From assembly GCF_000153285.1 (NCBI RefSeq), contig NZ_CH724168.1, forward strand, positions 1,732,333 through 1,796,332: a stretch of DNA of 64,000 nt, written 5' to 3'. A program made the position numbers and the translations under genes. The stretch comes from Synechococcus sp. WH 7805. GTDB lineage: Bacteria; Cyanobacteriota; Cyanobacteriia; PCC-6307; Cyanobiaceae. Each line of letters begins with the position of its first letter. The first letter of the stretch is position 1. The notes beneath the pieces were generated by a model. The model did not search any database. It was not told where the DNA came from and saw nothing but the letters and a program-made list of their open reading frames with translations. Positions 1-64,000 of the stretch are shown piece after piece.

Positions 1-999
1 CAGATCAAACGTGGTTTCGAAGAACGTGGGCAGCATGGAAACCACGGCCAGTTCTGAACCGAAATTCACGATGTAAGTCAGCTCAAGAATGGCAACCTGT
101 TTGAACTCATAACGATCCTCCTTGGGGTATACCTTGGTCCCCATGATCAACTCTCGGTTGGTGCGGACGATGCCCCAGGTTTGAAAAACAAACCAGACCA
201 AGACCGCAAGCAGAGCGAGAGGATAGGTGGATGCGTTGAGGAATCCAACTTTTTGAAGTCTCCAGCACAACACGCAGAGAATGGCTGCGAAGGGAACATT
301 CATTCCCAGAAGTCCCCAGAAGTCACGCATGCTGGTGACTTCAAGGCCTGCCGTTCGCTCAGGGCGCTGATAGACCTTCCCGGGTGGTGTGTCAGCCACA
401 TTGAAGTAGTAGATCACGCCATAGATGGCTGAGATAATTCCCGTCAGAGCGATGGCACCGCGCCAGTTCAGAACGGCTCCGGTTGGCAATTCGAAACCAC
501 CGGAGAAGGAGAGCCATCCAGCCAGGCCGACCAGTGACAGTGCAGAGAATGCGGATCCGAAGTTTCCCCAACCCCCATAAATGCCTTCAGCGAGACCAAT
601 TTCTTTGGGGGGAAACCATTCGGCCACCATGCGGATGCCGATCACAAATCCAGCGCCAACGATTGACAGCAGCAGACGAGCCACCACCAACTGATTGAAA
701 TCCTGCGCAGATGCAAACATCAGACAGGGGATCACCGAAAACACCAACAGCGTGGAATAGGTGAGCCGGGGACCAAATTTGTCGAGCAGCATGCCGATCA
801 GCACACGTGCAGGAATGGTGAGGGCCACGTTGCAGATAGCCACAGTTCGAATCTGACCAACCGTCAGGCCAAGATCGGCTTTCACGGTGGTTGCTAGAGG
901 AGCGAGATTGAACCAGACAACAAAAGTAAGAAAGAATGCAAACCAGGTGAGATGCAGTGTTCTATATCTGCCCTGGAATGACCAAAGTTCGCCAAGCAT
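1..999 (-). CDS. nrtP: Nitrate permease of the major facilitator superfamily, NrtP/NapA type (3' end outside window)
   Basis: Reading the minus strand from the ATG at 999 gives 333 codons that stay open to the window edge, so the C-terminus is missing. The start reads MLGELWSFQGRYRTLHLTWF and is followed by repeated hydrophobic helices. The segment RVLIGMLLDKFGPR is the MFS loop between helices 2 and 3 as found in nitrate/nitrite porters, and GAGFVIGIRMVAEWFPPKEIG matches the fifth-helix nitrate-porter region. Marine Synechococcus use a single permease of this type (called NapA or NrtP) rather than an ABC nitrate transporter. It is divergent from mobA-moaA, which make the cofactor nitrate reductase needs. 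An NtcA-type palindrome lies about 190 bp upstream. Family assignment is firm; nitrate rather than nitrite specificity is inferred from context. Confidence 0.9.
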   Translation of the reverse strand, partial: MLGELWSFQGRYRTLHLTWFAFFLTFVVWFNLAPLATTVKADLGLTVGQIRTVAICNVALTIPARVLIGMLLDKFGPRLTYSTLLVFSVIPCLMFASAQDFNQLVVARLLLSIVGAGFVIGIRMVAEWFPPKEIGLAEGIYGGWGNFGSAFSALSLVGLAGWLSFSGGFELPTGAVLNWRGAIALTGIISAIYGVIYYFNVADTPPGKVYQRPERTAGLEVTSMRDFWGLLGMNVPFAAILCVLCWRLQKVGFLNASTYPLALLAVLVWFVFQTWGIVRTNRELIMGTKVYPKEDRYEFKQVAILELTYIVNFGSELAVVSMLPTFFETTFDL

Positions 1000-1191
1000 G
1001 GGGTTTGGTTTAGATGAAGAGTCAAACCCCGGCTTCGAAAAGAATGCGCTCAGGATTCAAAATGCGGCGCTCATGCAGACCGCCTCTTCATTGCACCATT
1101 TGCAGTGCCTCCATCCGGTTGTATTTGCTACTAAATATTGGGCGTTGCTCAGTCGCTGCAAGCATCACAAAAAGCCCTTGATGGCAAAAAA

Positions 1192-1205
1192 GTAGTTGTT
1201 GTTAC
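1192..1205. promoter_or_regulatory. NtcA-type binding site between nrtP and mobA
   Basis: The sequence GTAGTTGTTGTTAC fits the NtcA consensus GTA-N8-TAC exactly. It is centred 56 bp upstream of the mobA ATG, so class II activation would start transcription near 1240, about 15 nt before mobA. On the other strand the start would fall near 1157, leaving a long nrtP leader. No strong -10 element is visible at the expected spacing for either direction (TGATAG on the plus side is the nearest), so which gene is served is open. In a 250-bp interval a chance match to six fixed bases has a probability of a few percent. Confidence 0.55.
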
Positions 1206-1254
1206 AGAAGTGTCTTCCCAGGGAAGTGATAGGTGGCTCATTCATTCATTGTCG

Positions 1255-1839
1255 ATGGCTCGTTCGCTTCGTGCTGTGGTCTTTGCAGGAGGTGCCAGCG
1301 AGAGAATGGGAACAGATAAAGCCTTGCTTCGCCATCCCAATGGCGACAGCTGGTTAGTCACAACGGTCAACCTTCTGCGCTCAGTGGATCTTGAGGTATG
1401 GGTGCTCAGTGGTCATGGCAGCCACCGGAAATGTCTGGCCGGTCAACCCGGCGTGACCGTTCAAGCTGAGCCTTGGGCACCGGCAGGCCCTTTGCAGGCC
1501 TTCGGTTGTGTGTTGTCCGAACGGGAGGATGAAGCATGGCTCACGCTTCCTGTGGACATGCCTGGTCTTCGCCGCAGCACGCTTCTGTCCCTCTTGCAGC
1601 ATTGGCGCCGGGCCGAAGGCCTGGCCTTGGTGGCAGAGGGTGGTGATCGCTTACAGCCGTTGTTCGGTGTGTACCCCTGTGGAGCGAACAACAGAACCGC
1701 ACTCGATCAGGAGTTGGCCGAGGGACGCGGCAGATGGTTCGGTTGGTTGGAACGAATTGACTACACCACGTTCCTTTGCCCAGACCAGGATCTAATCAAT
1801 GCGAACGGGCCAGATGATCTGGCAGCGTTGATGCGATGA
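1255..1839 (+). CDS. mobA: Molybdenum cofactor guanylyltransferase MobA
   Basis: A 194-residue protein. The N-terminus contains the nucleotidyltransferase signature FAGGASERMGTDKALL, the MobA version of LAGG-x-S-x-RMG-x-DKA. LPVDMPGL around residue 95-105 matches the metal and GTP-binding region. MobA links GMP to molybdopterin to give the guanine dinucleotide form used by nitrate reductases. The open frame continues upstream to 1138, but the ATG at 1255 places the glycine loop at the expected distance from the N-terminus. The stop overlaps the moaA start by 4 bp, so the two are translationally coupled. The nearby nitrate permease supports a role in nitrate assimilation. Confidence 0.88.
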   Translation: MARSLRAVVFAGGASERMGTDKALLRHPNGDSWLVTTVNLLRSVDLEVWVLSGHGSHRKCLAGQPGVTVQAEPWAPAGPLQAFGCVLSEREDEAWLTLPVDMPGLRRSTLLSLLQHWRRAEGLALVAEGGDRLQPLFGVYPCGANNRTALDQELAEGRGRWFGWLERIDYTTFLCPDQDLINANGPDDLAALMR

Positions 1840-2879
1840 GCCCCTTACCAGCTGAGTTCGATCAATGGAGCCGACCATTCGGCGTTCTGAGGATCTCTTT
1901 GACGGCCCGCTGCAACTTGGCCTGCCCGTATTGCTGCCCGGACCAAAAGGATCCACCGGGATTATTGAATCTTGATCAGCATCTTCGTCTGATTCGTGTT
2001 GCCAGCGGTTTAGGCATCCAGACGTTGCGCCTGACGGGAGGTGAACCCCTTCTCAGCGATCGCTTGTTGCCACTGCTTGAGGCGTTGGCGGCAGGCCGTG
2101 CTGACGCCGCCGATCCCCTTTCTCGGTTGCGAGACGTGGCGTTGACCACGAATGGGGTGCTGCTGACGCCGGAGAAAGCCCTGGCCTTGCGGGCCGCCGG
2201 TTTGGATCGCATCACGGTGAGCCTGGATGCCCTCGAAGGAGCGGTGGTGGCCAAGATGGCTGGTCTGCGTGGTGGGCAAGGCGCCGGTGATCGGTTGGTT
2301 GAGCAGGTTCTCGGAGGACTCACCGCTGCCCGCCGCGCTGGCTTTGACCCTGCAAGCGGAGGGCTCAAGCTCAATGCCGTGATGCGACGAGGACTGAATG
2401 ACTGCCAATTGCTGCCACTGGCGAAGCTGGCGCGGGACCGAGGGGTTGAGCTTCGTTTGATCGAATACATGGACGTGGGGAATCGCAATGGCTGGACTTC
2501 AGATCAGGTGATCTCAGCGGAGGAGATGATTCAGCGCATCGATGCGCATTGGCCTTTGCAGTCGATGTCGCGGCAGTCGGGTGCTACAGCCCGCCGATGG
2601 CGTTACGTGGATGGTCGAGGTTGCATCGGGGTGATCGCTTCGATCACTGAGCCCTTCTGTGGGGACTGCAATCGTTTGCGTGTGACGGCCGATGGTCAGG
2701 CCTACACCTGCCTGTTTGCCCCTGAGGGCACGGACCTTCGTCCTTTTTTGCAGAGCGAGGAGGCCTTGAAGGCTGTTCTTCGTGGGCTCTGGCGGCAACG
2801 CCGGGATCGCTACAGCGAGGAGCGTCACTGGACCAACGAATCAGCCCGTCATGCGGAGATGGCCTATTTGGGTGGCTGA
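1836..2879 (+). CDS. moaA: GTP 3',8-cyclase MoaA, first step of molybdopterin synthesis
   Basis: A 347-residue radical SAM enzyme. The N-terminal cluster ligands are CNLACPYC (Cx3Cx2C) near residue 27-34, followed by LRLTGGEPLL. The C-terminal second 4Fe-4S cluster is given by FCGDCNRLRVTADGQAYTC, a Cx2Cx13C arrangement. The chain ends in Gly-Gly, as MoaA proteins require for activity. It converts GTP to the cyclic precursor on the path to cyclic pyranopterin monophosphate. ATGA overlap with mobA indicates an operon. MoaC, MoaE and other pathway genes are not in the window. Confidence 0.93.
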   Translation: MSPLPAEFDQWSRPFGVLRISLTARCNLACPYCCPDQKDPPGLLNLDQHLRLIRVASGLGIQTLRLTGGEPLLSDRLLPLLEALAAGRADAADPLSRLRDVALTTNGVLLTPEKALALRAAGLDRITVSLDALEGAVVAKMAGLRGGQGAGDRLVEQVLGGLTAARRAGFDPASGGLKLNAVMRRGLNDCQLLPLAKLARDRGVELRLIEYMDVGNRNGWTSDQVISAEEMIQRIDAHWPLQSMSRQSGATARRWRYVDGRGCIGVIASITEPFCGDCNRLRVTADGQAYTCLFAPEGTDLRPFLQSEEALKAVLRGLWRQRRDRYSEERHWTNESARHAEMAYLGG

Positions 2880-2962
2880 AGCGTTGCCGATGCCACCGTT
2901 TTCCTTGGTTGAGGCCACTACAACTCACTAGTTGTTGTTTGCCGTCAAAAGACGCATCGGGG

Positions 2963-3454
2963 ATGTTCGAATTGCTGTCCTATGAGCGCTTCCGCGACAC
3001 ACCAGCGGTGCGTTTCTTTGACGTGACGGTGGAAACGTCCAATGCCCGTGATCTGGTGATTCACAGCGGGCCTGCAATCAGTCCGCCCGATGATCCAGAC
3101 AGCGGGGCCTGGCAGTTCTATTTGCATCCTCATCAGGAAGACAATCTTTTAGCGGCCAGTGGTGGCCGTACTTTTTATCTGGTGAATCTGGCTTGGACGA
3201 AGCCGTTTCACATCGTGCGTCTCCAAAGTGGTGGCGACATCCTGCGCATTCCACCCGGTACCTTCCATCGCTCGGTGTCGGACCCAGATGGTTCCGTGGT
3301 CCTCAACCAAGCGGTTCGGGAGGAAGGGGTGTCGTTGGTGCAGGAGTTCCGGGTTTACAACAGTGCACGCATTCCGGCTCTGATGGCTGTGACATCGATC
3401 CAGGCCCCACCGCCGCGTTTTCACGGCGTGGAACCCTTGGCTCAGGCAGCCTGA
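2963..3454 (+). CDS. Small cupin-like protein of unknown function
   Basis: The 163-residue product has the beta-rich pattern of a single-domain cupin: YLHPHQEDNLLAASGGRTF resembles the first metal-binding motif (H-x-H with a following Glu), and RIPPGTFHRSVSDPDG resembles the second (P-G-x-x-H). I chose the ATG at 2963; the frame also has an in-frame start at 2909. Its end overlaps the converging transglutaminase-like gene by 13 bp. The motifs are visible, but the substrate and reaction are unknown. A sugar-binding or dioxygenase-like cupin are both possible. Confidence 0.7.
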   Translation: MFELLSYERFRDTPAVRFFDVTVETSNARDLVIHSGPAISPPDDPDSGAWQFYLHPHQEDNLLAASGGRTFYLVNLAWTKPFHIVRLQSGGDILRIPPGTFHRSVSDPDGSVVLNQAVREEGVSLVQEFRVYNSARIPALMAVTSIQAPPPRFHGVEPLAQAA

Positions 3455-4341
3455 ATCAGGGGTGCGACGGGTGCTGATAGGGGTTCGGGCTCCACAACGG
3501 CTTCAATGGTCCAAGTGAGTTTGCTTTCAGTGGCCACAGGGCCACTGAATGTTCCCTGAACGGCTGCGGTGAGATCGGGCTTCGAGGAACTGGCCAGCAC
3601 GATGTAGCGCGAGGTGATTTCCCCACCGGCGCTCGGATCAAAGCCACGCCATCCGGCACCTGGTAGATAGATCTCGGTCCAGGCGTGCAGGTCGTACTGC
3701 TCAGGGGCAGGTTCAGCCAGGTGATAACCGCTGACAAATCGAGCTGGAAGGCCGACGCTTCGGCAGCACTCCATCATCAGCATCGCTAGATCGCGGCAGG
3801 ACCCAACGCGTTCGCGCAGGGTGCGGCCCGCCGGCCAGGCCGGGCCTATATGGCGCTGGGTGTACTTGACCCGGTCCCGAATCATCTCCATCAGTTGCTG
3901 AAGAAAGGGCAATGCCTGCTGGTTGCCTCCCATCAACGCGTCCTGAGCCAGTTCCACCGCTGAAGGATCATGCTGGCCATTGGGTAACCAACCCTCCAGG
4001 GCACCCAACAGGTCGTGGTTCAACTGGCCCCTTGGGTAGGGAAGTGGCGGCTCAAGGCCGTTGAAGCAATCGAGAAGAGGAGCGGCTTGCCGGGTTTCCA
4101 CCAGGCTTCTGGCTTCGATCTGAAGCGAAGCGGTCGACCCTTGGAAGCGCACTCGCTCGATTGCATCACCACTGGCTGCCAGAAGCTCATGGCTGTGAAC
4201 AGGAACCGGTGAGATCTGCAGCGAATGCTGAATCAGGCGTTGATGGCCCTGCGCACGGGGTCTCAGGCAGAGGCGGTGTTCCCCCAGTTGTACCGGAGCC
4301 TCATAGCGGTACGTGAGACGGTGGATCAGCTCAGCGCGCAT
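3442..4341 (-). CDS. Transglutaminase-like cysteine protease superfamily protein
   Basis: 299 residues. The N-terminal part (about 1-120) matches the bacterial transglutaminase-like N-terminal region. The catalytic core has the triad of the superfamily: Cys in VGSCRDLAMLMM (about residue 180), His in DLHAWTEIYL and Asp in GFDPSAGG. It is the last gene of a three-gene operon and its start overlaps the end of the alpha-E gene by 16 bp. Published comparative work on ATP-grasp amidoligases predicts that such trios make and trim a peptide. No substrate is known, so this is family-level knowledge only. Confidence 0.85.
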   Translation of the reverse strand: MRAELIHRLTYRYEAPVQLGEHRLCLRPRAQGHQRLIQHSLQISPVPVHSHELLAASGDAIERVRFQGSTASLQIEARSLVETRQAAPLLDCFNGLEPPLPYPRGQLNHDLLGALEGWLPNGQHDPSAVELAQDALMGGNQQALPFLQQLMEMIRDRVKYTQRHIGPAWPAGRTLRERVGSCRDLAMLMMECCRSVGLPARFVSGYHLAEPAPEQYDLHAWTEIYLPGAGWRGFDPSAGGEITSRYIVLASSSKPDLTAAVQGTFSGPVATESKLTWTIEAVVEPEPLSAPVAPLIQAA

Positions 4342-5309
4342 GACGGGTCGGTGGGAATGGAGCCGAAGTCGGTGGTCGTGAAGTAACGACGGTGGATGAG
4401 TTCATGCAGCTTGTTGAGGTCGCTTTGCAGTTGATCCACGGCCTCATGCAGTCCCCGTTCAATCACAGCATCGATGCGGACAAAGCTCCATTGGGCCAAC
4501 AGTTGGCCACGCAGGCACTCCAGATCATCCGGGGGGCCTGCATGGGGACCCGCATGAATACGCTCCAGCGTGGCGTTGATCTCCTGCAGACAGAAGCGGA
4601 CCGAGCGGGGAAAGATTGGATCCAGTAGCAGAAATCGCGCCACCGACACTGGTGTGATCGCCTGCTGAACGCTCTGGCGGTACATCTGATAGGCCCCAGC
4701 TGTCCGCAGCAGGGAGATCCACTGCAATTCATCGAGAACCCCGCCCACCTCCGTTGGCGTCGGCAACAGCAGGAAGTACTTCACATCGAGGATGCGGGAG
4801 GTTTTGTCAGCCCGTTCGATCAGCCGCCCCAACTGGCTGAACAGCCAGGCCTGATCGCGACTGAGAGTCACATCGGTAATGCCATAGAAGAGCTGGCAAC
4901 CGCGACGGATACTGCGCAGTTGCTCCTGATCCGGTTCCTGCCAGAGCGCCTCGCCGTCTTGAACATTCCAATAGAGATCATTGAGTTGTTCCCACATTTC
5001 TGTGGTGATCACATCGCGGATCTGGCGAGCGTTCTCACGGGCATTGGCGATGCAACTCACGACGCTGTTGGGGTTGTTGCGATCCAGTAGCAGAAAGCCA
5101 ACAACATCCCTTGGACTTCCCAGGGGATAGCTTTCGTCAAAGCGTTGACGGTCTCCATTGGCATCGACCAATGGAAGCCAAGGCTCAGCGCTGCCGGGGG
5201 GGCAGTCCAGGGCCATGGCTTCGCTCACTTCTAGAAATCGGGAGATGTTTTCGGCCCGTTCGACATACCGGTTGATCCAGTACAGCGAATCGGCCACACG
5301 GCTCAGCAC
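4326..5309 (-). CDS. Alpha-E domain protein
   Basis: A 327-residue, almost entirely helical protein beginning MLSRVADSLYWINRYVERAE, the hallmark start of the alpha-E family. QLFYGITDVTLSRDQAWLF and LGRLIERADKTSRILDVKY are further conserved helices with repeated R/E pairs. The family has no established activity and is nearly always coded with a type-2 circularly permuted ATP-grasp protein and a transglutaminase-like protein, as here. Overlaps of 7 bp upstream and 16 bp downstream indicate one transcript. Confidence 0.88.
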   Translation of the reverse strand: MLSRVADSLYWINRYVERAENISRFLEVSEAMALDCPPGSAEPWLPLVDANGDRQRFDESYPLGSPRDVVGFLLLDRNNPNSVVSCIANARENARQIRDVITTEMWEQLNDLYWNVQDGEALWQEPDQEQLRSIRRGCQLFYGITDVTLSRDQAWLFSQLGRLIERADKTSRILDVKYFLLLPTPTEVGGVLDELQWISLLRTAGAYQMYRQSVQQAITPVSVARFLLLDPIFPRSVRFCLQEINATLERIHAGPHAGPPDDLECLRGQLLAQWSFVRIDAVIERGLHEAVDQLQSDLNKLHELIHRRYFTTTDFGSIPTDPSCALS

Positions 5310-6799
5310 GGTACGAGCTCCGGTTTCTCGGCCGTTACGGCACTGTCGCTGACCACCCAGGTGTCCTTGCAGCCGCCACCCTGGGAAGAGTTCACCACCA
5401 GGGAACCGCGTTTCAATGCCACTCGAGTCAGGCCGCCGGGGCTGACCCAGTCGCTCTTACCTCGCAGTACATAGGGGCGCAGATCCACATGGCAGGGGTA
5501 CAGCTCTCCTTCACTGAGGGATGGAACTGTGGACAGCTGCAGGGTGGGCTGGGCGATGAAATTGCGCGGGTGTGCCTTGATCTTCACCGCGAAGCTCTCA
5601 ATCTCCTCAGTGCTGGCGTGAGGCCCGATCAACATTCCATAGCCGCCGGCTTCGGCGACTGATTTCACCACCAGCTCGTTGAGATGCTCAAGCACAAAAC
5701 GGAGGTCGTCGTCCCTTGAACAGAGATAGGTGGGGACGTTGTCAATGATCGGTTCTTCGTTGAGGTAATACCGGATCATGGCCGGCACGTAGGCATAGAT
5801 CAGCTTGTCGTCGGCGACCCCGCTCCCAGGGGCGTTGGCGATGGCCACCCGACCAGAGCGCATGGCATCGATGAGCCCTGGGACACCGAGCATCGAATCA
5901 CGCCGGAAGACGTTTGGATCGAGGAAATCGTCATCGATGCGCCGGTAGATCACATCCACAGGTTCCCGGCCAGCAGTGCTGCGCATCCAGACGCGTCCGT
6001 CCTCACAGATCAGATCGCGGCCTTCCACCAGGGCAATGCCCATCTGCTGGGCCAGATAGCTGTGCTCGAAGTAGGCGCTGTTGAACACGCCGGGGGTGAG
6101 CAGTACCACTCTGGGGGCATCACTCCAGGGGGCCAGATCCTGCAGCGTGCGCAAGAGATGGGAGGGGTAATCGTCGATCGGCTGCACTGTGCGGCCCGCA
6201 AACAGGCTCGGGAACAACCGTTTCATCACCCGGCGGTTCTCAAGGAAATAAGCCACGCCGGAGGGGCAGCGCAGGTTGTCCTCCAGAACCCTCCAGGTGC
6301 CGTCGCCATCGCGGATCAGATCCAGACCGGAGATATGGCACCAGCGATTGAGCGGCACGGTGATGTCCTGCATCTGGGGCCGCCAGCCCTGGGAGCTCTC
6401 CACATCCTCACGCGGGATCACGCCATCGTTGAGGATCCGTTGGGGACCATAAACGTCCGCCAGAAACTGATCAATGGCCTCCAGGCGTTGCACCAATCCG
6501 CGCTCCAGAACGGACCATTCCTGGCGGTGAATGAGTCTTGGCAGCGGATCGAAGGGCAGAATCCGCTCTCCGCCATGCAGACCTGATCCGTTGAGTCGGA
6601 AGGTGGCGCCGAGACGTCGTAACAGGTTGCTCGCTGAGGCGTGACTGCGATTTAGCTCCGCCAGCCCCATAGCGCCGAGGGAGGACAGAAGTGGCTCCAG
6701 ATCAGCACGGGGAGCGGACTGTTCGCGGCAGAAATATTCGTCGTACCCCTCGGTTGGTCGGTACTCGGTGAACATCGCCTGAGTAATTAACACCCTCAT
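5303..6799 (-). CDS. Circularly permuted type-2 ATP-grasp protein
   Basis: 498 residues. FTEYRPTEGYDEYFC near the N-terminus is the family's start motif. RDGDGTWRVLEDNLRCPSG and YRRIDDDFLDP carry the acidic metal-binding residues, and GSGVADDKLIYAYVPAMIRY plus VVKSVAEAGGYGMLIGPHAS give the permuted ATP-binding lobe. The family is thought to form amide bonds, possibly between amino acids or onto a protein. It is first in the operon with the alpha-E and transglutaminase-like genes. The ATG at 6799 is used; the ATG at 6775 would start directly at the conserved motif and is equally plausible. Confidence 0.88.
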   Translation of the reverse strand: MRVLITQAMFTEYRPTEGYDEYFCREQSAPRADLEPLLSSLGAMGLAELNRSHASASNLLRRLGATFRLNGSGLHGGERILPFDPLPRLIHRQEWSVLERGLVQRLEAIDQFLADVYGPQRILNDGVIPREDVESSQGWRPQMQDITVPLNRWCHISGLDLIRDGDGTWRVLEDNLRCPSGVAYFLENRRVMKRLFPSLFAGRTVQPIDDYPSHLLRTLQDLAPWSDAPRVVLLTPGVFNSAYFEHSYLAQQMGIALVEGRDLICEDGRVWMRSTAGREPVDVIYRRIDDDFLDPNVFRRDSMLGVPGLIDAMRSGRVAIANAPGSGVADDKLIYAYVPAMIRYYLNEEPIIDNVPTYLCSRDDDLRFVLEHLNELVVKSVAEAGGYGMLIGPHASTEEIESFAVKIKAHPRNFIAQPTLQLSTVPSLSEGELYPCHVDLRPYVLRGKSDWVSPGGLTRVALKRGSLVVNSSQGGGCKDTWVVSDSAVTAEKPELVPC

Positions 6800-6974
6800 C
6801 CAAAAACTCGAGCAGGCCCCTGCTGGTTGTGATTGCTACACATTTCGAGATTGGAGGCATCAAGCCACTGGCAGCCTGTGATTCAGGTAGCCCTGGCGAC
6901 TTTGTTATCAGTCGGTGGAAGATTGCGAACACCGCGATTTGCTTGTCTTAGATCTGCTGAAGAGGACATTCGCT

Positions 6975-7100
6975 TTGGATGACAATCTCTGGGCTGGAAT
7001 GATCTTTGCCCTTGGTGCTGCGGTGACCCTGGCCACTGTGGTGATGATTCTTTCCGGTCATCTTCGCTGCCGTGATCGGGGAGCGTCGGATGTCCGCTGA
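6975..7100 (+). CDS. Tiny one-helix membrane protein upstream of the symporter
   Basis: A 41-codon frame starting with TTG at 6975, eight bases after a good ribosome-binding site (AGAGGA at 6961-6966). The product has a short acidic start, one hydrophobic helix (AGMIFALGAAVTLATVVMIL) and a polar, Arg-rich tail. The stop overlaps the start of the symporter by 11 bp, so translation is coupled. Many sodium:solute symporters are preceded by a helper protein of about 40 residues with one helix; the layout here fits that. The frame is open upstream to 6915, but the ribosome-binding site supports the TTG. Function is inferred from position. Confidence 0.6.
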   Translation: MDDNLWAGMIFALGAAVTLATVVMILSGHLRCRDRGASDVR

Positions 7101-8520
7101 CGCTGCCCCTTTTCTGGCACCAGGGATTGCATGGGCGCTTGTGGTGCTGTTCTCCGTGTTGTGGATTGCGCTAGGGATCGCCTGGGGCCGCCGCGGTAAA
7201 GGAGATGCGGACGATTTCATGCTGGCGGGCCGCAACATCGGGTTGGCCCTGAGCACAGCCACCTTGATGGCGTCTTGGGTGACGGGCAACACGACCCTTC
7301 TGGCCCCGGAATTCGGCTACAGAACAGGCCTCTGGGGCATGTTCAGTTACGCCCTGGCAGGACTGGGGTTGATTTTGTTTGCGCCGCTGGCCGCTCGCAT
7401 CAAGCAGCTGATGCCCAACGGACGCACCAGTGGTGATTTCATTCGGCTGCGCTACGGACGCTTGGCTTGGTGGGTGTTCATGGTGATCACCGCCGTGTAC
7501 ACCCTTGGCTTTCTGATGACCCAAGCCATGGGCGCTGGGCTGTTACTCCAGGCTCTATCTGGGTTTGACTACCACGTGGGCATGGTGGTGGTGATCGGTG
7601 TCGCAACGGTTTACACGTTGTTTGGTGGCATGCGGGCGGTGATTGGAACCGATTTCATCCAATCGCTGCTGATCATGGTGTTGCTGGCAGTGGTGGCGGT
7701 ACTTGCTTTTCGTCAGTTCCCGATGCCTGAGGTGCATGCTCGCTTGATCGCTGAGCATCCCGACCGTCTTGATCTGCTGCTCCCCGCCGGTCTGTTGATC
7801 GCCTGGAATTCAGCTCTGTTCTCGATGGGTGAGGTTTTTCACAACAACATCTGGTGGTCCCGAGTGTTCGCCAGCCGTCGCAGCGTGGTGATGACATCTT
7901 TTCTGTTGGGGGGGCTGGCCTGGATGAGTGTCCCCTTGGTGACGGGCTCGATCGGTCTGGTCGCACTGGCCAGAGACCTGCAGCTGGAGCAGGTGAACAT
8001 GGTGTTCCCAGTGATGGCGGCCGATCTTCTTGGGGCTGGTGGGGCTGCATTGGTGTTTGTCGTCGTCTTCGCGTCACTCACCTCCACTTTGGATTCTCTG
8101 TTGGCGTCCACCGCGGATTTGCTGGCTGAAGACGTCTATTTCCGTCTGCTTCGTCCCCAGGCCAATGATGCGCAGCTCAAGCAGGCGGCACGGCTGATGG
8201 TGGTCGGTCTGGCCGTGGTCACTGTGGCCCTGTCCTGGCCGCGGCTGGACTCGCTGGCGTCGGTGTTGTTCTTTACCGGTGCGTTGGTGGCCTCAACGGT
8301 CTGGCCTGTGGCTTGCGGTCTCTACTGGTCATCCGCCAATCGTTGGGCAGCGATCGTCGCCATGGTTGCCGGTAGTGCTGTCGGTCTGACGGCCTACGTT
8401 CTGATTGCCCCTTATTGCGCGGCAGTGTTCTCCGCGGCGGTTTCGGCCGTCGTGATGGTGGTGGGCAGTCGTCGGAAGCCCGAACGGTTTGATTTCAATC
8501 TCTTGAAGGAGGAGGGATAA
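7090..8520 (+). CDS. Sodium:solute symporter, DUR3-like subgroup
   Basis: 476 residues with about 13 hydrophobic segments. Family features are FMLAGRNIGLALSTATLMAS in the first core helix, VYTLFGGMRAVIGTDFIQS (the SSS signature region), and LDSLLASTADLLAEDVYFRL near helix 9. The last two resemble DUR3 urea/polyamine symporters more than proline or pantothenate carriers. I chose the ATG at 7090; a GTG at 7072 is in frame. It is flanked on both sides by one-helix membrane proteins and followed by genes for carbamoyl and amide chemistry. This suggests uptake of a ureido or carbamoyl compound, or of urea itself. Substrate unproven. Confidence 0.85.
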   Translation: MSADAAPFLAPGIAWALVVLFSVLWIALGIAWGRRGKGDADDFMLAGRNIGLALSTATLMASWVTGNTTLLAPEFGYRTGLWGMFSYALAGLGLILFAPLAARIKQLMPNGRTSGDFIRLRYGRLAWWVFMVITAVYTLGFLMTQAMGAGLLLQALSGFDYHVGMVVVIGVATVYTLFGGMRAVIGTDFIQSLLIMVLLAVVAVLAFRQFPMPEVHARLIAEHPDRLDLLLPAGLLIAWNSALFSMGEVFHNNIWWSRVFASRRSVVMTSFLLGGLAWMSVPLVTGSIGLVALARDLQLEQVNMVFPVMAADLLGAGGAALVFVVVFASLTSTLDSLLASTADLLAEDVYFRLLRPQANDAQLKQAARLMVVGLAVVTVALSWPRLDSLASVLFFTGALVASTVWPVACGLYWSSANRWAAIVAMVAGSAVGLTAYVLIAPYCAAVFSAAVSAVVMVVGSRRKPERFDFNLLKEEG

Positions 8521-8524
8521 CGCC

Positions 8525-8671
8525 ATGGTGATGTCGGTGTTGCTCATGGTTCTGGTGGACCAACGCTGGTTCCGTGTCGTCCTGGTGGGAAGTCAGGTGG
8601 CGCTCGTTTGCTCTGTGCTAGCGCTGTTGTTGATTTGGTTGATTGAGTGGAGAAGCGGACGTGTCTGGTAA
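8525..8671 (+). CDS. Tiny one-helix membrane protein downstream of the symporter
   Basis: A 48-residue frame beginning 4 bp after the symporter stop; the symporter's last codons (AAGGAGGAGGG) form a near-ideal ribosome-binding site for it. The product is MVMSVLLMVLVDQRWFRVVL followed by a strongly hydrophobic helix (SQVALVCSVLALLLIWLIEW) and a short basic tail. I do not recognise a family. Close coupling to the transporter suggests an accessory subunit or assembly factor. Confidence 0.6.
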   Translation: MVMSVLLMVLVDQRWFRVVLVGSQVALVCSVLALLLIWLIEWRSGRVW

Positions 8672-8672
8672 G

Positions 8673-8687
8673 TGTTCGTTTCGAACA
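8673..8687. promoter_or_regulatory. 15-bp perfect inverted repeat, possible operator or hairpin
   Basis: TGTTCG-TTT-CGAACA begins two bases after the stop of the small membrane protein. It opens an AT-rich 175-bp spacer before the carbamoyltransferase gene. It has no following T run in the plus direction, so it is not a classical terminator. It could be a dimeric repressor site or an mRNA-stabilising hairpin. The arm order (GTTCG then CGAAC) is the reverse of the Gram-positive LexA box. Confidence 0.4.
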
Positions 8688-8846
8688 TATTTGGGGTGTT
8701 TTGTATTAAATCAAACTATTTTTTGAGTCTTTTTCTAAAGAACGTGTATCGAGCTAGACGTTCGCACTCAACTCTTGTTATCGAGAGAGGATGTGATTCA
8801 CAGCACAAGCACGCGATTTACACGTCGGGTGTTGATGCACTTGCTT

Positions 8847-9962
8847 ATGGCAGATCCCGGCACTGCAGTGATTGAGGAGGTATCGGCGCCGCTCCGCTTC
8901 CGGCCGATGGGTCCCGATGTGTTCGGTCATGACCAGCCTCAGGAGCTTCTGGCTGCCATCGCTGAAGATGGCGAGCCCTTGTTGGATCTGATCGACCAGC
9001 ATGTTGTGTCGATGCAGGCGTTCCGACCCGAAACTCTGCTTCAGCTGTTTCGATTGGCTGCGAAATTCGAGAGCAACCCTGACCGTTACTGCCGTCACAA
9101 CACGCCGCTCACCGGCAAGATCCTGATCAACGCTTTCTACGAGCCCAGCACGCGCACACGCCTTTCCTTCGACAGCGCCTGGCATCGCCTCGGCGGCGAT
9201 TCGATCAACATCACCGACCGCAGCACCACCGGGATCGCCAAGGGGGAGTCGCTGGAGGATGTGGCGCACATGTTCAACAACTACGGCGACTGTGTGGTGC
9301 TGCGCGACAGCAATCCGGATGCTGTCTATGCCATGACTTCCACTCTGCGGATTCCGATCATCAATGCCGGCAATGGCATTGATGAGCATCCGACGCAGGC
9401 GATGGCGGATCTCTACACGATTTTCAAGTGGCGTCCCAGTTTGGCTTTGACTGAGGTGTTGCCCAAGGATCGGATCCGCATCGGGGTGATCGGTTTGCCG
9501 TCACGGATGCGCACTGTGCGTTCATTGCTGCGGATCCTCAGCAAATTCCCCCAGATCCTTGAGGAGGTGGTGGTGATTCATGCGGCCGGGGTTGACTCAG
9601 AAGCGCCTCTGTTTGATCCGGGTCAACTGGAGGAGCTGGAAGCGAGCGGTGTGACCATCCGCTGCAGTTCAGATCTGGCGGCTGAGATTCCCGAGCTGGA
9701 CGTTGTTTACATCAATGCGATCGCCTGGGTTGGCGACAGCTATGAGGTGCACGGCGGTGGATTTCGTCTCACCCGGGATCTGCCGTTCAAGCCTGAGGCG
9801 ATCGTGCTGCACCCCCTGGCGCGGGGCCCCGAGCTGAGCACCTGTTTGGATGACACGCCGCACAACTGGTATTTCAGCCAGGCGCGTGGGGCGGTGTTTC
9901 TGCGCATGGCATTGCTCACCTGCATGGTGAATCGTGCCGAGCGGGTGATGGATGTGATCTGA
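8847..9962 (+). CDS. Aspartate/ornithine carbamoyltransferase superfamily enzyme, acceptor unknown
   Basis: 371 residues, about 60 longer than typical PyrB. The carbamoyl-phosphate site is intact: STRTR at residues 101-105, KGES at 132-135, Arg in VVLRDS (150-155), HPTQ at 181-184 and SRMRTVRS near 219-226. The HPLPR motif of PyrB is HPLAR here (322-326). The PyrB aspartate-binding R-x-Q motif is absent; the equivalent stretch reads YINAIAWVGDSYE (288-300), closer in style to the ornithine-enzyme acceptor region. It should therefore carbamoylate something other than aspartate, or run in reverse. The start is uncertain: ATGs lie at 8835 and 8847, and a GTG at 8793. It is followed after 9 bp by the AsnB-like gene. 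Confidence 0.85.
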   Translation: MADPGTAVIEEVSAPLRFRPMGPDVFGHDQPQELLAAIAEDGEPLLDLIDQHVVSMQAFRPETLLQLFRLAAKFESNPDRYCRHNTPLTGKILINAFYEPSTRTRLSFDSAWHRLGGDSINITDRSTTGIAKGESLEDVAHMFNNYGDCVVLRDSNPDAVYAMTSTLRIPIINAGNGIDEHPTQAMADLYTIFKWRPSLALTEVLPKDRIRIGVIGLPSRMRTVRSLLRILSKFPQILEEVVVIHAAGVDSEAPLFDPGQLEELEASGVTIRCSSDLAAEIPELDVVYINAIAWVGDSYEVHGGGFRLTRDLPFKPEAIVLHPLARGPELSTCLDDTPHNWYFSQARGAVFLRMALLTCMVNRAERVMDVI

Positions 9963-9971
9963 GGCGAACTG

Positions 9972-11996
9972 ATGTGCGGAATCGGAGGTGTATTTCTGGC
10001 GGATCGTCGTCAGACGTTGGATCGTCAGTTGTTGGTCAACATGGCGGCCATTCAGTCCCATCGCGGACCGGATGGTTTCGGTGTGGAATGCATCGACGCT
10101 GCCGGTGTCGGCTTCTGTCATGCCCGGTTGTCGATTATCGATCTGAACGAATCGCGGGCAAGGCAGCCATTCCTCAGCGACGACCGCCAGGTGCTGATGG
10201 CGCACAACGGCGAGTTCTACGACTTTCAGCGCATCCGGGCTGATCTCACTGCTCAGGGGGTGCGTTTCAGCACCAAGAGTGATTCCGAGATCCTGCTGCG
10301 TCTCTATCAACGGCAAGGTCTCGAGTCCACGTTGCCCTTGCTGCGGGGGGAATTCGCCTTCGCCTTGTTTGATGCCGTGGATGACTGTCTGTATCTGGTG
10401 AGGGATCGCTTCGGTATCAAGCCCCAGTACTGGACGATGACGCCTGAGGGAGTGGTGTTCGGCTCCGAGTTGAAGGTGCTGTTTGCCCATCCATTGGTGG
10501 AGAGACGTTTCACCTCGGAGGGTCTGTTTCATCAATTGATGCAGACCATGGTTCCGGGAACGACCGCCTTTGCCGGGGTGCACCAGGTTCAGCCCGGTCA
10601 TGTGCTGAAGGTGCAACGCAGGGGTGACCGGCTTGAGGTGTCGGAGTCCACCTATTGGGATGTTGATTTTCCCCGTTTGGATCAGCGGGACAGCACCCTC
10701 ACCGAGGCCGATCACATTGCCAATGTGCGGGCTGCTCTGCTGGAAGCGGTGGAGATGCGGATGGTGGCGGATGTGCCGGTTGGTTGTTATCTCTCCGGCG
10801 GCATCGACAGTTGTTCGATCCTCGGTCTGGCGTCGGCGGTGAGTCAGGGTCCCGTCAAGGCCTTCACGATCGGATTTGATGATGCCCGCTACGACGAAAC
10901 ACCCATTGCTGCCGAGATGGCAGAGGCCACGGGTGCCGAACAGGACGTGATGCGTCTGTCGGGCCGTGAGTTGTATGGCCACATGGAACAGACGCTTTGG
11001 CACACCGAGCGCACGATCTACAACACCCTCGCTGTGGCCAAATATCTGATGAGTCGCCACGTCAACAACGTTGATTACAAGGTCGTGATGACCGGGGAAG
11101 GGTCAGATGAGCTGTTCGGTGGTTATCCAGCCTTTCGGCGCGACATGTTCCTCCATGGTTTGGATGATCTGCCGCAAAGCGACCGCCAAGATTGGGAATC
11201 TCTGCTTCAAACCAACAATTCCCTGGTGCAGGGAGCGATGCTGGCGGCTGATCAGGTGGATGATCCCGACCTTGATGCTGTGGTGGGTTTCACCCCCAGC
11301 TGTCTGCAGCCCTGGCTGGCCTGCGCGCCGCTTGTGCCTGATCTGCTGGCTGAAGAGCACCGCCAGGCGTTAGCGGAGTATTCGCCGGGTAAGGCCATTG
11401 CTGAGCAGTTGAATCCGCAGCAACTCGAGGGCCGCCATGCCCTCGACAAGGCTCAGTACGTCTGGATCAAAACGATGTTGGAGGGCCAGATCCTCACCTG
11501 GGGAGGTGATCGCGTCGACATGGCCAATTCCATGGAGGCTCGGCCGGCTTTCCTTGATCACCACCTAGCGGCCGCTGCGGTGCAGGTGCCTCCGGAGCTG
11601 CGGATCAAGGGCAAAACCGAGAAATACGTGCTTCGGGAGGCGATGGCTGGCTTGCTGCCGGAGGTGCTCTACAAGCGTGAGAAATTTGCCTTCATGGCGC
11701 CTCCGGCCCACACCGAGCCTGAGAAGTGGGCGCAGATGAAGCAATTGGCCGATGACTACCTGAGTGATGAGGCGATTGATGCGGCTGGGTTGTTGAGCAA
11801 AGAGGGGGTGCGTACCTTGTTTGCGCGCCATGACGACCCTGTCACCACCGACGCCGAGAGGGTTCAGATGGACGCTGTGATCAACCACCTCCTGGGTGTT
11901 CAGATGCTGCATCGGATGTTTGTGGCGGCCGATGTGCCAGCTCAGGCTCGCGAGCAGGCTGATCACCTCGGTTGGCGGGTATTGATGCCCGTTTGA
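9972..11996 (+). CDS. Asparagine synthase-like glutamine amidotransferase
   Basis: 674 residues. Cys2 (MCGIGG) is the glutaminase nucleophile, followed by RGPDG (31-35) and NGEFYD, the class II amidotransferase pocket. The synthetase half has the pyrophosphate loop LSGGIDSCS near residue 275 and GEGSDELFGGYPAF. All catalytic hallmarks of AsnB are present, so the enzyme should use glutamine and ATP to amidate a carboxylate. It is coupled to the carbamoyltransferase gene (9-bp gap), which is unusual. The substrate may be aspartate or the carbamoylated product of the neighbour. It is longer than the 550-residue E. coli AsnB, resembling the 600-670-residue asnB paralogues that act on specialised substrates. 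Confidence 0.85.
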   Translation: MCGIGGVFLADRRQTLDRQLLVNMAAIQSHRGPDGFGVECIDAAGVGFCHARLSIIDLNESRARQPFLSDDRQVLMAHNGEFYDFQRIRADLTAQGVRFSTKSDSEILLRLYQRQGLESTLPLLRGEFAFALFDAVDDCLYLVRDRFGIKPQYWTMTPEGVVFGSELKVLFAHPLVERRFTSEGLFHQLMQTMVPGTTAFAGVHQVQPGHVLKVQRRGDRLEVSESTYWDVDFPRLDQRDSTLTEADHIANVRAALLEAVEMRMVADVPVGCYLSGGIDSCSILGLASAVSQGPVKAFTIGFDDARYDETPIAAEMAEATGAEQDVMRLSGRELYGHMEQTLWHTERTIYNTLAVAKYLMSRHVNNVDYKVVMTGEGSDELFGGYPAFRRDMFLHGLDDLPQSDRQDWESLLQTNNSLVQGAMLAADQVDDPDLDAVVGFTPSCLQPWLACAPLVPDLLAEEHRQALAEYSPGKAIAEQLNPQQLEGRHALDKAQYVWIKTMLEGQILTWGGDRVDMANSMEARPAFLDHHLAAAAVQVPPELRIKGKTEKYVLREAMAGLLPEVLYKREKFAFMAPPAHTEPEKWAQMKQLADDYLSDEAIDAAGLLSKEGVRTLFARHDDPVTTDAERVQMDAVINHLLGVQMLHRMFVAADVPAQAREQADHLGWRVLMPV

Positions 11997-12091
11997 ATTC
12001 TTTGATGAGGGTTAAAACGTCGCATTGACGACAAGCTCAATTGGGTTCCAAAGCGAAACTGGACCTTGGTTTGAACTGAAGGTCACGATCC

Positions 12092-13381
12092 TTGCCCGAG
12101 CTGTTGATCCATCGCTCACAAATCGCTCCAGCTGGAGCCGATCGAGAGCGGTTAGGTGTCCAGCCTCGGCGCGACAGATTGATTGATTCGCTCGAGTCCA
12201 TGGCGGCCATTGGCCTTCAAGCCGATGGAAGCGTTTGTCGCCGCGGGTTTAGTTCGGCCGATGTTCAAGGCCGGGACCAGCTTGCGTGCTGGATGCAAGA
12301 GGCCGGCATGCAGCTGCGTGTGGATGCCGCTGGCAATTTGATTGGCCGGCTCGAGGGGCAGGACCCCTCGTTGCCGGTGCTGATGACGGGTTCGCATTTG
12401 GATACCGTCCCAACAGGTGGTCGTTTTGATGGAGTCCTTGGCGTCTTGGCGGGCCTGGAATGCGTCCGTGCGCTGAATGATGCGGGGCAGCGTCTACGAC
12501 ACCCCTTCGAGGTCGTGGCTTTCGCTGATGAAGAGTCAACGATGGTCGGCTGCAAGGGCATGGCTGGCACGGCATCGATGGACCCATCGGCTTACGCCAC
12601 CAGCAACGGGGATCCGATTGACATCAACCTGGAGCGAATCGGTGGTCACTGGCCATCCCTGCCCTCGGCGGCGCGATCTGATTCAGCCGTTGCAGCCTTT
12701 CTTGAACTGCATGTTGAGCAAGGTGCTGTGCTCGAGCAGCGGCGCGATGCCATTGGCATTGTTGAGGGCATCGTCGGGCAGAGACGTTTCAGCATTCATG
12801 TAAAGGGTCAGGCCAACCATGCCGGCACAACGCCGATGGGACTCCGACAGGATGCCCTCGCCGCTGCCTCCCGGATTGTGCTGGCGGTGGAAGAGATGGC
12901 TCGGTGTCATCCCGGTGATCCGGTGGCGACGGTGGGACGTCTTGAGGTTTGGCCCAATGCCGCCAACGTTGTTCCAGGCTCCGTGTCGATGACGGTGGAC
13001 ATTCGTGATCTGGATCCCGCTGTTCTCGACCAATTGGTGTCCTGCTTGCAGGACGAGCTGGAATCCATCGGCTTGGCAACCGGCTGTGCAATCCGGTTGG
13101 AGCCGCAGTTTCAGGTGTCGCCCACACCCGCTGACGCGCTGGTGATGGCCACGATTGAATCGGTGGCTGAAGATTTGGGGTTGAGCATGAGTCGGCTTCC
13201 GAGCCGTGCCAGTCATGACGCCCAAGAGATTGGGCGGCGTTGGCCCATGGGAATGATCTTTGTGCCCAGCCGCGAAGGTTTGAGCCATTCAGCAGCTGAA
13301 TTCACCAGTGACAGTCAGTGTCTGGCAGGAACCGCTGTTCTCTTGCACACCCTTGAACGATTGGATCGTGTGCTCTCATGA
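12092..13381 (+). CDS. N-carbamoyl-L-amino-acid hydrolase / allantoate amidohydrolase family (M20)
   Basis: 429 residues of the M20 zinc amidohydrolase group. Metal ligands are seen in GSHLDTVPTGGRFDGVLG (His and Asp, near residue 100) and FADEES (paired Glu, near 148). HVEQGAVLE and NHAGTTPMGLRQDAL match the dimerisation and substrate region of N-carbamoylases. The N-terminal helix RRDRLIDSLESMAAIG requires a start well upstream, so the TTG at 12092 is used; no ATG precedes the conserved helix. The enzyme splits a carbamoyl or ureido group to ammonium, CO2 and an amino acid. Its stop overlaps the DUF1028 start (ATGA). Confidence 0.85.
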   Translation: MPELLIHRSQIAPAGADRERLGVQPRRDRLIDSLESMAAIGLQADGSVCRRGFSSADVQGRDQLACWMQEAGMQLRVDAAGNLIGRLEGQDPSLPVLMTGSHLDTVPTGGRFDGVLGVLAGLECVRALNDAGQRLRHPFEVVAFADEESTMVGCKGMAGTASMDPSAYATSNGDPIDINLERIGGHWPSLPSAARSDSAVAAFLELHVEQGAVLEQRRDAIGIVEGIVGQRRFSIHVKGQANHAGTTPMGLRQDALAAASRIVLAVEEMARCHPGDPVATVGRLEVWPNAANVVPGSVSMTVDIRDLDPAVLDQLVSCLQDELESIGLATGCAIRLEPQFQVSPTPADALVMATIESVAEDLGLSMSRLPSRASHDAQEIGRRWPMGMIFVPSREGLSHSAAEFTSDSQCLAGTAVLLHTLERLDRVLS

Positions 13382-14052
13382 CGTTCTCGATCGTTGCTCG
13401 TGATCCCAGCAATGGTCGTTTCGGTGTTGCCGTTGCCACCTGTCATCTCGCAGTGGGCTCCACGGTTCCGCACATCCGCTCTGGAGTGGGCGCAGTTGCG
13501 ACACAAGCCCATACCAATCCATATCTAGGAATCTGCGGCCTGGAAAGGCTCGAACAGAGTGCTGATGCTGATGTGGTGCTGGCCAGCTTGCTTGCCGATG
13601 ATCCTCTCCGCGAACGCCGTCAGTTCCACCTGATTGATGCACAAGGTCGTACCGCTGCCTGGACGGGGGGGGACTGTGGATTCTGGGCTGGGCATCGCCA
13701 TCGCATGAATCTCTCTGTTGCTGGCAACTATCTGGTCGGCGAGACGGTTCTCACATCCATGGAACAGGCCTTTCTGGCAAGTGATCCATGCTGGAAGTTG
13801 GGTCGCCGTTTGATGACGGCACTGATCGCGGGTGAGGCTGCCGGAGGTGATGGTCGCTCGACACATTCAACTTCGGCTGCGCTGCAAATTAGTGGTGAAG
13901 CAGCGTTTCCGTTGCTTGATTTAAGGGTTGATTTTCGGGATTTGGCAGTTTCTGAACTGATGAATGTCTATGAACGAAGTCAAGAGCTCTGGGCCCAGCA
14001 ATGGCGTGATTCATTTTCAGAATTGCCACAATTAAATCGTCTCATTGCTTGA
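13378..14052 (+). CDS. DUF1028 protein, putative Ntn-type hydrolase
   Basis: 224 residues. TFSIVARDPSNGRFGVAVAT at the N-terminus, VGAVATQAHTNPYLGICGLE and RERRQFHLIDAQGRTAAWTG are the characteristic DUF1028 motifs. The family (COG3342) is predicted to have the Ntn-hydrolase fold; the invariant Thr2 exposed by Met removal is the likely nucleophile. Some members are misnamed pilins in databases. Coupling by ATGA to the N-carbamoylase gene suggests a related amide or ureido substrate. The catalytic role is inferred from the fold, not shown. Confidence 0.82.
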   Translation: MTFSIVARDPSNGRFGVAVATCHLAVGSTVPHIRSGVGAVATQAHTNPYLGICGLERLEQSADADVVLASLLADDPLRERRQFHLIDAQGRTAAWTGGDCGFWAGHRHRMNLSVAGNYLVGETVLTSMEQAFLASDPCWKLGRRLMTALIAGEAAGGDGRSTHSTSAALQISGEAAFPLLDLRVDFRDLAVSELMNVYERSQELWAQQWRDSFSELPQLNRLIA

Positions 14053-14059
14053 GCGGTGA

Positions 14060-14278
14060 TTACTGAGAGTGAATGGATGTTCTCCATTCCACAGTGACAC
14101 CAGCGATGTCTGCATCGTGTGCAAGATGATGCATGCATTCAGTTGTAAAAGCTGCTTTTCCTCCTATCAAGGCATCCCACTCTTGTTGCGGAAAGTGGCA
14201 TTGAAGCCAAAACACGCCATGAATGCTTGCAGGCTGGAGTTGAACAAAGTTTGACTCCAGTGTTTGTGCGATCAGATC
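14060..14278 (-). CDS. Small hypothetical protein
   Basis: A 72-residue frame from the ATG at 14278, beginning MDLIAQTLESNFVQLQPASI. Residue spacing (FWLQCHFPQQEWDALIGGK, FTTECMHHLAHDADIAGVTV) looks like a real folded protein rather than a shadow frame. It converges on the DUF1028 gene with a 7-bp gap. I do not recognise a family. An in-frame start 27 bp upstream (14305) is less likely. Confidence 0.5.
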   Translation of the reverse strand, partial: DLIAQTLESNFVQLQPASIHGVFWLQCHFPQQEWDALIGGKAAFTTECMHHLAHDADIAGVTVEWRTSIHSQ

Positions 14279-14698
14279 CATGTTGTGTGTGCAACATATT
14301 TCCATTACGCCCTAGATTTGATCGCCAAGTTGTTTTATTTGTTACCGAGTTGCGAATCGCTTGGCGGGTTAGGGCAATCTTGCAATCAGTAAGATGAACT
14401 GCCTTTTCGTGGCTGTTTGCCGCTCTTGTAAACCAGCTTAGAGGCGATAGCGATCGTTTAGTGGGGGTCGTGATTGTTTTCCGAAGCAAACTTCGTTCCA
14501 CTTCTCATGGTCTGGCTTGTATTGCGCTTCGCATGAAGGGAAGTGGACGCTTATGGCTAAAAATGCAAGATGCGTTTGCGCTTAAGCCTGTTTTTCTATC
14601 ATTCATATTGATGCAAATTCATGGCTTTAATTGTTGAGGGTTGGTTTTCAATTGCAATGAGCTCCAGCGCCCGTTGTTAACAGTTGCAGCGCAACATG
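14279..14698. other. AT-rich intergenic region
   Basis: About 420 bp between the small hypothetical gene and the urease terminator, clearly richer in A and T than its neighbours. No frame with credible coding character was seen. A near-match to the NtcA consensus (GTAAACCAGCTTAG, 14428-14441, one mismatch) has no obvious target gene. The region may hold the promoter of the small minus-strand gene. Confidence 0.5.
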
Positions 14699-14724
14699 AA
14701 AAAAAGTGTTGGCCCTTTCGGGCC
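14699..14724 (-). terminator. Rho-independent terminator of the ureDABC operon
   Basis: Read on the minus strand, GGCCC-GAAA-GGGCC (14724-14711) is followed within six bases by a run of seven T (14705-14699). It lies 40 bp past the ureC stop, in the right orientation to end the urease structural operon. Confidence 0.75.
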
Positions 14725-14763
14725 CTTCGTGGTCAACGTGCTGGATGACCCGCAGGGTGGAGC

Positions 14764-16473
<1,710 letters not shown>

Positions 16474-16476
16474 GGG

Positions 16477-16797
16477 TCAGGCGTCGAGGGGTCCGTTGAT
16501 CTGGCCGTTGAAACCGATCACGCGTCGGTCACCGGCAAAGGGAATCAGGTTCACGTCTCGGCTGTCACCCGGTTCGAAGCGGATGGCGGTGCCAGCGGGG
16601 ATATCGAGCCGCTGACCGCGCGCGGCAGTGCGGTCGAACTGCAGGGCAGCGTTGGCTTCTGCAAAGTGGAAGTGGGACCCCACTTGCACGGGGCGGTCGC
16701 CGCTGTTGGCGACGTGGAGGCTGGTGACGGGCCGGCCTGCGTTGAGTTCGATCTCGCCGGGTTCGGGCAACAGCTCGCCGGGAATGAAGGGTGCCAT
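16477..16797 (-). CDS. ureB: Urease beta subunit UreB
   Basis: 106 residues, standard size. [18 protein letters not shown] and [20 protein letters not shown] are conserved UreB segments, and [20 protein letters not shown] is the C-terminal beta region. It is a non-catalytic subunit of the (UreABC)3 trimer. Ten bases separate it from ureA and three from ureC. Confidence 0.96.
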
Positions 16798-16807
16798 CGG
16801 TTCAGCC

Positions 16808-17110
16808 TCAACGAATGGGGTCGTGCAAAGTGACGAGCTTGGTGCCGTCGGGGAAGACCGCTTCGATCTGCACCTCCTGAACCAGTTCGGGAATGCCGTC
16901 CATCACTTGATTGCGGCTCAGCCAGGTGGTGCCTTCCTGCATGAGTTCCGCAACGCTCTTGCCGTCGCGGGCACCCTCCAGCACAAGGAAGCTCAGCCAA
17001 GCCACCGCTTCGGGGTGGTTGAGCTTCAGGCCGCGGTTGAGCCTCCGTTCCGCCAGCAAGGCAGCGGTCACGATCAGGAGCTTGTCTTTTTCCTGGGGAC
17101 TGAGATGCAT
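16808..17110 (-). CDS. ureA: Urease gamma subunit UreA
   Basis: 100 residues, beginning [20 protein letters not shown] and containing [16 protein letters not shown] and [15 protein letters not shown], all typical of UreA. It is a structural subunit of urease. The start lies 18 bp after the ureD stop in the same operon. Confidence 0.96.
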
Positions 17111-17128
17111 GGACTGGCTCGGTCGTTA

Positions 17129-18088
17129 TCAGTGTGTCCTTACCGCGGGCACAGCAGTGTTCGTTTTGAACGATGATGGCGGCAAAGGCTGTTCCTGCAG
17201 AGGCCAGACCCGTGGGATCTGTGGAGCGCTCAAGGCGCGCAGGGCGCGGGTGCGAGCCCAGATGCGGCTGAACCAGAAGCGGGCATCGCGGCTGGACGGA
17301 CCGGAATAACGGGCCACCAGGCCTTGGTCCAAGGCGCTGCACCGCATCGTGCCGTTCAGGCCTTCGCGATCGCTGCGGACCAGCTCCAGTAGTTGCGTCA
17401 GAGCTTCGCCGTTCAATGGCATCGGCGCAGCCCACACCAGCGACCCGAACACCGGCCTTTTGTTCAGCCCGTGCTGGTCGTTGAGGGCATCGCCCCCCAA
17501 GTCCAGCCGGTCCACCAGTTCCCAGCGACTGGCTTGATGAGGTTCGACACTGCGTCGGCAGAGGCTCAGGGCTGAGCGCCAGCGACCCTGCTGCAGGGTT
17601 TCCCCGGCGGCGGTGCGGCCTAGCCGCACGATTTCCGCGCTGAGAAAGGAGGCGTTGGCGGGTAGTTGCACTGTCAGATGCTGCTCAAAGAGGGCATTGG
17701 CATAGAGCACCAGCTCCTGGGGTAGCCATTCCAGATCGCTGCTGTTCGCCAGCTTGCAGTGCACCTGTTGACGGGCCCATTGGCCTTCGGGGTGCAGGCG
17801 GCTGCGACCGATGGATCCGTAGACCTTCTGGGCGGCGACGCTGGTGATCAGGCAGCGGCTGTTTGTGTTTAAGTCCAGCGCAATGCTGAGTTGATCGCCT
17901 CCCACGAGTCCTCCTGCTGTGTGAAGGATTGGCAGTTCACAGCGGCCGTTTTTGCCCTGTTCAGCCCGCAGAAGCTTGAACGGGGCGCTGCAGCCCCCTT
18001 GGTGAACTGTGCCTGCGTCGCCGTGCTCGGTCTGCCGGTGTTCAAACCGCAGCTCGCAGCGGCCATGCCAGGGATCGAGGCGTTGCAT
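17129..18088 (-). CDS. ureD: Urease accessory protein UreD (UreH)
   Basis: 319 residues from the ATG at 18088, which is preceded by a strong ribosome-binding site (GGGGGA); the frame extends to 18139 but without support. Conserved elements are LRAEQGKNGRCELPILHTAG, GGLVGGDQLSIALDL and AAQKVYGSIGRS. UreD forms the scaffold on which UreF and UreG deliver nickel to apo-urease. It opens the structural operon, divergent from ureE. Confidence 0.92.
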   Translation of the reverse strand: MQRLDPWHGRCELRFEHRQTEHGDAGTVHQGGCSAPFKLLRAEQGKNGRCELPILHTAGGLVGGDQLSIALDLNTNSRCLITSVAAQKVYGSIGRSRLHPEGQWARQQVHCKLANSSDLEWLPQELVLYANALFEQHLTVQLPANASFLSAEIVRLGRTAAGETLQQGRWRSALSLCRRSVEPHQASRWELVDRLDLGGDALNDQHGLNKRPVFGSLVWAAPMPLNGEALTQLLELVRSDREGLNGTMRCSALDQGLVARYSGPSSRDARFWFSRIWARTRALRALSAPQIPRVWPLQEQPLPPSSFKTNTAVPAVRTH

Positions 18089-18122
18089 TCCCCCACGCTC
18101 GGTTCTCGAGCTGCGATGACCT

Positions 18123-18136
18123 GTAGCAATCAACAC
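18123..18136. promoter_or_regulatory. Weak NtcA-like site between ureD and ureE
   Basis: GTAGCAATCAACAC differs by one base from GTA-N8-TAC. It lies in the 112-bp divergent promoter region of the two urease operons. Predicted starts would be near 18171 (30 nt before ureE) or at the ureD ATG. No clear -10 box accompanies it, so this is only a candidate. Confidence 0.25.
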
Positions 18137-18200
18137 CAAATCAAGGCAGACGGCTGGGCAGGCTCAGGGTGAAAGGGGAGCAGCCTTGGACGACAACGCG

Positions 18201-18728
18201 ATGAGTGACAACGTGAGCGATCACAAACCGATCGTGTTGGAGCATCGCCAAGTGGGTGAGGCCGTTGGAGATTTTCCGCCCGACCGCCGCCTGCAATTGC
18301 CGCTCACGGCTGAAGAACGCACGGTGCTTCGCGGGCGCCGCTGCAGCGATTGTGGGCTTTCTCTTTTGCTTCAGTTGCCTCGGGAGGGCCCCCTTCAGCC
18401 CGGTGATCGCTTGTTGGATCGTTCCCGGAGCTGGGAGGTGGTGGTGATTGCGGCGCCGGAACCGTTGCTGCGGGTGCAGGCGGATTCAGTCTTGGAGCTT
18501 CTGCAGGCGGCGTATCACCTCGGTAACCGCCATGTGGCGCTGGAGCTCCACGACGGGGAATTGTTGTTGCTAAAGGATTCGGTGCTGGAGGCGATGTTGC
18601 GCAGCCGTGGCTTGCGTGTGAGTGCCTGTGAGCGTCCGTTTCTTCCGGAGGGAGGCGCCTATGGAGGTAGTCCCAGCCATGCCCACCGCCACAGCCATGT
18701 CCACAGCCACAGCCATGAAACGCCATGA
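18201..18728 (+). CDS. ureE: Urease accessory protein UreE, nickel-binding
   Basis: 175 residues from the ATG at 18201 (a TTG at 18186 is in frame). The peptide-binding N-terminal half ends near LLQLPREGPLQPGDRLL; the metal-binding half includes AAYHLGNRHVALEL, with the conserved dimer-interface His. The C-terminal tail is His-rich ([17 protein letters not shown]), as in nickel-storing UreE proteins. It hands nickel to UreG. Stop and ureF start overlap by 4 bp. Confidence 0.92.
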   Translation: MSDNVSDHKPIVLEHRQVGEAVGDFPPDRRLQLPLTAEERTVLRGRRCSDCGLSLLLQLPREGPLQPGDRLLDRSRSWEVVVIAAPEPLLRVQADSVLELLQAAYHLGNRHVALELHDGELLLLKDSVLEAMLRSRGLRVSACERPFLPEGGAYGGSPSHAHRHSHVHSHSHETP

Positions 18729-19396
18729 CCTCCCTGGCGTTGCTCCAGTTGGTGAGCCCGGCTTTGCCGGTGGGAGCGTTCAGTTACTCAGAGGGGTTGG
18801 AGGTCTTGATCCAGGCCGGAGCGCTGAAGAGCGAGGCTTGCCTTGAGCAGTGGTTGATCGCCGAGTTGGAGCGGGGAACGCTGCGGCTGGAGGCTGCATC
18901 TCTTTCCATTTTGATGACTGACTTGAATCGCTGGATGAACGGCGCTGATCAGTCGGCTCGTTTTCGTTTGCTGGAGCTGGATGGTTGGCTGCTGGCCACC
19001 CGTGAAGCTGCGGAGGTGCGGGCTCAACAACGTCAGATGGGGGGGTCTCTACTCCAGCTGTTGGCCGATATGGGTCATCCACTGACAGAACCAACCCCCC
19101 TGGCCTGGCCGGGGGCATGGGCTTGGGCGGCACTGTCGCTGGGGGTGTCGGAGGCTGACACGGTGGAGGGCTACCTCTACAGCTGGGTCGCCAATCAGCT
19201 CAGTGCGGCCGTGCGTCTGTTGCCTTTGGGCCCGACCAGGGCTCAGGTGCTTCAGCACCGACTGTTGCCGCGGATCGCTGCCGAGGCCCAAAAGCTCCTC
19301 GCTGCTGATCCACGGACCTTGTGGTCAGCGGGCGTGGGGGCATCACTGGCGCAGCTGTCCCATGCTGAGTTGTATTCCCGTTTATTCCGAAGCTGA
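18725..19396 (+). CDS. ureF: Urease accessory protein UreF
   Basis: 223 residues, beginning [20 protein letters not shown] with the conserved YSEGLE motif following, and an all-helical body including [20 protein letters not shown] and [13 protein letters not shown]. UreF bridges UreD and UreG and acts as a checkpoint for nickel insertion. Overlaps of 4 bp with ureE and 1 bp with ureG show tight coupling. Confidence 0.92.
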
Positions 19397-20019
19397 TGGG
19401 GAGCAAATTGCGGCTGGGTGTGGCTGGACCGGTGGGGTCCGGCAAAACCGCTCTTGTGGAGGCGCTTTGCCGGCGACTGCGGGATCAACTGCAGTTGGCG
19501 GTGGTCACCAATGACATCTACACCCAGGAAGATGCTCAGTTCTTAACTCGTGCAGGAGCTTTGGAGCCGTCGCGGATTCGCGGTGTGGAGACCGGTGGCT
19601 GTCCCCACACGGCCATCCGGGAGGACTGCTCCATCAACAGGGCGGCGGTGGCGGAGTTGGAAGCTCAGTTCCCAGCTCTGGATCTGGTGTTGGTGGAGAG
19701 CGGCGGCGACAATCTGGCGGCCAGTTTTAGTCCGGAGCTGGTTGATCTCTGTATTTACGTGATTGACGTGGCCGCAGGCGACAAGATCCCACGCAAGGGC
19801 GGCCCCGGGATCACGCGTTCGGATTTGCTGGTGATCAACAAGATCGACCTGGCGCCTCTGGTGGGAGCTGACCTGGCCGTGATGGAGCGCGACTCCCTAC
19901 GCATGCGCGGCGATCGCCCCTGGTGTTTTACCAACCTGCACAGCGGTGAGGGGCTGGATTTTGTGGTGGCATTTGTGTTGCGACAACTACCGAATGTTGA
20001 GTCGATTTCCTCGTTTTGA
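19396..20019 (+). CDS. ureG: Urease accessory GTPase UreG
   Basis: 207 residues of the SIMIBI GTPase group. The P-loop is [17 protein letters not shown], the invariant metal-binding CPH motif is in [15 protein letters not shown], and [10 protein letters not shown] supplies guanine specificity. [13 protein letters not shown] matches switch II. It binds nickel and GTP and drives cofactor insertion into urease. It closes ureEFG; a 100-bp regulatory gap follows before urtA. Confidence 0.96.
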
Positions 20020-20038
20020 GGGCTGATTGGTCTGTTTG

Positions 20039-20052
20039 GTAGTCAGCGCTAC
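20039..20052 (+). promoter_or_regulatory. NtcA-binding site of the urtABCDE operon
   Basis: GTAGTCAGCGCTAC is an exact GTA-N8-TAC match, and its inner bases are also partly palindromic (GTAG...CTAC). It lies 68 bp before the urtA ATG. A GAGAAT element at 20073-20078 stands 20 bp downstream and would serve as -10, placing transcription start near 20085. The urt operon is a known NtcA target in cyanobacteria, which raises confidence that this site is functional. Confidence 0.75.
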
Positions 20053-20119
20053 TAGTGAAGGTTTGCCTCGCTGAGAATGTCATGAGTGCTAACGCAACTG
20101 TCAGCACTCTTAATTCACC

Positions 20120-21415
20120 ATGTCTCAACCGTTGTCAAAACGTATCCTGATCAGCCTGGCGGCGGCCTCTCTTGGCTTGACAGTCACGGCTTGTGGTGGT
20201 GGTGATCAGGCCTCCAATGTCGAGTACGACGACACCGTGAAGGTTGGAATTCTTCATTCCCTCACTGGCACGATGGCTATCTCCGAGACCACCTTGGCGG
20301 AGACCGAGAAAATGGCGATCGCTGAGATCAATGCCGCCGGTGGCGTTGAAGTGGACGGCAAGAAATACAAGATCGAGTACATCGTCGAAGACGGTGCGTC
20401 TGATTGGCCCACCTTTGCCGAGAAGTCCAAGAAGCTGATCGACCAGGACCAGGTGCCTGTCGTTTTCGGTGGCTGGACCTCCGCCAGCCGCAAGGCCATG
20501 CTTCCCGTCTACGAATCGAAGGACGCCTTCCTCTACTACCCAATTCAGTACGAGGGCCAGGAGTGTTCCAACAACATCTTCTACACCGGTGCCACTCCGA
20601 ACCAGCAGTCGGAGCCTGCCACCAAGTTCATGTATGAGAAGTCGCCTGCTGCTGGCAAGCCCTTCTTCCTCGTGGGTTCGGACTATGTCTTCCCACGCAC
20701 CTCCAACACCATCACCAAGGAACAGCTCAAGTCCCTGGGTGGCGAAGTGGTCGGTGAGGACTATCTGCCCCTCGGCAACACCGAGGTTGCTCCGATCATC
20801 GCCAAGATCAAGAAGGCCCTGCCCGATGGTGGTGTGATCATCAACACCCTGAATGGTGACCAGAACGTCGCCTTCTTCAAGCAGATTCAGGACGCCGGCA
20901 TCACCCCCGATAACGGCTATTACGTGATGAGTTACTCCATCGCGGAAAGCGAGATTAAGGACATCGGAACTGAGTTCCTTGAGGGCCATTACGGTGCTTG
21001 GAACTACATGATGTCGATCGACACACCTGCTTCCAAGACTTTCGCGGAGAACTATAAAAAGTTCACCAAGGATCCTGGAGCTGTTGTCGCTGACCCTCAG
21101 GAGTCGGCTTACAACATGGTCTATCTATGGAAGGCTGCTGTTGAGAAGGCAGGCACTTTTGATGACGACAAGGTTCGTGAGGCCCTGATTGGAATCGAAT
21201 TTGATGCCCCTCAGGGTCCTGTGAAAGTGATGCCTAACCATCACCTTTCTCAGACAGTTCTGATCGGAGAAATCGGTACCGATGGTCAGTTCAAGATTCT
21301 GGAATCCACTGATGGCCCTGTGGCTCCTCAGGCCTGGAACCAGTTCGAGCCCAGCTCCAAGGGTTTCGCTTGCGACTGGACCGACGCCTCCAAGGGCGAG
21401 AAGTACAAGCTCTGA
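20120..21415 (+). CDS. urtA: Urea ABC transporter substrate-binding protein UrtA
   Basis: 431 residues. The N-terminus is a lipoprotein signal with lipobox LTVTAC (Cys near residue 25) and a Gly-rich linker, so the mature protein is anchored in the plasma membrane facing the periplasm. KVGILHSLTGTMAISETTL, VEDGASDWPTFAEKSKKLI and VVFGGWTSASRKAMLPVYE are typical of the UrtA/FmdD binding proteins. Codon choice is strongly biased toward frequent C-ending codons, as expected for a very abundant protein. An intercistronic hairpin separates it from urtB. Confidence 0.96.
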   Translation: MSQPLSKRILISLAAASLGLTVTACGGGDQASNVEYDDTVKVGILHSLTGTMAISETTLAETEKMAIAEINAAGGVEVDGKKYKIEYIVEDGASDWPTFAEKSKKLIDQDQVPVVFGGWTSASRKAMLPVYESKDAFLYYPIQYEGQECSNNIFYTGATPNQQSEPATKFMYEKSPAAGKPFFLVGSDYVFPRTSNTITKEQLKSLGGEVVGEDYLPLGNTEVAPIIAKIKKALPDGGVIINTLNGDQNVAFFKQIQDAGITPDNGYYVMSYSIAESEIKDIGTEFLEGHYGAWNYMMSIDTPASKTFAENYKKFTKDPGAVVADPQESAYNMVYLWKAAVEKAGTFDDDKVREALIGIEFDAPQGPVKVMPNHHLSQTVLIGEIGTDGQFKILESTDGPVAPQAWNQFEPSSKGFACDWTDASKGEKYKL

Positions 21416-21450
21416 TGGCTCATTGAGGTCCTAACTGCTGAATGATTTCT

Positions 21451-21485
21451 GGAGGAATCCCTGCTGGGATTCCTCCTTATCTTTT
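21451..21485 (+). terminator. Intercistronic hairpin between urtA and urtB, probable partial terminator
   Basis: GGAGGAATCCC (21451-21461), a TGCT loop, and GGGATTCCTCC (21466-21476) form a perfect 11-bp stem followed by TTATCTTTT. It begins 35 bp after the urtA stop. The T-rich tail is imperfect, fitting partial read-through that would yield more binding protein than permease. It may also protect the urtA mRNA 3' end. Confidence 0.7.
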
Positions 21486-21513
21486 GGTCTAATCGCTTAG
21501 TTAACCAATTTTC

Positions 21514-22668
21514 GTGCAACTGCTTTTTGAGAGCCTGTTCAACGGTGTAGCCATCGGCTCGGTGCTGCTGGTAGCTGCCCTCGGATTGGCGATCGTGTTT
21601 GGTTTGATGGGTGTGATCAATCTCGCGCATGGCGAGCTGATCATGCTTGGGGCTTACACCACTTATGTGGTTCAGCTGATCTTCAAGCTGCCTGTGTTTC
21701 AGCCTATTTACGACACCTATGTGCTGGTGGCGATTCCGCTGGCCTTCATCACAAGTGGCGTGGTGGGCATTCTTTTGGAACGCACCGTGATTCGCCGCCT
21801 CTACGGCAATCCTCTCGAAACACTCTTGGCAACCTGGGGCGTCAGCTTGATCCTGCAGCAGTTCGTGCGCAGTGTTCCACTGGCTCAGGCAGCTGGTGCG
21901 GTGCTTGCTCTGGTGCTTGGTTTTTCGTTGCCCTTGCTGCTTCCCAAGGCCCTGCTGCAAGGTTCTCGAGCTCGTTGGATGCGCGCCGGCAGCTGGGGTG
22001 TTTCGGCTCTTGTTGGTGTGGTGTTTGCCAATGGATTGGCATCTCAGGTCAGCCGGATCGCGCGTGCCACCTCTCGCAATGTGGATGTGACGGCACCCAA
22101 ATGGATGCGCGGCGGGCTTGAGTTCGCCGATCTGACCTTCCCTGTGCCTCGTCTGGTGATCATCATGATCACGGTGGTGGCTGTTGTTGGCGTCACTTGG
22201 TTCCTCAACCGCAGCGTCTGGGGCATGCGCATTCGTGCCGTGACCCAGAACCGAGAGATGAGTGATTGCCTTGGTATCCCCACCGACACTGTCGACGTGC
22301 TCACCTTCGGTATCGGTTCGGGGTTGGCTGGCGTTGCTGGTGTGGCGGTGTCGTTGCTGGGTTCAGTTGGCCCGAATGTGGGGACGTCTTACATCGTTGG
22401 CTGCTTCATGGTGGTGGTGCTCGGCGGTGTGGGCAATCTGCTGGGCACGGTGCTCGCCTCTTTCGCCATCGGCTTGCTGACCGACCTCATTGGTGCAGGG
22501 CGGTTGCTTTCGATCTGGCCTGGTATGCCCGCCCCCCTGGAGGGAGTGGTGAAATTCTTCGCCACCACAAGCATGGCCCAAGTGATGGTCTTCGCTCTGA
22601 TTGTGGTGTTCCTGCAGTTCCGTCCAGCGGGTCTGTTCCCGCAGAAGGGACGCATGGTGGAGGCCTGA
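21514..22668 (+). CDS. urtB: Urea ABC transporter permease UrtB
   Basis: 384 residues from a GTG start. NGVAIGSVLLVAALGLAIVF and GLMGVINLAHGELIMLGAY are the LivH-type permease motifs, and GIPTDTVDVLTFGIGSGLAG is the cytoplasmic coupling region. Around eight hydrophobic helices are visible. A central insertion (about residues 125-205) separates the two halves, longer than in branched-chain amino-acid permeases. Followed 4 bp later by urtC. Confidence 0.94.
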   Translation: MQLLFESLFNGVAIGSVLLVAALGLAIVFGLMGVINLAHGELIMLGAYTTYVVQLIFKLPVFQPIYDTYVLVAIPLAFITSGVVGILLERTVIRRLYGNPLETLLATWGVSLILQQFVRSVPLAQAAGAVLALVLGFSLPLLLPKALLQGSRARWMRAGSWGVSALVGVVFANGLASQVSRIARATSRNVDVTAPKWMRGGLEFADLTFPVPRLVIIMITVVAVVGVTWFLNRSVWGMRIRAVTQNREMSDCLGIPTDTVDVLTFGIGSGLAGVAGVAVSLLGSVGPNVGTSYIVGCFMVVVLGGVGNLLGTVLASFAIGLLTDLIGAGRLLSIWPGMPAPLEGVVKFFATTSMAQVMVFALIVVFLQFRPAGLFPQKGRMVEA

Positions 22669-22672
22669 CGTC

Positions 22673-23800
22673 ATGATCCAAGCCTTTCAACGCCGTCGCT
22701 GGTCCCTCGTTCTCGTCTGGGTTCTGATCGTTGCCGTGGTGGTGGCAGCACCAGCGGTGCTTCCTGTGTTTCGGCTCAACCTGTTAGGTCGTTTCCTTTC
22801 CCTGGCGATCGTGGCCCTCGGCATTGATCTGATCTGGGGTTTTACCGGATTGCTCAGCCTCGGTCAGGGCATCTTCTTCGCTCTTGGTGGCTATGGGGCG
22901 GCGATGTATCTCCAGCTCAATAGCTCTGCCAGTCATCCCAACGGCATCCCGGAGTTCTTCAGCCTTTACGGCGTGGATCGACTGCCCTTTTTCTGGGAAC
23001 CCTTCTACAACCCTCTGTTCACGCTGATTGCCATCTGGCTGGTGCCGGCGTTGCTGGCTGCGCTGCTCGGCAACATGGTCTTCCGCAACCGCATCAAGGG
23101 GGTCTACTTCTCGATCCTCACCCAGGCGGCTTTGCTGGTGTTTTTCAATTTTTTCAATGGCCAGCAGAAGCTGATCAACGGCACCAACGGTCTCAAAACC
23201 GATGTGACCAAGCTGTTCGGCCAGATGGTGGGTTCGCCCGAGATGCAGCGATGGTTCTTTTGGATCACTGCTGTGATCGTGATCTTGGCCTGGCTGTTTG
23301 TGCGCTGGTTGGTTCGTGGTCGCTTCGGCGATGTGTTGATCGCGATCCGTGATGACGAGCCGCGGCTTCGGTTCACTGGCTATAACCCCACCCTCTTCAA
23401 GACCATTGTGTTTGCGATCGCCGGTGGGCTTGCGGGTATCGGCGGTGCCCTCTTCACGGTGCAGTCGGGGATCGTTTCACCCCAGTACATGGCGGTTCCC
23501 TTTTCGATCGAAATGGTGATCTGGGTTGCAGTAGGTGGTCGCGGCACGCTGGTCGGTGCCATTCTCGGCGCCGTCTCGATCATGTATGCCAAGAGTCTGG
23601 TGAGCGAGGCGATGCCTCAGAGCTGGCTGTTTATCCAGGGTGGACTATTCATTTTGGTGGTCACGGCTCTACCGGAAGGCGTCATCGGTTGGTTCCGCAC
23701 GGACGGCCCTCGCAACCTGCTGTCCCGCCTGGGTTTGGGTCGTCGAATTGCCACCTACCCCCAGTTGGAAATCGACGGTCAAGAGGAGGTGCAGCCATGA
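22673..23800 (+). CDS. urtC: Urea ABC transporter permease UrtC
   Basis: 375 residues from the ATG at 22673; the frame stays open upstream inside urtB but that part is a shadow. IDLIWGFTGLLSLGQGIFFA and LGGYGAAMYLQLN are LivM-type motifs; AIRDDEPRLRFTGYNPTLFK is the coupling helix facing the ATPases, and VWVAVGGRGTLVGAILGA is the C-terminal signature. Its stop overlaps the urtD start (ATGA). Confidence 0.93.
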   Translation: MIQAFQRRRWSLVLVWVLIVAVVVAAPAVLPVFRLNLLGRFLSLAIVALGIDLIWGFTGLLSLGQGIFFALGGYGAAMYLQLNSSASHPNGIPEFFSLYGVDRLPFFWEPFYNPLFTLIAIWLVPALLAALLGNMVFRNRIKGVYFSILTQAALLVFFNFFNGQQKLINGTNGLKTDVTKLFGQMVGSPEMQRWFFWITAVIVILAWLFVRWLVRGRFGDVLIAIRDDEPRLRFTGYNPTLFKTIVFAIAGGLAGIGGALFTVQSGIVSPQYMAVPFSIEMVIWVAVGGRGTLVGAILGAVSIMYAKSLVSEAMPQSWLFIQGGLFILVVTALPEGVIGWFRTDGPRNLLSRLGLGRRIATYPQLEIDGQEEVQP

Positions 23801-24549
23801 GTGCCCCCCTTTTGGAGTTACGCAAGATCACTGTCAGCTTTGACGGCTTTTTAGCCCTACGCGATCTCAATCTCAGTCTCCAGCCTGGTGAACTGAGGGC
23901 GGTGATTGGTCCCAATGGGGCTGGCAAAACCACCTTTTTGGATGTGATCTCCGGAAAGACGGCCCCTACTGAAGGCGAGGTGGTGTTCCAGGGTCGCTCA
24001 CTTCTTGGTACTCAGGAGTACCGCATCGCTCGGCTCGGCATCGGTCGCAAATTTCAGAGTCCGCGTGTGTTCGAGAAGCTGAGTGTGGAAGAGAACCTGG
24101 CGCTGGCTGTCAGTCAGCCCAAACAGCCATGGTCGCTGTTATTTGGTGGCTTGAATGCCACACAGCGCGATCAGGTGCATCATTTGATGGGCATCGTCAA
24201 TTTGCAAAACCGGGCTCACTGGATGGCAGGAGCTCTCTCCCATGGTCAGAAACAGTGGCTGGAGATCGCGATGTTGGTTGGTCAGGATCCTGACCTTCTT
24301 CTCGTTGATGAGCCGGTGGCTGGTCTCACCGATGAGGAGACGGATCTCACCGCTGATCTACTCAAATCGTTGGCAGGAGATCACACCGTGCTGGTGATTG
24401 AGCACGACATGGAATTCATTCGCCGCTTGGAGAGCCAAGTAACGGTGTTGCATGAGGGTCATGTGCTCTGTGAGGGAACGATGGATCAGGTTCAGGTTGA
24501 TTCGCGTGTGATTGAGGTGTATCTCGGAACAACGGAGCAGCAGAAATGA
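23797..24549 (+). CDS. urtD: Urea ABC transporter ATP-binding protein UrtD
   Basis: 250 residues from the ATG at 23797, which overlaps the urtC stop. Walker A is GPNGAGKTTFLD, the signature region reads ALSHGQKQWLEIAMLV (the usual LSGGQ is LSHGQ, normal for UrtD/LivG), Walker B is LLLVDEPVAG, and the switch His is in VIEHDME. It pairs with UrtE to power urea import. Confidence 0.94.
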   Translation: MSAPLLELRKITVSFDGFLALRDLNLSLQPGELRAVIGPNGAGKTTFLDVISGKTAPTEGEVVFQGRSLLGTQEYRIARLGIGRKFQSPRVFEKLSVEENLALAVSQPKQPWSLLFGGLNATQRDQVHHLMGIVNLQNRAHWMAGALSHGQKQWLEIAMLVGQDPDLLLVDEPVAGLTDEETDLTADLLKSLAGDHTVLVIEHDMEFIRRLESQVTVLHEGHVLCEGTMDQVQVDSRVIEVYLGTTEQQK

Positions 24550-25259
24550 TGACAGAACTTCTTGAAATCCATGGTCTGAACACCTATTACGGCGAAAGCC
24601 ACATCCTTCGGGATGTTGACCTCACTGTGAAGGCTGGTGAGATGGTTTGCTTGATCGGTCGTAATGGTGTGGGCAAGACCACGCTGTTGAAGTCGTTAAT
24701 CGGTCTCTTGCGGCCTCGTCGAGGTGAGATTGTCTTCAACGGTGATTGCCTCGACCGCCAAGCTCCTTACCAACGTGCCCGCGCTGGACTGGGGTACGTG
24801 CCACAAGGGCGAGAAATTATTCCTCAGCTGACGGTCGAGGACAATTTGTCGCTTGGGATGGAAGCGTTGCCCGGGGGGCTCAGGGGAAACCGGAGTATTG
24901 ATCCATTTGTTTATGACCTTTTCCCTGTCCTGAAGGAATTTCTGCCAAGAAAAGGTGGAGACCTCAGTGGCGGCCAGCAGCAACAATTAGCCATCGCCCG
25001 AGCCCTGCTCGGTAAACCTAAGTTGTTGTTGCTCGATGAACCAACCGAAGGTATTCAGCCCAATATTGTGCAGGATATTGAAGTTGCGGTACGCCGAATC
25101 ATCGCTGAAACAGGCACTGGTGTACTGCTGGTGGAGCAGCACCTGCATTTTGTTCGGCAAGCGGATCGCTATTACGCGATGCAGCGTGGAGGCATTGTGG
25201 CCAGTGGTCTAACCAGTGAATTAAGTCAGTCGGTGGTCGATCAATTTCTCAGTGTTTAA
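24546..25259 (+). CDS. urtE: Urea ABC transporter ATP-binding protein UrtE
   Basis: 237 residues. Walker A GRNGVGKTTLLK, signature LSGGQQQQLAIARALL, Walker B LLLLDEPTEGIQP and the switch His in VEQHLH are all present. It is the LivF-like ATPase of the urea transporter. The start overlaps the urtD stop by 4 bp. No strong terminator is visible downstream before the converging DUF1830 gene. Confidence 0.95.
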   Translation: MMTELLEIHGLNTYYGESHILRDVDLTVKAGEMVCLIGRNGVGKTTLLKSLIGLLRPRRGEIVFNGDCLDRQAPYQRARAGLGYVPQGREIIPQLTVEDNLSLGMEALPGGLRGNRSIDPFVYDLFPVLKEFLPRKGGDLSGGQQQQLAIARALLGKPKLLLLDEPTEGIQPNIVQDIEVAVRRIIAETGTGVLLVEQHLHFVRQADRYYAMQRGGIVASGLTSELSQSVVDQFLSV

Positions 25260-25278
25260 TCCACTATCAAGTGATCGA

Positions 25279-25542
25279 TCAGCATGCCCAGAGAGACGTG
25301 GTAGGAGACTCATCGGCTGATTTTTCATTTAATGCATAATCAGATACATCGGCGCGAATGTGAAGCATTTGTCCTTGTGTCGACATCCGCCAAATCTCAA
25401 GTCTGCTGTCGAGTGGTGCCTCGAACCAGAACAATTCTTTAGGCATTAAAACCTTTTCTCGATAGAATTGTCCTTCGCCAATGCACTTCAATATGACCAT
25501 GCGGTCGGTTTCATTGTTGTACATGCATTCGATCATGGGCAT
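25279..25542 (-). CDS. DUF1830 protein
   Basis: 87 residues from the ATG at 25542. The pattern CMYNNETDRMVILKCIG, REKVLMPKELFWFEAPLD and RLEIWRMS is the cyanobacterial DUF1830 fold core (conserved Cys-x-Tyr-Asn, the P-x-E-x-x-x-FEAP segment). No biochemical role is established for the family. It converges on urtE with a 19-bp gap. Confidence 0.75.
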   Translation of the reverse strand: MPMIECMYNNETDRMVILKCIGEGQFYREKVLMPKELFWFEAPLDSRLEIWRMSTQGQMLHIRADVSDYALNEKSADESPTTSLWAC

Positions 25543-25645
25543 CAAGAGGTTGGAGACAAGGATCGTATTTTTGAGCAGATAGAAGTGTTGGTTTGGCGAC
25601 CGAACTTCACTTGCTTTAGCTTTTCTTCATGACTCATGCTTGCGC

Positions 25646-26941
25646 TCAAGCCGCAGTGCTGGTGGCTGAGCGGCGTTCAGCGGGGGAAGTCAAGGTGGGG
25701 CAATTGGGCCGACGTGGACGCCTTGCTCCCTGACTGCGCATGGTGGACGCTCGGTCGGCACGTCCTGCCAGGGCGAGGTCGGAGGCAAAGGACGGATTGC
25801 AACTCTGCAGCCTCGACCAGCTCGGCAGTTGATGGGCGATTGGCGATGCCATTAGAGACGTGAGGCCAGGCCTCAGGAGTTCGGAGAAGCGATGGACCGC
25901 CAGTTCTTCTCCATGTCGGTCGTAGGGCAACCGATTGATCGCTGAGTCGAGTCCGAACTGACGCACCCTGTCTTCGCCAACCCGTCGGTACAGCACTTCC
26001 AAGGTGGGCAGTTGATCCATGGACACCACGCATCCTTCGTGTTCCATCAGGCTGCGCAACACCGTGCAGAAGATTTCGCTGGCCATGCGTTGGAGTCCCT
26101 CATTTGGACGTTGACCCAGGCTCTTGTGCTTGTGGTCGAAAAGACCCAGGTCCACCTGGGCGATTCGGCTGGGTGCTACGTGCCGATACACCTCCGAGAG
26201 CAAGCCCATTTCCAGGCCCCAGTCCGATGGGATGCGCAGATTCATGGCGAGATCCCTTGTAAAAGCGAACTCCCCTGCCAGTGGGTAGCGAAATGTCTGG
26301 AGGTAACGGAGGTAGGGCAGTGGTCCGAAGATCTGCTCCAGGCTCGTCAGTAATGGGCCTACAAACAAACGGGTGGCTCGGCCCTGAAGGGCTTGGGTTT
26401 CCAGGGAAAGCCTGCTGTAGAAGGCTTTCACGTACGCCATTCCGTGGGATGGGTCGAGCAGGGGTCTGAGCATCCGTTCCGGATAGCCGGAGCCAAAGGT
26501 GCGAATGTCAGCGTCGAACAGGCCGATGACTTCAGCGTGCTGACAGGCAACGCCCAGGCCTTGCCATACCGCCCAACCCTTGCCGGGAGGACCAGTCAGA
26601 TCGAGGCCATGCTGGTCCATCGACGTCAGGATCTCTTTCACGGCCGGACCGTTCGTCCAATGCACCTGCACTGGGAAAGGCATGTCGGCGAAAAACTCTT
26701 CTGCAGCCTTCACATCGGCTGCACTGTCCGCTGACAGTGCGATCACCAGATTGGAGAGTCCCGTGAGCGAGGAGAGTGTGTCGCGGATCAGGCGCAGAGC
26801 GGGTCTGCTGAATTCCTCCATGAGGCATGGAATCAGCAGAGCGGTTGGTCTCTGCTGAAGCTCCTTGTTGAAGGCGATGGCATTGAGATTGCCCAGGCTG
26901 TAGTCGTGAACCGTGGCGATCAGGCTCTGCTGAAAATCCAT
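25646..26941 (-). CDS. gpgS: Glucosyl-3-phosphoglycerate synthase (GT81 family)
   Basis: 431 residues from the ATG at 26941. NAIAFNKELQQRPTALLIPC opens the GT-A domain; GKGWAVWQGLGVACQHAEV and GLFDADIRTF provide the nucleotide-sugar and metal sites (Asp-Ala-Asp), and GLEMGLLSEVYRH is the acceptor region. It transfers glucose from NDP-glucose to 3-phosphoglycerate, the first step to the compatible solute glucosylglycerate. It is divergent, by 69 bp, from a GH13 phosphorylase and gpgP. The last 45 or so residues, rich in Arg, Ser and Pro (SQGARRPRRPNCPTLTSP), extend past the conserved fold and could reflect a recent frameshift or an unused tail. Confidence 0.87.
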   Translation of the reverse strand: MDFQQSLIATVHDYSLGNLNAIAFNKELQQRPTALLIPCLMEEFSRPALRLIRDTLSSLTGLSNLVIALSADSAADVKAAEEFFADMPFPVQVHWTNGPAVKEILTSMDQHGLDLTGPPGKGWAVWQGLGVACQHAEVIGLFDADIRTFGSGYPERMLRPLLDPSHGMAYVKAFYSRLSLETQALQGRATRLFVGPLLTSLEQIFGPLPYLRYLQTFRYPLAGEFAFTRDLAMNLRIPSDWGLEMGLLSEVYRHVAPSRIAQVDLGLFDHKHKSLGQRPNEGLQRMASEIFCTVLRSLMEHEGCVVSMDQLPTLEVLYRRVGEDRVRQFGLDSAINRLPYDRHGEELAVHRFSELLRPGLTSLMASPIAHQLPSWSRLQSCNPSFASDLALAGRADRASTMRSQGARRPRRPNCPTLTSPAERRSATSTAA

Positions 26942-27010
26942 GCGGTGTTCGATGCAACAACGGAAAGAAGGCCGCTGCTTCATACCTGAAGAATGTTCAG
27001 GTGAAACAGA

Positions 27011-28741
27011 ATGCAGCTTCAGAGCGAGCGAACGCTGCGAAATCTGCTGTCAAGCCTTTACTCAAGCCATCCTTCCTGGGATCTCGAGGCGTTGTCGTCG
27101 CAATTGCTGCAGATTCTTAGCTCCGCATCAGGAAATGGCGATATCCCCACCAAAGGCAATCCCTGGACTGTCGACGATGTGGTGCTGATTACCTACGCCG
27201 ACACTGTCGTTGAGGCCGATCAGCCGGCTTTGGTGAGCCTTCGCACTTTTATCAACAGCCAGCTCTCCGATTTCGCAGGGGTCATCCACGTCTTGCCGTT
27301 CCTGGAAGCCTCGAGTGATGGTGGATTCGCCGTGGCTAGTCACGACTGTCTGGAGTCCCGCCATGGTGATTGGAATGACCTGGCTGATCTTGCTGAGGGG
27401 CGCAAGTTGATGGCTGATCTGGTGTTGAACCATGTCTCGGCATCCCATCCCTGGGTGCGTCAGTTCTTGCGTGATCAGGAGCCGGGTCGGTCCTGCGTTC
27501 TGGAGGCGTCTCCTGATCCTTGTTGGGACAACGTCGTCCGTCCCCGCAGTTCTGCCCTTTTTACCAAGCTTCAAGGCCCCATCAGCATGCGTCAGGTCTG
27601 GACCACCTTTGGACCTGACCAGGTGGATGTGGATTGGAGCCATCCCGAGGTTTTGCTTGGATTCACCCGTTTGCTTGCCCGCATGGTGGCCCATGGGGTG
27701 AGATGGATCCGTCTTGATGCGGTGGGGTTTGTCTGGAAGGAACCAAACACCAGTTGCATTCACCAACCTCAAGCCCACCAGCTTGTGGAAATCTTGCGTC
27801 AGTTGCTGACCATCGCTTGCCCCGACGGAGTGGTGGTCACGGAGACCAATGTTCCCGAACAGGAGAATCTGTCGTATCTGCGCACAGGGAGAGAGGCCCA
27901 TCTGGCCTACAACTTTCCCCTGCCACCGCTGCTGCTTGAGGCGGCTGTCAGCGGCTCCGCTGATTTGCTCAATCTCTGGTTATCGCGCTGGCCATCGCTG
28001 CCAGAGTCGACGTCGTTGCTCAATTTCACCGCCTGTCATGACGGCGTTGGGTTGAGACCTCTCGAGGGATTGATGCCGCCCTCACGCCTTATGGACCTCT
28101 TGATCGCGTGTGAGCAGCGCGGAGGCTTGGTGAGCCATCGCCGGTTGGCTGATGGTAACGAGGTCCCCTATGAGATCAACATCAGTTGGTGGAGTGCCAT
28201 GGCGGATGGGGGCCTCGACCCCAGCTACTGGCAGAGGGAACGCTTCCTGCTGACGCAATTGATGGTTCTGGCTCTGCCCGGGGTGCCTGCGTTGTATCTG
28301 CCGGCTCTGCTCGCCACTGCCAATGATCTTGGTCGCTTCAGGCGCACGGGTCACCGACGTGATCTCAACCGACCCCAGTTCAAAAAATCCTCGGTGGAAC
28401 GGCGTCTGCAGGATCCTGACAGTGATGCGGCAGCCGTTTTGGTTGCGCTCAAGCAGGCGATTGCGGTGCGGGCGACGCAGCCGGCGCTGCATCCGGATGG
28501 CCAACTTCAGGTGCTGACCCCGGACCGGGTGGATCGCGTTGTGCTGCATCGATCCCATGCGGGTCATGACCTTGTGGCGGTTCATAACGTCACATCGACC
28601 CGTCTCACCTTGGATCCCTTTGGCTTGCTGGATTTGGAGGACACAGACCCATGGGTCGATTGCCTCAGTGGTCGCACCCTTGAACCTTGCAGACGACATC
28701 TGCTGAACCCTTATGAAGTGCTTTGGCTGGTGAGGTCATGA
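27011..28741 (+). CDS. GH13_18-type sugar phosphorylase, probably glucosylglycerate phosphorylase
   Basis: 576 residues with the GH13 conserved regions: DLVLNHVS (I), VRWIRLDAVGF (II, nucleophile Asp), VVTETNVP (III, acid/base Glu) and FTACHDGVGLRP (IV). HGDWNDLADLAEGRKLMADL and EVPYEINISWWSAM fit the sucrose-phosphorylase subfamily. In that subfamily, members next to GpgS/GpgP phosphorolyse glucosylglycerate to glucose-1-phosphate and glycerate. Substrate is inferred from the neighbours: sucrose is the alternative. The stop overlaps the gpgP start by 4 bp. Confidence 0.82.
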   Translation: MQLQSERTLRNLLSSLYSSHPSWDLEALSSQLLQILSSASGNGDIPTKGNPWTVDDVVLITYADTVVEADQPALVSLRTFINSQLSDFAGVIHVLPFLEASSDGGFAVASHDCLESRHGDWNDLADLAEGRKLMADLVLNHVSASHPWVRQFLRDQEPGRSCVLEASPDPCWDNVVRPRSSALFTKLQGPISMRQVWTTFGPDQVDVDWSHPEVLLGFTRLLARMVAHGVRWIRLDAVGFVWKEPNTSCIHQPQAHQLVEILRQLLTIACPDGVVVTETNVPEQENLSYLRTGREAHLAYNFPLPPLLLEAAVSGSADLLNLWLSRWPSLPESTSLLNFTACHDGVGLRPLEGLMPPSRLMDLLIACEQRGGLVSHRRLADGNEVPYEINISWWSAMADGGLDPSYWQRERFLLTQLMVLALPGVPALYLPALLATANDLGRFRRTGHRRDLNRPQFKKSSVERRLQDPDSDAAAVLVALKQAIAVRATQPALHPDGQLQVLTPDRVDRVVLHRSHAGHDLVAVHNVTSTRLTLDPFGLLDLEDTDPWVDCLSGRTLEPCRRHLLNPYEVLWLVRS

Positions 28742-29559
28742 CGACGGGACTGGAGCGTCAGTGGTGGGTGGTTACCGACCTCGATGGCACGTTGATGGAC
28801 CATCGCTACGACTGGGCGCCGGCTTTGGACACGATTCGTCTCCTTCAGCGTCGAGGAATTCCCGTCATCCCCTGCACAAGCAAAACCGCCGAAGAAGTCC
28901 GTCGTTTTCGTGAACAAACCGGTCTCAGGGATCCGTTCATCGTCGAGAACGGGGGAGCCATTCATGGTGAGAACGCCGATGGCAGCCTCTGGCAGCAGAT
29001 GCTCGGTCCGACATGGAAGGAGCTGCGCCCGCAGCTCTCGCAGTTGTCACGGGATTTAGGACAACCGCTGCAGGCGCTTGATGATCTCAGTGATCAGGAG
29101 GCTGATCGCTTGCTGGGCCTTGGCGGGGAGGCATTGCGACAGGCCCAGCGTCGGGCCTGCAGCGTGCCGTTCGTGTCTCCAGTGGATTCCGAGTCCCGCA
29201 GGCGTCTGCAACAGCTGGCGAAGGCCCGTCAGCTTGCGATTGTGCAGGGAAATCGCTTGGGCCATCTGCTGGGTGCTGACGTCAGCAAAGGCCGGGCCCT
29301 GGCGGTGCTGAAGCAGCGCCAGGGTGCATCTGAAGTCGCTGTTCTGGCTTTGGGAGATTCGCCCAATGACCTTCCTTTGCTGCATGCCGGCGACTGCTCG
29401 ATCGTGGTGCCAGGGGTGGAGGGACCACACCCCGCTCTGCAAGACGGGCTGCACAACGGCTGCTTCCAGTTGGCACCAGCTCCCCATGCGCTGGGGTGGG
29501 CTGCAGCCGTTCAGCGCTGGCTTCCAGGACTTCTCGATGACCTGGATCAAGTGGATTGA
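28738..29559 (+). CDS. gpgP: Glucosyl-3-phosphoglycerate phosphatase (HAD, mannosyl-phosphoglycerate phosphatase type)
   Basis: 273 residues from the ATG at 28738. HAD motif I is VTDLDGTLMDHRYDW, motif II lies in PCTSKTAEEVRRFRE, IVENGGAIHG is the cap entry and LALGDSPNDLPLLHAGD is the motif III/IV block. This is the Cof-type group that includes mannosyl-3-phosphoglycerate phosphatase. It removes the phosphate from glucosyl-3-phosphoglycerate to give glucosylglycerate. The 3' end overlaps the converging permease gene by 13 bp. Confidence 0.87.
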   Translation: MTTGLERQWWVVTDLDGTLMDHRYDWAPALDTIRLLQRRGIPVIPCTSKTAEEVRRFREQTGLRDPFIVENGGAIHGENADGSLWQQMLGPTWKELRPQLSQLSRDLGQPLQALDDLSDQEADRLLGLGGEALRQAQRRACSVPFVSPVDSESRRRLQQLAKARQLAIVQGNRLGHLLGADVSKGRALAVLKQRQGASEVAVLALGDSPNDLPLLHAGDCSIVVPGVEGPHPALQDGLHNGCFQLAPAPHALGWAAAVQRWLPGLLDDLDQVD

Positions 29560-31124
29560 GTGCTGCCGGTCGGTTCCGTCAGCGTGGTGATGGCATGGGG
29601 TGAGGCTTCCGTGAGCGCACTGTTCACCGCCAGTGGCATCACTGCCATGGCCAACCCTGCCAGCACGGTGAGGTGCCAGCCCATGGGCAATTCCAGGGGC
29701 TGGCCTGTGCTGAACAGTTCCATGTCGAGAATCAACAGACCGAGATACAGCGTCCACCACAATGCGCTTGTCAGCTCAATCGGTTGGCCTTTCCAGGCGT
29801 TGCTGAGGGCGTAGATCAGGCTGGGAACCGTAATCACCAGCACGGCTCCTTCCAAAGCCTCGCGCCCGCTCCAGCTCGTCGCCCAGGTGGCCATCACGAA
29901 GGCCATGCCGCTGAGCAGCCAGGGACAGGGAATCTGAAAGCGCCTGGGAGCATTGGGAAGTTGGCGGCGCAGGGCCAGCAGGCTCACCGGGCCCATGGCC
30001 AGGGCGATGATCAAAGTGGAGGTCAGAAAGCTGACCACTTTCTGCCAGCTCGGCGCCATCCATAGAAGGATCGTGCTGATTACCAGACTGCTGATCAGCG
30101 ACCAGTGGGGGACCCCCCGACTGTTTATCCGCCCGAGAGCGCCTGGAAGCAGTCGGCACTCTCCCATCATCCAGCTCACCCGTGCGGAAATCCCCAGGTA
30201 GGCCATGCCTGTGGCACCGGGGGAGGCCACGGCATCGATGAGCAGCAGGGTGGCCACCCAGCCCAGGCCAAGACCTGTGGCCAGCGCCACGAGCGGCCCC
30301 CCATGGGCACTGAGGCTGAGACGGCTCCAACCCTGCTGCAAGGCCTCCGGCGGGACGCTGACGAGAAAGCCGAGCTGCAGTACGAGATAAATCAGCAGAC
30401 ACAGGCCAAGTCCGACCCCCATGGCCAGAGGGACATTGCGCTGGGGATTGCGCACTTCCCCGGCGAGGTCCATGGCGGTGCGGAAGCCCAGCAGGCTGAA
30501 CAGGATGCCACCGCTGCCGATCGCATCCACCAGCGTGTCTTGCTGTCCTGGTGCAGGGATTTGAAGGTTGTCCCAGTGGCCTGCAATCAGCATCAGGCTG
30601 ATGGATACCAGCAGGGGAACCACCAGCTTCCAAAGGGTGAGGCCATCAATCCAGCGCGCCAGTTGGCTGACGCCTGCAAGGTTGATCCAGGTAAACAGCA
30701 CCAGCAGGGCCACCGCCACAAGCTGCCCGGCGCCAGTGAGGTACTGGGAGCTACCCACATCGCGGGTGAGCCAGGGGAGAACACTCGAGAGGTACTGGAG
30801 CAGGGCGAGCACTTCGATCGTGGGTAGCGATACGTAAGAGATCCAGGCACTCCATCCGCCGATGAAGCCGGATAAGCGACCGTGGCTGAGCAGGGGAAGC
30901 TGGGCCAGGGCCCCGGAGCTGTTCACCAGTGCGCCAAGTTCAGCGAACACCAGCGCCAGCAGAAAGGCCATGGCGCCGCCGATCACCCAGGCCAGCAGGC
31001 TTGCGGGGCCTGCGATCCGGGCGCAGAAGTAAGGAGCGAACAGCCAGCCTGAGCCGATGGTGCCGGTCACTACCGTGAGAATCAGGGATGTGACGCCCAG
31101 GTCGCGTTTAAGAGTCGCTGCCAA
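29547..31124 (-). CDS. APC-superfamily amino-acid/polyamine permease
   Basis: 525 residues with about 12-14 hydrophobic helices. LILTVVTGTIGSGWLFAPYF holds the unwound first helix motif (GTIGSGWLF) that binds the substrate amino group; GFRTAMDLAGEVRNPQRNVP is the helix-6/loop motif where glutamate in E-x-x-NPQR is typical of APC carriers. Substrate cannot be predicted. It overlaps gpgP tail to tail and is separated by 129 bp from pabC downstream. Confidence 0.85.
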   Translation of the reverse strand: MAATLKRDLGVTSLILTVVTGTIGSGWLFAPYFCARIAGPASLLAWVIGGAMAFLLALVFAELGALVNSSGALAQLPLLSHGRLSGFIGGWSAWISYVSLPTIEVLALLQYLSSVLPWLTRDVGSSQYLTGAGQLVAVALLVLFTWINLAGVSQLARWIDGLTLWKLVVPLLVSISLMLIAGHWDNLQIPAPGQQDTLVDAIGSGGILFSLLGFRTAMDLAGEVRNPQRNVPLAMGVGLGLCLLIYLVLQLGFLVSVPPEALQQGWSRLSLSAHGGPLVALATGLGLGWVATLLLIDAVASPGATGMAYLGISARVSWMMGECRLLPGALGRINSRGVPHWSLISSLVISTILLWMAPSWQKVVSFLTSTLIIALAMGPVSLLALRRQLPNAPRRFQIPCPWLLSGMAFVMATWATSWSGREALEGAVLVITVPSLIYALSNAWKGQPIELTSALWWTLYLGLLILDMELFSTGQPLELPMGWHLTVLAGLAMAVMPLAVNSALTEASPHAITTLTEPTGSTQST

Positions 31125-31253
31125 GGATCAGGATCTTTCGGTGGATCTGGGATGGGAGAAGGTTGGCAGATGCCATGGAGTGGCGCATGGAACAACCGCG
31201 GAAGCACGTTTTCGTGTTTGTTGAGTAACGAATTTAACGCTATTGCGTAACGC

Positions 31254-32090
31254 TTAGGCCTTCAAGAGTCCTCGCCAGAGTTGTTCTGGATTCGAGCACG
31301 GTCGCAGTGCCTGTTCATTCAGCATCTGCAGGGGCCGACAGCTCAGGCTGTTGATCAGCAGAGCTTGATCCCCGGTTTGCAGGTCGGGGCCAAGGTGCGC
31401 TTCCACGGCCAGACCCACCTCCAGAGCCCGGGCCCGCATCACCCCGGGCAAGCAGCCGCTGCTCAGAGGTGGTGTGAGCCACTCCTCCTGCCGCCGCACG
31501 AGCAGGTTGGCGCTGTCGCCGCAGCAGAGCTCTCCGCTGGTGTTGCGCAGCAGGGCCAGTTCAGCCCCGTGCGTTTGGGCTTCGCGGCGGGCCTGAATCG
31601 CCTGGCCGTAGGCAAAGGTTTTGCAACGGCTCAACCGGCTGGAGGCGTTGCGTTGCTCTTCAACGCTGATCCAGGCTTGGGCAGGTGTGAAGCAGGGGTG
31701 ATGGCGCTGCAGAGTGAGCCAGAAGCAGTGTGCGTTGCGATCGGGTTGGCCAGGGGACAGGCCAATGCCTCGGTTGGCTGCCTGGCCTCGGCTCCAGTTC
31801 AGCCGCAGGGTGCCGGCCCGGCCAGGCCTGTTGAGGTCTGCCTTGGCGATGCCCTCTTGAATCAGCGGCTGCAGCCAGGACTGGCTTGGTGGCGCTGCCA
31901 TGCCCAGAAGGGCTGCGCCGTGCTGCCAGCGCAACAGATGAGCGCCTAGTAACTGGGCGTTCCCGTTGAGGATGAGCACGGTTTCGAACAGGCCGTCTGC
32001 GAGCTGCAATCCCCTGTCCGTCAAGGGGAGACCCAAGGTCTTGGCTTCGCGCCAGTGGCCGTTGATCCATCCCAGTACCGGAGCGCTCAT
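31254..32090 (-). CDS. pabC: Class IV aminotransferase, probable aminodeoxychorismate lyase
   Basis: 278 residues from the ATG at 32090. INGHWREAKTLGLPLTDRGL and LADGLFETVLILNG match the N-terminus of fold-type IV PLP enzymes; the PLP lysine is in SRCKTFAYGQAIQARREA; ELALLRNTSGELCCGDSANL and LSSGCLPGVMRARALE are the cofactor phosphate region. It overlaps the pabB stop by 4 bp, so it most likely completes p-aminobenzoate synthesis for folate. D-amino-acid or branched-chain aminotransferases share the fold, so naming relies on context. Confidence 0.82.
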   Translation of the reverse strand: MSAPVLGWINGHWREAKTLGLPLTDRGLQLADGLFETVLILNGNAQLLGAHLLRWQHGAALLGMAAPPSQSWLQPLIQEGIAKADLNRPGRAGTLRLNWSRGQAANRGIGLSPGQPDRNAHCFWLTLQRHHPCFTPAQAWISVEEQRNASSRLSRCKTFAYGQAIQARREAQTHGAELALLRNTSGELCCGDSANLLVRRQEEWLTPPLSSGCLPGVMRARALEVGLAVEAHLGPDLQTGDQALLINSLSCRPLQMLNEQALRPCSNPEQLWRGLLKA

Positions 32091-33394
32091 GCCAGCGCCT
32101 CCAGCAGGGGCAGAAGTTTCCAGTCGAGTTCCTCGGCTTCCTCTGCAGGATCGGAGTCGGCCACGATCCCGCATCCCGCGTGCAGGCGGAGCTGGTGGTC
32201 CTTGCGCAGGAGGGAGCGAATCAGGATGTTGCTGTCGAAGCCGCCATCCCAGTCGATGTGGAGGATCGAGCCGCAGTAGGGGCCTCGACCCAGAGGCTCC
32301 AGCTCCTGCAGTCGCTGGCAGGCGCGCAGCTTGGGAGCGCCGGTGATCGAGCCCCCCGGCCAGCTGGCCTGCAGCAGATCCACCCAGGACGTACCAGGAC
32401 GCAAGTGGCCGGTCACCACTGAGGTGAGGTGATGCACTCGCGCATAGCTTTCAAGCCGCACCAGTTCTGGCACCTGAACGGATCCCGGTTCGCAGACGCG
32501 ACCGAGATCGTTGCGCAGCAGATCCACGATCATCACGTTTTCGGCCCGGTCCTTGGCGCTGCATACCAGCTCCGCTGCGAGGGCATCGTCGATCAGGGGG
32601 TCGGCATGGCGTGGACGGGTGCCCTTGATCGGTCGTGTCTGCACAGAGCCCTCCGGATCCACTTGCAGGAACCGCTCCGGGGAGGTGGAGAGCACCGCTT
32701 CGCCGGCGGCCGCTCCGCTGCCGATCAGCACACCGCTGAACGGGGCCGGACAGCGCCGACGCAGGCGTCCATACAGGTCCAGGTTGCTGAGTGGGGCCTG
32801 CAGCTCAGTTGTGGCACAGCTGGTGAGATTCGCCTGGAATAGATCGCCGCTGGCGATCAGTTCCCGGATGCGAATCACGCCGGCCATGAAGGTGTTTCGA
32901 TCGCTCTGGCGTTTCCAGGTGCAGCCCAGGGCATGTGGAGGGTCTTCAGGAACCGTGTCCTCGCCCAGGCTGCCCAGGAGGTTTTCCATTGCTGAGTAAC
33001 GATCCGGGTCGACTCCTTCGAGAACAAGCTCTTCCGTACCGAGATCGAAGCGCAGGACAGGGTCATGGCGGGCAATCCAGAGGCTGGCCATGCGGTCCCT
33101 GCGCCAGGGGTTGCCGGGTTCCGTCCAGGCGGCAGCGTCAAAACTCAGCCAACCGGTCCAGTGTCCCGTCGTCAGCTCCCGCAGGGTGGTGAAGGGATTG
33201 CGGGCGTCGGCATCTCCAGGTAATCCGCGGCAACAGTGTTGCTCGACGGGGTCCACCGCAAGGGTGATGTTTCGCCCAAGGGCGCCGCCGTCGCCGTCGA
33301 GCCAGATCAGTCCCTGCTCACCGTGGCGTTGGGCGAGCGCTGCGGCGGCCCTGGCAGGATCAATCCAGCGCATTGGCCTGCGCAGCAGGGTCAT
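32087..33394 (-). CDS. pabB: Aminodeoxychorismate synthase component I
   Basis: 435 residues from the ATG at 33394, which overlaps the queC stop. The chorismate-binding core contains [53 protein letters not shown] and [14 protein letters not shown]. The PIKGT motif, with Lys, is that of PabB-type enzymes, where the lysine attacks chorismate. It aminates chorismate using ammonia from PabA, which is not in this window. The gene lies in a queC-pabB-pabC operon. Confidence 0.88.
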
Positions 33395-34080
33395 CGTCTG
33401 GAGGGGCTGCAGAGGTCGTCCCGACCGGCCGCGCTGAGGGCTGCATCGCGGATGCGACAACTGTCGCAGCGACCACAGGGCACGGCACCGCCGCTGTAAC
33501 AGCTCCAAGTGCTCTCAATCGGCACACCGAGGCGCAGGGCTTCTTCCACGATGCGTTGTTTGCTCCACTCCACCAAAGGAGCCCAGAGCCTGGGCCCCCG
33601 GCCTTCCCTGCCGACTTTGCTGCTGAGATTGGCCAGAGTCTGGAAGGCACGCAGATAGTCAGGCCTGCAATCCGGATAGCCGGAGTAATCCACGGCATTG
33701 ATGCCCAACACCACCTGCTCGGCACCGCGGGCTTCCGCCAGACTCAGCCCGATGCTGATGAACACCGTGTTGCGACCAGGCACATAGGTGCTGGGAATCG
33801 CATCCTCTTGAACCCCGTCAGTGGGGAGGGATAGCGTGGTATCCGTGAGGGATGACCCTCCCCAGCTGGCCAGGTTCACGCTGATGGTGTGATGTTCGAG
33901 CAGGTTCAGGGCCAGGGCAATCTCCTTGGCGGCCTGTAGCTCCCGGCGGTGGCGCTGGCCGTAGTCGAACGACAGACCGATCACGCGGCAGCCGGCTGCT
34001 TTGGCCAGCGCGGCGGCGGTGGCGGAGTCAAGCCCTCCGGAGAGCAGGGCGATCGCAGTGGTATCGGTCATGCTGGACAT
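33391..34080 (-). CDS. queC: 7-cyano-7-deazaguanine synthase QueC
   Basis: 229 residues. [20 protein letters not shown] is the PP-loop ATP site; [19 protein letters not shown] and [19 protein letters not shown] are QueC-specific; the zinc site is [15 protein letters not shown] near the C-terminus. It converts 7-carboxy-7-deazaguanine to preQ0 in queuosine synthesis. QueE of the same pathway is coded 6 kb away. An internal ATG at 34071 is an alternative start. It is divergent from the ecotin gene by only 15 bp. Confidence 0.93.
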
Positions 34081-34095
34081 TCTGTTGCCGCGCTG

Positions 34096-34647
34096 ATGTC
34101 GACGATGGCGTTCACTCAGTCCCTGAAGACGATTTCCGGCTGTGGAATCTGGGCCTCACTGCTCCTGGTCAGCGGTCTGGAACCTGCGTCAGCGATTCCT
34201 CGCCTGAACCTGAGTGGTTATCCCCAACCCGCACCAGGTCTGCAGCGCTGGGTGATTCAGCCATCCGGGCTGCTGCCGAAGAGCAGTGATCCGACAGTGT
34301 CCTCCCATCCGCTCGACTGGCGCATTCAATTGATTGTGGGTCAGGAGGTGACATTGGACTGCAACCAAAAGCAGCTGTCTGGCCCTGGGATGACCATGCG
34401 CATGCTGCCGCAGGCTTCGGGTAAGGCCCTGTTCGAAGTGAAGGCACCGTTAAGGGTGATCAGTACAAAAATGGCCTGCTCTCCTGAACAGCCGGTGAAA
34501 CGCTCGTTCCTTTCCCTCGGCCGACAGCCCTACTTTGTGCCTTACAACCCATCTTGGCCGATTGTGGTGGATCTACCGAAGGGTGCAGAGTTGCGTTGGC
34601 GACTCTGGAAAGCGGAGACGTTGCAAAAAACAGCGATCAGCCTTTAA
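34096..34647 (+). CDS. Ecotin-family serine protease inhibitor, predicted trypsin-type specificity
   Basis: 183 residues from the ATG at 34096, with a signal-like N-terminus ([20 protein letters not shown]) pointing to export. The mature part aligns well with E. coli ecotin: [56 protein letters not shown]. The disulphide Cys pair (89 and 128) is kept. The reactive P1 residue, Met84 in E. coli ecotin (STMMAC), is Lys125 here (STKMAC), which favours trypsin-like targets. It lies beside a type I secretion operon but is transcribed on the opposite strand. Ecotin inhibits exogenous serine proteases at the cell envelope. Confidence 0.85.
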
Positions 34648-34663
34648 GTGATGACTGGCGTTG

Positions 34664-35923
34664 TCAAATTTGACGGAGCGAATCAGTTTTATTTTGGAAA
34701 GTTTGTAACAAGAGCTGGAGGTAGCTAACGCTGCGCAATTTGATATTGGCGGTTAAAGACATGCCCACTTGAAGGGGTAATTCTTTGCCGTCATTGAGTT
34801 TGAGTTGCTGACTGTCAAGCTTGATCGAAGCCGGGTAGGTATATTCCTGGCGCATCTGTTGAGGGTCAGGCGCAAGGGCGTCAGAACCTACAGATTTTAC
34901 GGTTCCAGAAAGCACACCGAAATCTGTGGCGGGGAAAGAATCGATGCTGATATCTGCAGATTGACCAGGACGTACAAAACCTATCTTGCTACTGGGGATC
35001 TCAACATCGGCTTCCAGGGTGTTGAAGGGCACGATTTTCATTGCCACCTCCGAAGACATCGCCATGGAGACATAGCCTGGATTATTGAGTTTTAGATCAA
35101 ACACAATGCCATCGGCTGGTGAGCGAAGGGTCTGGTTTTTATTGGTGACCCGCACATCGGTGAGATTTGCATTCAATTGAGCCCGCTCGCTGCGAAGTCC
35201 TGCCAGTTCTGCATTCAGTTGTTCAATTTGTTGGTCGATCAGGTTGATTTGACGACGACCATCTAATTCAAGCTTCGTGACTTCGCCCTTGATCTCCTCA
35301 ACTCGGTTGCGCTGTTGGAGGTATTGGATGTCGGGGGTTGCTCCGATCTTTGCCAAACCTTCGAGGCGGTCGAGGATCTGTTTTTCAAGTTGGAGATTGG
35401 CGCGGGTGGTGCTCAATCCCTCTCGATTTAGATCGAGTGTTCGTTCCCTTTCCAGTAATTTGAGTTGAAACTGCTGTTCCTTTTGGATGATCTGGGAGGC
35501 TTTCTCTTCAACACCCTTGGTCAGTGATTTCAACTGTTCGGCTGTACTTTCCTGATCAAGGCGGATCAAAGCCTGTCCCTTTGTGACCCTTTGCCCGCCC
35601 TTGACGAGAATTTCCTCAACGATGCCACCGGGAGGGATGCGGACATCCTTCACGTTGCCTACGGGTTCAAGTTTTCCAGTTGCGATAACAACTTCTTCTG
35701 TTCTGGCGATGGCAAGCCAACCGATCCCGAGCACTGTGGTGCCAATGAGAGTCCAGGTGACTGATTTCATCCAAAAGCGGCTCTGCCGCAATACTGGTTC
35801 CTGATTGGAAACGTTTGTGACGCTGGTCTCGAGAGCGGAGCGGGCCTGCTGGATTAGCTTTCCACCTCGGTTTGACTGCTCCTGATCGTCAGGCTCTGGC
35901 AGGTTTTGAGGAGTCATCGTCAT
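34664..35923 (-). CDS. HlyD-family membrane fusion protein of a type I secretion system
   Basis: 419 residues from the ATG at 35923. One membrane helix (SVTWTLIGTTVLGIGWLAIA, about residues 53-72) precedes the barrel-sandwich motif GKLEPVGNVKDVRIPPGGIV. A long coiled coil with heptads follows (about residues 130-260, for example LEKQILDRLEGLAKIG and INLIDQQIEQLNAELAGL), then RSPADGIVFDLKLNNPGYV completes the lipoyl half. It links the inner-membrane exporter to an outer-membrane channel such as TolC, which is not in the window. It starts one base after the ABC gene stops. Confidence 0.9.
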   Translation of the reverse strand: MTMTPQNLPEPDDQEQSNRGGKLIQQARSALETSVTNVSNQEPVLRQSRFWMKSVTWTLIGTTVLGIGWLAIARTEEVVIATGKLEPVGNVKDVRIPPGGIVEEILVKGGQRVTKGQALIRLDQESTAEQLKSLTKGVEEKASQIIQKEQQFQLKLLERERTLDLNREGLSTTRANLQLEKQILDRLEGLAKIGATPDIQYLQQRNRVEEIKGEVTKLELDGRRQINLIDQQIEQLNAELAGLRSERAQLNANLTDVRVTNKNQTLRSPADGIVFDLKLNNPGYVSMAMSSEVAMKIVPFNTLEADVEIPSSKIGFVRPGQSADISIDSFPATDFGVLSGTVKSVGSDALAPDPQQMRQEYTYPASIKLDSQQLKLNDGKELPLQVGMSLTANIKLRSVSYLQLLLQTFQNKTDSLRQI

Positions 35924-35924
35924 T

Positions 35925-38879
35925 TTAGTTGGAGTCCTGCTGGCGGTAGAGGGCGTAATAACGACCACGTTGATCCATTAATTCATCATGCGTTCCCTGT
36001 TCAACGACAGCACCCTGATGCATGACCACAATCAAATCTGCTCGGCGCACGGTGGTGAGTCGGTGAGTGATGAAAAAGACAGTACAGTCGTGTAGAGATT
36101 GAATGAGATTTTCGCAGACTTTTCTCTCTGTTTCGTAATCCAGAGCGCTTGTCGCCTCATCCATGACCAGGAGTTTGGGATTGGCCAGGAGGGTTCGTGC
36201 GATCGCAATACGTTGGCGCTGTCCGCCGCTGAGTGAGGCACCTCGTTCTCCTACCGGAGTGCTGTATCCGGCAGGTAGATCCATAATGAAGTCGTGGGCA
36301 CAAGCCACCTGGGCGGCTAAAACAATTTGCTCACTCGTGGAATCTGGTTCCGTGAGTGCGATGTTTTCACTGACGCTGCCTGAGAACAAGAGTGGGTCCT
36401 GTGGCACGATGCCAATCTGGCGTCGTAGAGAATAAAGTTCTACTTTGTCGATGTCATAACCATCAATCAGAATGCGGCCTTCGCTTGGTTTGTACAAACG
36501 AGGGAGGAGTTTCATTAATGTGCTTTTACCACTTCCACTTTGTCCAACAATTCCAACGAAAGTTCCCTGTTTGATTTTTAGGGATACATTCGACAAAACC
36601 GGTGGAGTTCCAGGGGAGAAGCCGAACGTCAAATTGTCAAAATTGACAGCTCCTTCAATGGGGGGAAGAGGAACTTTAGCTTTATCTTGATCATCTGATT
36701 CCTGAGGAGTGTCGATAACATCAGCAAGACGTTCAAAGCTCACCCTCAGTTCCTGAATCGTTTGCCAGATGGATGAAAGCCTTAGCAGTGGCTGGGTCAC
36801 ATAGCCAGAAATAATTCTGAATGCAATCAGTTGACCCAGGGTCAAATCGCCTGAGAGAACAAGTGAGGCTCCAACCCACAAAACTAAAAGCTGTGAAATC
36901 TTTTGCAAGACCTGCGAAGTTTGGGTTAGCGCTGTTCCCGTGATTGTCTTTTCAAACGTTCTGTTAATGTATTGGCCATAGCGTTCCTGCCAAGTCCAAC
37001 GGCTAATCATCTCGACGTTTTGACTCTTGACAGTCTGAATTCCGGTTAAAACCTCAACAAGATGACTTTGTGTGGAAGCATTTGCTTCCGCTGATTTTCG
37101 ATATTGCCTTCGAAACAAAGGTGCTCCCAGCAATGTGAGTGCAACTTGAATGGGCAGTACTGCGAGTGCAATGAGGGTGAGAAGCCAGCTGTAAATCACC
37201 ATCACGACGATATAGATCACCGAAAAGGCTGCATCTAATATCGTGGTGAGAGCTTGGCCGGTAAGGAAATTGCGGATCTTTTCGAGCTCACTGACACGTG
37301 AGCCCAGTTCTCCTACCGGACGACGATCGAAATAGCCGAGGGGAAGCCTCAGTAGGTGGTCGATCACTTCAGCACCCAATCGTTGGTCAATTCGGTTCGT
37401 GGTTTCAGCGAACAGATAAGTTTTGAGGCTTCCGAGAACGCCTTCCAGCAGGGTGACCGCAACAAGGGCGAAGCCCAAAACCTGCAGGGTGTCCAAACTT
37501 CTCTGGTTGATCACCTTGTCGATGATCACCTGAATCAGAAGCGGGTTGGCCAAGGTGAACAGCTGGACAACAAAGCTGGCTGCCAACACCTGGATGAGAA
37601 CACCTCGGTAACGGTTCAGGGCTGGCCAGAACCACGAAGGGCCAAACGTTTCTTCCGGGGTCGTGCTCGTGCGATCGAGAAGCAGAAGATCAATTCCCTC
37701 CGGAAAAGAACTCTCGAGCTGATCAGGAGTGATTTCAAGAAATCCTTGACTGGGTGAGGCCAATACGAGGCCTCGCTGATCACTACGAATGGCGATTGCG
37801 AAGGATTGGCCCCATGGGATCAGGGTCGGTGTTTGCAAGCGCACCCCCATTGAGGCGGCCACCTTGGCGCCTGCAACGTGTAGTCCAAGACTGGCAGCAA
37901 TTTGCCCGCAAAGTCGCAGTGTTGGGGTTTGAGATCTTCGCACTTGATCACGAAGGACCCGCTCAATTGCATCGCGTCGGAACGGAAGCTTCATGAGCTT
38001 CGTGAGCATCTGGAAGCAAGCCAAAGTCTCCTCAAGAGGCCCTTCGCCAGCCACGAAAAAATCACGGCTTTGATCACCCTGTTGATTGAATCGACTCACC
38101 GGAGGGCTTAATGGCGCTTGCGGGATCAGATTTTGATCTGTGGCGTCACTGCTTGGTGCGCTAATCACCTCTGGTTCCAGCACTGCGGATGGTGCATGGA
38201 CTTCGAAAATCTCTAAAGCCTCGTCAGGCAGGGCAATCAATCTCAGCGGAAAACCGTGAATATCTTTCGGCCAATCATGAATCGCATCGATGTCAGTAAT
38301 TTCATCGCCGAGCTTGCCAAAACTTTCGTTTTCGGGACGGCTGGCAACAAAGAACCTCAGATTATTGTTAAAAGCGCTTTGGATGGTTGGGATGTCGTCG
38401 GCAATCAGGAGCTGAGCATCCTGTTTCAGTTCACTCAGCAAGCTCTTGGTTACATTGCAGTGTTTTGGAGATCGGTTCGATAAAATGCGGAGTAGGTCAG
38501 CAAGTTCTGCATCCCAAAGCTTTTTTCTGCAGATGTCTGCAATGGCTTTGTCCTCATGAAGTAACGCCAGTAATTGGTCGTCGCTTAAAGACCTTGCGAC
38601 AACTTCTGATGCAGCGCGTACTGTTTCACAACCGGCACCACGCAATAGCGAAACAACTCCGATGAAGCTGCCCGTTTCAAGTCGGTTCAGGGTGCTAAGC
38701 CGACCTTCTTCTTCGCCGAGTAATCGAGCGTTACCACTTTCTATGAGTAAAACTTGTCCAGGAATAAAACGCCTTTCGCAAATAGGTTGACCTAATTCGT
38801 ATCGTTGTTGCTTGCCAAGTTCAAAGAACTTCTGGCTTAGTGGGGCTTCGCCTTCAACAATTGTCGTATTAGATGTCAT
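35925..38879 (-). CDS. Type I secretion ABC exporter with N-terminal cyclic-nucleotide-like and C39-like domains
   Basis: 984 residues. About 1-125 resembles a cyclic-nucleotide-binding fold (RRFIPGQVLLIESGNARLL, ETGSFIGVVSLLRG). A C39-like domain occupies about 280-420, but the catalytic DCG is replaced (EETLACFQML), so it should bind substrate without cutting it, as in HlyB. The membrane domain (about 440-740) contains LPLGYFDRRPVGELGSRVSE. The ATPase has Walker A GQSGSGKSTLMK, signature ASLSGGQRQRIAIARTLL, Walker B LLVMDEATSALD and the switch His in FITHRL. The operon order parvulin-ABC-HlyD is typical of exporters of large repeat proteins. No substrate gene is present in the window. Confidence 0.9.
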   Translation of the reverse strand: MTSNTTIVEGEAPLSQKFFELGKQQRYELGQPICERRFIPGQVLLIESGNARLLGEEEGRLSTLNRLETGSFIGVVSLLRGAGCETVRAASEVVARSLSDDQLLALLHEDKAIADICRKKLWDAELADLLRILSNRSPKHCNVTKSLLSELKQDAQLLIADDIPTIQSAFNNNLRFFVASRPENESFGKLGDEITDIDAIHDWPKDIHGFPLRLIALPDEALEIFEVHAPSAVLEPEVISAPSSDATDQNLIPQAPLSPPVSRFNQQGDQSRDFFVAGEGPLEETLACFQMLTKLMKLPFRRDAIERVLRDQVRRSQTPTLRLCGQIAASLGLHVAGAKVAASMGVRLQTPTLIPWGQSFAIAIRSDQRGLVLASPSQGFLEITPDQLESSFPEGIDLLLLDRTSTTPEETFGPSWFWPALNRYRGVLIQVLAASFVVQLFTLANPLLIQVIIDKVINQRSLDTLQVLGFALVAVTLLEGVLGSLKTYLFAETTNRIDQRLGAEVIDHLLRLPLGYFDRRPVGELGSRVSELEKIRNFLTGQALTTILDAAFSVIYIVVMVIYSWLLTLIALAVLPIQVALTLLGAPLFRRQYRKSAEANASTQSHLVEVLTGIQTVKSQNVEMISRWTWQERYGQYINRTFEKTITGTALTQTSQVLQKISQLLVLWVGASLVLSGDLTLGQLIAFRIISGYVTQPLLRLSSIWQTIQELRVSFERLADVIDTPQESDDQDKAKVPLPPIEGAVNFDNLTFGFSPGTPPVLSNVSLKIKQGTFVGIVGQSGSGKSTLMKLLPRLYKPSEGRILIDGYDIDKVELYSLRRQIGIVPQDPLLFSGSVSENIALTEPDSTSEQIVLAAQVACAHDFIMDLPAGYSTPVGERGASLSGGQRQRIAIARTLLANPKLLVMDEATSALDYETERKVCENLIQSLHDCTVFFITHRLTTVRRADLIVVMHQGAVVEQGTHDELMDQRGRYYALYRQQDSN

Positions 38880-39640
38880 GGGTTCGTAGCCACCTCTGAA
38901 TTATGCCGACTATTGAGGGACGACAGAATTAAATTTGTTTCGATGCTCATCCAATTCTGAAGAAGCTCCGTGGCCATGCGCTGTCGCATTGTCTTGTCAA
39001 AATTGGCTTCCTGACGTTCTTCCAAGCGAGTCACAATCCACCATTGCTCGATTGGTATCGGCTCAAGAACAACTCCTATCTTGGCTGTGCGAAGAACATT
39101 GCGCAACGCTGGATGTGCACGCATCAGACTGGCAGGCCCCACTTTGCCGCGATTGTTTTTTTCTGGACCCTCGCTGTACTGCTTTGCGAGACTCTCGAAA
39201 TCGGCTTCACCTGCTTCAAGCTGTAAATAAAGCTCGTGTGCTAGTCCGGAGTCTTGAACCCGCAATAGGCTGTATGTCGCTTGGTCAAGTGACTCCTTGC
39301 GCTCTAGGAAACGCGTTTCTGCCTGGGAGTCAAACCAGTCAATGGCAAGTTGGGAGAGTTTTGAGGGCAGGCTTACTTGTTCTAAAAGCTCCTCTTTGCT
39401 TAAAGCGTGTTCTTCCAGCCAGGTTTTAAGTTCTTTTTCATCTCGCAAGCCTTCTTGCTGACAATGATTTTTTAGGCAGTTCATGATCAACTCATTCGGG
39501 AGGTTGATGTTTTTTGTGGCTTCTTTTATGAATAGCCTTTGAACTAAAGATTTCAGAAGATCACAGCGGCGGAGCAGTTCAATGCTGTCGGCACCTAGGA
39601 CAGCAAGAGAGGCTTCGACTTCAGTCTTGAAATTATCCAT
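38876..39640 (-). CDS. Parvulin-type (PpiC) peptidyl-prolyl isomerase of the secretion operon
   Basis: 254 residues. A helical N-terminal half (1-115) resembles SurA/PrsA chaperone arms; the parvulin core is ATYSLLRVQDSGLAHELYLQ followed by ADFESLAKQYSEGPEKNNRG, which holds the standard PpiC motif. There is no signal peptide or membrane helix, so the protein should act in the cytoplasm, probably keeping the export substrate soluble before transport. The stop overlaps the ABC exporter start by 4 bp. Confidence 0.85.
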   Translation of the reverse strand: MDNFKTEVEASLAVLGADSIELLRRCDLLKSLVQRLFIKEATKNINLPNELIMNCLKNHCQQEGLRDEKELKTWLEEHALSKEELLEQVSLPSKLSQLAIDWFDSQAETRFLERKESLDQATYSLLRVQDSGLAHELYLQLEAGEADFESLAKQYSEGPEKNNRGKVGPASLMRAHPALRNVLRTAKIGVVLEPIPIEQWWIVTRLEERQEANFDKTMRQRMATELLQNWMSIETNLILSSLNSRHNSEVATNP

Positions 39641-39671
39641 CGCTTTTGCTTTTCTAAAATTGTCTGAATAG

Positions 39672-39686
39672 AGTATAATGAGTATA
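39672..39686 (-). promoter_or_regulatory. Probable promoter (-10 region) of the secretion operon
   Basis: On the minus strand TATACT occurs twice (39686-39681 and 39677-39672) in an AT-rich gap 30-46 bp upstream of the parvulin start. Either copy is a good sigma-70 -10 box. No clear -35 element was identified. Confidence 0.45.
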
Positions 39687-39706
39687 TCGGTTTATGCTTT
39701 TCATAA

Positions 39707-40291
39707 CTAATCGAGAAGCGGGGCTAGATCCAGGGCATAAGCCTGCTGTCCTTGAAGGCGTCGCAGCTCTACGTGCAGATGATCTGTACTTGCTGAGCCG
39801 CTGCGTCCAACCCGACCGATTTGCTCACCGGCATGCACCAGCTGCCCTGGTCTCGCATCCGCTGTTTGCAGATGGGCATACACGGTCTGCCAGCCACGGC
39901 CGTGGTCGATCAGAACCGTAAGGCCATAGCCACTGATGGCCTGGGCTAGGAGCACCCGGCCGGAGAGCATGGCGAGTACGGGTGTGGCAGCTGGAGCGAT
40001 CAGGTCATGTCCAACATGCATTCGCCAGCGCTTGCGCTGGTCTGAGTAGCGCCAGCCATAGGGCTGCACTTCTTTGGCGCGCTCGCCGAGTGGATACCGC
40101 AGTTGGAGCGTCTCCCCTGGGCGGAACGGCCTGTGAGAGGTGGGTAGCTGCCGTGGCCGCGAGGAACTGAGCAGCGCCAGGTTGGAGACTCCTGTGCGCT
40201 TCGGGACCCGTTGTGGGGGTTGCGGTTGTGCGTGCCCGCGGAGCCCCTGTCCGATGGCCAGCATCAGTGCCATGAGCAGCGCCAGGCGCAT
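39707..40291 (-). CDS. M23-family (LytM-like) peptidase
   Basis: 194 residues with a hydrophobic N-terminal signal (MRLALLMALMLAIGQGLRGH). The zinc-peptidase domain has RMHVGHDLIAPAATPVLAML (H-x3-D motif), VLIDHGRGWQTVYAHLQ and STDHLHVELRR (H-x-H motif), so all four metal and catalytic positions are present. It probably cuts or regulates peptidoglycan in the periplasm. It lies 39 bp downstream of queE on the same strand. Confidence 0.85.
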   Translation of the reverse strand: MRLALLMALMLAIGQGLRGHAQPQPPQRVPKRTGVSNLALLSSSRPRQLPTSHRPFRPGETLQLRYPLGERAKEVQPYGWRYSDQRKRWRMHVGHDLIAPAATPVLAMLSGRVLLAQAISGYGLTVLIDHGRGWQTVYAHLQTADARPGQLVHAGEQIGRVGRSGSASTDHLHVELRRLQGQQAYALDLAPLLD

Positions 40292-40330
40292 GGGGGCATC
40301 CGGTGTTGATGACCTGCCGGTTGTATCGGC

Positions 40331-42603
<2,273 letters not shown>

Positions 42604-42616
42604 TCAATGTACCGAG

Positions 42617-42640
42617 CACCCCAAGGGGTGAGGACCCCTT
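42617..42640 (-). promoter_or_regulatory. Overlapping, mutually exclusive hairpins between dps and pyrG
   Basis: CACCCC-AA-GGGGTG (42617-42630) and AAGGGG-TGAGGA-CCCCTT (42623-42640) are both perfect inverted repeats and share the AAGGGG segment, so only one can form at a time. They lie 32 bp or more before the pyrG ATG and just past the dps stop. They could be a dps terminator, a pyrG attenuator, or both; no T run follows. Confidence 0.35.
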
Positions 42641-42644
42641 CGAT

Positions 42645-43127
42645 TCATCCCTCCAGCAGGCTGCGCAACATCCAGGCCGTTTTCTCGTGAATCTGAAGGC
42701 GCTGGGTGAGCAGGTCGGCCGTGGGTTCATCACTGGCAGCCTCAGCCACTGGGAACACGCTGCGGGCCGTGCGGGCCACCGCTTCGTGGCCAGCTACCAG
42801 CTCTCGCACCATGTCGAGCGCTGCCGGTTTCTGATCGGCTTCCTTGATCGATGCCAAGCCAGCCAGGGTGGATCCGCCATGGGGTGCAACCACGCCCAGC
42901 GCCCGGATCCGCTCGGCGATCACATCAAGAGCATTCCAGAGTTCGGTGTACTGCTCCATGAACATCAGGTGCAGGGTGTTGAACATGGGGCCTGTCACGT
43001 TCCAGTGGAAACCGTGGGTCTTGCCGTACAACACGTAGGTGTCCGCGAGCAAACGGCTGAGGCCTTCAGCGATCTCATTCCGTTGGGCTTCGGGAATACC
43101 GATGTCGATGGAGGGCGTGCTGGCCAT
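42645..43127 (-). CDS. dps: Dps-family ferritin-like DNA-protection protein
   Basis: 160 residues. [20 protein letters not shown] and [20 protein letters not shown] carry the inter-subunit ferroxidase residues (His, His, Asp, Glu) of Dps. The C-terminal helix ([20 protein letters not shown]) matches the family end. Dps dodecamers oxidise and store iron using peroxide and can bind DNA. Same strand as pyrG and the sigma factor gene, 29 bp after the latter. Confidence 0.92.
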
Positions 43128-43156
43128 GGTGTTACCGGTGATGTGGCGGTTCTAGC

Positions 43157-44287
43157 TCAGGAATCCAGCCCCTGGATGTAATCGCGCACCTTGGAGCGGC
43201 GCTGGGGTTGCCTCAGTTTGAGTAGGGCGCGTGTTTCGATCTGGCGCACTCGCTCCCGGGACAGGGCCATGGCCTCGCCGATCTCGGCAAGGGTGCGCGG
43301 TGTGTCGTCTTCGAGTCCAAAGCGACTGCGGATCACTTCGGCTTCCCGAGGGCTTAGTTCTTCCAGCAGATGTTCGAGATCATCGTGGAGTGAGTCCCGG
43401 GTGAGGGTCTGCTCTGGCGTCGCATGACCATCCTCCAGCAAGTCTCCGAGCTGGGTGTCCTGGTCTTTTCCCACGCGGGTTTCCAATGACACCGACCGCG
43501 GCACCCTGGCGAGGGTCTGACGCACGGTCTCCTCGCTGACCCCCAGCTCTTTGGCCAGGTCGCTCACGGATGCCAGACGCCCTTTCTCGCTGGCGATCTC
43601 CTGCTGCACGCGTTTGATCCGGTTCAGTTTTTCGGTGATGTGCACCGGCAGCCTGATCGTGCGGCTCTGGGTGGCGATCGCCCGGGTGATGCCTTGGCGA
43701 ATCCACCAATAGGCGTAAGTGCTGAAGCGGAAACCGCGGGTGGGATCAAACTTCTCCACGGCCCTTTCCAGTCCAAGGGTGCCCTCCTGGACGAGATCCA
43801 GGAGCTCCATCCCACGCTGCTGGTATTTCTTGGCAACGGCCACCACAAGGCGCAGATTGGCTTGGATCATCCGGTCCCGGGCCCGGCGACCCTCGCGCAG
43901 TCGTTGTTGCAGTTCCTTGGTGTCCAGGCCACTTTCTTTAGCCCAGAGGGTGTAGCCCTCGTTCAGGAGTCGGTTGAGCTCACTGAGGGGTAGCTCCGCA
44001 GCCCGGGCCCATTCCTGGCGTGTTGGCCAGTGGCTGATGTGATTGGCCTCACGCTGCTGCAATTCCTCGAGATCCAGCAGCACCCGGATGGCTGCGATGC
44101 GCGTGCTGAGGTCACGCTCCTGAACAAGCAGTCGCTCCCGCTGCTGCACCTGGCGGGAGAGCGTCACTTCCTCTTCGCTGGTCAGGAGGTCAACGCGGCC
44201 GATGTCCTGGAGGTAGAGGCGCAACAAGTCGTTGCCGCCGCTCCAGCGGATCCGGGCCTTCCCCGTCGTTCGAGCCTTCTCAGACAA
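43157..44287 (-). CDS. Group 2 sigma-70-family RNA polymerase sigma factor
   Basis: 376 residues. Region 1.2 is DLLRLYLQDIGRVDLLTSEE; region 2 reads RDRMIQANLRLVVAVAKKYQ, LLDLVQEGTLGLERAVEKFD and FSTYAYWWIRQGITRAIATQ; region 4 ends in MALSRERVRQIETRALLKLR. There is no region 1.1 and no large non-conserved insert, so it is an alternative (SigB/C/D-like) factor rather than RpoD. Cyanobacteria carry several; which one cannot be told here. An insertion of charged residues (about 75-130) lengthens region 1.2-2. Confidence 0.9.
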   Translation of the reverse strand: MSEKARTTGKARIRWSGGNDLLRLYLQDIGRVDLLTSEEEVTLSRQVQQRERLLVQERDLSTRIAAIRVLLDLEELQQREANHISHWPTRQEWARAAELPLSELNRLLNEGYTLWAKESGLDTKELQQRLREGRRARDRMIQANLRLVVAVAKKYQQRGMELLDLVQEGTLGLERAVEKFDPTRGFRFSTYAYWWIRQGITRAIATQSRTIRLPVHITEKLNRIKRVQQEIASEKGRLASVSDLAKELGVSEETVRQTLARVPRSVSLETRVGKDQDTQLGDLLEDGHATPEQTLTRDSLHDDLEHLLEELSPREAEVIRSRFGLEDDTPRTLAEIGEAMALSRERVRQIETRALLKLRQPQRRSKVRDYIQGLDS

Positions 44288-44340
44288 TGAACCGGCACTT
44301 TCGGTATGAAGTCAGGTTCAGCTGTTTTGCTGACAAGTGC

Positions 44341-44365
44341 CCCGAACCGCCGGTTTCTGTTCGGG
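44341..44365 (-). terminator. Hairpin downstream of aspS
   Basis: CCCGAAC (44341-44347) and GTTCGGG (44359-44365) form a perfect 7-bp stem with an 11-base loop, 2 bp past the aspS stop. No T run follows on the minus strand, so it is either a weak terminator or a 3'-end stabiliser. As aspS is upstream on the minus strand relative to the sigma factor, this hairpin is between two unlinked units. Confidence 0.35.
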
Positions 44366-44367
44366 TT

Positions 44368-46203
44368 CTAGTCAGAGTCCCCTTCGGCTGGATCCACCCA
44401 GGTGCTGGCCACATGCAGTTCCTCCAGCTGTTTGTCGGCCACGCCCCCAGGGGCATTGGTCATCAGGCAGCGGGCCTGCTGGGTCTTGGGGAAGGCGATG
44501 GTGTCGCGGATTGATTCTTCCCCAGCCAGCAGCATCACCATGCGATCGATGCCGAAGGCCAGGCCACCATGGGGCGGGGCGCCCACATCGAGAGCATCCA
44601 TCAGGAAGCCGAACTGCTCCTGAGCTTCTTCCAACGGCAGGCCAACAGTTTGCAAAACCTGGCGTTGCAAGGATGAGTCGTGGATGCGCAGGGAGCCACC
44701 GCCCAGCTCCAGGCCGTTGAGGACCAGGTCGTAAGCCTGGGCCCGGGCGGTGGGAAGGGTTGTCTCCCATTCCGTCTCGTTGCTGCCGAGATCCTCCTGG
44801 TTCGGTGCACAGAAGGGATGGTGCAGTGCTTCGTAGCGGTTCTCGTCGCTGTTGAACTCGAACATCGGGAAATCCACCACCCAGAGGAAGTTCCACTGGT
44901 CGTTGTCCCGGTCGGGTTTCACCATGCCCAGCTCCTTGGCCAGGTACTGGCGCACCCGGTCGAGGGCCTTGTTCACCGTGGCGGTGTCGCCGGCGCCGAA
45001 CAGCAGAAGGGTGCCTGGTTCCGCCCCGGTGCGGCTGAGCAGCTCCTGCTTCTGCTCGTCGCTGAGATTGTCCTTGATGGCGCCGATGGTGTCGATCTCA
45101 CCGCCGTCGCGCACGCGGATGAAGGCCAGGCCACCGGCTCCGGCCGCCTGGGCTTCGCTGAACACATCGCCGCCGGGCTTGATCCGCACGTTGGAGAGGG
45201 CGTCGTTGCCACCGGGAACAGCAATGCACTTCACCGAACCGCCGGATTTCACGGCGCCGCTGAACACCTTGAAGCCCATGTCCTTGACGATGTCGGACAC
45301 GTTGGTGAGCTCCATGCCGTAGCGGGTGTCTGGGCGGTCAGTGCCGTAGCGCTCCATGGCGTCATGCCAGGTCATGCGCGGGAAGGGGCGGGGCAGCTCG
45401 ACGCCCTTCACTGCTTTCCAGATCGAACAGATCAGAGATTCATTCAGCTGCAGGATCTGCTCTTGATCCATGAAGCTCATCTCGATGTCCAGCTGGGTAA
45501 ATTCCGGCTGACGATCAGCACGCAGGTCTTCGTCGCGGAAACAGCGGGCCACCTGGTAGTAGCGCTCGATGCCGCCCACCATCAGCAGTTGCTTGAACAG
45601 CTGTGGCGACTGGGGCAGGGCGAACCACTCACCACCACAGACACGGCTGGGCAGAACGTAGTCGCGGGCACCCTCGGGGGTCGAGCGGGTGAGAACCGGG
45701 GTTTCGACTTCGATGAAGCCTTCGTTCTCCAGGAAACGGCGAGCGGCTTGGATCGTCTGAGCCCGCAGGCGCAGGTTGTCATTCATGCGCTTGCGGCGCA
45801 GATCCAAATAGCGGTGGCGCAGCCGCAGTTCTTCGCGGGTGTTCTCCTCGTCGTGCACCGAAACGGGGAAGGGCAGATTGCCTTTCACGCTGTTGAGCAC
45901 GCTGATGCCGCTGGCCAGCACCTCCACCGCGCCGGTGGCCAATTTCTCGTTGAGCGATTCAGCAGGGCGAGCCCGGACCTTGCCGCTGATCTGAAGCACG
46001 GTTTCGCTGCGCAGGTGTTCTGCGACAGCAAAGGCTTCAGCTCCCAGGTCGGGATCCACCGTGATCTGCACGGTGCCGGTGCGATCACGCAGGTCGATGA
46101 AAATCACACCACCGTGATCGCGTCGGCGATCTACCCATCCGCAGAGCTGCACGGTGTCGTCGATGTGCTGTTTGCGCAGGTCGCCGCAACCGTTGCTGCG
46201 CAT
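44368..46203 (-). CDS. aspS: Aspartyl-tRNA synthetase
   Basis: 611 residues from the ATG at 46203, which matches the family start ([20 protein letters not shown]). The anticodon-binding OB fold follows ([20 protein letters not shown]). Class II motif 2 is in [20 protein letters not shown], the bacterial GAD insert is at about 300-430, and motif 3 is [20 protein letters not shown]. It charges tRNA-Asp; in cyanobacteria the bacterial-type enzyme may also charge tRNA-Asn, which cannot be judged here. Confidence 0.95.
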
Positions 46204-46250
46204 GGGATCTCTCAACTCGTGACAGGAGATTTTCCCACAGCCCGGGTCTC

Positions 46251-47360
46251 TTAGGGATGGCGGTAAAACGGACGTTTGACGACCGTGGCGCTTTGAATCT
46301 GGCCGCGGATTTCCACGCCAAGTTCCTGCCCCACCTTGGCCAGGTTGTTTGGAACGTAGGCGAGGGCAATCGCTTCCTGGAGTGTGGGTGACCAGCTGCC
46401 GCTGGTGATCGAACCGGCCTGTTCACCGTTGTGGATCACCGGGTAACCGTGGCGAGCAATGGCGCGTCCCTTCAGCTTCAGGCCCACCAGTCGACGGGAT
46501 GGTCCGGTTTCAACAGCCCGCTCAAGGGCAGAACGGCCGGTGAAGGTCGCGGGCATCTCCAGGTGCACGAGCCAGCCCAGGCCCGCCTCGAATGGCGTGG
46601 TGTCAGCATCCATATCTTGGCCGTAGAGATGCATGGCGGCCTCCAGGCGAAGAGTGTCCCGTGCACCGAGGCCGCAGGGGGTCACTCCTTCGGCAACCAG
46701 ACGGTTCCAGAGGCTCCGCCCGTCATCACGTCCGAGCAGCAGCTCCACGCCGTCTTCCCCGGTGTATCCGGTTCGGGCACAGAAAACAGGACGAGACAGA
46801 CCCGGGACTTCAAACGTGCGGTGCGCGAAGCGGGGCAACTTCTTCAGGTCGACGCCGCTGAGGTGCTGCATCCATGCCAAGGCTTCAGGTCCTTGGAGGG
46901 CGAGCAAGACACCATCAGCCTTTTCATCGGTGATCTGCAGTCCCCAGGGCGTGAGCTGTTCTGTAATCCAGGCGGTATCGGCTGCAGCACAGGCGGCGTT
47001 GATCACCACGATCAAACTTGCTTTCCCATGGTCTGCGGTCGATTCGCCCAGGTCGTAGATGATCAGGTCGTCGCGGATCCCTCCGGATTCGTTGAGAAGC
47101 ACGGAATAGCAGGCCTGCCCAGGGCCAATGCGATGCAGGTCGGTCGGTACCAGGGTTTGCAGGGCGTCCTTGGGGTTGATGCCGTGGATGCGCAGCACTC
47201 CCATATGGGAGATGTCGAACAGCCCCATCTTCTGCCGCACCGCTGTGTGCTCGTTGATCAGACCCGAGAACTGAACAGGCATGTCCCAGCCGGCAAACGG
47301 CACCATCCGGCCACCGTTAGTTACGCAGAGGTCATGGAGCGGGGTGCGGTGCAGATCCAT
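46251..47360 (-). CDS. gcvT: Glycine cleavage system T protein (aminomethyltransferase)
   Basis: 369 residues. [38 protein letters not shown] and [20 protein letters not shown] are typical GcvT segments, the last carrying the folate-binding acidic residue region. It transfers the aminomethyl carbon of glycine to tetrahydrofolate in photorespiratory glycine breakdown. It is 47 bp upstream of aspS on the same strand. gcvH and gcvP are not in the window. Confidence 0.94.
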
Positions 47361-47507
47361 GCCTGTTGAACGTATGGACGAAGGTTCAGTTGAATCCTAT
47401 GGACGTCTTCGGAATTGCGTAGGAAGTGGAAGTAAAGCCGCAGATTGTCCTCTTTCGCTGGACCGCTTTCATAAGCGTCCTTATCTTTAGTTCTCCTTCT
47501 GGTGGGT
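47361..47507. other. gcvT leader and divergent promoter region
   Basis: About 150 bp between gcvT and the Cys/His-rich small gene. I looked for the conserved elements of a glycine riboswitch on the minus strand and did not find them. A 28-codon minus-strand frame (ATG at 47472, starting MKAVQRKRTICG) follows an AAGGA-like sequence, but coding is doubtful. Confidence 0.3.
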
Positions 47508-47774
47508 GTGATTCTGCCGTCATCAACCTGCCAGTCTTGTGCACATTGCGCTGCGCCTTCGTCCCATCAAGGCGGTTGGTGCCGCTTGCGTCATCTGCCC
47601 GTGCATGCCGAGCTGGCCCGTCTGGTTTGGTGCCATCACTGGACGGCTCAACGGCCATCCCTGCCTGAGCTGGGGCCTGGAAAAGCTCACCTCCCCAGGG
47701 GCGATCGCCAACTTGACCTTGGAGCTTCTGTTGAGGGGGAGCTGTTTTCGGTGAATTCTTCTGGTTTGCTTTAA
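47508..47774 (+). CDS. Small Cys/His-rich protein, possible metal binder
   Basis: 88 residues from the GTG at 47508 (another GTG at 47502). It has CQSCAHC (Cx2Cx2C), then a GGWCRLRHLPVHAELARL segment and WCHHWTAQRPSLPEL. The spacing of three Cys, then Cys and Cys-His-His, suggests a zinc or iron-sulphur site. I do not recognise a named family. Frames in other phases over this stretch look less protein-like. It precedes a cyclic-nucleotide-domain gene by 53 bp on the same strand. Confidence 0.5.
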   Translation: MILPSSTCQSCAHCAAPSSHQGGWCRLRHLPVHAELARLVWCHHWTAQRPSLPELGPGKAHLPRGDRQLDLGASVEGELFSVNSSGLL

Positions 47775-47827
47775 GGAAAGAATAATTGTCTTACTGGCAA
47801 CATTCTCTTTCGCCTCTTCACTGGAAG

Positions 47828-48253
47828 ATGACGAGTGATCTTCCACTGAGTCTGTTGCCAGCGACAACGACAATGCCGACTGCTGTGCAGCTGATTGCCG
47901 AGCATCGCAATCACGATCAGTTGATCCTGCCTACCGGTAGTGTCCTGTTCACTCGTGGTGCCCCTGCCAGGTCGATTTACGCGATTGAACGCGGTCTTGT
48001 TGAGTTATCGAGTGGGGGTCGCGATCGACTGCGTTACGGAGATGGTGAGATGTTTTTCTTTGAAGATCTCATCGGTGAGGCGCAGAGACACAGCCGAACC
48101 GCGACGGCCATCACGCCGATTCACGCTTTCTCGTTGGATCGCAACAGCTTTATGGAGCTGATTCATCAACACCCGACCCTGGTAGTCACCCTGTTGGGCC
48201 GTCAGCACGCCAGGCTGAGGGAGCAGCGCATGGATGCGGCTCACTTTTATTGA
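47828..48253 (+). CDS. Crp/Fnr-like cyclic-nucleotide-binding domain protein without HTH
   Basis: 141 residues from the ATG at 47828. LILPTGSVLFTRGAPARSIY, AIERGLVELSSGGRDRLRYG and GEMFFFEDLIG follow the beta-roll pattern of Crp-type sensor domains. The chain ends after the dimerisation helix start (VTLLGRQHARLREQRMDAAH) with no helix-turn-helix. The phosphate-binding R-S motif of true cAMP binders is not seen. It may sense another ligand and act through protein contacts. The 3' end overlaps converging speB by 7 bp. Confidence 0.72.
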   Translation: MTSDLPLSLLPATTTMPTAVQLIAEHRNHDQLILPTGSVLFTRGAPARSIYAIERGLVELSSGGRDRLRYGDGEMFFFEDLIGEAQRHSRTATAITPIHAFSLDRNSFMELIHQHPTLVVTLLGRQHARLREQRMDAAHFY

Positions 48254-49131
48254 GCCATCAGCAGCAGCAGGCTTCGGGTGACCTTGGCAGCGAGCACGCT
48301 GCTGATGCCGCTGGGATCCAGTTGAGGGGCCAGTTCAACAACATCCGCGCCCACCAGGTGGTGATGTTGCAACTCATTGATCAGAACAGCGAAATCAGCC
48401 CAGGTGAATCCCCCGGGTTCAGGTGTTCCGGTGCCTGGCATCACCGCAGGGTCGAACCAGTCGAGATCCACGGTGAGGTAGATCGGTCGTCCGCGCAGAT
48501 CGCTGAGCTTTTGGCTCATCTGATGCAGTGGAATCAAGCGGCCACTGCGATGCAGTTCTGAGAATTCCTCGGCCGTTCCGCTGCGGATGGCGATCTGAAG
48601 AAGATCGCCGCTCGGCAGCACGTCCAAGCAGCGGCGCATGGCGCAGGCGTGGCTGTGGCTTGCGCCGAGCCAGGACTGCCTCAGGTCTGCATGGGCATCG
48701 AGTTGCACCAGCACCAGATCAGGATGGTCTTTGGCCACAGCGGCTACGGCGCCAGAGCTGATGGAATGCTCTCCACCGAGCATCAGCGGTTTGAGGCCCA
48801 GGGCAAGAATTTCTGACGTTGCCCGTTTAACGGCCTCCACCACAGGCTCGGGTGCTCCGAAGGCGATGTTGAGTGTGCCGAGATCGGCGTAGTCCAGGGT
48901 GTCGAGGTCTCGATCGAGCTGCGGGCAGTACGTCTCCAGACCGGGGCTGACCTCGCGAATTGCTGCAGGGCCGAACCGGGTCCCAGGGCGGAACGATGTG
49001 GTTCCGTCATAGGGCACGCCGAATACACCGACCTGACAGCCGGATGGATCGCGGCGAGCGCCCATGAAGATCCCTCCGTCTTGGTCAAATAACTCCTCAG
49101 CTGCAAAGGTGTCCAATCCGTTTGTCTTCAT
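48247..49131 (-). CDS. speB: Agmatinase / ureohydrolase family enzyme
   Basis: 294 residues. The binuclear manganese motifs are [28 protein letters not shown] (Asp-Ala-His-x-Asp) and [20 protein letters not shown] (Asp-x-Asp). This is the agmatinase/SpeB branch, which releases urea from agmatine to make putrescine. The urea could be used by the urease coded 30 kb away. It overlaps the speE stop by 4 bp, supporting a polyamine role. Confidence 0.9.
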
Positions 49132-49991
49132 GCGGAGAGCTCCCTCTCGATGCCGGCAGGGATGGCGTCAAAAGCGCCTTCTTGCCAGCGTGGACTCCAG
49201 ATGTCACAGCCATCGCAGATCGCTGCGGCGCGTATGGGGTCGGGGTTGCGGTAGCGGGGACCGTCGCTGGCTGCGAAGGTCCAGCTCCACCAGCCGCTGG
49301 GATACATGGGAACCCAGCCATAGAGAGGGTCTGCGTAACCGAAGACCTCACGCAGCATCCGTACGGTTTCGATGTGAACGTCGCGGAACGCCTCCGGTGA
49401 TTCGCTCTGGGTCGCGAACACTCCACCGGGCTTGAGAATGCGGCGGCAGTGCTGGAAGAAGCTGCGGTTGAACAACCCCTCGGCCGGCCCCGCAGGATCT
49501 GAACCATCCACCAGAACCACGTCGTAGCTGGCGTCTGAAGCCTGACTTACCCAGGCGATTCCGTCTCCCACGGTGAGCTGAAAGCGCGTGTCGCTCCAGC
49601 ATCCCCCTCCGATGGCCCCCAGGTATTTCTGGCTGAGCTCCACGACCCGACCATCAATTTCAACAAGATCGACGTGCTTCACCTCCTTGTGACGCAGGCA
49701 TTCACGAGCCGTTCCGCCATCGCCGCCGCCAATCACCAGGATCCGATCGATGGCGTTGGCCGCACAGAGGGCGGGATGGACCAGAGGCTCGTGATAGTGC
49801 CGTTCTTGATGTTCGGCTGTCATCCAACAGCCATCGAGTAAGAGCCCGTTTCCATAGCGATTGCTATGGATCACAGTGATGCGTTGGATGGTGCTCTGTT
49901 CGTCAACGATCACCTTGCCCTGGAGTCCGTAGCGCACCCCGTTGTGGTGTTCGTCGATCCAGTCGCATGCAGTCGAGGGGGCTTCGCTCAT
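49128..49991 (-). CDS. speE: Polyamine aminopropyltransferase (spermidine synthase)
   Basis: 287 residues. [20 protein letters not shown] and [20 protein letters not shown] begin the methyltransferase-like fold; [20 protein letters not shown] binds decarboxylated [23 protein letters not shown] contains the catalytic Asp; [14 protein letters not shown] follows. It adds aminopropyl groups to putrescine or a similar amine. First gene of a speE-speB operon. Confidence 0.93.
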
Positions 49992-50040
49992 GATGTGGCG
50001 CCCAGGGTTTCCAGGTTCCAGCTAAGGGCACCACGGATTT

Positions 50041-50097
50041 GCCACCCCTGAGAGGTGGCCTCAGACTGATATCCACGACTCCGGCGGCGTCGTGGAT
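50041..50097 (+). promoter_or_regulatory. Two adjacent hairpins in the arfB leader
   Basis: GCCACC-N7-GGTGGC (50041-50059) and ATCCACGAC-N9-GTCGTGGAT (50071-50097) are both perfect inverted repeats in the 130-bp speE/arfB intergenic region. The second ends 10 bp before the arfB ribosome-binding site. They may form leader RNA structure or be operator sites; no T run follows. Confidence 0.35.
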
Positions 50098-50123
50098 GTC
50101 GCAAGGCAAGGAGGCGCGTTGTT

Positions 50124-50558
50124 TTGGTTCAGGAGCTGCGAATCAACGAACGCCTGGTGATTCCAGCTGCCGAGTTGCACTGGCGCTTCTCCCGCGCATC
50201 CGGCCCAGGAGGGCAGGGGGTGAACACCACCGACTCCAGGGTTGAGCTGCGGTTTGATGTGGAAGGCTCCCGGGTGCTGGGTCCTTTTCGCAAGGCGCGG
50301 TTGAAGGAGCAGCTGGCGTCGCGTCTGGAGGATGGCTGCCTCAGGGTTGTGGTCGCTGAGGAACGATCGCAGTGGCAAAACCGTCAGCGGGCGATGGCGC
50401 GTCTGGCGGATTGGTTGCGGGAAGGGCTGAAGCCACCCCCACCCCAGCGCCGTGCGACCCGTCCTGGGCGTGCAGCTGTAAAACGCAGGCTCGATGCCAA
50501 GGGCCGGCGCAGCGAGCTCAAGCGCCGCCGACAAGGGCGTCCATCCACAGACGACTGA
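50124..50558 (+). CDS. arfB: Ribosome-rescue peptidyl-tRNA hydrolase ArfB (RF-1 domain)
   Basis: 144 residues from a TTG start that sits nine bases after an excellent ribosome-binding site (AAGGAGG at 50108-50114). SRASGPGGQGVNTTDSRVEL contains the catalytic GGQ motif of class I release factors. The basic C-terminal tail (RRLDAKGRRSELKRRRQG) is the part that enters the empty mRNA channel in E. coli ArfB/YaeJ. It frees stalled ribosomes by hydrolysing peptidyl-tRNA. Confidence 0.9.
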   Translation: MVQELRINERLVIPAAELHWRFSRASGPGGQGVNTTDSRVELRFDVEGSRVLGPFRKARLKEQLASRLEDGCLRVVVAEERSQWQNRQRAMARLADWLREGLKPPPPQRRATRPGRAAVKRRLDAKGRRSELKRRRQGRPSTDD

Positions 50559-50624
50559 GTAAATCTACTGATGGATTGCTTGGTTATGGCCTGGTTAAGG
50601 TGCACATGGCTAGAAGGTTTCGGT

Positions 50625-50801
50625 ATGACGAATGCGAGCGATAGGCGACCGGTAGATGACCTCCTTGATCTGCTGCTGATCGAGGAGAGAGCAAAGAGCT
50701 GCTGCACACGAGCTCAAGCGCGATTGCTGATCAAAGAGGCCGGTCAGGTCAAGCGTGCTCTTTGGGGTTCCCAAGCTGAATCCGTCAACCCGCATTTCTG
50801 A
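50625..50801 (+). CDS. Small hypothetical protein
   Basis: 58 residues from the ATG at 50625 (MTNASDRRPVDDLLDLLLIE...). It is helical and charged, with two adjacent Cys (KSCCTRAQA). The composition looks coding and it follows arfB on the same strand. No family recognised; an upstream in-frame start at 50571 is possible. Confidence 0.5.
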   Translation: MTNASDRRPVDDLLDLLLIEERAKSCCTRAQARLLIKEAGQVKRALWGSQAESVNPHF

Positions 50802-50852
50802 TGCCATCGGGCATCAATACGGCCTACTTTCCAGTTATTGGCCAGCCACAGT

Positions 50853-51460
50853 GTGCAGATCAGACGAGACACCATCGGCCTGACTTTGAATGGAAGCTTG
50901 ATGCGTCTCTACGTCGCACAGCCCCAGCCTGAGGGTCGCTGGCCTGGTCTGCTGTTCTATTCCGATATCTTCAGCTTGGTGATCCGATCACGCGCTCGGC
51001 GGATCGCCTAGCGGGCTATGGCTACGTGGTGGCCGCTCCAGAGATCTTCCACCGCCGTGAACCGATCGGTGCGGTGATCAAGCCCGATGCCATGGGTCGG
51101 CTGCGGGGGAACAACAACGCCAGGAACACGCCCACTGCAGCTCAGGCCACCGCCTGCATCTATCCCACTGGACTCCAGGATGGTGTGCTGGGCTCAGACC
51201 GAGCCGATTCCCTTCAGCGCGCGGCAGAGATCCAGGGGGCCTTGCTCACGATCTTCGGAAGCCTCGACCCCCATGTGTCAGAGCCAGCCCGCAAGTCGAT
51301 CCTCGCTGAGCTCGCTGCAGTGCCTGGACTGCGGCAGAGATCCCGTCTTTACAAGGCGAATCACACCTTCATGCGTGATGACGGTGAACGCTGGGACCCC
51401 CAGTGTTCAGACCAGGCGTGGTGGGAAGTGATCGCCTTTCTCCAGAAGGAGCTGGGTTGA
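50853..51460 (+). pseudogene. Decayed dienelactone hydrolase family gene
   Basis: The first part (from GTG 50853) reads VQIRRDTIGLTLNGSLMRLY, then YSDIFS, where one base is missing: restoring a C near 50970 joins it to frame +1, QLGDPITRSADRLAGYGYVV and AAPEIFHRREPIGAVIKPDA. After NTPTAAQ the reading jumps to ATACIYPTGLQDGVLGSDRA. A span of roughly 50-60 residues that should hold the catalytic Cys motif (G-x-C-x-G-G) is gone. The C-terminal IFGSLDPHVSEPARKS and the catalytic His (ANHTFMRDDGERWDP) survive. Both a frameshift and an internal deletion mark it as inactive. Confidence 0.8.
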
Positions 51461-51466
51461 GTGTGA

Positions 51467-52312
51467 TCAAGGCGACTGGGCATTTTCAGCGCGGATTGCA
51501 GCTTTCGCTTGCTGCCACAGCTCCTCGAGCTCTTGAATGCTCCGTCCTTGCAGATCTCCTTTCAAAGCACTCTCAACCCGGGAGAAACGATCCAGGAAGC
51601 GGTGATTGGTTGCAGCCAGTCCTTCTTCGGGATCAAGGCCGCACCAGCGGGCCACATTCACCAGAGTGAACAGCACATCACCGAGCTCATCCTGGGCATG
51701 GCGGCGATCCCCCGAGGCGATGGCGTCCTTGAGCTCGTCGAGTTCCTCCTGCACCTTCCCCCACACGCCGTCCATGGCATCCCACTCGAAACCGGCCTTG
51801 GCGGCCTTGCGCGAGATGGTCATGGCAGCGGCCAGGGCCGGTTGCCCTCGCACTTTTCCGGCTAGTTGATCGCTCAGCGGGCTGGAGGATCGCTCCCCTC
51901 CCGTCTGTTCCGCCCGTTCCGCGGCCTTGATGGCCTCCCAGCTCAAACGCACGGCGTCACTGCTCTCCGCCGTGGCCTCGCCGAACACGTGGGGATGGCG
52001 GCGGATCAGTTTGTCGCTGATGGCTGTGGCGATTGCATTGAGATCGAAGCGGCCGTCTTCTTCACCGATCCGGGCGTGCAACACCACCTGCAGCAGCAGA
52101 TCGCCCAGTTCCTCTTTCAGATGCCGGTCGTCGCCATGGCGAATTGCATCTGCCACCTCATGGGCTTCCTCCAGCACGTAGGGCACCAGGGAGGCATGGG
52201 TCTGCTCCAGGTCCCAGGGACATCCGTTCTCTGGATTCCGCAGGTGTGCCACCACGTGTTCGAGGCGGCGTAGGGGATCCTGATCACCAGGAACCGTGGC
52301 GTGCTGAGCCAT
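51467..52312 (-). CDS. mazG: Nucleoside triphosphate pyrophosphohydrolase MazG
   Basis: 281 residues from the ATG at 52312. RLEHVVAHLRNPENGCPWDL and EEAHEVADAIRHGDDRHLKE, EELGDLLLQVVLHARIGEED form the first MazG domain with its E-x-x-E-12-28-E-x-x-D metal site. A second repeat is found near residues 195-245 (EELDELKDAIASGDRRHAQD, DELGDVLFTLVNVARW). The longer frame to 52402 is rejected because it would overlap the upstream gene by 62 bp. It cleaves abnormal NTPs and affects ppGpp levels. The gene is upstream-adjacent to the decayed hydrolase, tail to tail. Confidence 0.92.
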   Translation of the reverse strand: MAQHATVPGDQDPLRRLEHVVAHLRNPENGCPWDLEQTHASLVPYVLEEAHEVADAIRHGDDRHLKEELGDLLLQVVLHARIGEEDGRFDLNAIATAISDKLIRRHPHVFGEATAESSDAVRLSWEAIKAAERAEQTGGERSSSPLSDQLAGKVRGQPALAAAMTISRKAAKAGFEWDAMDGVWGKVQEELDELKDAIASGDRRHAQDELGDVLFTLVNVARWCGLDPEEGLAATNHRFLDRFSRVESALKGDLQGRSIQELEELWQQAKAAIRAENAQSP

Positions 52313-52340
52313 GGAGCTGTCGGCGTCTGGCGCCACCCTC

Positions 52341-52853
52341 TCACTGACGCCGTCTGCGAGGCCAGCGTCGGGGCCATTCAGCGGGCAGAGGATCACCATC
52401 AAGGATCAGATGCAGCCAAACACTGGTTTCCAGCCCAAGGAGAACAGCGAGTAGTGGACTGGGATGTTGGCGCACCCATTGAAGAACCACCGGAAGTCCC
52501 TCGCTGGGTGTGGGGTACAACCAGCCAGGGAGGGCGGTCAGTCCGAACCAGACCACCATCGCAATGGTCATCAACCAGGTCAGTCGCAGTCCTGTGCCGA
52601 TCAAAGGTCCATGGGAGAACAGTGACCGATGCGGGATCAGCGTTCGGTAGGGACGCCAGATCCAGCCCAGTGGTCCCCACCGCTTCAGAGCTCTCGAGCG
52701 GGTATCGAGATCGGGAGAGAGCCAGAGCCCTCCCCAGGCGAAGGCCGCGGCTGTGAGTACGCCCATCCCCAAGCCCAGCCATAACCCCGAGAGCAGGCCA
52801 GCGGGCACACAGACCATCAGTGTGGCGCGGTCATGATCCCGACCCAAGGCCAT
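52341..52853 (-). CDS. DUF2227 metal-binding membrane protein
   Basis: 170 residues. The family start (GRDHDRATL) and LWLSPDLDTRSRALKRWGPL, GWIWRPYRTLIPHRSLFSHG match DUF2227, whose His and Asp residues are predicted to bind metal. Four hydrophobic helices place it in the membrane. The C-terminus is Arg/Pro-rich. Function is unknown. It lies 28 bp upstream of mazG. Confidence 0.85.
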   Translation of the reverse strand: MALGRDHDRATLMVCVPAGLLSGLWLGLGMGVLTAAAFAWGGLWLSPDLDTRSRALKRWGPLGWIWRPYRTLIPHRSLFSHGPLIGTGLRLTWLMTIAMVVWFGLTALPGWLYPTPSEGLPVVLQWVRQHPSPLLAVLLGLETSVWLHLILDGDPLPAEWPRRWPRRRRQ

Positions 52854-52907
52854 CGCAGTCGTTCATCCGTGACCCAGCCTGCCGCGATCAGGCAGAATCT
52901 CAACGTC

Positions 52908-52979
52908 GGGCGATTAGCTCAGCGGTAGAGCACCTCCCTTACAAGGAGATTGTCGCTGGTTCGATCCCAGCATCGCCCA
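52908..52979 (+). tRNA. trnV: tRNA-Val (anticodon UAC)
   Basis: Acceptor GGGCGAT pairs with ATCGCCC (52972-52978) and the discriminator is A at 52979. The D arm is GCTC-AGCGGTA-GAGC, the anticodon loop CTTACAA reads UAC, and the T arm is GCTGG-TTCGATC-CCAGC. CCA is not encoded. One mismatch occurs at the top of the anticodon stem. The 3' half is duplicated 2.3 kb downstream, marking it as an integration site. Confidence 0.95.
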
Positions 52980-52983
52980 CTCC

Positions 52984-53567
52984 GAGATCAACTGCAGTCA
53001 CTGCGTTTTGGGCGAACGCCAAAACTGGTTTTGTTGTTTTGCCCATTGTTTTCCGCGCAAAAAAAACGCGCAAAGGCTGGCTGCTCAAAAAAACCTGAGA
53101 CCTTCACTACGACTGAGATCGGTGCAGCAGTGGTGCCAGGAGGGCTGGGGCTTGAATCCGTGACATACGCATCAGTCAGGTTGTTTGTCCATCGGGAGGG
53201 GGATTTTCTTCTTTGTTTGGGAGTTATCCAAAGACCTTTAACACCAAGATGAGTTTGTGAGGGGCATCCTTGTCGTTCGCGAGAAATCCCCATGCAGTGC
53301 ACTCCTGACAAGACCAGAGAGGCACTGCTCAAGCTGTAGGCAATCAAAACTCTGCCATTTCTGACGGTGTGAAAGTTCTGTCGGGAGATGAATAGCGAGA
53401 ACCTCTTGCCCTGCTTTCCCTTGTCGGCTTCTGCTGCCGTGAGGATTGGCGTTATTCAGTCCACCATCAGCGCAATGACAGCAGGTTTTCTTTTGCCCTT
53501 TGCTCAGGAGTACAAGAACGATCAGGAGAGATGCTGAGGACCCTTCAAGGTTCGGCTGCCCGCAAGC
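52984..53567. other. Non-coding left part of the island
   Basis: About 580 bp after tRNA-Val with no frame that looks coding. A phrase at 53131-53160 resembles the reverse of a tRNA 3' end but cannot form a T arm. Poly-A/T runs at 53060-53090 are present. No repeats or promoter pairs stand out. Confidence 0.5.
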
Positions 53568-53595
53568 AAAAAAAGGCGGCAGGTGATGCCGCCTT
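53568..53595 (-). terminator. Rho-independent terminator of the 60-residue island gene
   Basis: On the minus strand AAGGCGGCA-TCACC-TGCCGCCTT (53595-53573) is a perfect 9-bp stem merging into seven T (53574-53568). It directly follows the stop codon of the gene at 53596-53778, confirming that gene's strand. Confidence 0.85.
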
Positions 53596-53778
53596 CTAGA
53601 AGGTGCTAAAGAGTGGATTGGTGAGATCTTTTACCAGCATCACTCGGATACGTTTGATTCCTGATCTCACCGACTTAGAAAATCCAGAATAGGCACATTG
53701 GATTCCCTTGTTATTCGCTCTGAATGCTTCCAGAACTACTGCATCGAGGTGGTCGAATGAATTTCGCCATTCCATCAA
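53596..53778 (-). CDS. Small island-encoded hypothetical protein
   Basis: 60 residues: MMEWRNSFDHLDAVVLEAFR, then a basic stretch (SGFSKSVRSGIKRIRVMLVK). The immediate terminator suggests a real transcription unit. I do not recognise a family. The basic C-terminal half could bind nucleic acid; this is only composition. Confidence 0.55.
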   Translation of the reverse strand: MMEWRNSFDHLDAVVLEAFRANNKGIQCAYSGFSKSVRSGIKRIRVMLVKDLTNPLFSTF

Positions 53779-54060
53779 TCAACTTTGAGGTTGAGGATTC
53801 TATTCAACTACTGAATTGATCTTAAGTATAAAAAGAGCTGGAGGGAAAATCAGGCGTTTATTTTGTGACGACTAGAATTGCAGCTATAAAGTGTTTGTTT
53901 TTTAAAAAATAAGGGTATTTCATAGCATATTATGGACTGCCTGTGCAAGAGGTTGTAAAAAATTATACAGTGATTTAAATCGAGTTGATGGTATAGTTAT
54001 TGTTTAAGTCCAATCCAAGCCGGACAATTTTATTCATGGAGAGTCTTTCGAGCATTCAAT

Positions 54061-54750
54061 ATGAAAACTTTGTTTTTGCTCGCAGGGGCATCTGGCAGTG
54101 GTAAAACAACTCTTCTTCGCAAATCATATTTGAATAGTTTGAGGATTTTTGGAGAAAAATACCACGAACTATTTTTGTTGACGAATCAAGACCGCAGTGG
54201 AAAGGAGTACAAAAAATATGAAGTTGCAAAAGGTAAGCAATCTTACTTCAAGTCATATCATATACCCAGGCTGAGATTAGAGGAGTCTCTTCCGTCTTGC
54301 GTTCTCATTCATATAGATATTACTTTCGTCTTAAGGAAGCTCGTGATAACTCATTCTGAAAAAATGGATCCATGTCTTTTAAAGGACAATCCATTGTTTT
54401 CTGCTAAGAGGCGTGAGGAGGATATTCTTAATAAAAAAAAGAATGATGTGCTTCTTAGGAATTATTTCAACGATTCTTTTTTTGGCAGATTCGATACTGT
54501 CGTTGTCAACACATTATTTTGTGAATTTCGTCGTAATTGCCGGCAAATAATGAAAAGAAGTGATGGGATAATGGCCTTGGACTCCGACATTCGGGCTGCC
54601 AAGAAAGTTCATTCTGAGTGCTATAAATGCTGGCAGAGGAATCTTGATGTTCTTTCTGCGAGTCATTGCTTTTCATCGAGAGTTGTTGGTAGGGATACTC
54701 TTCTGGTTGACGGATCTCCTGTAACGAAATCTTACTCAGAAATGCGATAA
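54061..54750 (+). CDS. P-loop NTPase-like protein carried by the tRNA-Val island
   Basis: 229 residues. Walker A is LAGASGSGKTTLLRKSYL at residues 7-24. A hydrophobic strand ending in Asp (CVLIHIDIT, about 80-88) could be Walker B. The rest is Lys- and Phe-rich with several Cys (SECYKCWQ). The gene is AT-rich with codon use very unlike its neighbours, consistent with recent transfer. It has no match I recognise; kinase-like or sulphotransferase-like P-loop folds are possibilities. The ATG follows a long AT-rich stretch likely to hold its promoter. Confidence 0.75.
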   Translation: MKTLFLLAGASGSGKTTLLRKSYLNSLRIFGEKYHELFLLTNQDRSGKEYKKYEVAKGKQSYFKSYHIPRLRLEESLPSCVLIHIDITFVLRKLVITHSEKMDPCLLKDNPLFSAKRREEDILNKKKNDVLLRNYFNDSFFGRFDTVVVNTLFCEFRRNCRQIMKRSDGIMALDSDIRAAKKVHSECYKCWQRNLDVLSASHCFSSRVVGRDTLLVDGSPVTKSYSEMR

Positions 54751-55204
54751 ATTTCCTGGCGATTGTCGGTATTTTCGTTGCTGACTTGTGAGACTTATGC
54801 AAAGTCGCTGTGAGCTCTCCTGGTTGCACGTTATCTCGAGCACTCGCAAGCCTCTCCATCGCCATTGTGATCTCGGTAAGCAAATCTCTGATTGAGCACG
54901 ATCTGCGCCTCACTCCAGAAGCCGATCTCGCTGCAGCGATACCTTTCACTTCCGGAGCCATCGCTGCCCCAAGATGACTGTGATGGCAGTGCTGTTTTAT
55001 TACGTGATGCTTCTGTTGCAGATCCGACGGCTGCTCCCTTCTTGCTGTCAGGAATGACAACGAGGGATGCCTCATGTCGCGTGATTGTTCCTTAAAGGTT
55101 AATCAGTGGCCCTGCGGTTTTGGCGACGCGGCCTGTTTGTGCACACTTCTGAGCACAGTTTTTCAAGTTTCCCCGAGACTTGTTGCAGTGAAGTAAAAGT
55201 TAAG
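54751..55204. other. Non-coding right part of the island
   Basis: About 450 bp between the P-loop gene and the tRNA remnant. Base composition returns toward the chromosomal level. No convincing frame; minus-strand frames across this stretch are low in protein-like character. Confidence 0.5.
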
Positions 55205-55254
55205 CTCCCTTTCAAGGAAATTGTCGCTGGTTCGATCCCAACATCGCCTACTTC
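55205..55254 (+). repeat. Decayed copy of the tRNA-Val 3' half (attachment-site remnant)
   Basis: It matches tRNA-Val positions 52934-52983 at 45 of 50 bases; changes at 55212, 55219, 55241, 55249 and 55253 include breaks in the anticodon loop, T stem and acceptor stem. The 5' half is absent. This is the right boundary expected from site-specific integration into the tRNA 3' end. Confidence 0.8.
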
Positions 55255-55276
55255 AATTCAGGGTTTGGCTGTGTGT

Positions 55277-55684
55277 TCAGCGCCGATCTCGGCAGCTGTG
55301 ACAGAGGCCGAAAAATTCCAAGGTGTGGAAGATCACATCGAAATCCTTCGCTTCTGGGGCCTCCACGTGCAGACCATGGATCGGGCAGTGTTCAAGACGT
55401 TCCGTCTTGCCGCAGTCCACACAGGTGAGGTGATGTTGGTCACGCTCCACTGGCGCATAGAGGGCTTCACCCGTGGGCAGATGACGACAGCGCACTTTCC
55501 CTTGCCGCTGCAGTTGGCGCAGGTTCCTGTACACCGTGGCCAGTCCCATCGCTCCAGGTTTGTCCTGGAGGCAGCGATAAAGCTGCTGGCCTGTCATTTC
55601 CTGCTCGGAGCGTTGCAGTGCCTCTAGCAGTTTCAGCTGGCGATCACGGCCAGCATTTCCACGTTCCATCGTCGTTGTGTTCAC
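55277..55684 (-). CDS. Fur-family metal-dependent repressor, Zur-like
   Basis: 135 residues from a GTG start whose GTGA overlaps the upstream SDR stop. The winged-helix recognition segment is GLATVYRNLRQLQRQGKVRC. Metal-binding features are HHLTCVDCGKTERLEHC (C-x2-C site) and a C-terminal CHSC, the structural zinc pair. Fur, Zur and PerR share these; the double CxxC and short length favour Zur, but no target gene is adjacent to decide. Confidence 0.85.
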   Translation of the reverse strand: MNTTTMERGNAGRDRQLKLLEALQRSEQEMTGQQLYRCLQDKPGAMGLATVYRNLRQLQRQGKVRCRHLPTGEALYAPVERDQHHLTCVDCGKTERLEHCPIHGLHVEAPEAKDFDVIFHTLEFFGLCHSCRDRR

Positions 55685-56601
55685 ACTGCAGCGCTGTGAT
55701 GCTCAGTCAGTGATTCACTCACTGTCCAGAGGCGCTGCCTCTGGTGTTGATCCTTGGCGGCACGGGCCACCGGCTGTTGTTTGGGGGCACCGCGCATTCC
55801 GCCCAGTTGACCGGGGCCGTAGTGCTCACCGCCTCCGGCAGCGCTTGCCGTGGCGGCATAGAGCTGGGGCAGGGCTCCTTGAGCAGCGCTCTGGAAGAGA
55901 GGATCCATCAGTCGATAGGCCAGGGCTTCCTGCCAGGCTCCTGTAGCGGCTACCGACACCGGTTGCAGGTTGGTGCGAGCCAGTCCTGGGTGGGCTGCGA
56001 GGGATCGCACCGCACTTCCGGAGGCCTGCAGCCGCTGATTCAGTTCCAAGGCGAACATCACATTCGCGAGCTTGCTCTGGGAATAGGCCTTCCAGCGGTC
56101 GTAGCGCTGCTCTCCCTGGAGGTCGTCCCAGGCCATCGCTCCGAAATATTGGGCACCGGAGGTCACCGTGACAACCCGCGCCTGCGGGCGGTTGTTCATC
56201 AAGGGCAGCAGAGCTTGAGTTAGGGCGAAGTGACCCAGGTGATTCACCGCGAACTGCATTTCATGGCCCTGCTGGCTGAGCATGCGTGGAGGAGCCATCA
56301 GCCCGGCGTTGTTGATCAGAAGGTCCAGACGTCCATAACGGTCCGCCACGTCCCTCGCGCAACGCGCCACGCTGGTCAGATCCGAGAGATCCAGCTCAAA
56401 AAGATCCAACCCTGAACCGCCTGCCTCGAGCAGCAGGGCACGGGCTGCTTCACCCTTGCGAGCGCTGCGGCAGCCCATCAGCACGGTGCAGCCACGGCCG
56501 ATGAGTGCCCGCGTGGTTTCCAACCCAAGGCCGCTGTTCGCTCCTGTGACCAGGGCGACCCGACCTTGCTGATCAGGCATGTCTTCGATGGTCCAACCCA
56601 T
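55681..56601 (-). CDS. Short-chain dehydrogenase/reductase
   Basis: 306 residues. NAD(P) motif is VTGANSGLGLETTRALI, followed by CRSARKGEAAR (Arg pointing to NADP), LLINNAGLMAPP and active-site YSQSKLANV (Tyr-x3-Lys) with the catalytic Ser in VTVTSGAQYFG. This is the retinol-dehydrogenase/protochlorophyllide-reductase-like branch (WWOX type). Substrate unknown. It is cotranscribed with the Fur-family gene by a 4-bp overlap. Confidence 0.88.
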   Translation of the reverse strand: MGWTIEDMPDQQGRVALVTGANSGLGLETTRALIGRGCTVLMGCRSARKGEAARALLLEAGGSGLDLFELDLSDLTSVARCARDVADRYGRLDLLINNAGLMAPPRMLSQQGHEMQFAVNHLGHFALTQALLPLMNNRPQARVVTVTSGAQYFGAMAWDDLQGEQRYDRWKAYSQSKLANVMFALELNQRLQASGSAVRSLAAHPGLARTNLQPVSVAATGAWQEALAYRLMDPLFQSAAQGALPQLYAATASAAGGGEHYGPGQLGGMRGAPKQQPVARAAKDQHQRQRLWTVSESLTEHHSAAV

Positions 56602-56643
56602 GGAGTGGGAAAGTCAGCGTTGGGTTCAGTCTCGCTGGTTGGA

Positions 56644-56901
56644 TCAGTCCTCGGGGAACAGCAGCCCTGCCAGTTCGTCCGCATCCACGTCGTAGACCCT
56701 TGCCAAAGAGGTTTCGATGGCACTGGTCACTTCACCGGGAAGAAAGCGCATCGCGTTCAGGGCATCTTCGGTGATCTCGTCCGTGAGGAGGGTGTCCTCG
56801 CTGTCCAGTTTTTCGTCGTTGATCACCGCCATCACCCAGCTCTGATAGGCGTACACCAGATCCGAGAATTCGAGTTCGGGATCGTTGAGATCCAGGGTCA
56901 T
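56644..56901 (-). CDS. Small acidic conserved-type hypothetical protein
   Basis: 85 residues, strongly acidic: MTLDLNDPELEFSDLVYAYQ, then DALNAMRFLPGEVTSAIETS and a C-terminal DADELAGLLFPED. Helical and soluble, with no recognisable active site. It lies 42 bp upstream of the SDR gene on the same strand. Confidence 0.7.
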   Translation of the reverse strand: MTLDLNDPELEFSDLVYAYQSWVMAVINDEKLDSEDTLLTDEITEDALNAMRFLPGEVTSAIETSLARVYDVDADELAGLLFPED

Positions 56902-56968
56902 TGTCAGGCTCAGCGCGCTGCACCAGTCTGACCTCCGGGGAGGAGGATGTCTTCAGCTGAGCATCAGG

Positions 56969-57427
56969 ATGGGTTTACCGGATTCCGAACAGCTCCAGGG
57001 CACCCTGGTGGATTTCGCCTTTGGTGAGCTGATTCGACAGAACCGCGAGAGTTTTCAGCCGCTTTGGACGGTGGACAGCTGGGCCAAACTGATGATCTGG
57101 CTGGCTTTGAACTGCGGTCTGTCAGGTGACACCGAAAGCCTGGAGCATTTCGCCGTTGCTCTTGGCGAACGGATCACATCGCGGTTGCGGCGCACGTTTT
57201 TTGAACGGGAGCTGCCTGATCTTGAGCTTCAGGTTCTCGCGGATCCGGCTGAGCAGCAGGTGTTGCTTCTGTCTCAGGATCCGGGTGATCCCTCGGTTCT
57301 GGCCCCCGATCGCCTCCAGAGGGCACTCGAGAGAGTCTCTTTGATCCAAAAGGTGGTGCAGGATCAGGGGCGATGGCAGCAGCTGGAGGGGGTAGTGGCC
57401 ATTCCCTGGGAGGACGACTGTGATTAA
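56969..57427 (+). CDS. Hypothetical protein
   Basis: 152 residues from the ATG at 56969 (MGLPDSEQLQGTLVDFAFGE...). Mixed helix and strand, with WTVDSWAKLMIWLALNCGLS and LELQVLADPAEQQVLLLS; soluble and acidic at the end. No family recognised. Its 3' end overlaps the next gene by 8 bp, so the two are likely cotranslated. An upstream start at 56885 would overlap the divergent gene. Confidence 0.7.
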   Translation: MGLPDSEQLQGTLVDFAFGELIRQNRESFQPLWTVDSWAKLMIWLALNCGLSGDTESLEHFAVALGERITSRLRRTFFERELPDLELQVLADPAEQQVLLLSQDPGDPSVLAPDRLQRALERVSLIQKVVQDQGRWQQLEGVVAIPWEDDCD

Positions 57428-58058
57428 GCAGGCCCCCTTGATCGCTTCTTACCGCAATGCCGGCTTCGAGGCTGTCGCTGATGCCGTGATGGCCTTCTTT
57501 GATCGTCGTACGGATCTCCAACGACCAGGCATTGCCTTCGGCTCTGACGGCGATGCGGAACCCGCGAAGGTGAGCACAGACATCAGCCTCGTGGCCATCG
57601 ATCGCACCGATGCCGAGGCCTTTGCCTTTGCAGAGGTGATTCTGCGTGGGGTCAGTGCCGCGCTTGTCCGCTACTTGGACGAACGGCCCCTCTTTCGGCA
57701 GGTGTGTCCGGATCAGGAGTTGTTCGTGATGCCCATCTTCAATCTGCAGCGTTATGCCCCTGGGGAGGGTTTCCGGCAGTGGCATTGCGACTGGACGATC
57801 AGCGATGAGGCCACCGAACCGGTGCACCGTGTTCTCGCCTGGATTCTTTATTGCGACACCGTGCCTGAGGCTGGTACCGAGTTTCATTGGCAGCACCATC
57901 ACGAAGCCGCCGAGCGGGGCAAGTTGATTCTTTTCCCGGCTGGTCCCAGTCACATTCACCGGGGCCGTATCACCAAGACCCACAGCAAAACAATTGCAAC
58001 GGGGTGGATCAATGCCGGGGCTTCTAAGGCCTTTCTCGCGCGTCTGTCTCGCTCATGA
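57420..58058 (+). CDS. 2-oxoglutarate/Fe(II)-dependent oxygenase
   Basis: 212 residues from a GTG start with AGGA just upstream. RYAPGEGFRQWHCDWTISDE carries the His-x-Asp metal pair; HIHRGRITKTHSKTIATGWI carries the distal His and the Arg/Lys that binds 2-oxoglutarate. GTEFHWQHHHEA and GKLILFPAGPSH are the prolyl-4-hydroxylase-like strand patterns. The hydroxylated target is unknown. Its end overlaps the converging MscS gene by 35 bp. Confidence 0.85.
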   Translation: MIKQAPLIASYRNAGFEAVADAVMAFFDRRTDLQRPGIAFGSDGDAEPAKVSTDISLVAIDRTDAEAFAFAEVILRGVSAALVRYLDERPLFRQVCPDQELFVMPIFNLQRYAPGEGFRQWHCDWTISDEATEPVHRVLAWILYCDTVPEAGTEFHWQHHHEAAERGKLILFPAGPSHIHRGRITKTHSKTIATGWINAGASKAFLARLSRS

Positions 58059-59283
58059 GCTGTCGATTCTTTTGAATCGTGTTCACCTGCTGCGGGAAAG
58101 GAATTTCGATACCTTCACGTTTGAACGCCGTCCAGATCGCCTGATTCACTTCGCTCACGATGGTGATGTTGGTCATGGGATCGGCGATCCAGTAGCGCAG
58201 CGAGTATTCGATTGCCGATGCTCCATACGTCATCTGCAGGGCTCTTGGGGCGGGATTCTTCAACACCTTGGGAACATTCAGGGCAGTTTCCTCCAGCAGC
58301 TGCAACACCTGGCGTGGATCGTGCCGATAGGCGGCATGAATGCGAATCTCGCTCCGGCGTAGGCGGTCAGTGGCGGTGTAACTGGTGGCCTGAGCCGTGA
58401 AGAACATCTGATTGGGAATCAGGAGTTCCGCGTTGTCGCGATCGCGCCACAGCAGGGTGGCTCTGAGGCCAAGCTTTCGGACCTCACAGGGGTCGTTATC
58501 GACCATCAGCACTTCGCCTGGACGGACGGATCCTTCAAACAGGAGCCAGATGCCACTGATGAAGTTGGAAAAGACTTCCTTGATCCCGAAGCCCAGGCCG
58601 ACGGAGAGTCCTCCAGCGATCGCTACCAGGGCGGTTCCATTCAGGCCGATGTGAAATCCCACAGCCGTGACTCCGATACCAACGACCACGTAGCGGATGA
58701 TCAGTTCAATAGCCTTACGACTTCCCTCGGAATAGCCGAGTATTTTTTGCATCAACCAGGAAACACCAGCCGTGGGGGGACCTGTGCCCACGAGCAACAG
58801 ATAGCTCACGAGTAGGGATGTGAACAATTTGCCCAAGGTGAGCGAAACGCCGAACACCTGGCCGAGTTCAATCACCGATAGATCTTTAATGCTGTCAAGC
58901 CGATTGATGAACATCAGCACCACGGTGGTGAGGTACAGAGGCTTGACCAGTCGACTCTGTAGTTCATGCACCCTCGGTACAGGCATCAGTTGCTGGAGTA
59001 GACCATCCAGCAAGCTCAGAAAGTTCCACCCAAGCCAGCTCAAACCCAGGTAGCTCAGCAGCCCTGCATCCCAGCCCAGGCTCTTCGCCAAGGCACTGAT
59101 CAGCCCCAGTCCAGCTGGGGCGATCAGGAGGCTCAGAGGCTTGGGAATCGTCTTCAGCCTGGGGTGTTGTCGCAGAAAGCGCCAAGCCATCACCAGCGCA
59201 ATAATCAGCAGCAGTTGAAACACGATCGAGGCGCGCTGCAGATAACCCAGCCAACCGATGATTTCCCAGAACAGCTGATTCAT
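58024..59283 (-). CDS. MscS-family mechanosensitive channel
   Basis: 419 residues. Four to five N-terminal helices, then the pore helix and beta domain: GGLSVGLGFGIKEVFSNFIS, GIWLLFEGSVRPGEVLMVDN and VRKLGLRATLLWRDRDNAEL followed by LIPNQMFFTAQATSY. These match the MscS Gly/Ala-rich pore helix and the LIPN motif of the beta domain. It opens on hypo-osmotic shock. Its start overlaps the upstream binding-protein gene by 4 bp; a paralogue follows valS. Confidence 0.9.
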   Translation of the reverse strand: MNQLFWEIIGWLGYLQRASIVFQLLLIIALVMAWRFLRQHPRLKTIPKPLSLLIAPAGLGLISALAKSLGWDAGLLSYLGLSWLGWNFLSLLDGLLQQLMPVPRVHELQSRLVKPLYLTTVVLMFINRLDSIKDLSVIELGQVFGVSLTLGKLFTSLLVSYLLLVGTGPPTAGVSWLMQKILGYSEGSRKAIELIIRYVVVGIGVTAVGFHIGLNGTALVAIAGGLSVGLGFGIKEVFSNFISGIWLLFEGSVRPGEVLMVDNDPCEVRKLGLRATLLWRDRDNAELLIPNQMFFTAQATSYTATDRLRRSEIRIHAAYRHDPRQVLQLLEETALNVPKVLKNPAPRALQMTYGASAIEYSLRYWIADPMTNITIVSEVNQAIWTAFKREGIEIPFPQQVNTIQKNRQLMSETDARERP

Positions 59284-60536
59284 GACTCCTGGCTCAGAAT
59301 CGAAATGAGTTCATCGGTAGTGGTTTGAGGTTGGCTGACGCCAAACACGAGCGGAATCAGAAGATTTGTCATCGTCTCGGTGGTCGGTCCGTCTCCCTCG
59401 ATGGCGGTCAGGTTGTCTCCCTGGATCTGTGAATCTTTCAGAGCCAACTCCAAAGCGGCTAGGTTTTTTGAACTTTTCGTGGCAATCATCACGTCAGGAT
59501 TCACGGGCACGAATGACGTTGACAACAGCGAAAGATTTCTCTGTAAAAGTGGATTGGTGACGTAATCACTCAGGGCGATTGCGATTGAGCGTTGGTGTGC
59601 ACTTGAGTCTTTGCCTAAGGCCAGAACACGAAGCAAATTCATGGGTGCTGCCGATCCGTTGGGTCCACTCGGCAACGGAGCAATGCCGAGGTCGTCGCCG
59701 AGTCGGTCTTTCAGACGAAAGAGCATGTCTGAGGTGCAGCTGATCCAATCCAGTTCTCGATTGCCGAGCAGTGTGGTCAGCTGACCTTGGTTTTCAAAAA
59801 AGGTGAGATTCCGTTGATTGCTGGCTTGTTGCAACCAGGTCAGCCAGCCGGTGATGCGATCGCGTTGGTCGGCTGATAAGGATTGGTTGCGGGCTGCAGC
59901 AGCGAGTGCTGGTAGAGCATTGAGACTCCCTGCCGTCCACAACACCTCATTCATGGCAACGGAAAGGCCTACGCGAGCGCCTGCAGCACCAACCTGAAGC
60001 AGTTCGTTCAAAGTCTGCGGTGGCGCTGCGATGGCCTGGGTGTTGAAGCAGGCGATCTGTGGGTACAGCACCAAGGGCTGCCCTGCCAGTCGTCCATCTT
60101 GAAGGCGCACGTGTTTGAGAATGCCGGGGTCTGTCTGTTTGCTGCTGCGCTCGGTTTGTGGCAAGGGATCCGTGAGCCCCTCGCGAAGGAGTGCTTTCGC
60201 TTGCTGTGCATCAGTCAGGACTAGATCCGGTCCAAGATCTGCCTCACTGCGACTGCGCAGCTCAGCCATCAGCATCGAGCGCCGGTAAAGAGCCAGCTGC
60301 ACCTGAACATTTGGGTACAGCTTCTGAAAATTGGAGACGATCAGTTCGACCCGCTGTCTCGCGTCTTTCTGCGTGTCACTGCTGATGCGGTCGTCTTTGC
60401 CGATCACCATCGCCACGTACAGCATCACAGGCGTTGCCGTTGATAACGCGCTGCAACTACTCAGGGCCAGGGCAACGAGAAGCAGTCCTGCTGTGATCCG
60501 CAGGTTCACGATCAAGGGTCGAGATGCTGGCGCCAT
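59280..60536 (-). CDS. Orphan extracellular solute-binding lipoprotein
   Basis: 418 residues from the ATG at 60536. The signal [20 protein letters not shown] contains lipobox [44 protein letters not shown] and [20 protein letters not shown] follow the family 1 binding-protein layout (sugar-type). No permease or ATPase gene is nearby; instead it is directly coupled to an MscS channel gene. Partner transporter and ligand unknown. Divergent from valS with 55 bp between them. Confidence 0.8.
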
Positions 60537-60591
60537 TCTGAGTTGGCCGTTCTCTTCTTTGCGAGCATGGCCCACGCATTGCACCGTTTCC

Positions 60592-63336
60592 GTGCCCGAA
60601 CTGGCCAAGACCTACGACCCGGTTGGTACGGAAGCTCGTTGGCAACAGGCCTGGGACGACCAGGGAGCCTTCCATCCGGACCCCAAAGCGCCTGGTGAAC
60701 CGTTTTCGGTGGTGATCCCGCCACCGAACGTCACCGGCAGCCTGCACATGGGCCATGCCTTCAACACGGCACTGATTGACACGATCGTGCGTTACCAGCG
60801 TTTGGCTGGAAAAAACGTGCTCTGCCTGCCTGGCACCGACCACGCCTCGATCGCGGTGCAGACGATCCTCGAGAAGCAGTTGAAAGAGGAGGGCAAGACC
60901 CGCCACGACCTCGGCCGCGACGCCTTCCTGGAGAGGGCCTGGCAGTGGAAGGCCGAAAGCGGCGGCCGCATCGTGGGCCAGCTGCGGCGCTTGGGCTACT
61001 CCGTTGATTGGAAGCGCCAGCGCTTCACGCTGGATGAAGGCCTGAGCGAGGCGGTGAAGGAGGCCTTCGTGCGCCTGCACGAGCAGGGCCTGATCTACCG
61101 CGGTGAATACCTGGTGAACTGGTGCCCCGCCTCCGGTTCGGCGGTGAGCGACCTGGAGGTGGAGATGAAGGAGGTGGACGGGCATCTCTGGCATTTCCGC
61201 TATCCGCTCAGCAGCGGCGACGGCCATCTGGAGGTAGCCACCACCCGGCCCGAAACGATGCTGGGTGATACGGCGGTGGCGGTGAATCCCACCGATGAGC
61301 GCTATGCCCACCTGGTGGGTCAGACCCTCACGCTGCCGTTTGTGGGTCGTGAGATTCCGATCGTGGCCGACGACCACGTTGAGAAAGACTTCGGCACCGG
61401 TTGCGTCAAGGTGACGCCCGCTCACGACCCCAATGATTTCGCCATCGGCCAGCGCCATGGTCTGCCCCAGATCACGGTGATGCGTAAAAACGGCACGATG
61501 AACAGTGAGGCCGGTCAGTTCGAGGGGCTCGATCGCTTTGAGGCCCGCAAGGCCGTGGTGGCCGGCTTGGAGGAGCTGGGTCTGCTGGTGAAGGTGGAGG
61601 ACTACCGCCACAGCGTTCCCTATTCCGATCGCGGCAAGGTGCCGGTTGAGCCGCTGCTCTCCACCCAGTGGTTCGTCAAAACCGAGCCTCTGGCGGCCCG
61701 TTGCCGCGAAGCACTGGAGAAGCAAGATCCCCGCTTCATCCCCGAGCGCTGGGAGAAGGTCTACCGCGATTGGCTCACCGACATTCGCGACTGGTGCATC
61801 AGCCGCCAGCTCTGGTGGGGCCATCGCATCCCCGCCTGGTTCGTGATCAGCGAGACCGGCGGTCAGTACACCGATACCACGCCCTACGTGGTGGCCCGCA
61901 ACGAAGCCGAAGCCCTGGAGAAGGCCAAGGCGGAGTACGGCGCTGCGGCGGAGATCGAGCAGGACGAAGACGTGCTCGATACCTGGTTCTCCAGTGGCCT
62001 CTGGCCCTTCTCCACCCTGGGTTGGCCCGATGCCGATAGCGCTGACCTGCAGCGCTGGTACCCCACCAGCACCCTGGTGACGGGCTTCGACATCATCTTT
62101 TTCTGGGTGGCCCGGATGACGATGATGGCCGGCGCCTTCACCGGCGAGATGCCCTTCCAGGACGTCTACATCCACGGCCTGGTGCGGGACGAGCAGAACC
62201 GCAAGATGAGCAAAAGCGCCGGCAATGGCATCGATCCGCTGCTGCTGATCGACCGTTACGGCACCGATGCCCTGCGTTTCGCCCTGGTGCGGGAGGTGGC
62301 GGGTGCGGGTCAGGACATCCGCCTGGACTACGACCGCAAGACAGACACCTCCGCCACGGTGGAGGCCTCGCGCAACTTCGCTAACAAGCTCTGGAATGCC
62401 ACCCGCTTCGCCCTGATGAACCTGGGCGGCGAGACGCCGGCCCAACTCGGTGAGCCCATCCCTGAGGCCCTGCAGTTGGCGGACCGTTGGATCCTCTCGC
62501 GTCTAGCCAGGGTGAACCGGGAGACGGCCGAGCGCTACAGCAGCTATGGCCTGGGTGAAGCGGCCAAGGGCCTCTACGAGTTCGCCTGGAACGACGTTTG
62601 CGACTGGTATCTGGAGCTGAGCAAGCGCCGGCTCAATCCCGGTGAGAACCCCTCAGCCGAGGCCCTGGCTGATCAACGGGTGGCCAAGCAGGTGCTGGCC
62701 AAGGTGATCAGCCAGATGCACCTGATGCTGCATCCGCTGATGCCCCACCTCACCGAGGAGCTCTGGCACAGCGTCACCGGCGAACCGGAGACCAGTTTCC
62801 TGGCCCTGCAGTCCTGGCCGGCTCGGGATGAGAGCGCTCTGGATGATGCCTTGGAAGCGTCCTTCGCGGAGCTGATCGGTGCTATCCGCTTGGTGCGCAA
62901 CCTGCGGGCGGTGGCGGGCCTCAAGCCCTCCCAATCGGTGCCGGTGCGCTTCGTCACCGGCCGCGGCGAGCTGGCGGCTGTGCTCACCAAGGGCACGGCC
63001 GATATCACGGCGTTGACCCGGGTGGAGTCGGTGGCGGTGATGACGCCGGCGGAAGCTGATGCGGCTCCAGTGGCCAAGGCCCTGGCGGGGGTGAGCGGTG
63101 AGCTGCAGGTGCTGTTGCCGATCGAAGGGCTTGTGGATCTCGATGCGCTCAAGGGCCGTCTGGAAAAAGACATCGCCAAGGCCGAGAAGGAGATCAAGGG
63201 ACTGGCAGGCCGGCTGGGCAACCCCAACTTCGCTGGCAAGGCCCCGCCAGAGGTGGTGGCGGAATGCCAGGCCAACCTGGATGAGAAGCAGGCTCAGGCC
63301 GATCTGGCCCGCAAGCGTCTGGCCGACCTCAGCTGA
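60592..63336 (+). CDS. valS: Valyl-tRNA synthetase
   Basis: 914 residues from the GTG at 60592, matching the family start ([20 protein letters not shown]). The frame stays open far upstream over the divergent gene but that part is a shadow. Class I signatures: [14 protein letters not shown] (HIGH) and [14 protein letters not shown] (KMSKS). The editing domain spans about residues 205-360 ([18 protein letters not shown]). The C-terminal coiled coil ([19 protein letters not shown]-like) is present. Codons are strongly biased to GC-ending forms. Confidence 0.96.
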
Positions 63337-63353
63337 TCTCGACCTGGCCTTTG

Positions 63354-64000
63354 TCAGCCAAGCGTTTTCTTGTCCTTGGGAGGCCATTCCATGGGGTACA
63401 CCTGGCGCTGGGGAAAGGGAATGGTGATGTCGTTCTCTTCGAAGGCAGTCCAGATCTGCTGACGCAGTTCACTGCTGACTGTCAAAGCATCAAGCGGATT
63501 GCGAACAGAGAATTTGAGTATGTAGGTGATTGATGAGTCGGCAAAATCGATCGTGAATGCTTTCGGCATCGGCTGTTTAAGAACCCGGTCGTGAGATTGA
63601 GCAATCTCCTCCAGCAAGCCAATGATGAGTTGCGGATTGTGGTGGTAAGCGGCGCCAATTTCAATGGTTTCTCGTCTGTTATTTTCTCCTGCGGTGAATG
63701 ATTCCGCTTTCGCTTGAAAAAGGATTTGATTGGGAATCAGCAGTTCCGCGTCATCACGCTGTCTACTTAGGTAGATCACCCTTAAGCCAAGTTTCTTCAC
63801 CAGACAAGGTTCATTGTCGATCATGAGAACTTCGCCAGGTTTGATAGAACCCTCAAGTAAGAGCCAGATTCCAGTAACAAAGTTCAAGACTGGTTGTTGT
63901 AGCCCGAGTCCCAGGCCAATGCTTAATGAGCCGAAGATAACGAGCAGAGTGCTGCTGTCAAAATTTGCCCATAATGCAAGCGCTACCAGGCCACAGGTAA
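63354..64000 (-). CDS. Second MscS-family channel (5' part outside window)
   Basis: The frame stays open on the minus strand from the stop at 63354 to the window edge, giving at least 215 residues of the C-terminal half. The pore helix (IFGSLSIGLGLGLQQPVLNF) and GIWLLLEGSIKPGEVLMIDN, AELLIPNQILFQAKAESF are clear MscS motifs. The TTG at 63887 is an internal Leu, not the start. It is a paralogue of the channel at 58024-59283, on the same strand, with valS between. It ends 17 bp from the converging valS stop. Confidence 0.88.
   Translation of the reverse strand, partial: TCGLVALALWANFDSSTLLVIFGSLSIGLGLGLQQPVLNFVTGIWLLLEGSIKPGEVLMIDNEPCLVKKLGLRVIYLSRQRDDAELLIPNQILFQAKAESFTAGENNRRETIEIGAAYHHNPQLIIGLLEEIAQSHDRVLKQPMPKAFTIDFADSSITYILKFSVRNPLDALTVSSELRQQIWTAFEENDITIPFPQRQVYPMEWPPKDKKTLG

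Follow-up and report, generated by a model that had tools for sequence, protein, structure and literature searches.

What is done by a short run of genes in Synechococcus sp. WH 7805 that brings together a solute symporter, a carbamoyltransferase, an asparagine synthetase-like amidotransferase and two hydrolases? The run occupies positions 6975–14052 of the window (the whole 64,000-nucleotide stretch of DNA that was analysed) and comprises, on one strand, an SSF symporter with two tiny membrane open reading frames (ORFs), the carbamoyltransferase (CTase), an AsnB-like protein, an M20 protein and a DUF1028 protein:

6975..7100, + strand: tiny single-span membrane protein 5′ of the symporter, starting with TTG; candidate accessory subunit of the symporter
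7072..8520, + strand: SSF-family sodium/solute symporter (PF00474, E 2e-29); start perhaps ATG 7090; solute re-uptake predicted
8525..8671, + strand: tiny single-span membrane protein 3′ of the symporter; C-terminal IWWxEWRNGRVW kept in relatives
8847..9962, + strand: CTase of a family distinct from PyrB/ArgF (OTCace_N/OTCace, Pfam); predicted glutamine N-alpha-carbamoyltransferase
9972..11996, + strand: AsnB-like glutamine-dependent amidotransferase (PF13522/PF13537/PF00733); predicted substrate N-carbamoyl-glutamine, amidated at the alpha-carboxylate
12092..13381, + strand: M20-family N-carbamoyl-amino-acid amidohydrolase (PF01546); breakdown step predicted
13378..14052, + strand: DUF1028 protein (PF06267, E 3e-63); predicted N-terminal-threonine Ntn amidase, for amide removal

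ORF and Pfam analysis confirmed the gene order, single strand and enzyme-gene gaps (CTase/AsnB-like 9 bp, AsnB-like/M20 95 bp, M20/DUF1028 −4 bp) described in an earlier note on this DNA. The CTase ORF extends over 8775–9962, and the start conserved among relatives is 8847. In relatives, both tiny membrane ORFs (6975–7100 and 8525–8671) are again found next to the symporter, their sequences conserved, the first at the same position and with the pattern LDxLWAxLIFALGAxVTxATVVMIxxGHLxWR. The label ‘DUR3-like’ for the symporter was dropped: matches in Pfam and NCBIfam were limited to general SSF models, the best NCBIfam ones being general SSF/PutP and below cut-off, and nothing was DUR3-specific.

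Of 151 Cyanobiaceae genomes, 22 encode a CTase with ≥65% identity to that of the window and 23 encode the DUF1028 protein, and the five main genes were together in all 22 of the CTase-bearing genomes, in varied surroundings (19 were judged from larger regions and the others from the positions of the CTase and DUF1028 matches). The 23rd DUF1028 genome, G138, has AsnB, M20 and DUF1028 on a broken contig. Co-occurrence in all 22 CTase genomes indicates that the cluster is not the product of chance, and it goes against one of the refuting conditions named in the earlier note, that the genes are not kept together elsewhere. That note's central observation, a conserved gene set for carbamoyl and amide chemistry, is real, and the combination does appear to be undescribed, no gene assignment having been found in the open papers searched. 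Its appeal to a position between nitrogen loci fared less well: the neighbourhood is not conserved, and adjacency to the urea locus is limited to the closest relatives.

Is the CTase simply a PyrB? Its predicted structure has the ATCase fold (Z 33–35 to ATCases), and it keeps the carbamoyl-phosphate site of PyrB (STRTR, K84-, R105-, H134- and R167-type residues, HPTQ), with STRTR, K84, R105 and HPTQ invariant in alignments of the CTase family. Unlike PyrB, however, it has A291 and A293 as the counterparts of E. coli ATCase R229 and Q231, the R229 counterpart being Ala or Ser throughout the aligned family; it shares about 27–31% identity with the PyrB/ArgF-type proteins fetched, scores 187 bits against the TIGR00670 cut-off of 237, and belongs to a family that forms its own clade (support 100/100). 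WH 7805 and the tested carriers each encode three OTCace proteins (PyrB, ArgF and CTase), the exception being the MAG G506, which has two. Identity with PyrB was rejected on the separate PyrB, the TIGR00670 score, the two replacements and the clade, which bears out the description of the protein as a non-aspartate carbamoyltransferase. Alanine at both positions fits a substrate with a neutral side chain and a free alpha-carboxylate. Intermediate carbamoyltransferases (34–41% identity; G743, G768, G663, G695) were left out of the family, having no adjoining AsnB and no common neighbours.

The AsnB-like protein keeps Cys2 and SGGIDS, passes the broad asparagine-synthase model TIGR01536 and has no full-length Asn_synthase-family paralogue in its own genome, so paralogy alone cannot exclude asparagine synthesis here; we count the last two features against the reading proposed below. 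The earlier note had said that its case would fall if the CTase were the only PyrB of the genome and the AsnB-like protein the only asparagine synthetase; the AsnB-like protein is indeed the sole full-length one, but the CTase is not the sole PyrB. That the pair are an ordinary PyrB and asparagine synthetase, neighbours by accident, might appeal to this and to the matches with broad family models, yet it is already contradicted by the PyrB and ArgF that the tested carriers encode besides the CTase, by the separate clade of the CTase and by the adjacency of CTase and AsnB in 104/105 loci over two phyla (gap 5–475 bp), and we find it scarcely credible.

A further parallel is N-acetylglutaminylglutamine amide (NAGGN), whose genes we take to be a trio of AsnB-like amidotransferase, acetyltransferase/ligase and peptidase. 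In both cases an N-terminal cap and AsnB-like C-terminal amidation would yield an uncharged glutamine-based solute, and a peptidase-family gene lies nearby; here, however, the cap would be a carbamoyl group from a carbamoyltransferase. Membership of the NAGGN system was rejected: the AsnB-like protein scores 293 bits against the TIGR03104 cut-off of 570, and the acetyltransferase/ligase gene is absent from the conserved set.

Across phyla, CTase and AsnB form an invariant core to which the hydrolases are optional: 20 gammaproteobacterial loci have the core without any hydrolase next to it. The nitrogen-catabolism reading is therefore probably wrong. In the version put forward in the earlier note, an external ureido compound is taken up and dismantled as a nitrogen source; symporter, carbamoylase and amidase families are present, as this would need, but the core (carbamoyltransferase and glutamine-dependent amidotransferase) spends carbamoyl phosphate, ATP and glutamine, making uptake for dismantling very improbable. 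The note's other option, that a carbamoylated amino acid is made and later recycled, survives.

Carriers outside the cyanobacteria are mostly halophilic gammaproteobacteria, and the named carriers outside the Cyanobiaceae are presumably for the most part marine or halophilic, judging by genus. The CTase was found in 41/47 genomes of the Ectothiorhodospira order, compared with 21/369 sampled members of the class; 0/85 genomes of a second purple-sulfur order (that of phototroph G529, Chromatiales-like) gave a match, an empty answer that alone shows little. Symporters accompany the cyanobacterial and most gammaproteobacterial clusters, those of Prochlorococcus having none adjacent and those of Ectothiorhodospira none alongside. 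Two genomes, G814 and G960, both with the order M20 > amidase > CTase > AsnB, are putatively Ect. marismortui and Ect. mobilis, a fit in size and GC and not by name (GC 0.69 at the loci; 68.2% for Ect. marismortui and 68.3% for Ect. mobilis). The HiPIP of a further genome, G962, is identical to PDB 1hpi, which we take to be the Ect. vacuolata protein. Genomes fitting these three species have several other full-length Asn_synthase-family proteins besides the cluster AsnB, and for the Ect. marismortui-like G814 we list this against the reading that follows.

Carbamoyl-glutamine amide (CGA) was described in 1991 as a salt protectant of a single purple bacterium, Ect. marismortui. The open papers searched contained no earlier assignment of genes or enzymes to it, and those found contained no report of it in cyanobacteria. 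CGA requires enzymes for N-alpha carbamoylation and alpha-amidation, and the cluster families (Pfam) fit, with substrates predicted. Since CTase and AsnB would between them make both of the changes needed to get from glutamine to CGA, and since the cluster is near-universal in the order of the CGA producer, we think that it probably makes, imports and recycles CGA as a compatible solute in marine Synechococcus and Prochlorococcus and in salt-loving bacteria. The papers found describe the compound alone, and here it is predicted from genomes; the putative Ect. marismortui and Ect. mobilis genomes bear the cluster.

As predicted from sequence, the CTase would first move the carbamoyl group of carbamoyl phosphate onto the alpha-amine of L-glutamine, and the AsnB-like protein, with glutamine and ATP, would then amidate the alpha-carboxylate of N-carbamoyl-glutamine to give CGA, neutral and with both charges masked. 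The symporter and its small membrane partners would retrieve lost solute, and on demand CGA would be returned to glutamine/glutamate, CO2 and ammonium by M20 together with an amidase, predicted to be DUF1028 in cyanobacteria and an isochorismatase-type enzyme in gammaproteobacteria. An MscS channel encoded next to the operon in Ectothiorhodospira and its relatives could let solute out on osmotic downshock: this mechanosensitive channel gene adjoins AsnB in nine loci (10 bp apart in G606), and the operon ends in one in several genomes of the order. Halophile distribution and the MscS gene point to osmoadaptation and, with the hydrolase-free gammaproteobacterial loci, argue against the nitrogen-source role originally suggested. 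In the cyanobacterial relative G115 the cluster adjoins genes for glucosylglycerate, a compatible solute, which we also count in favour of CGA. Against it we count that CGA is termed a minor solute in Ect. marismortui, that two papers on Synechococcus osmoregulation (PMC12834511, PMC2874817) make no mention of the cluster genes, that in G999 the stretches read (~16 kb on the downstream side) show a CTase but no AsnB, and that the G963 CTase is split between two frames.

The same logic might instead yield another N-carbamoyl amino-acid amide, built on asparagine, on some other neutral amino acid or on a dipeptide; or cyanobacteria might make a product that differs from that of Ectothiorhodospira. 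Loss of R229/Q231 does not alone reveal specificity, and M20 and amidase differ between lineages; but CTase and AsnB stay about 57–97% identical across lineages and CGA is the known product of a genus with a near-universal cluster, so this seems unlikely, if the least so of the alternatives. More doubtful still is a nitrogen reserve, a nitrogen-rich carbamoyl amide stored and then hydrolysed under nitrogen limitation. Each CGA molecule would contain four nitrogen atoms, both hydrolases accompany the core in cyanobacteria and Ectothiorhodospirales, and the window cluster adjoins urea genes; nevertheless, nitrogen neighbours vary between relatives, the Idiomarinaceae keep symporter, CTase and AsnB with no adjoining hydrolase, and osmoadaptation accords with both the MscS partner and the occurrence in halophiles.

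If CGA is the product, the cluster offers candidate genes for a compatible solute described in 1991 and without any in the papers found, defines a new carbamoyltransferase specificity, and predicts a nitrogen-rich osmolyte in some of Earth's most abundant photosynthetic organisms, with a bearing on marine dissolved organic nitrogen. It would also give DUF1028, a domain of unknown function, a testable role. The more specific proposal, which could fall either way, is that marine picocyanobacteria and halophilic gammaproteobacteria make CGA in two enzymatic steps, the carbamoylation by a new glutamine N-alpha-carbamoyltransferase, and that DUF1028 acts in cyanobacteria as the Ntn amidase, in place of the isochorismatase-type enzyme of the gammaproteobacteria.

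The best-scoring curated models for the window M20 are ErtE and allantoate amidohydrolase (M20); the best in NCBIfam, N-carbamyl-L-glutamate amidohydrolase ErtE, gives 429 bits, below its equivalog cut-off of 520, and the partner genes differ from those of ErtE. Proximity to an N-carbamyl-L-glutamate hydrolase model is nonetheless counted in favour of CGA. Literature searches on the ErtE pathway, and on DUF1028 with or without carbamoyltransferase, gave nothing useful, and no assigned function was found for DUF1028. The predicted structure of the window DUF1028 protein (pLDDT 85.5) matches PDB 2imh, of the same family, over its whole length (Z 29.3), and HslV/proteasome at Z about 12, its residue 2 aligned with their Thr1; Thr2 is invariant among the aligned sequences. 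The model thus has an Ntn-hydrolase fold with an N-terminal threonine, and the role in amide hydrolysis that we propose, beyond what 2imh offers, comes from context. For the gammaproteobacterial amidase, which is unrelated to cyanobacterial DUF1028, the closest enzymes are the hydrolases of biuret, ureidoacrylate and N-carbamoylsarcosine, a further point in favour of CGA.

Open reading frames were found where the earlier note had placed them, profile matches confirmed the families it had named for the cluster (window 6975–14052, + strand: SSF symporter, carbamoyltransferase (CTase), AsnB-like protein, M20-family protein and DUF1028 protein), and the gaps of 9, 95 and −4 bp between the four enzyme genes were as described. 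The two tiny membrane ORFs adjoining the symporter, judged by their conservation beside it in relatives, are probably real genes.

The search for gene neighbours suggested by the note bore out its grouping in Cyanobiaceae: all five main genes lay together wherever the broader surroundings of a carrier locus were examined, and in the few carriers examined less fully the CTase and DUF1028 genes had the same spacing (~4 kb). The CTase was present in 22/151 Cyanobiaceae genomes (at least 65% identity) and DUF1028 in 23/151, and all CTase matches in a phylum-wide cyanobacterial sample (386 genomes) fell within this family. DUF1028 is inverted in some lineages, and the cluster is flanked by different genes in most carriers. 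A trio on the opposite strand (window 3442–6799: transglutaminase-like, Alpha-E and circularly permuted ATP-grasp) adjoins the cluster in the closest relatives only. A glucosylglycerate locus (GpgS-like, sucrose-phosphorylase-like and MPGP-type phosphatase) occupies window 25646–29559; in one relative (G115, stretch L049, 13104–16937) such a locus directly adjoins the DUF1028 end. One genome (G484) in the genus to which the window belongs has two CTase copies.

A scan of GTDB genomes recovered 242 related stretches, the best 80 of which came from Synechococcus, Cyanobium, Prochlorococcus and mostly marine or halophilic gammaproteobacteria (Idiomarina, Pseudidiomarina, Kangiella, Pseudoalteromonas, Bowmanella, Pleionea and Pseudomaricurvus). 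CTase adjoined AsnB in 104/105 loci.

Gene arrangements around the CTase
Symporter-CTase-AsnB-M20-DUF1028: 27 cyanobacterial loci, both DUF1028 orientations counted
CTase-AsnB-M20-DUF1028: 16 loci, Prochlorococcus in those checked
Membrane protein-symporter-CTase-AsnB: 20 loci, mostly Idiomarinaceae, no hydrolase adjoining
M20-isochorismatase-[symporter]-CTase-AsnB-[MscS]: 28 loci

Among the 105 loci, DUF1028 and the isochorismatase-type amidase never co-occurred and each was always accompanied by M20, which suggests that they serve one and the same step. In most gammaproteobacterial loci (L097 5109–5660, L134 5175–5663 and others) a membrane protein directly precedes the symporter; it matched no Pfam or NCBIfam family, shows a signal peptide, a C-terminal span and an FN3-like region by eye, and is a possible symporter subunit. 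Synechococcus- and Prochlorococcus-type copies on MAG contigs labelled Gammaproteobacteria and Trichodesmium (L082, L135) are probably binning errors.

That the CTase is PyrB was rejected. The earlier note had called it non-aspartate and had weighed its being the only PyrB, and the AsnB-like protein the only asparagine synthetase, of this genome; the first fails, there being three OTCace proteins (as in 8/9 and 6/6 genomes of other carriers tested), but the AsnB-like protein, which passes a broad asparagine-synthase model, is the sole full-length protein of its kind there. The CTase family forms a clade apart from cyanobacterial PyrB (support 100/100), its cyanobacterial members a single clade within the tree. 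A second carbamoyltransferase group (L207–L210), ~34–41% identical to the family, lacks an adjoining AsnB.

E. coli ATCase holds its aspartate substrate by the side chain through R229 and by the alpha-carboxylate through R167. The modelled CTase has the ATCase fold and, aligned with the E. coli enzyme, retains the carbamoyl-phosphate residues and the R167 counterpart, whereas the counterparts of R229 and Q231 in the window protein are both Ala, at a column conserved in the family alignments; these residues point naturally to a substrate whose side chain is neutral and whose alpha-carboxylate is free. R229 of E. coli ATCase points into the active site, and R167 touches the inhibitor PALA (PMC6056424).

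The CTase would carbamoylate the alpha-amine of glutamine and the AsnB-like protein would convert its alpha-carboxylate to the amide, together giving carbamoyl-glutamine amide (CGA); these are the two reactions expected of the two families, and the steps, substrates and product of the route are predicted. Breakdown would be shared, in some division, by M20, whose nearest model is N-carbamyl-L-glutamate hydrolase, and an amidase (DUF1028 or isochorismatase-type). DUF1028 has an invariant Thr2 and a modelled Ntn fold in which residue 2 superposes on Thr1, the catalytic residue in proteasome subunits, fitting a predicted amidase.

CGA is an uncharged solute of Ectothiorhodospira marismortui (PMC1224877), reported from that organism only (PMC3857566); the open papers searched held no gene assignment for it, although a subscription journal could. 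Among 369 sampled gammaproteobacteria, 21 carried the CTase (at least 57% identity), including two (G606 and G814) of the only six phototrophs. The order of these two, with CTase in 41/47 genomes, is that of Ectothiorhodospira, among other grounds because one HiPIP of genome G962 is identical to PDB 1hpi. G814 and G960, both with the order M20-amidase-CTase-AsnB, match Ect. marismortui and Ect. mobilis, respectively, as putative assignments with which their distinctive high GC agrees. G606 and G999 may be Ectothiorhodosinus mongolicus and Thiorhodospira sibirica. A mechanosensitive channel gene (MscS) lies 10 bp 3′ of AsnB in G606. In a genome survey, no genes for making betaine or ectoine turned up in Ectothiorhodosinus mongolicus, none for osmotic stress was annotated in Thiorhodospira sibirica, and CGA was listed as one possible solute (PMC7824335). 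AsnB, M20 and amidase were not found near the CTase in the stretches of G999 examined (L282/L325). In genome G963 (L294) the CTase gave two overlapping matches in different frames and looks split by a frameshift.
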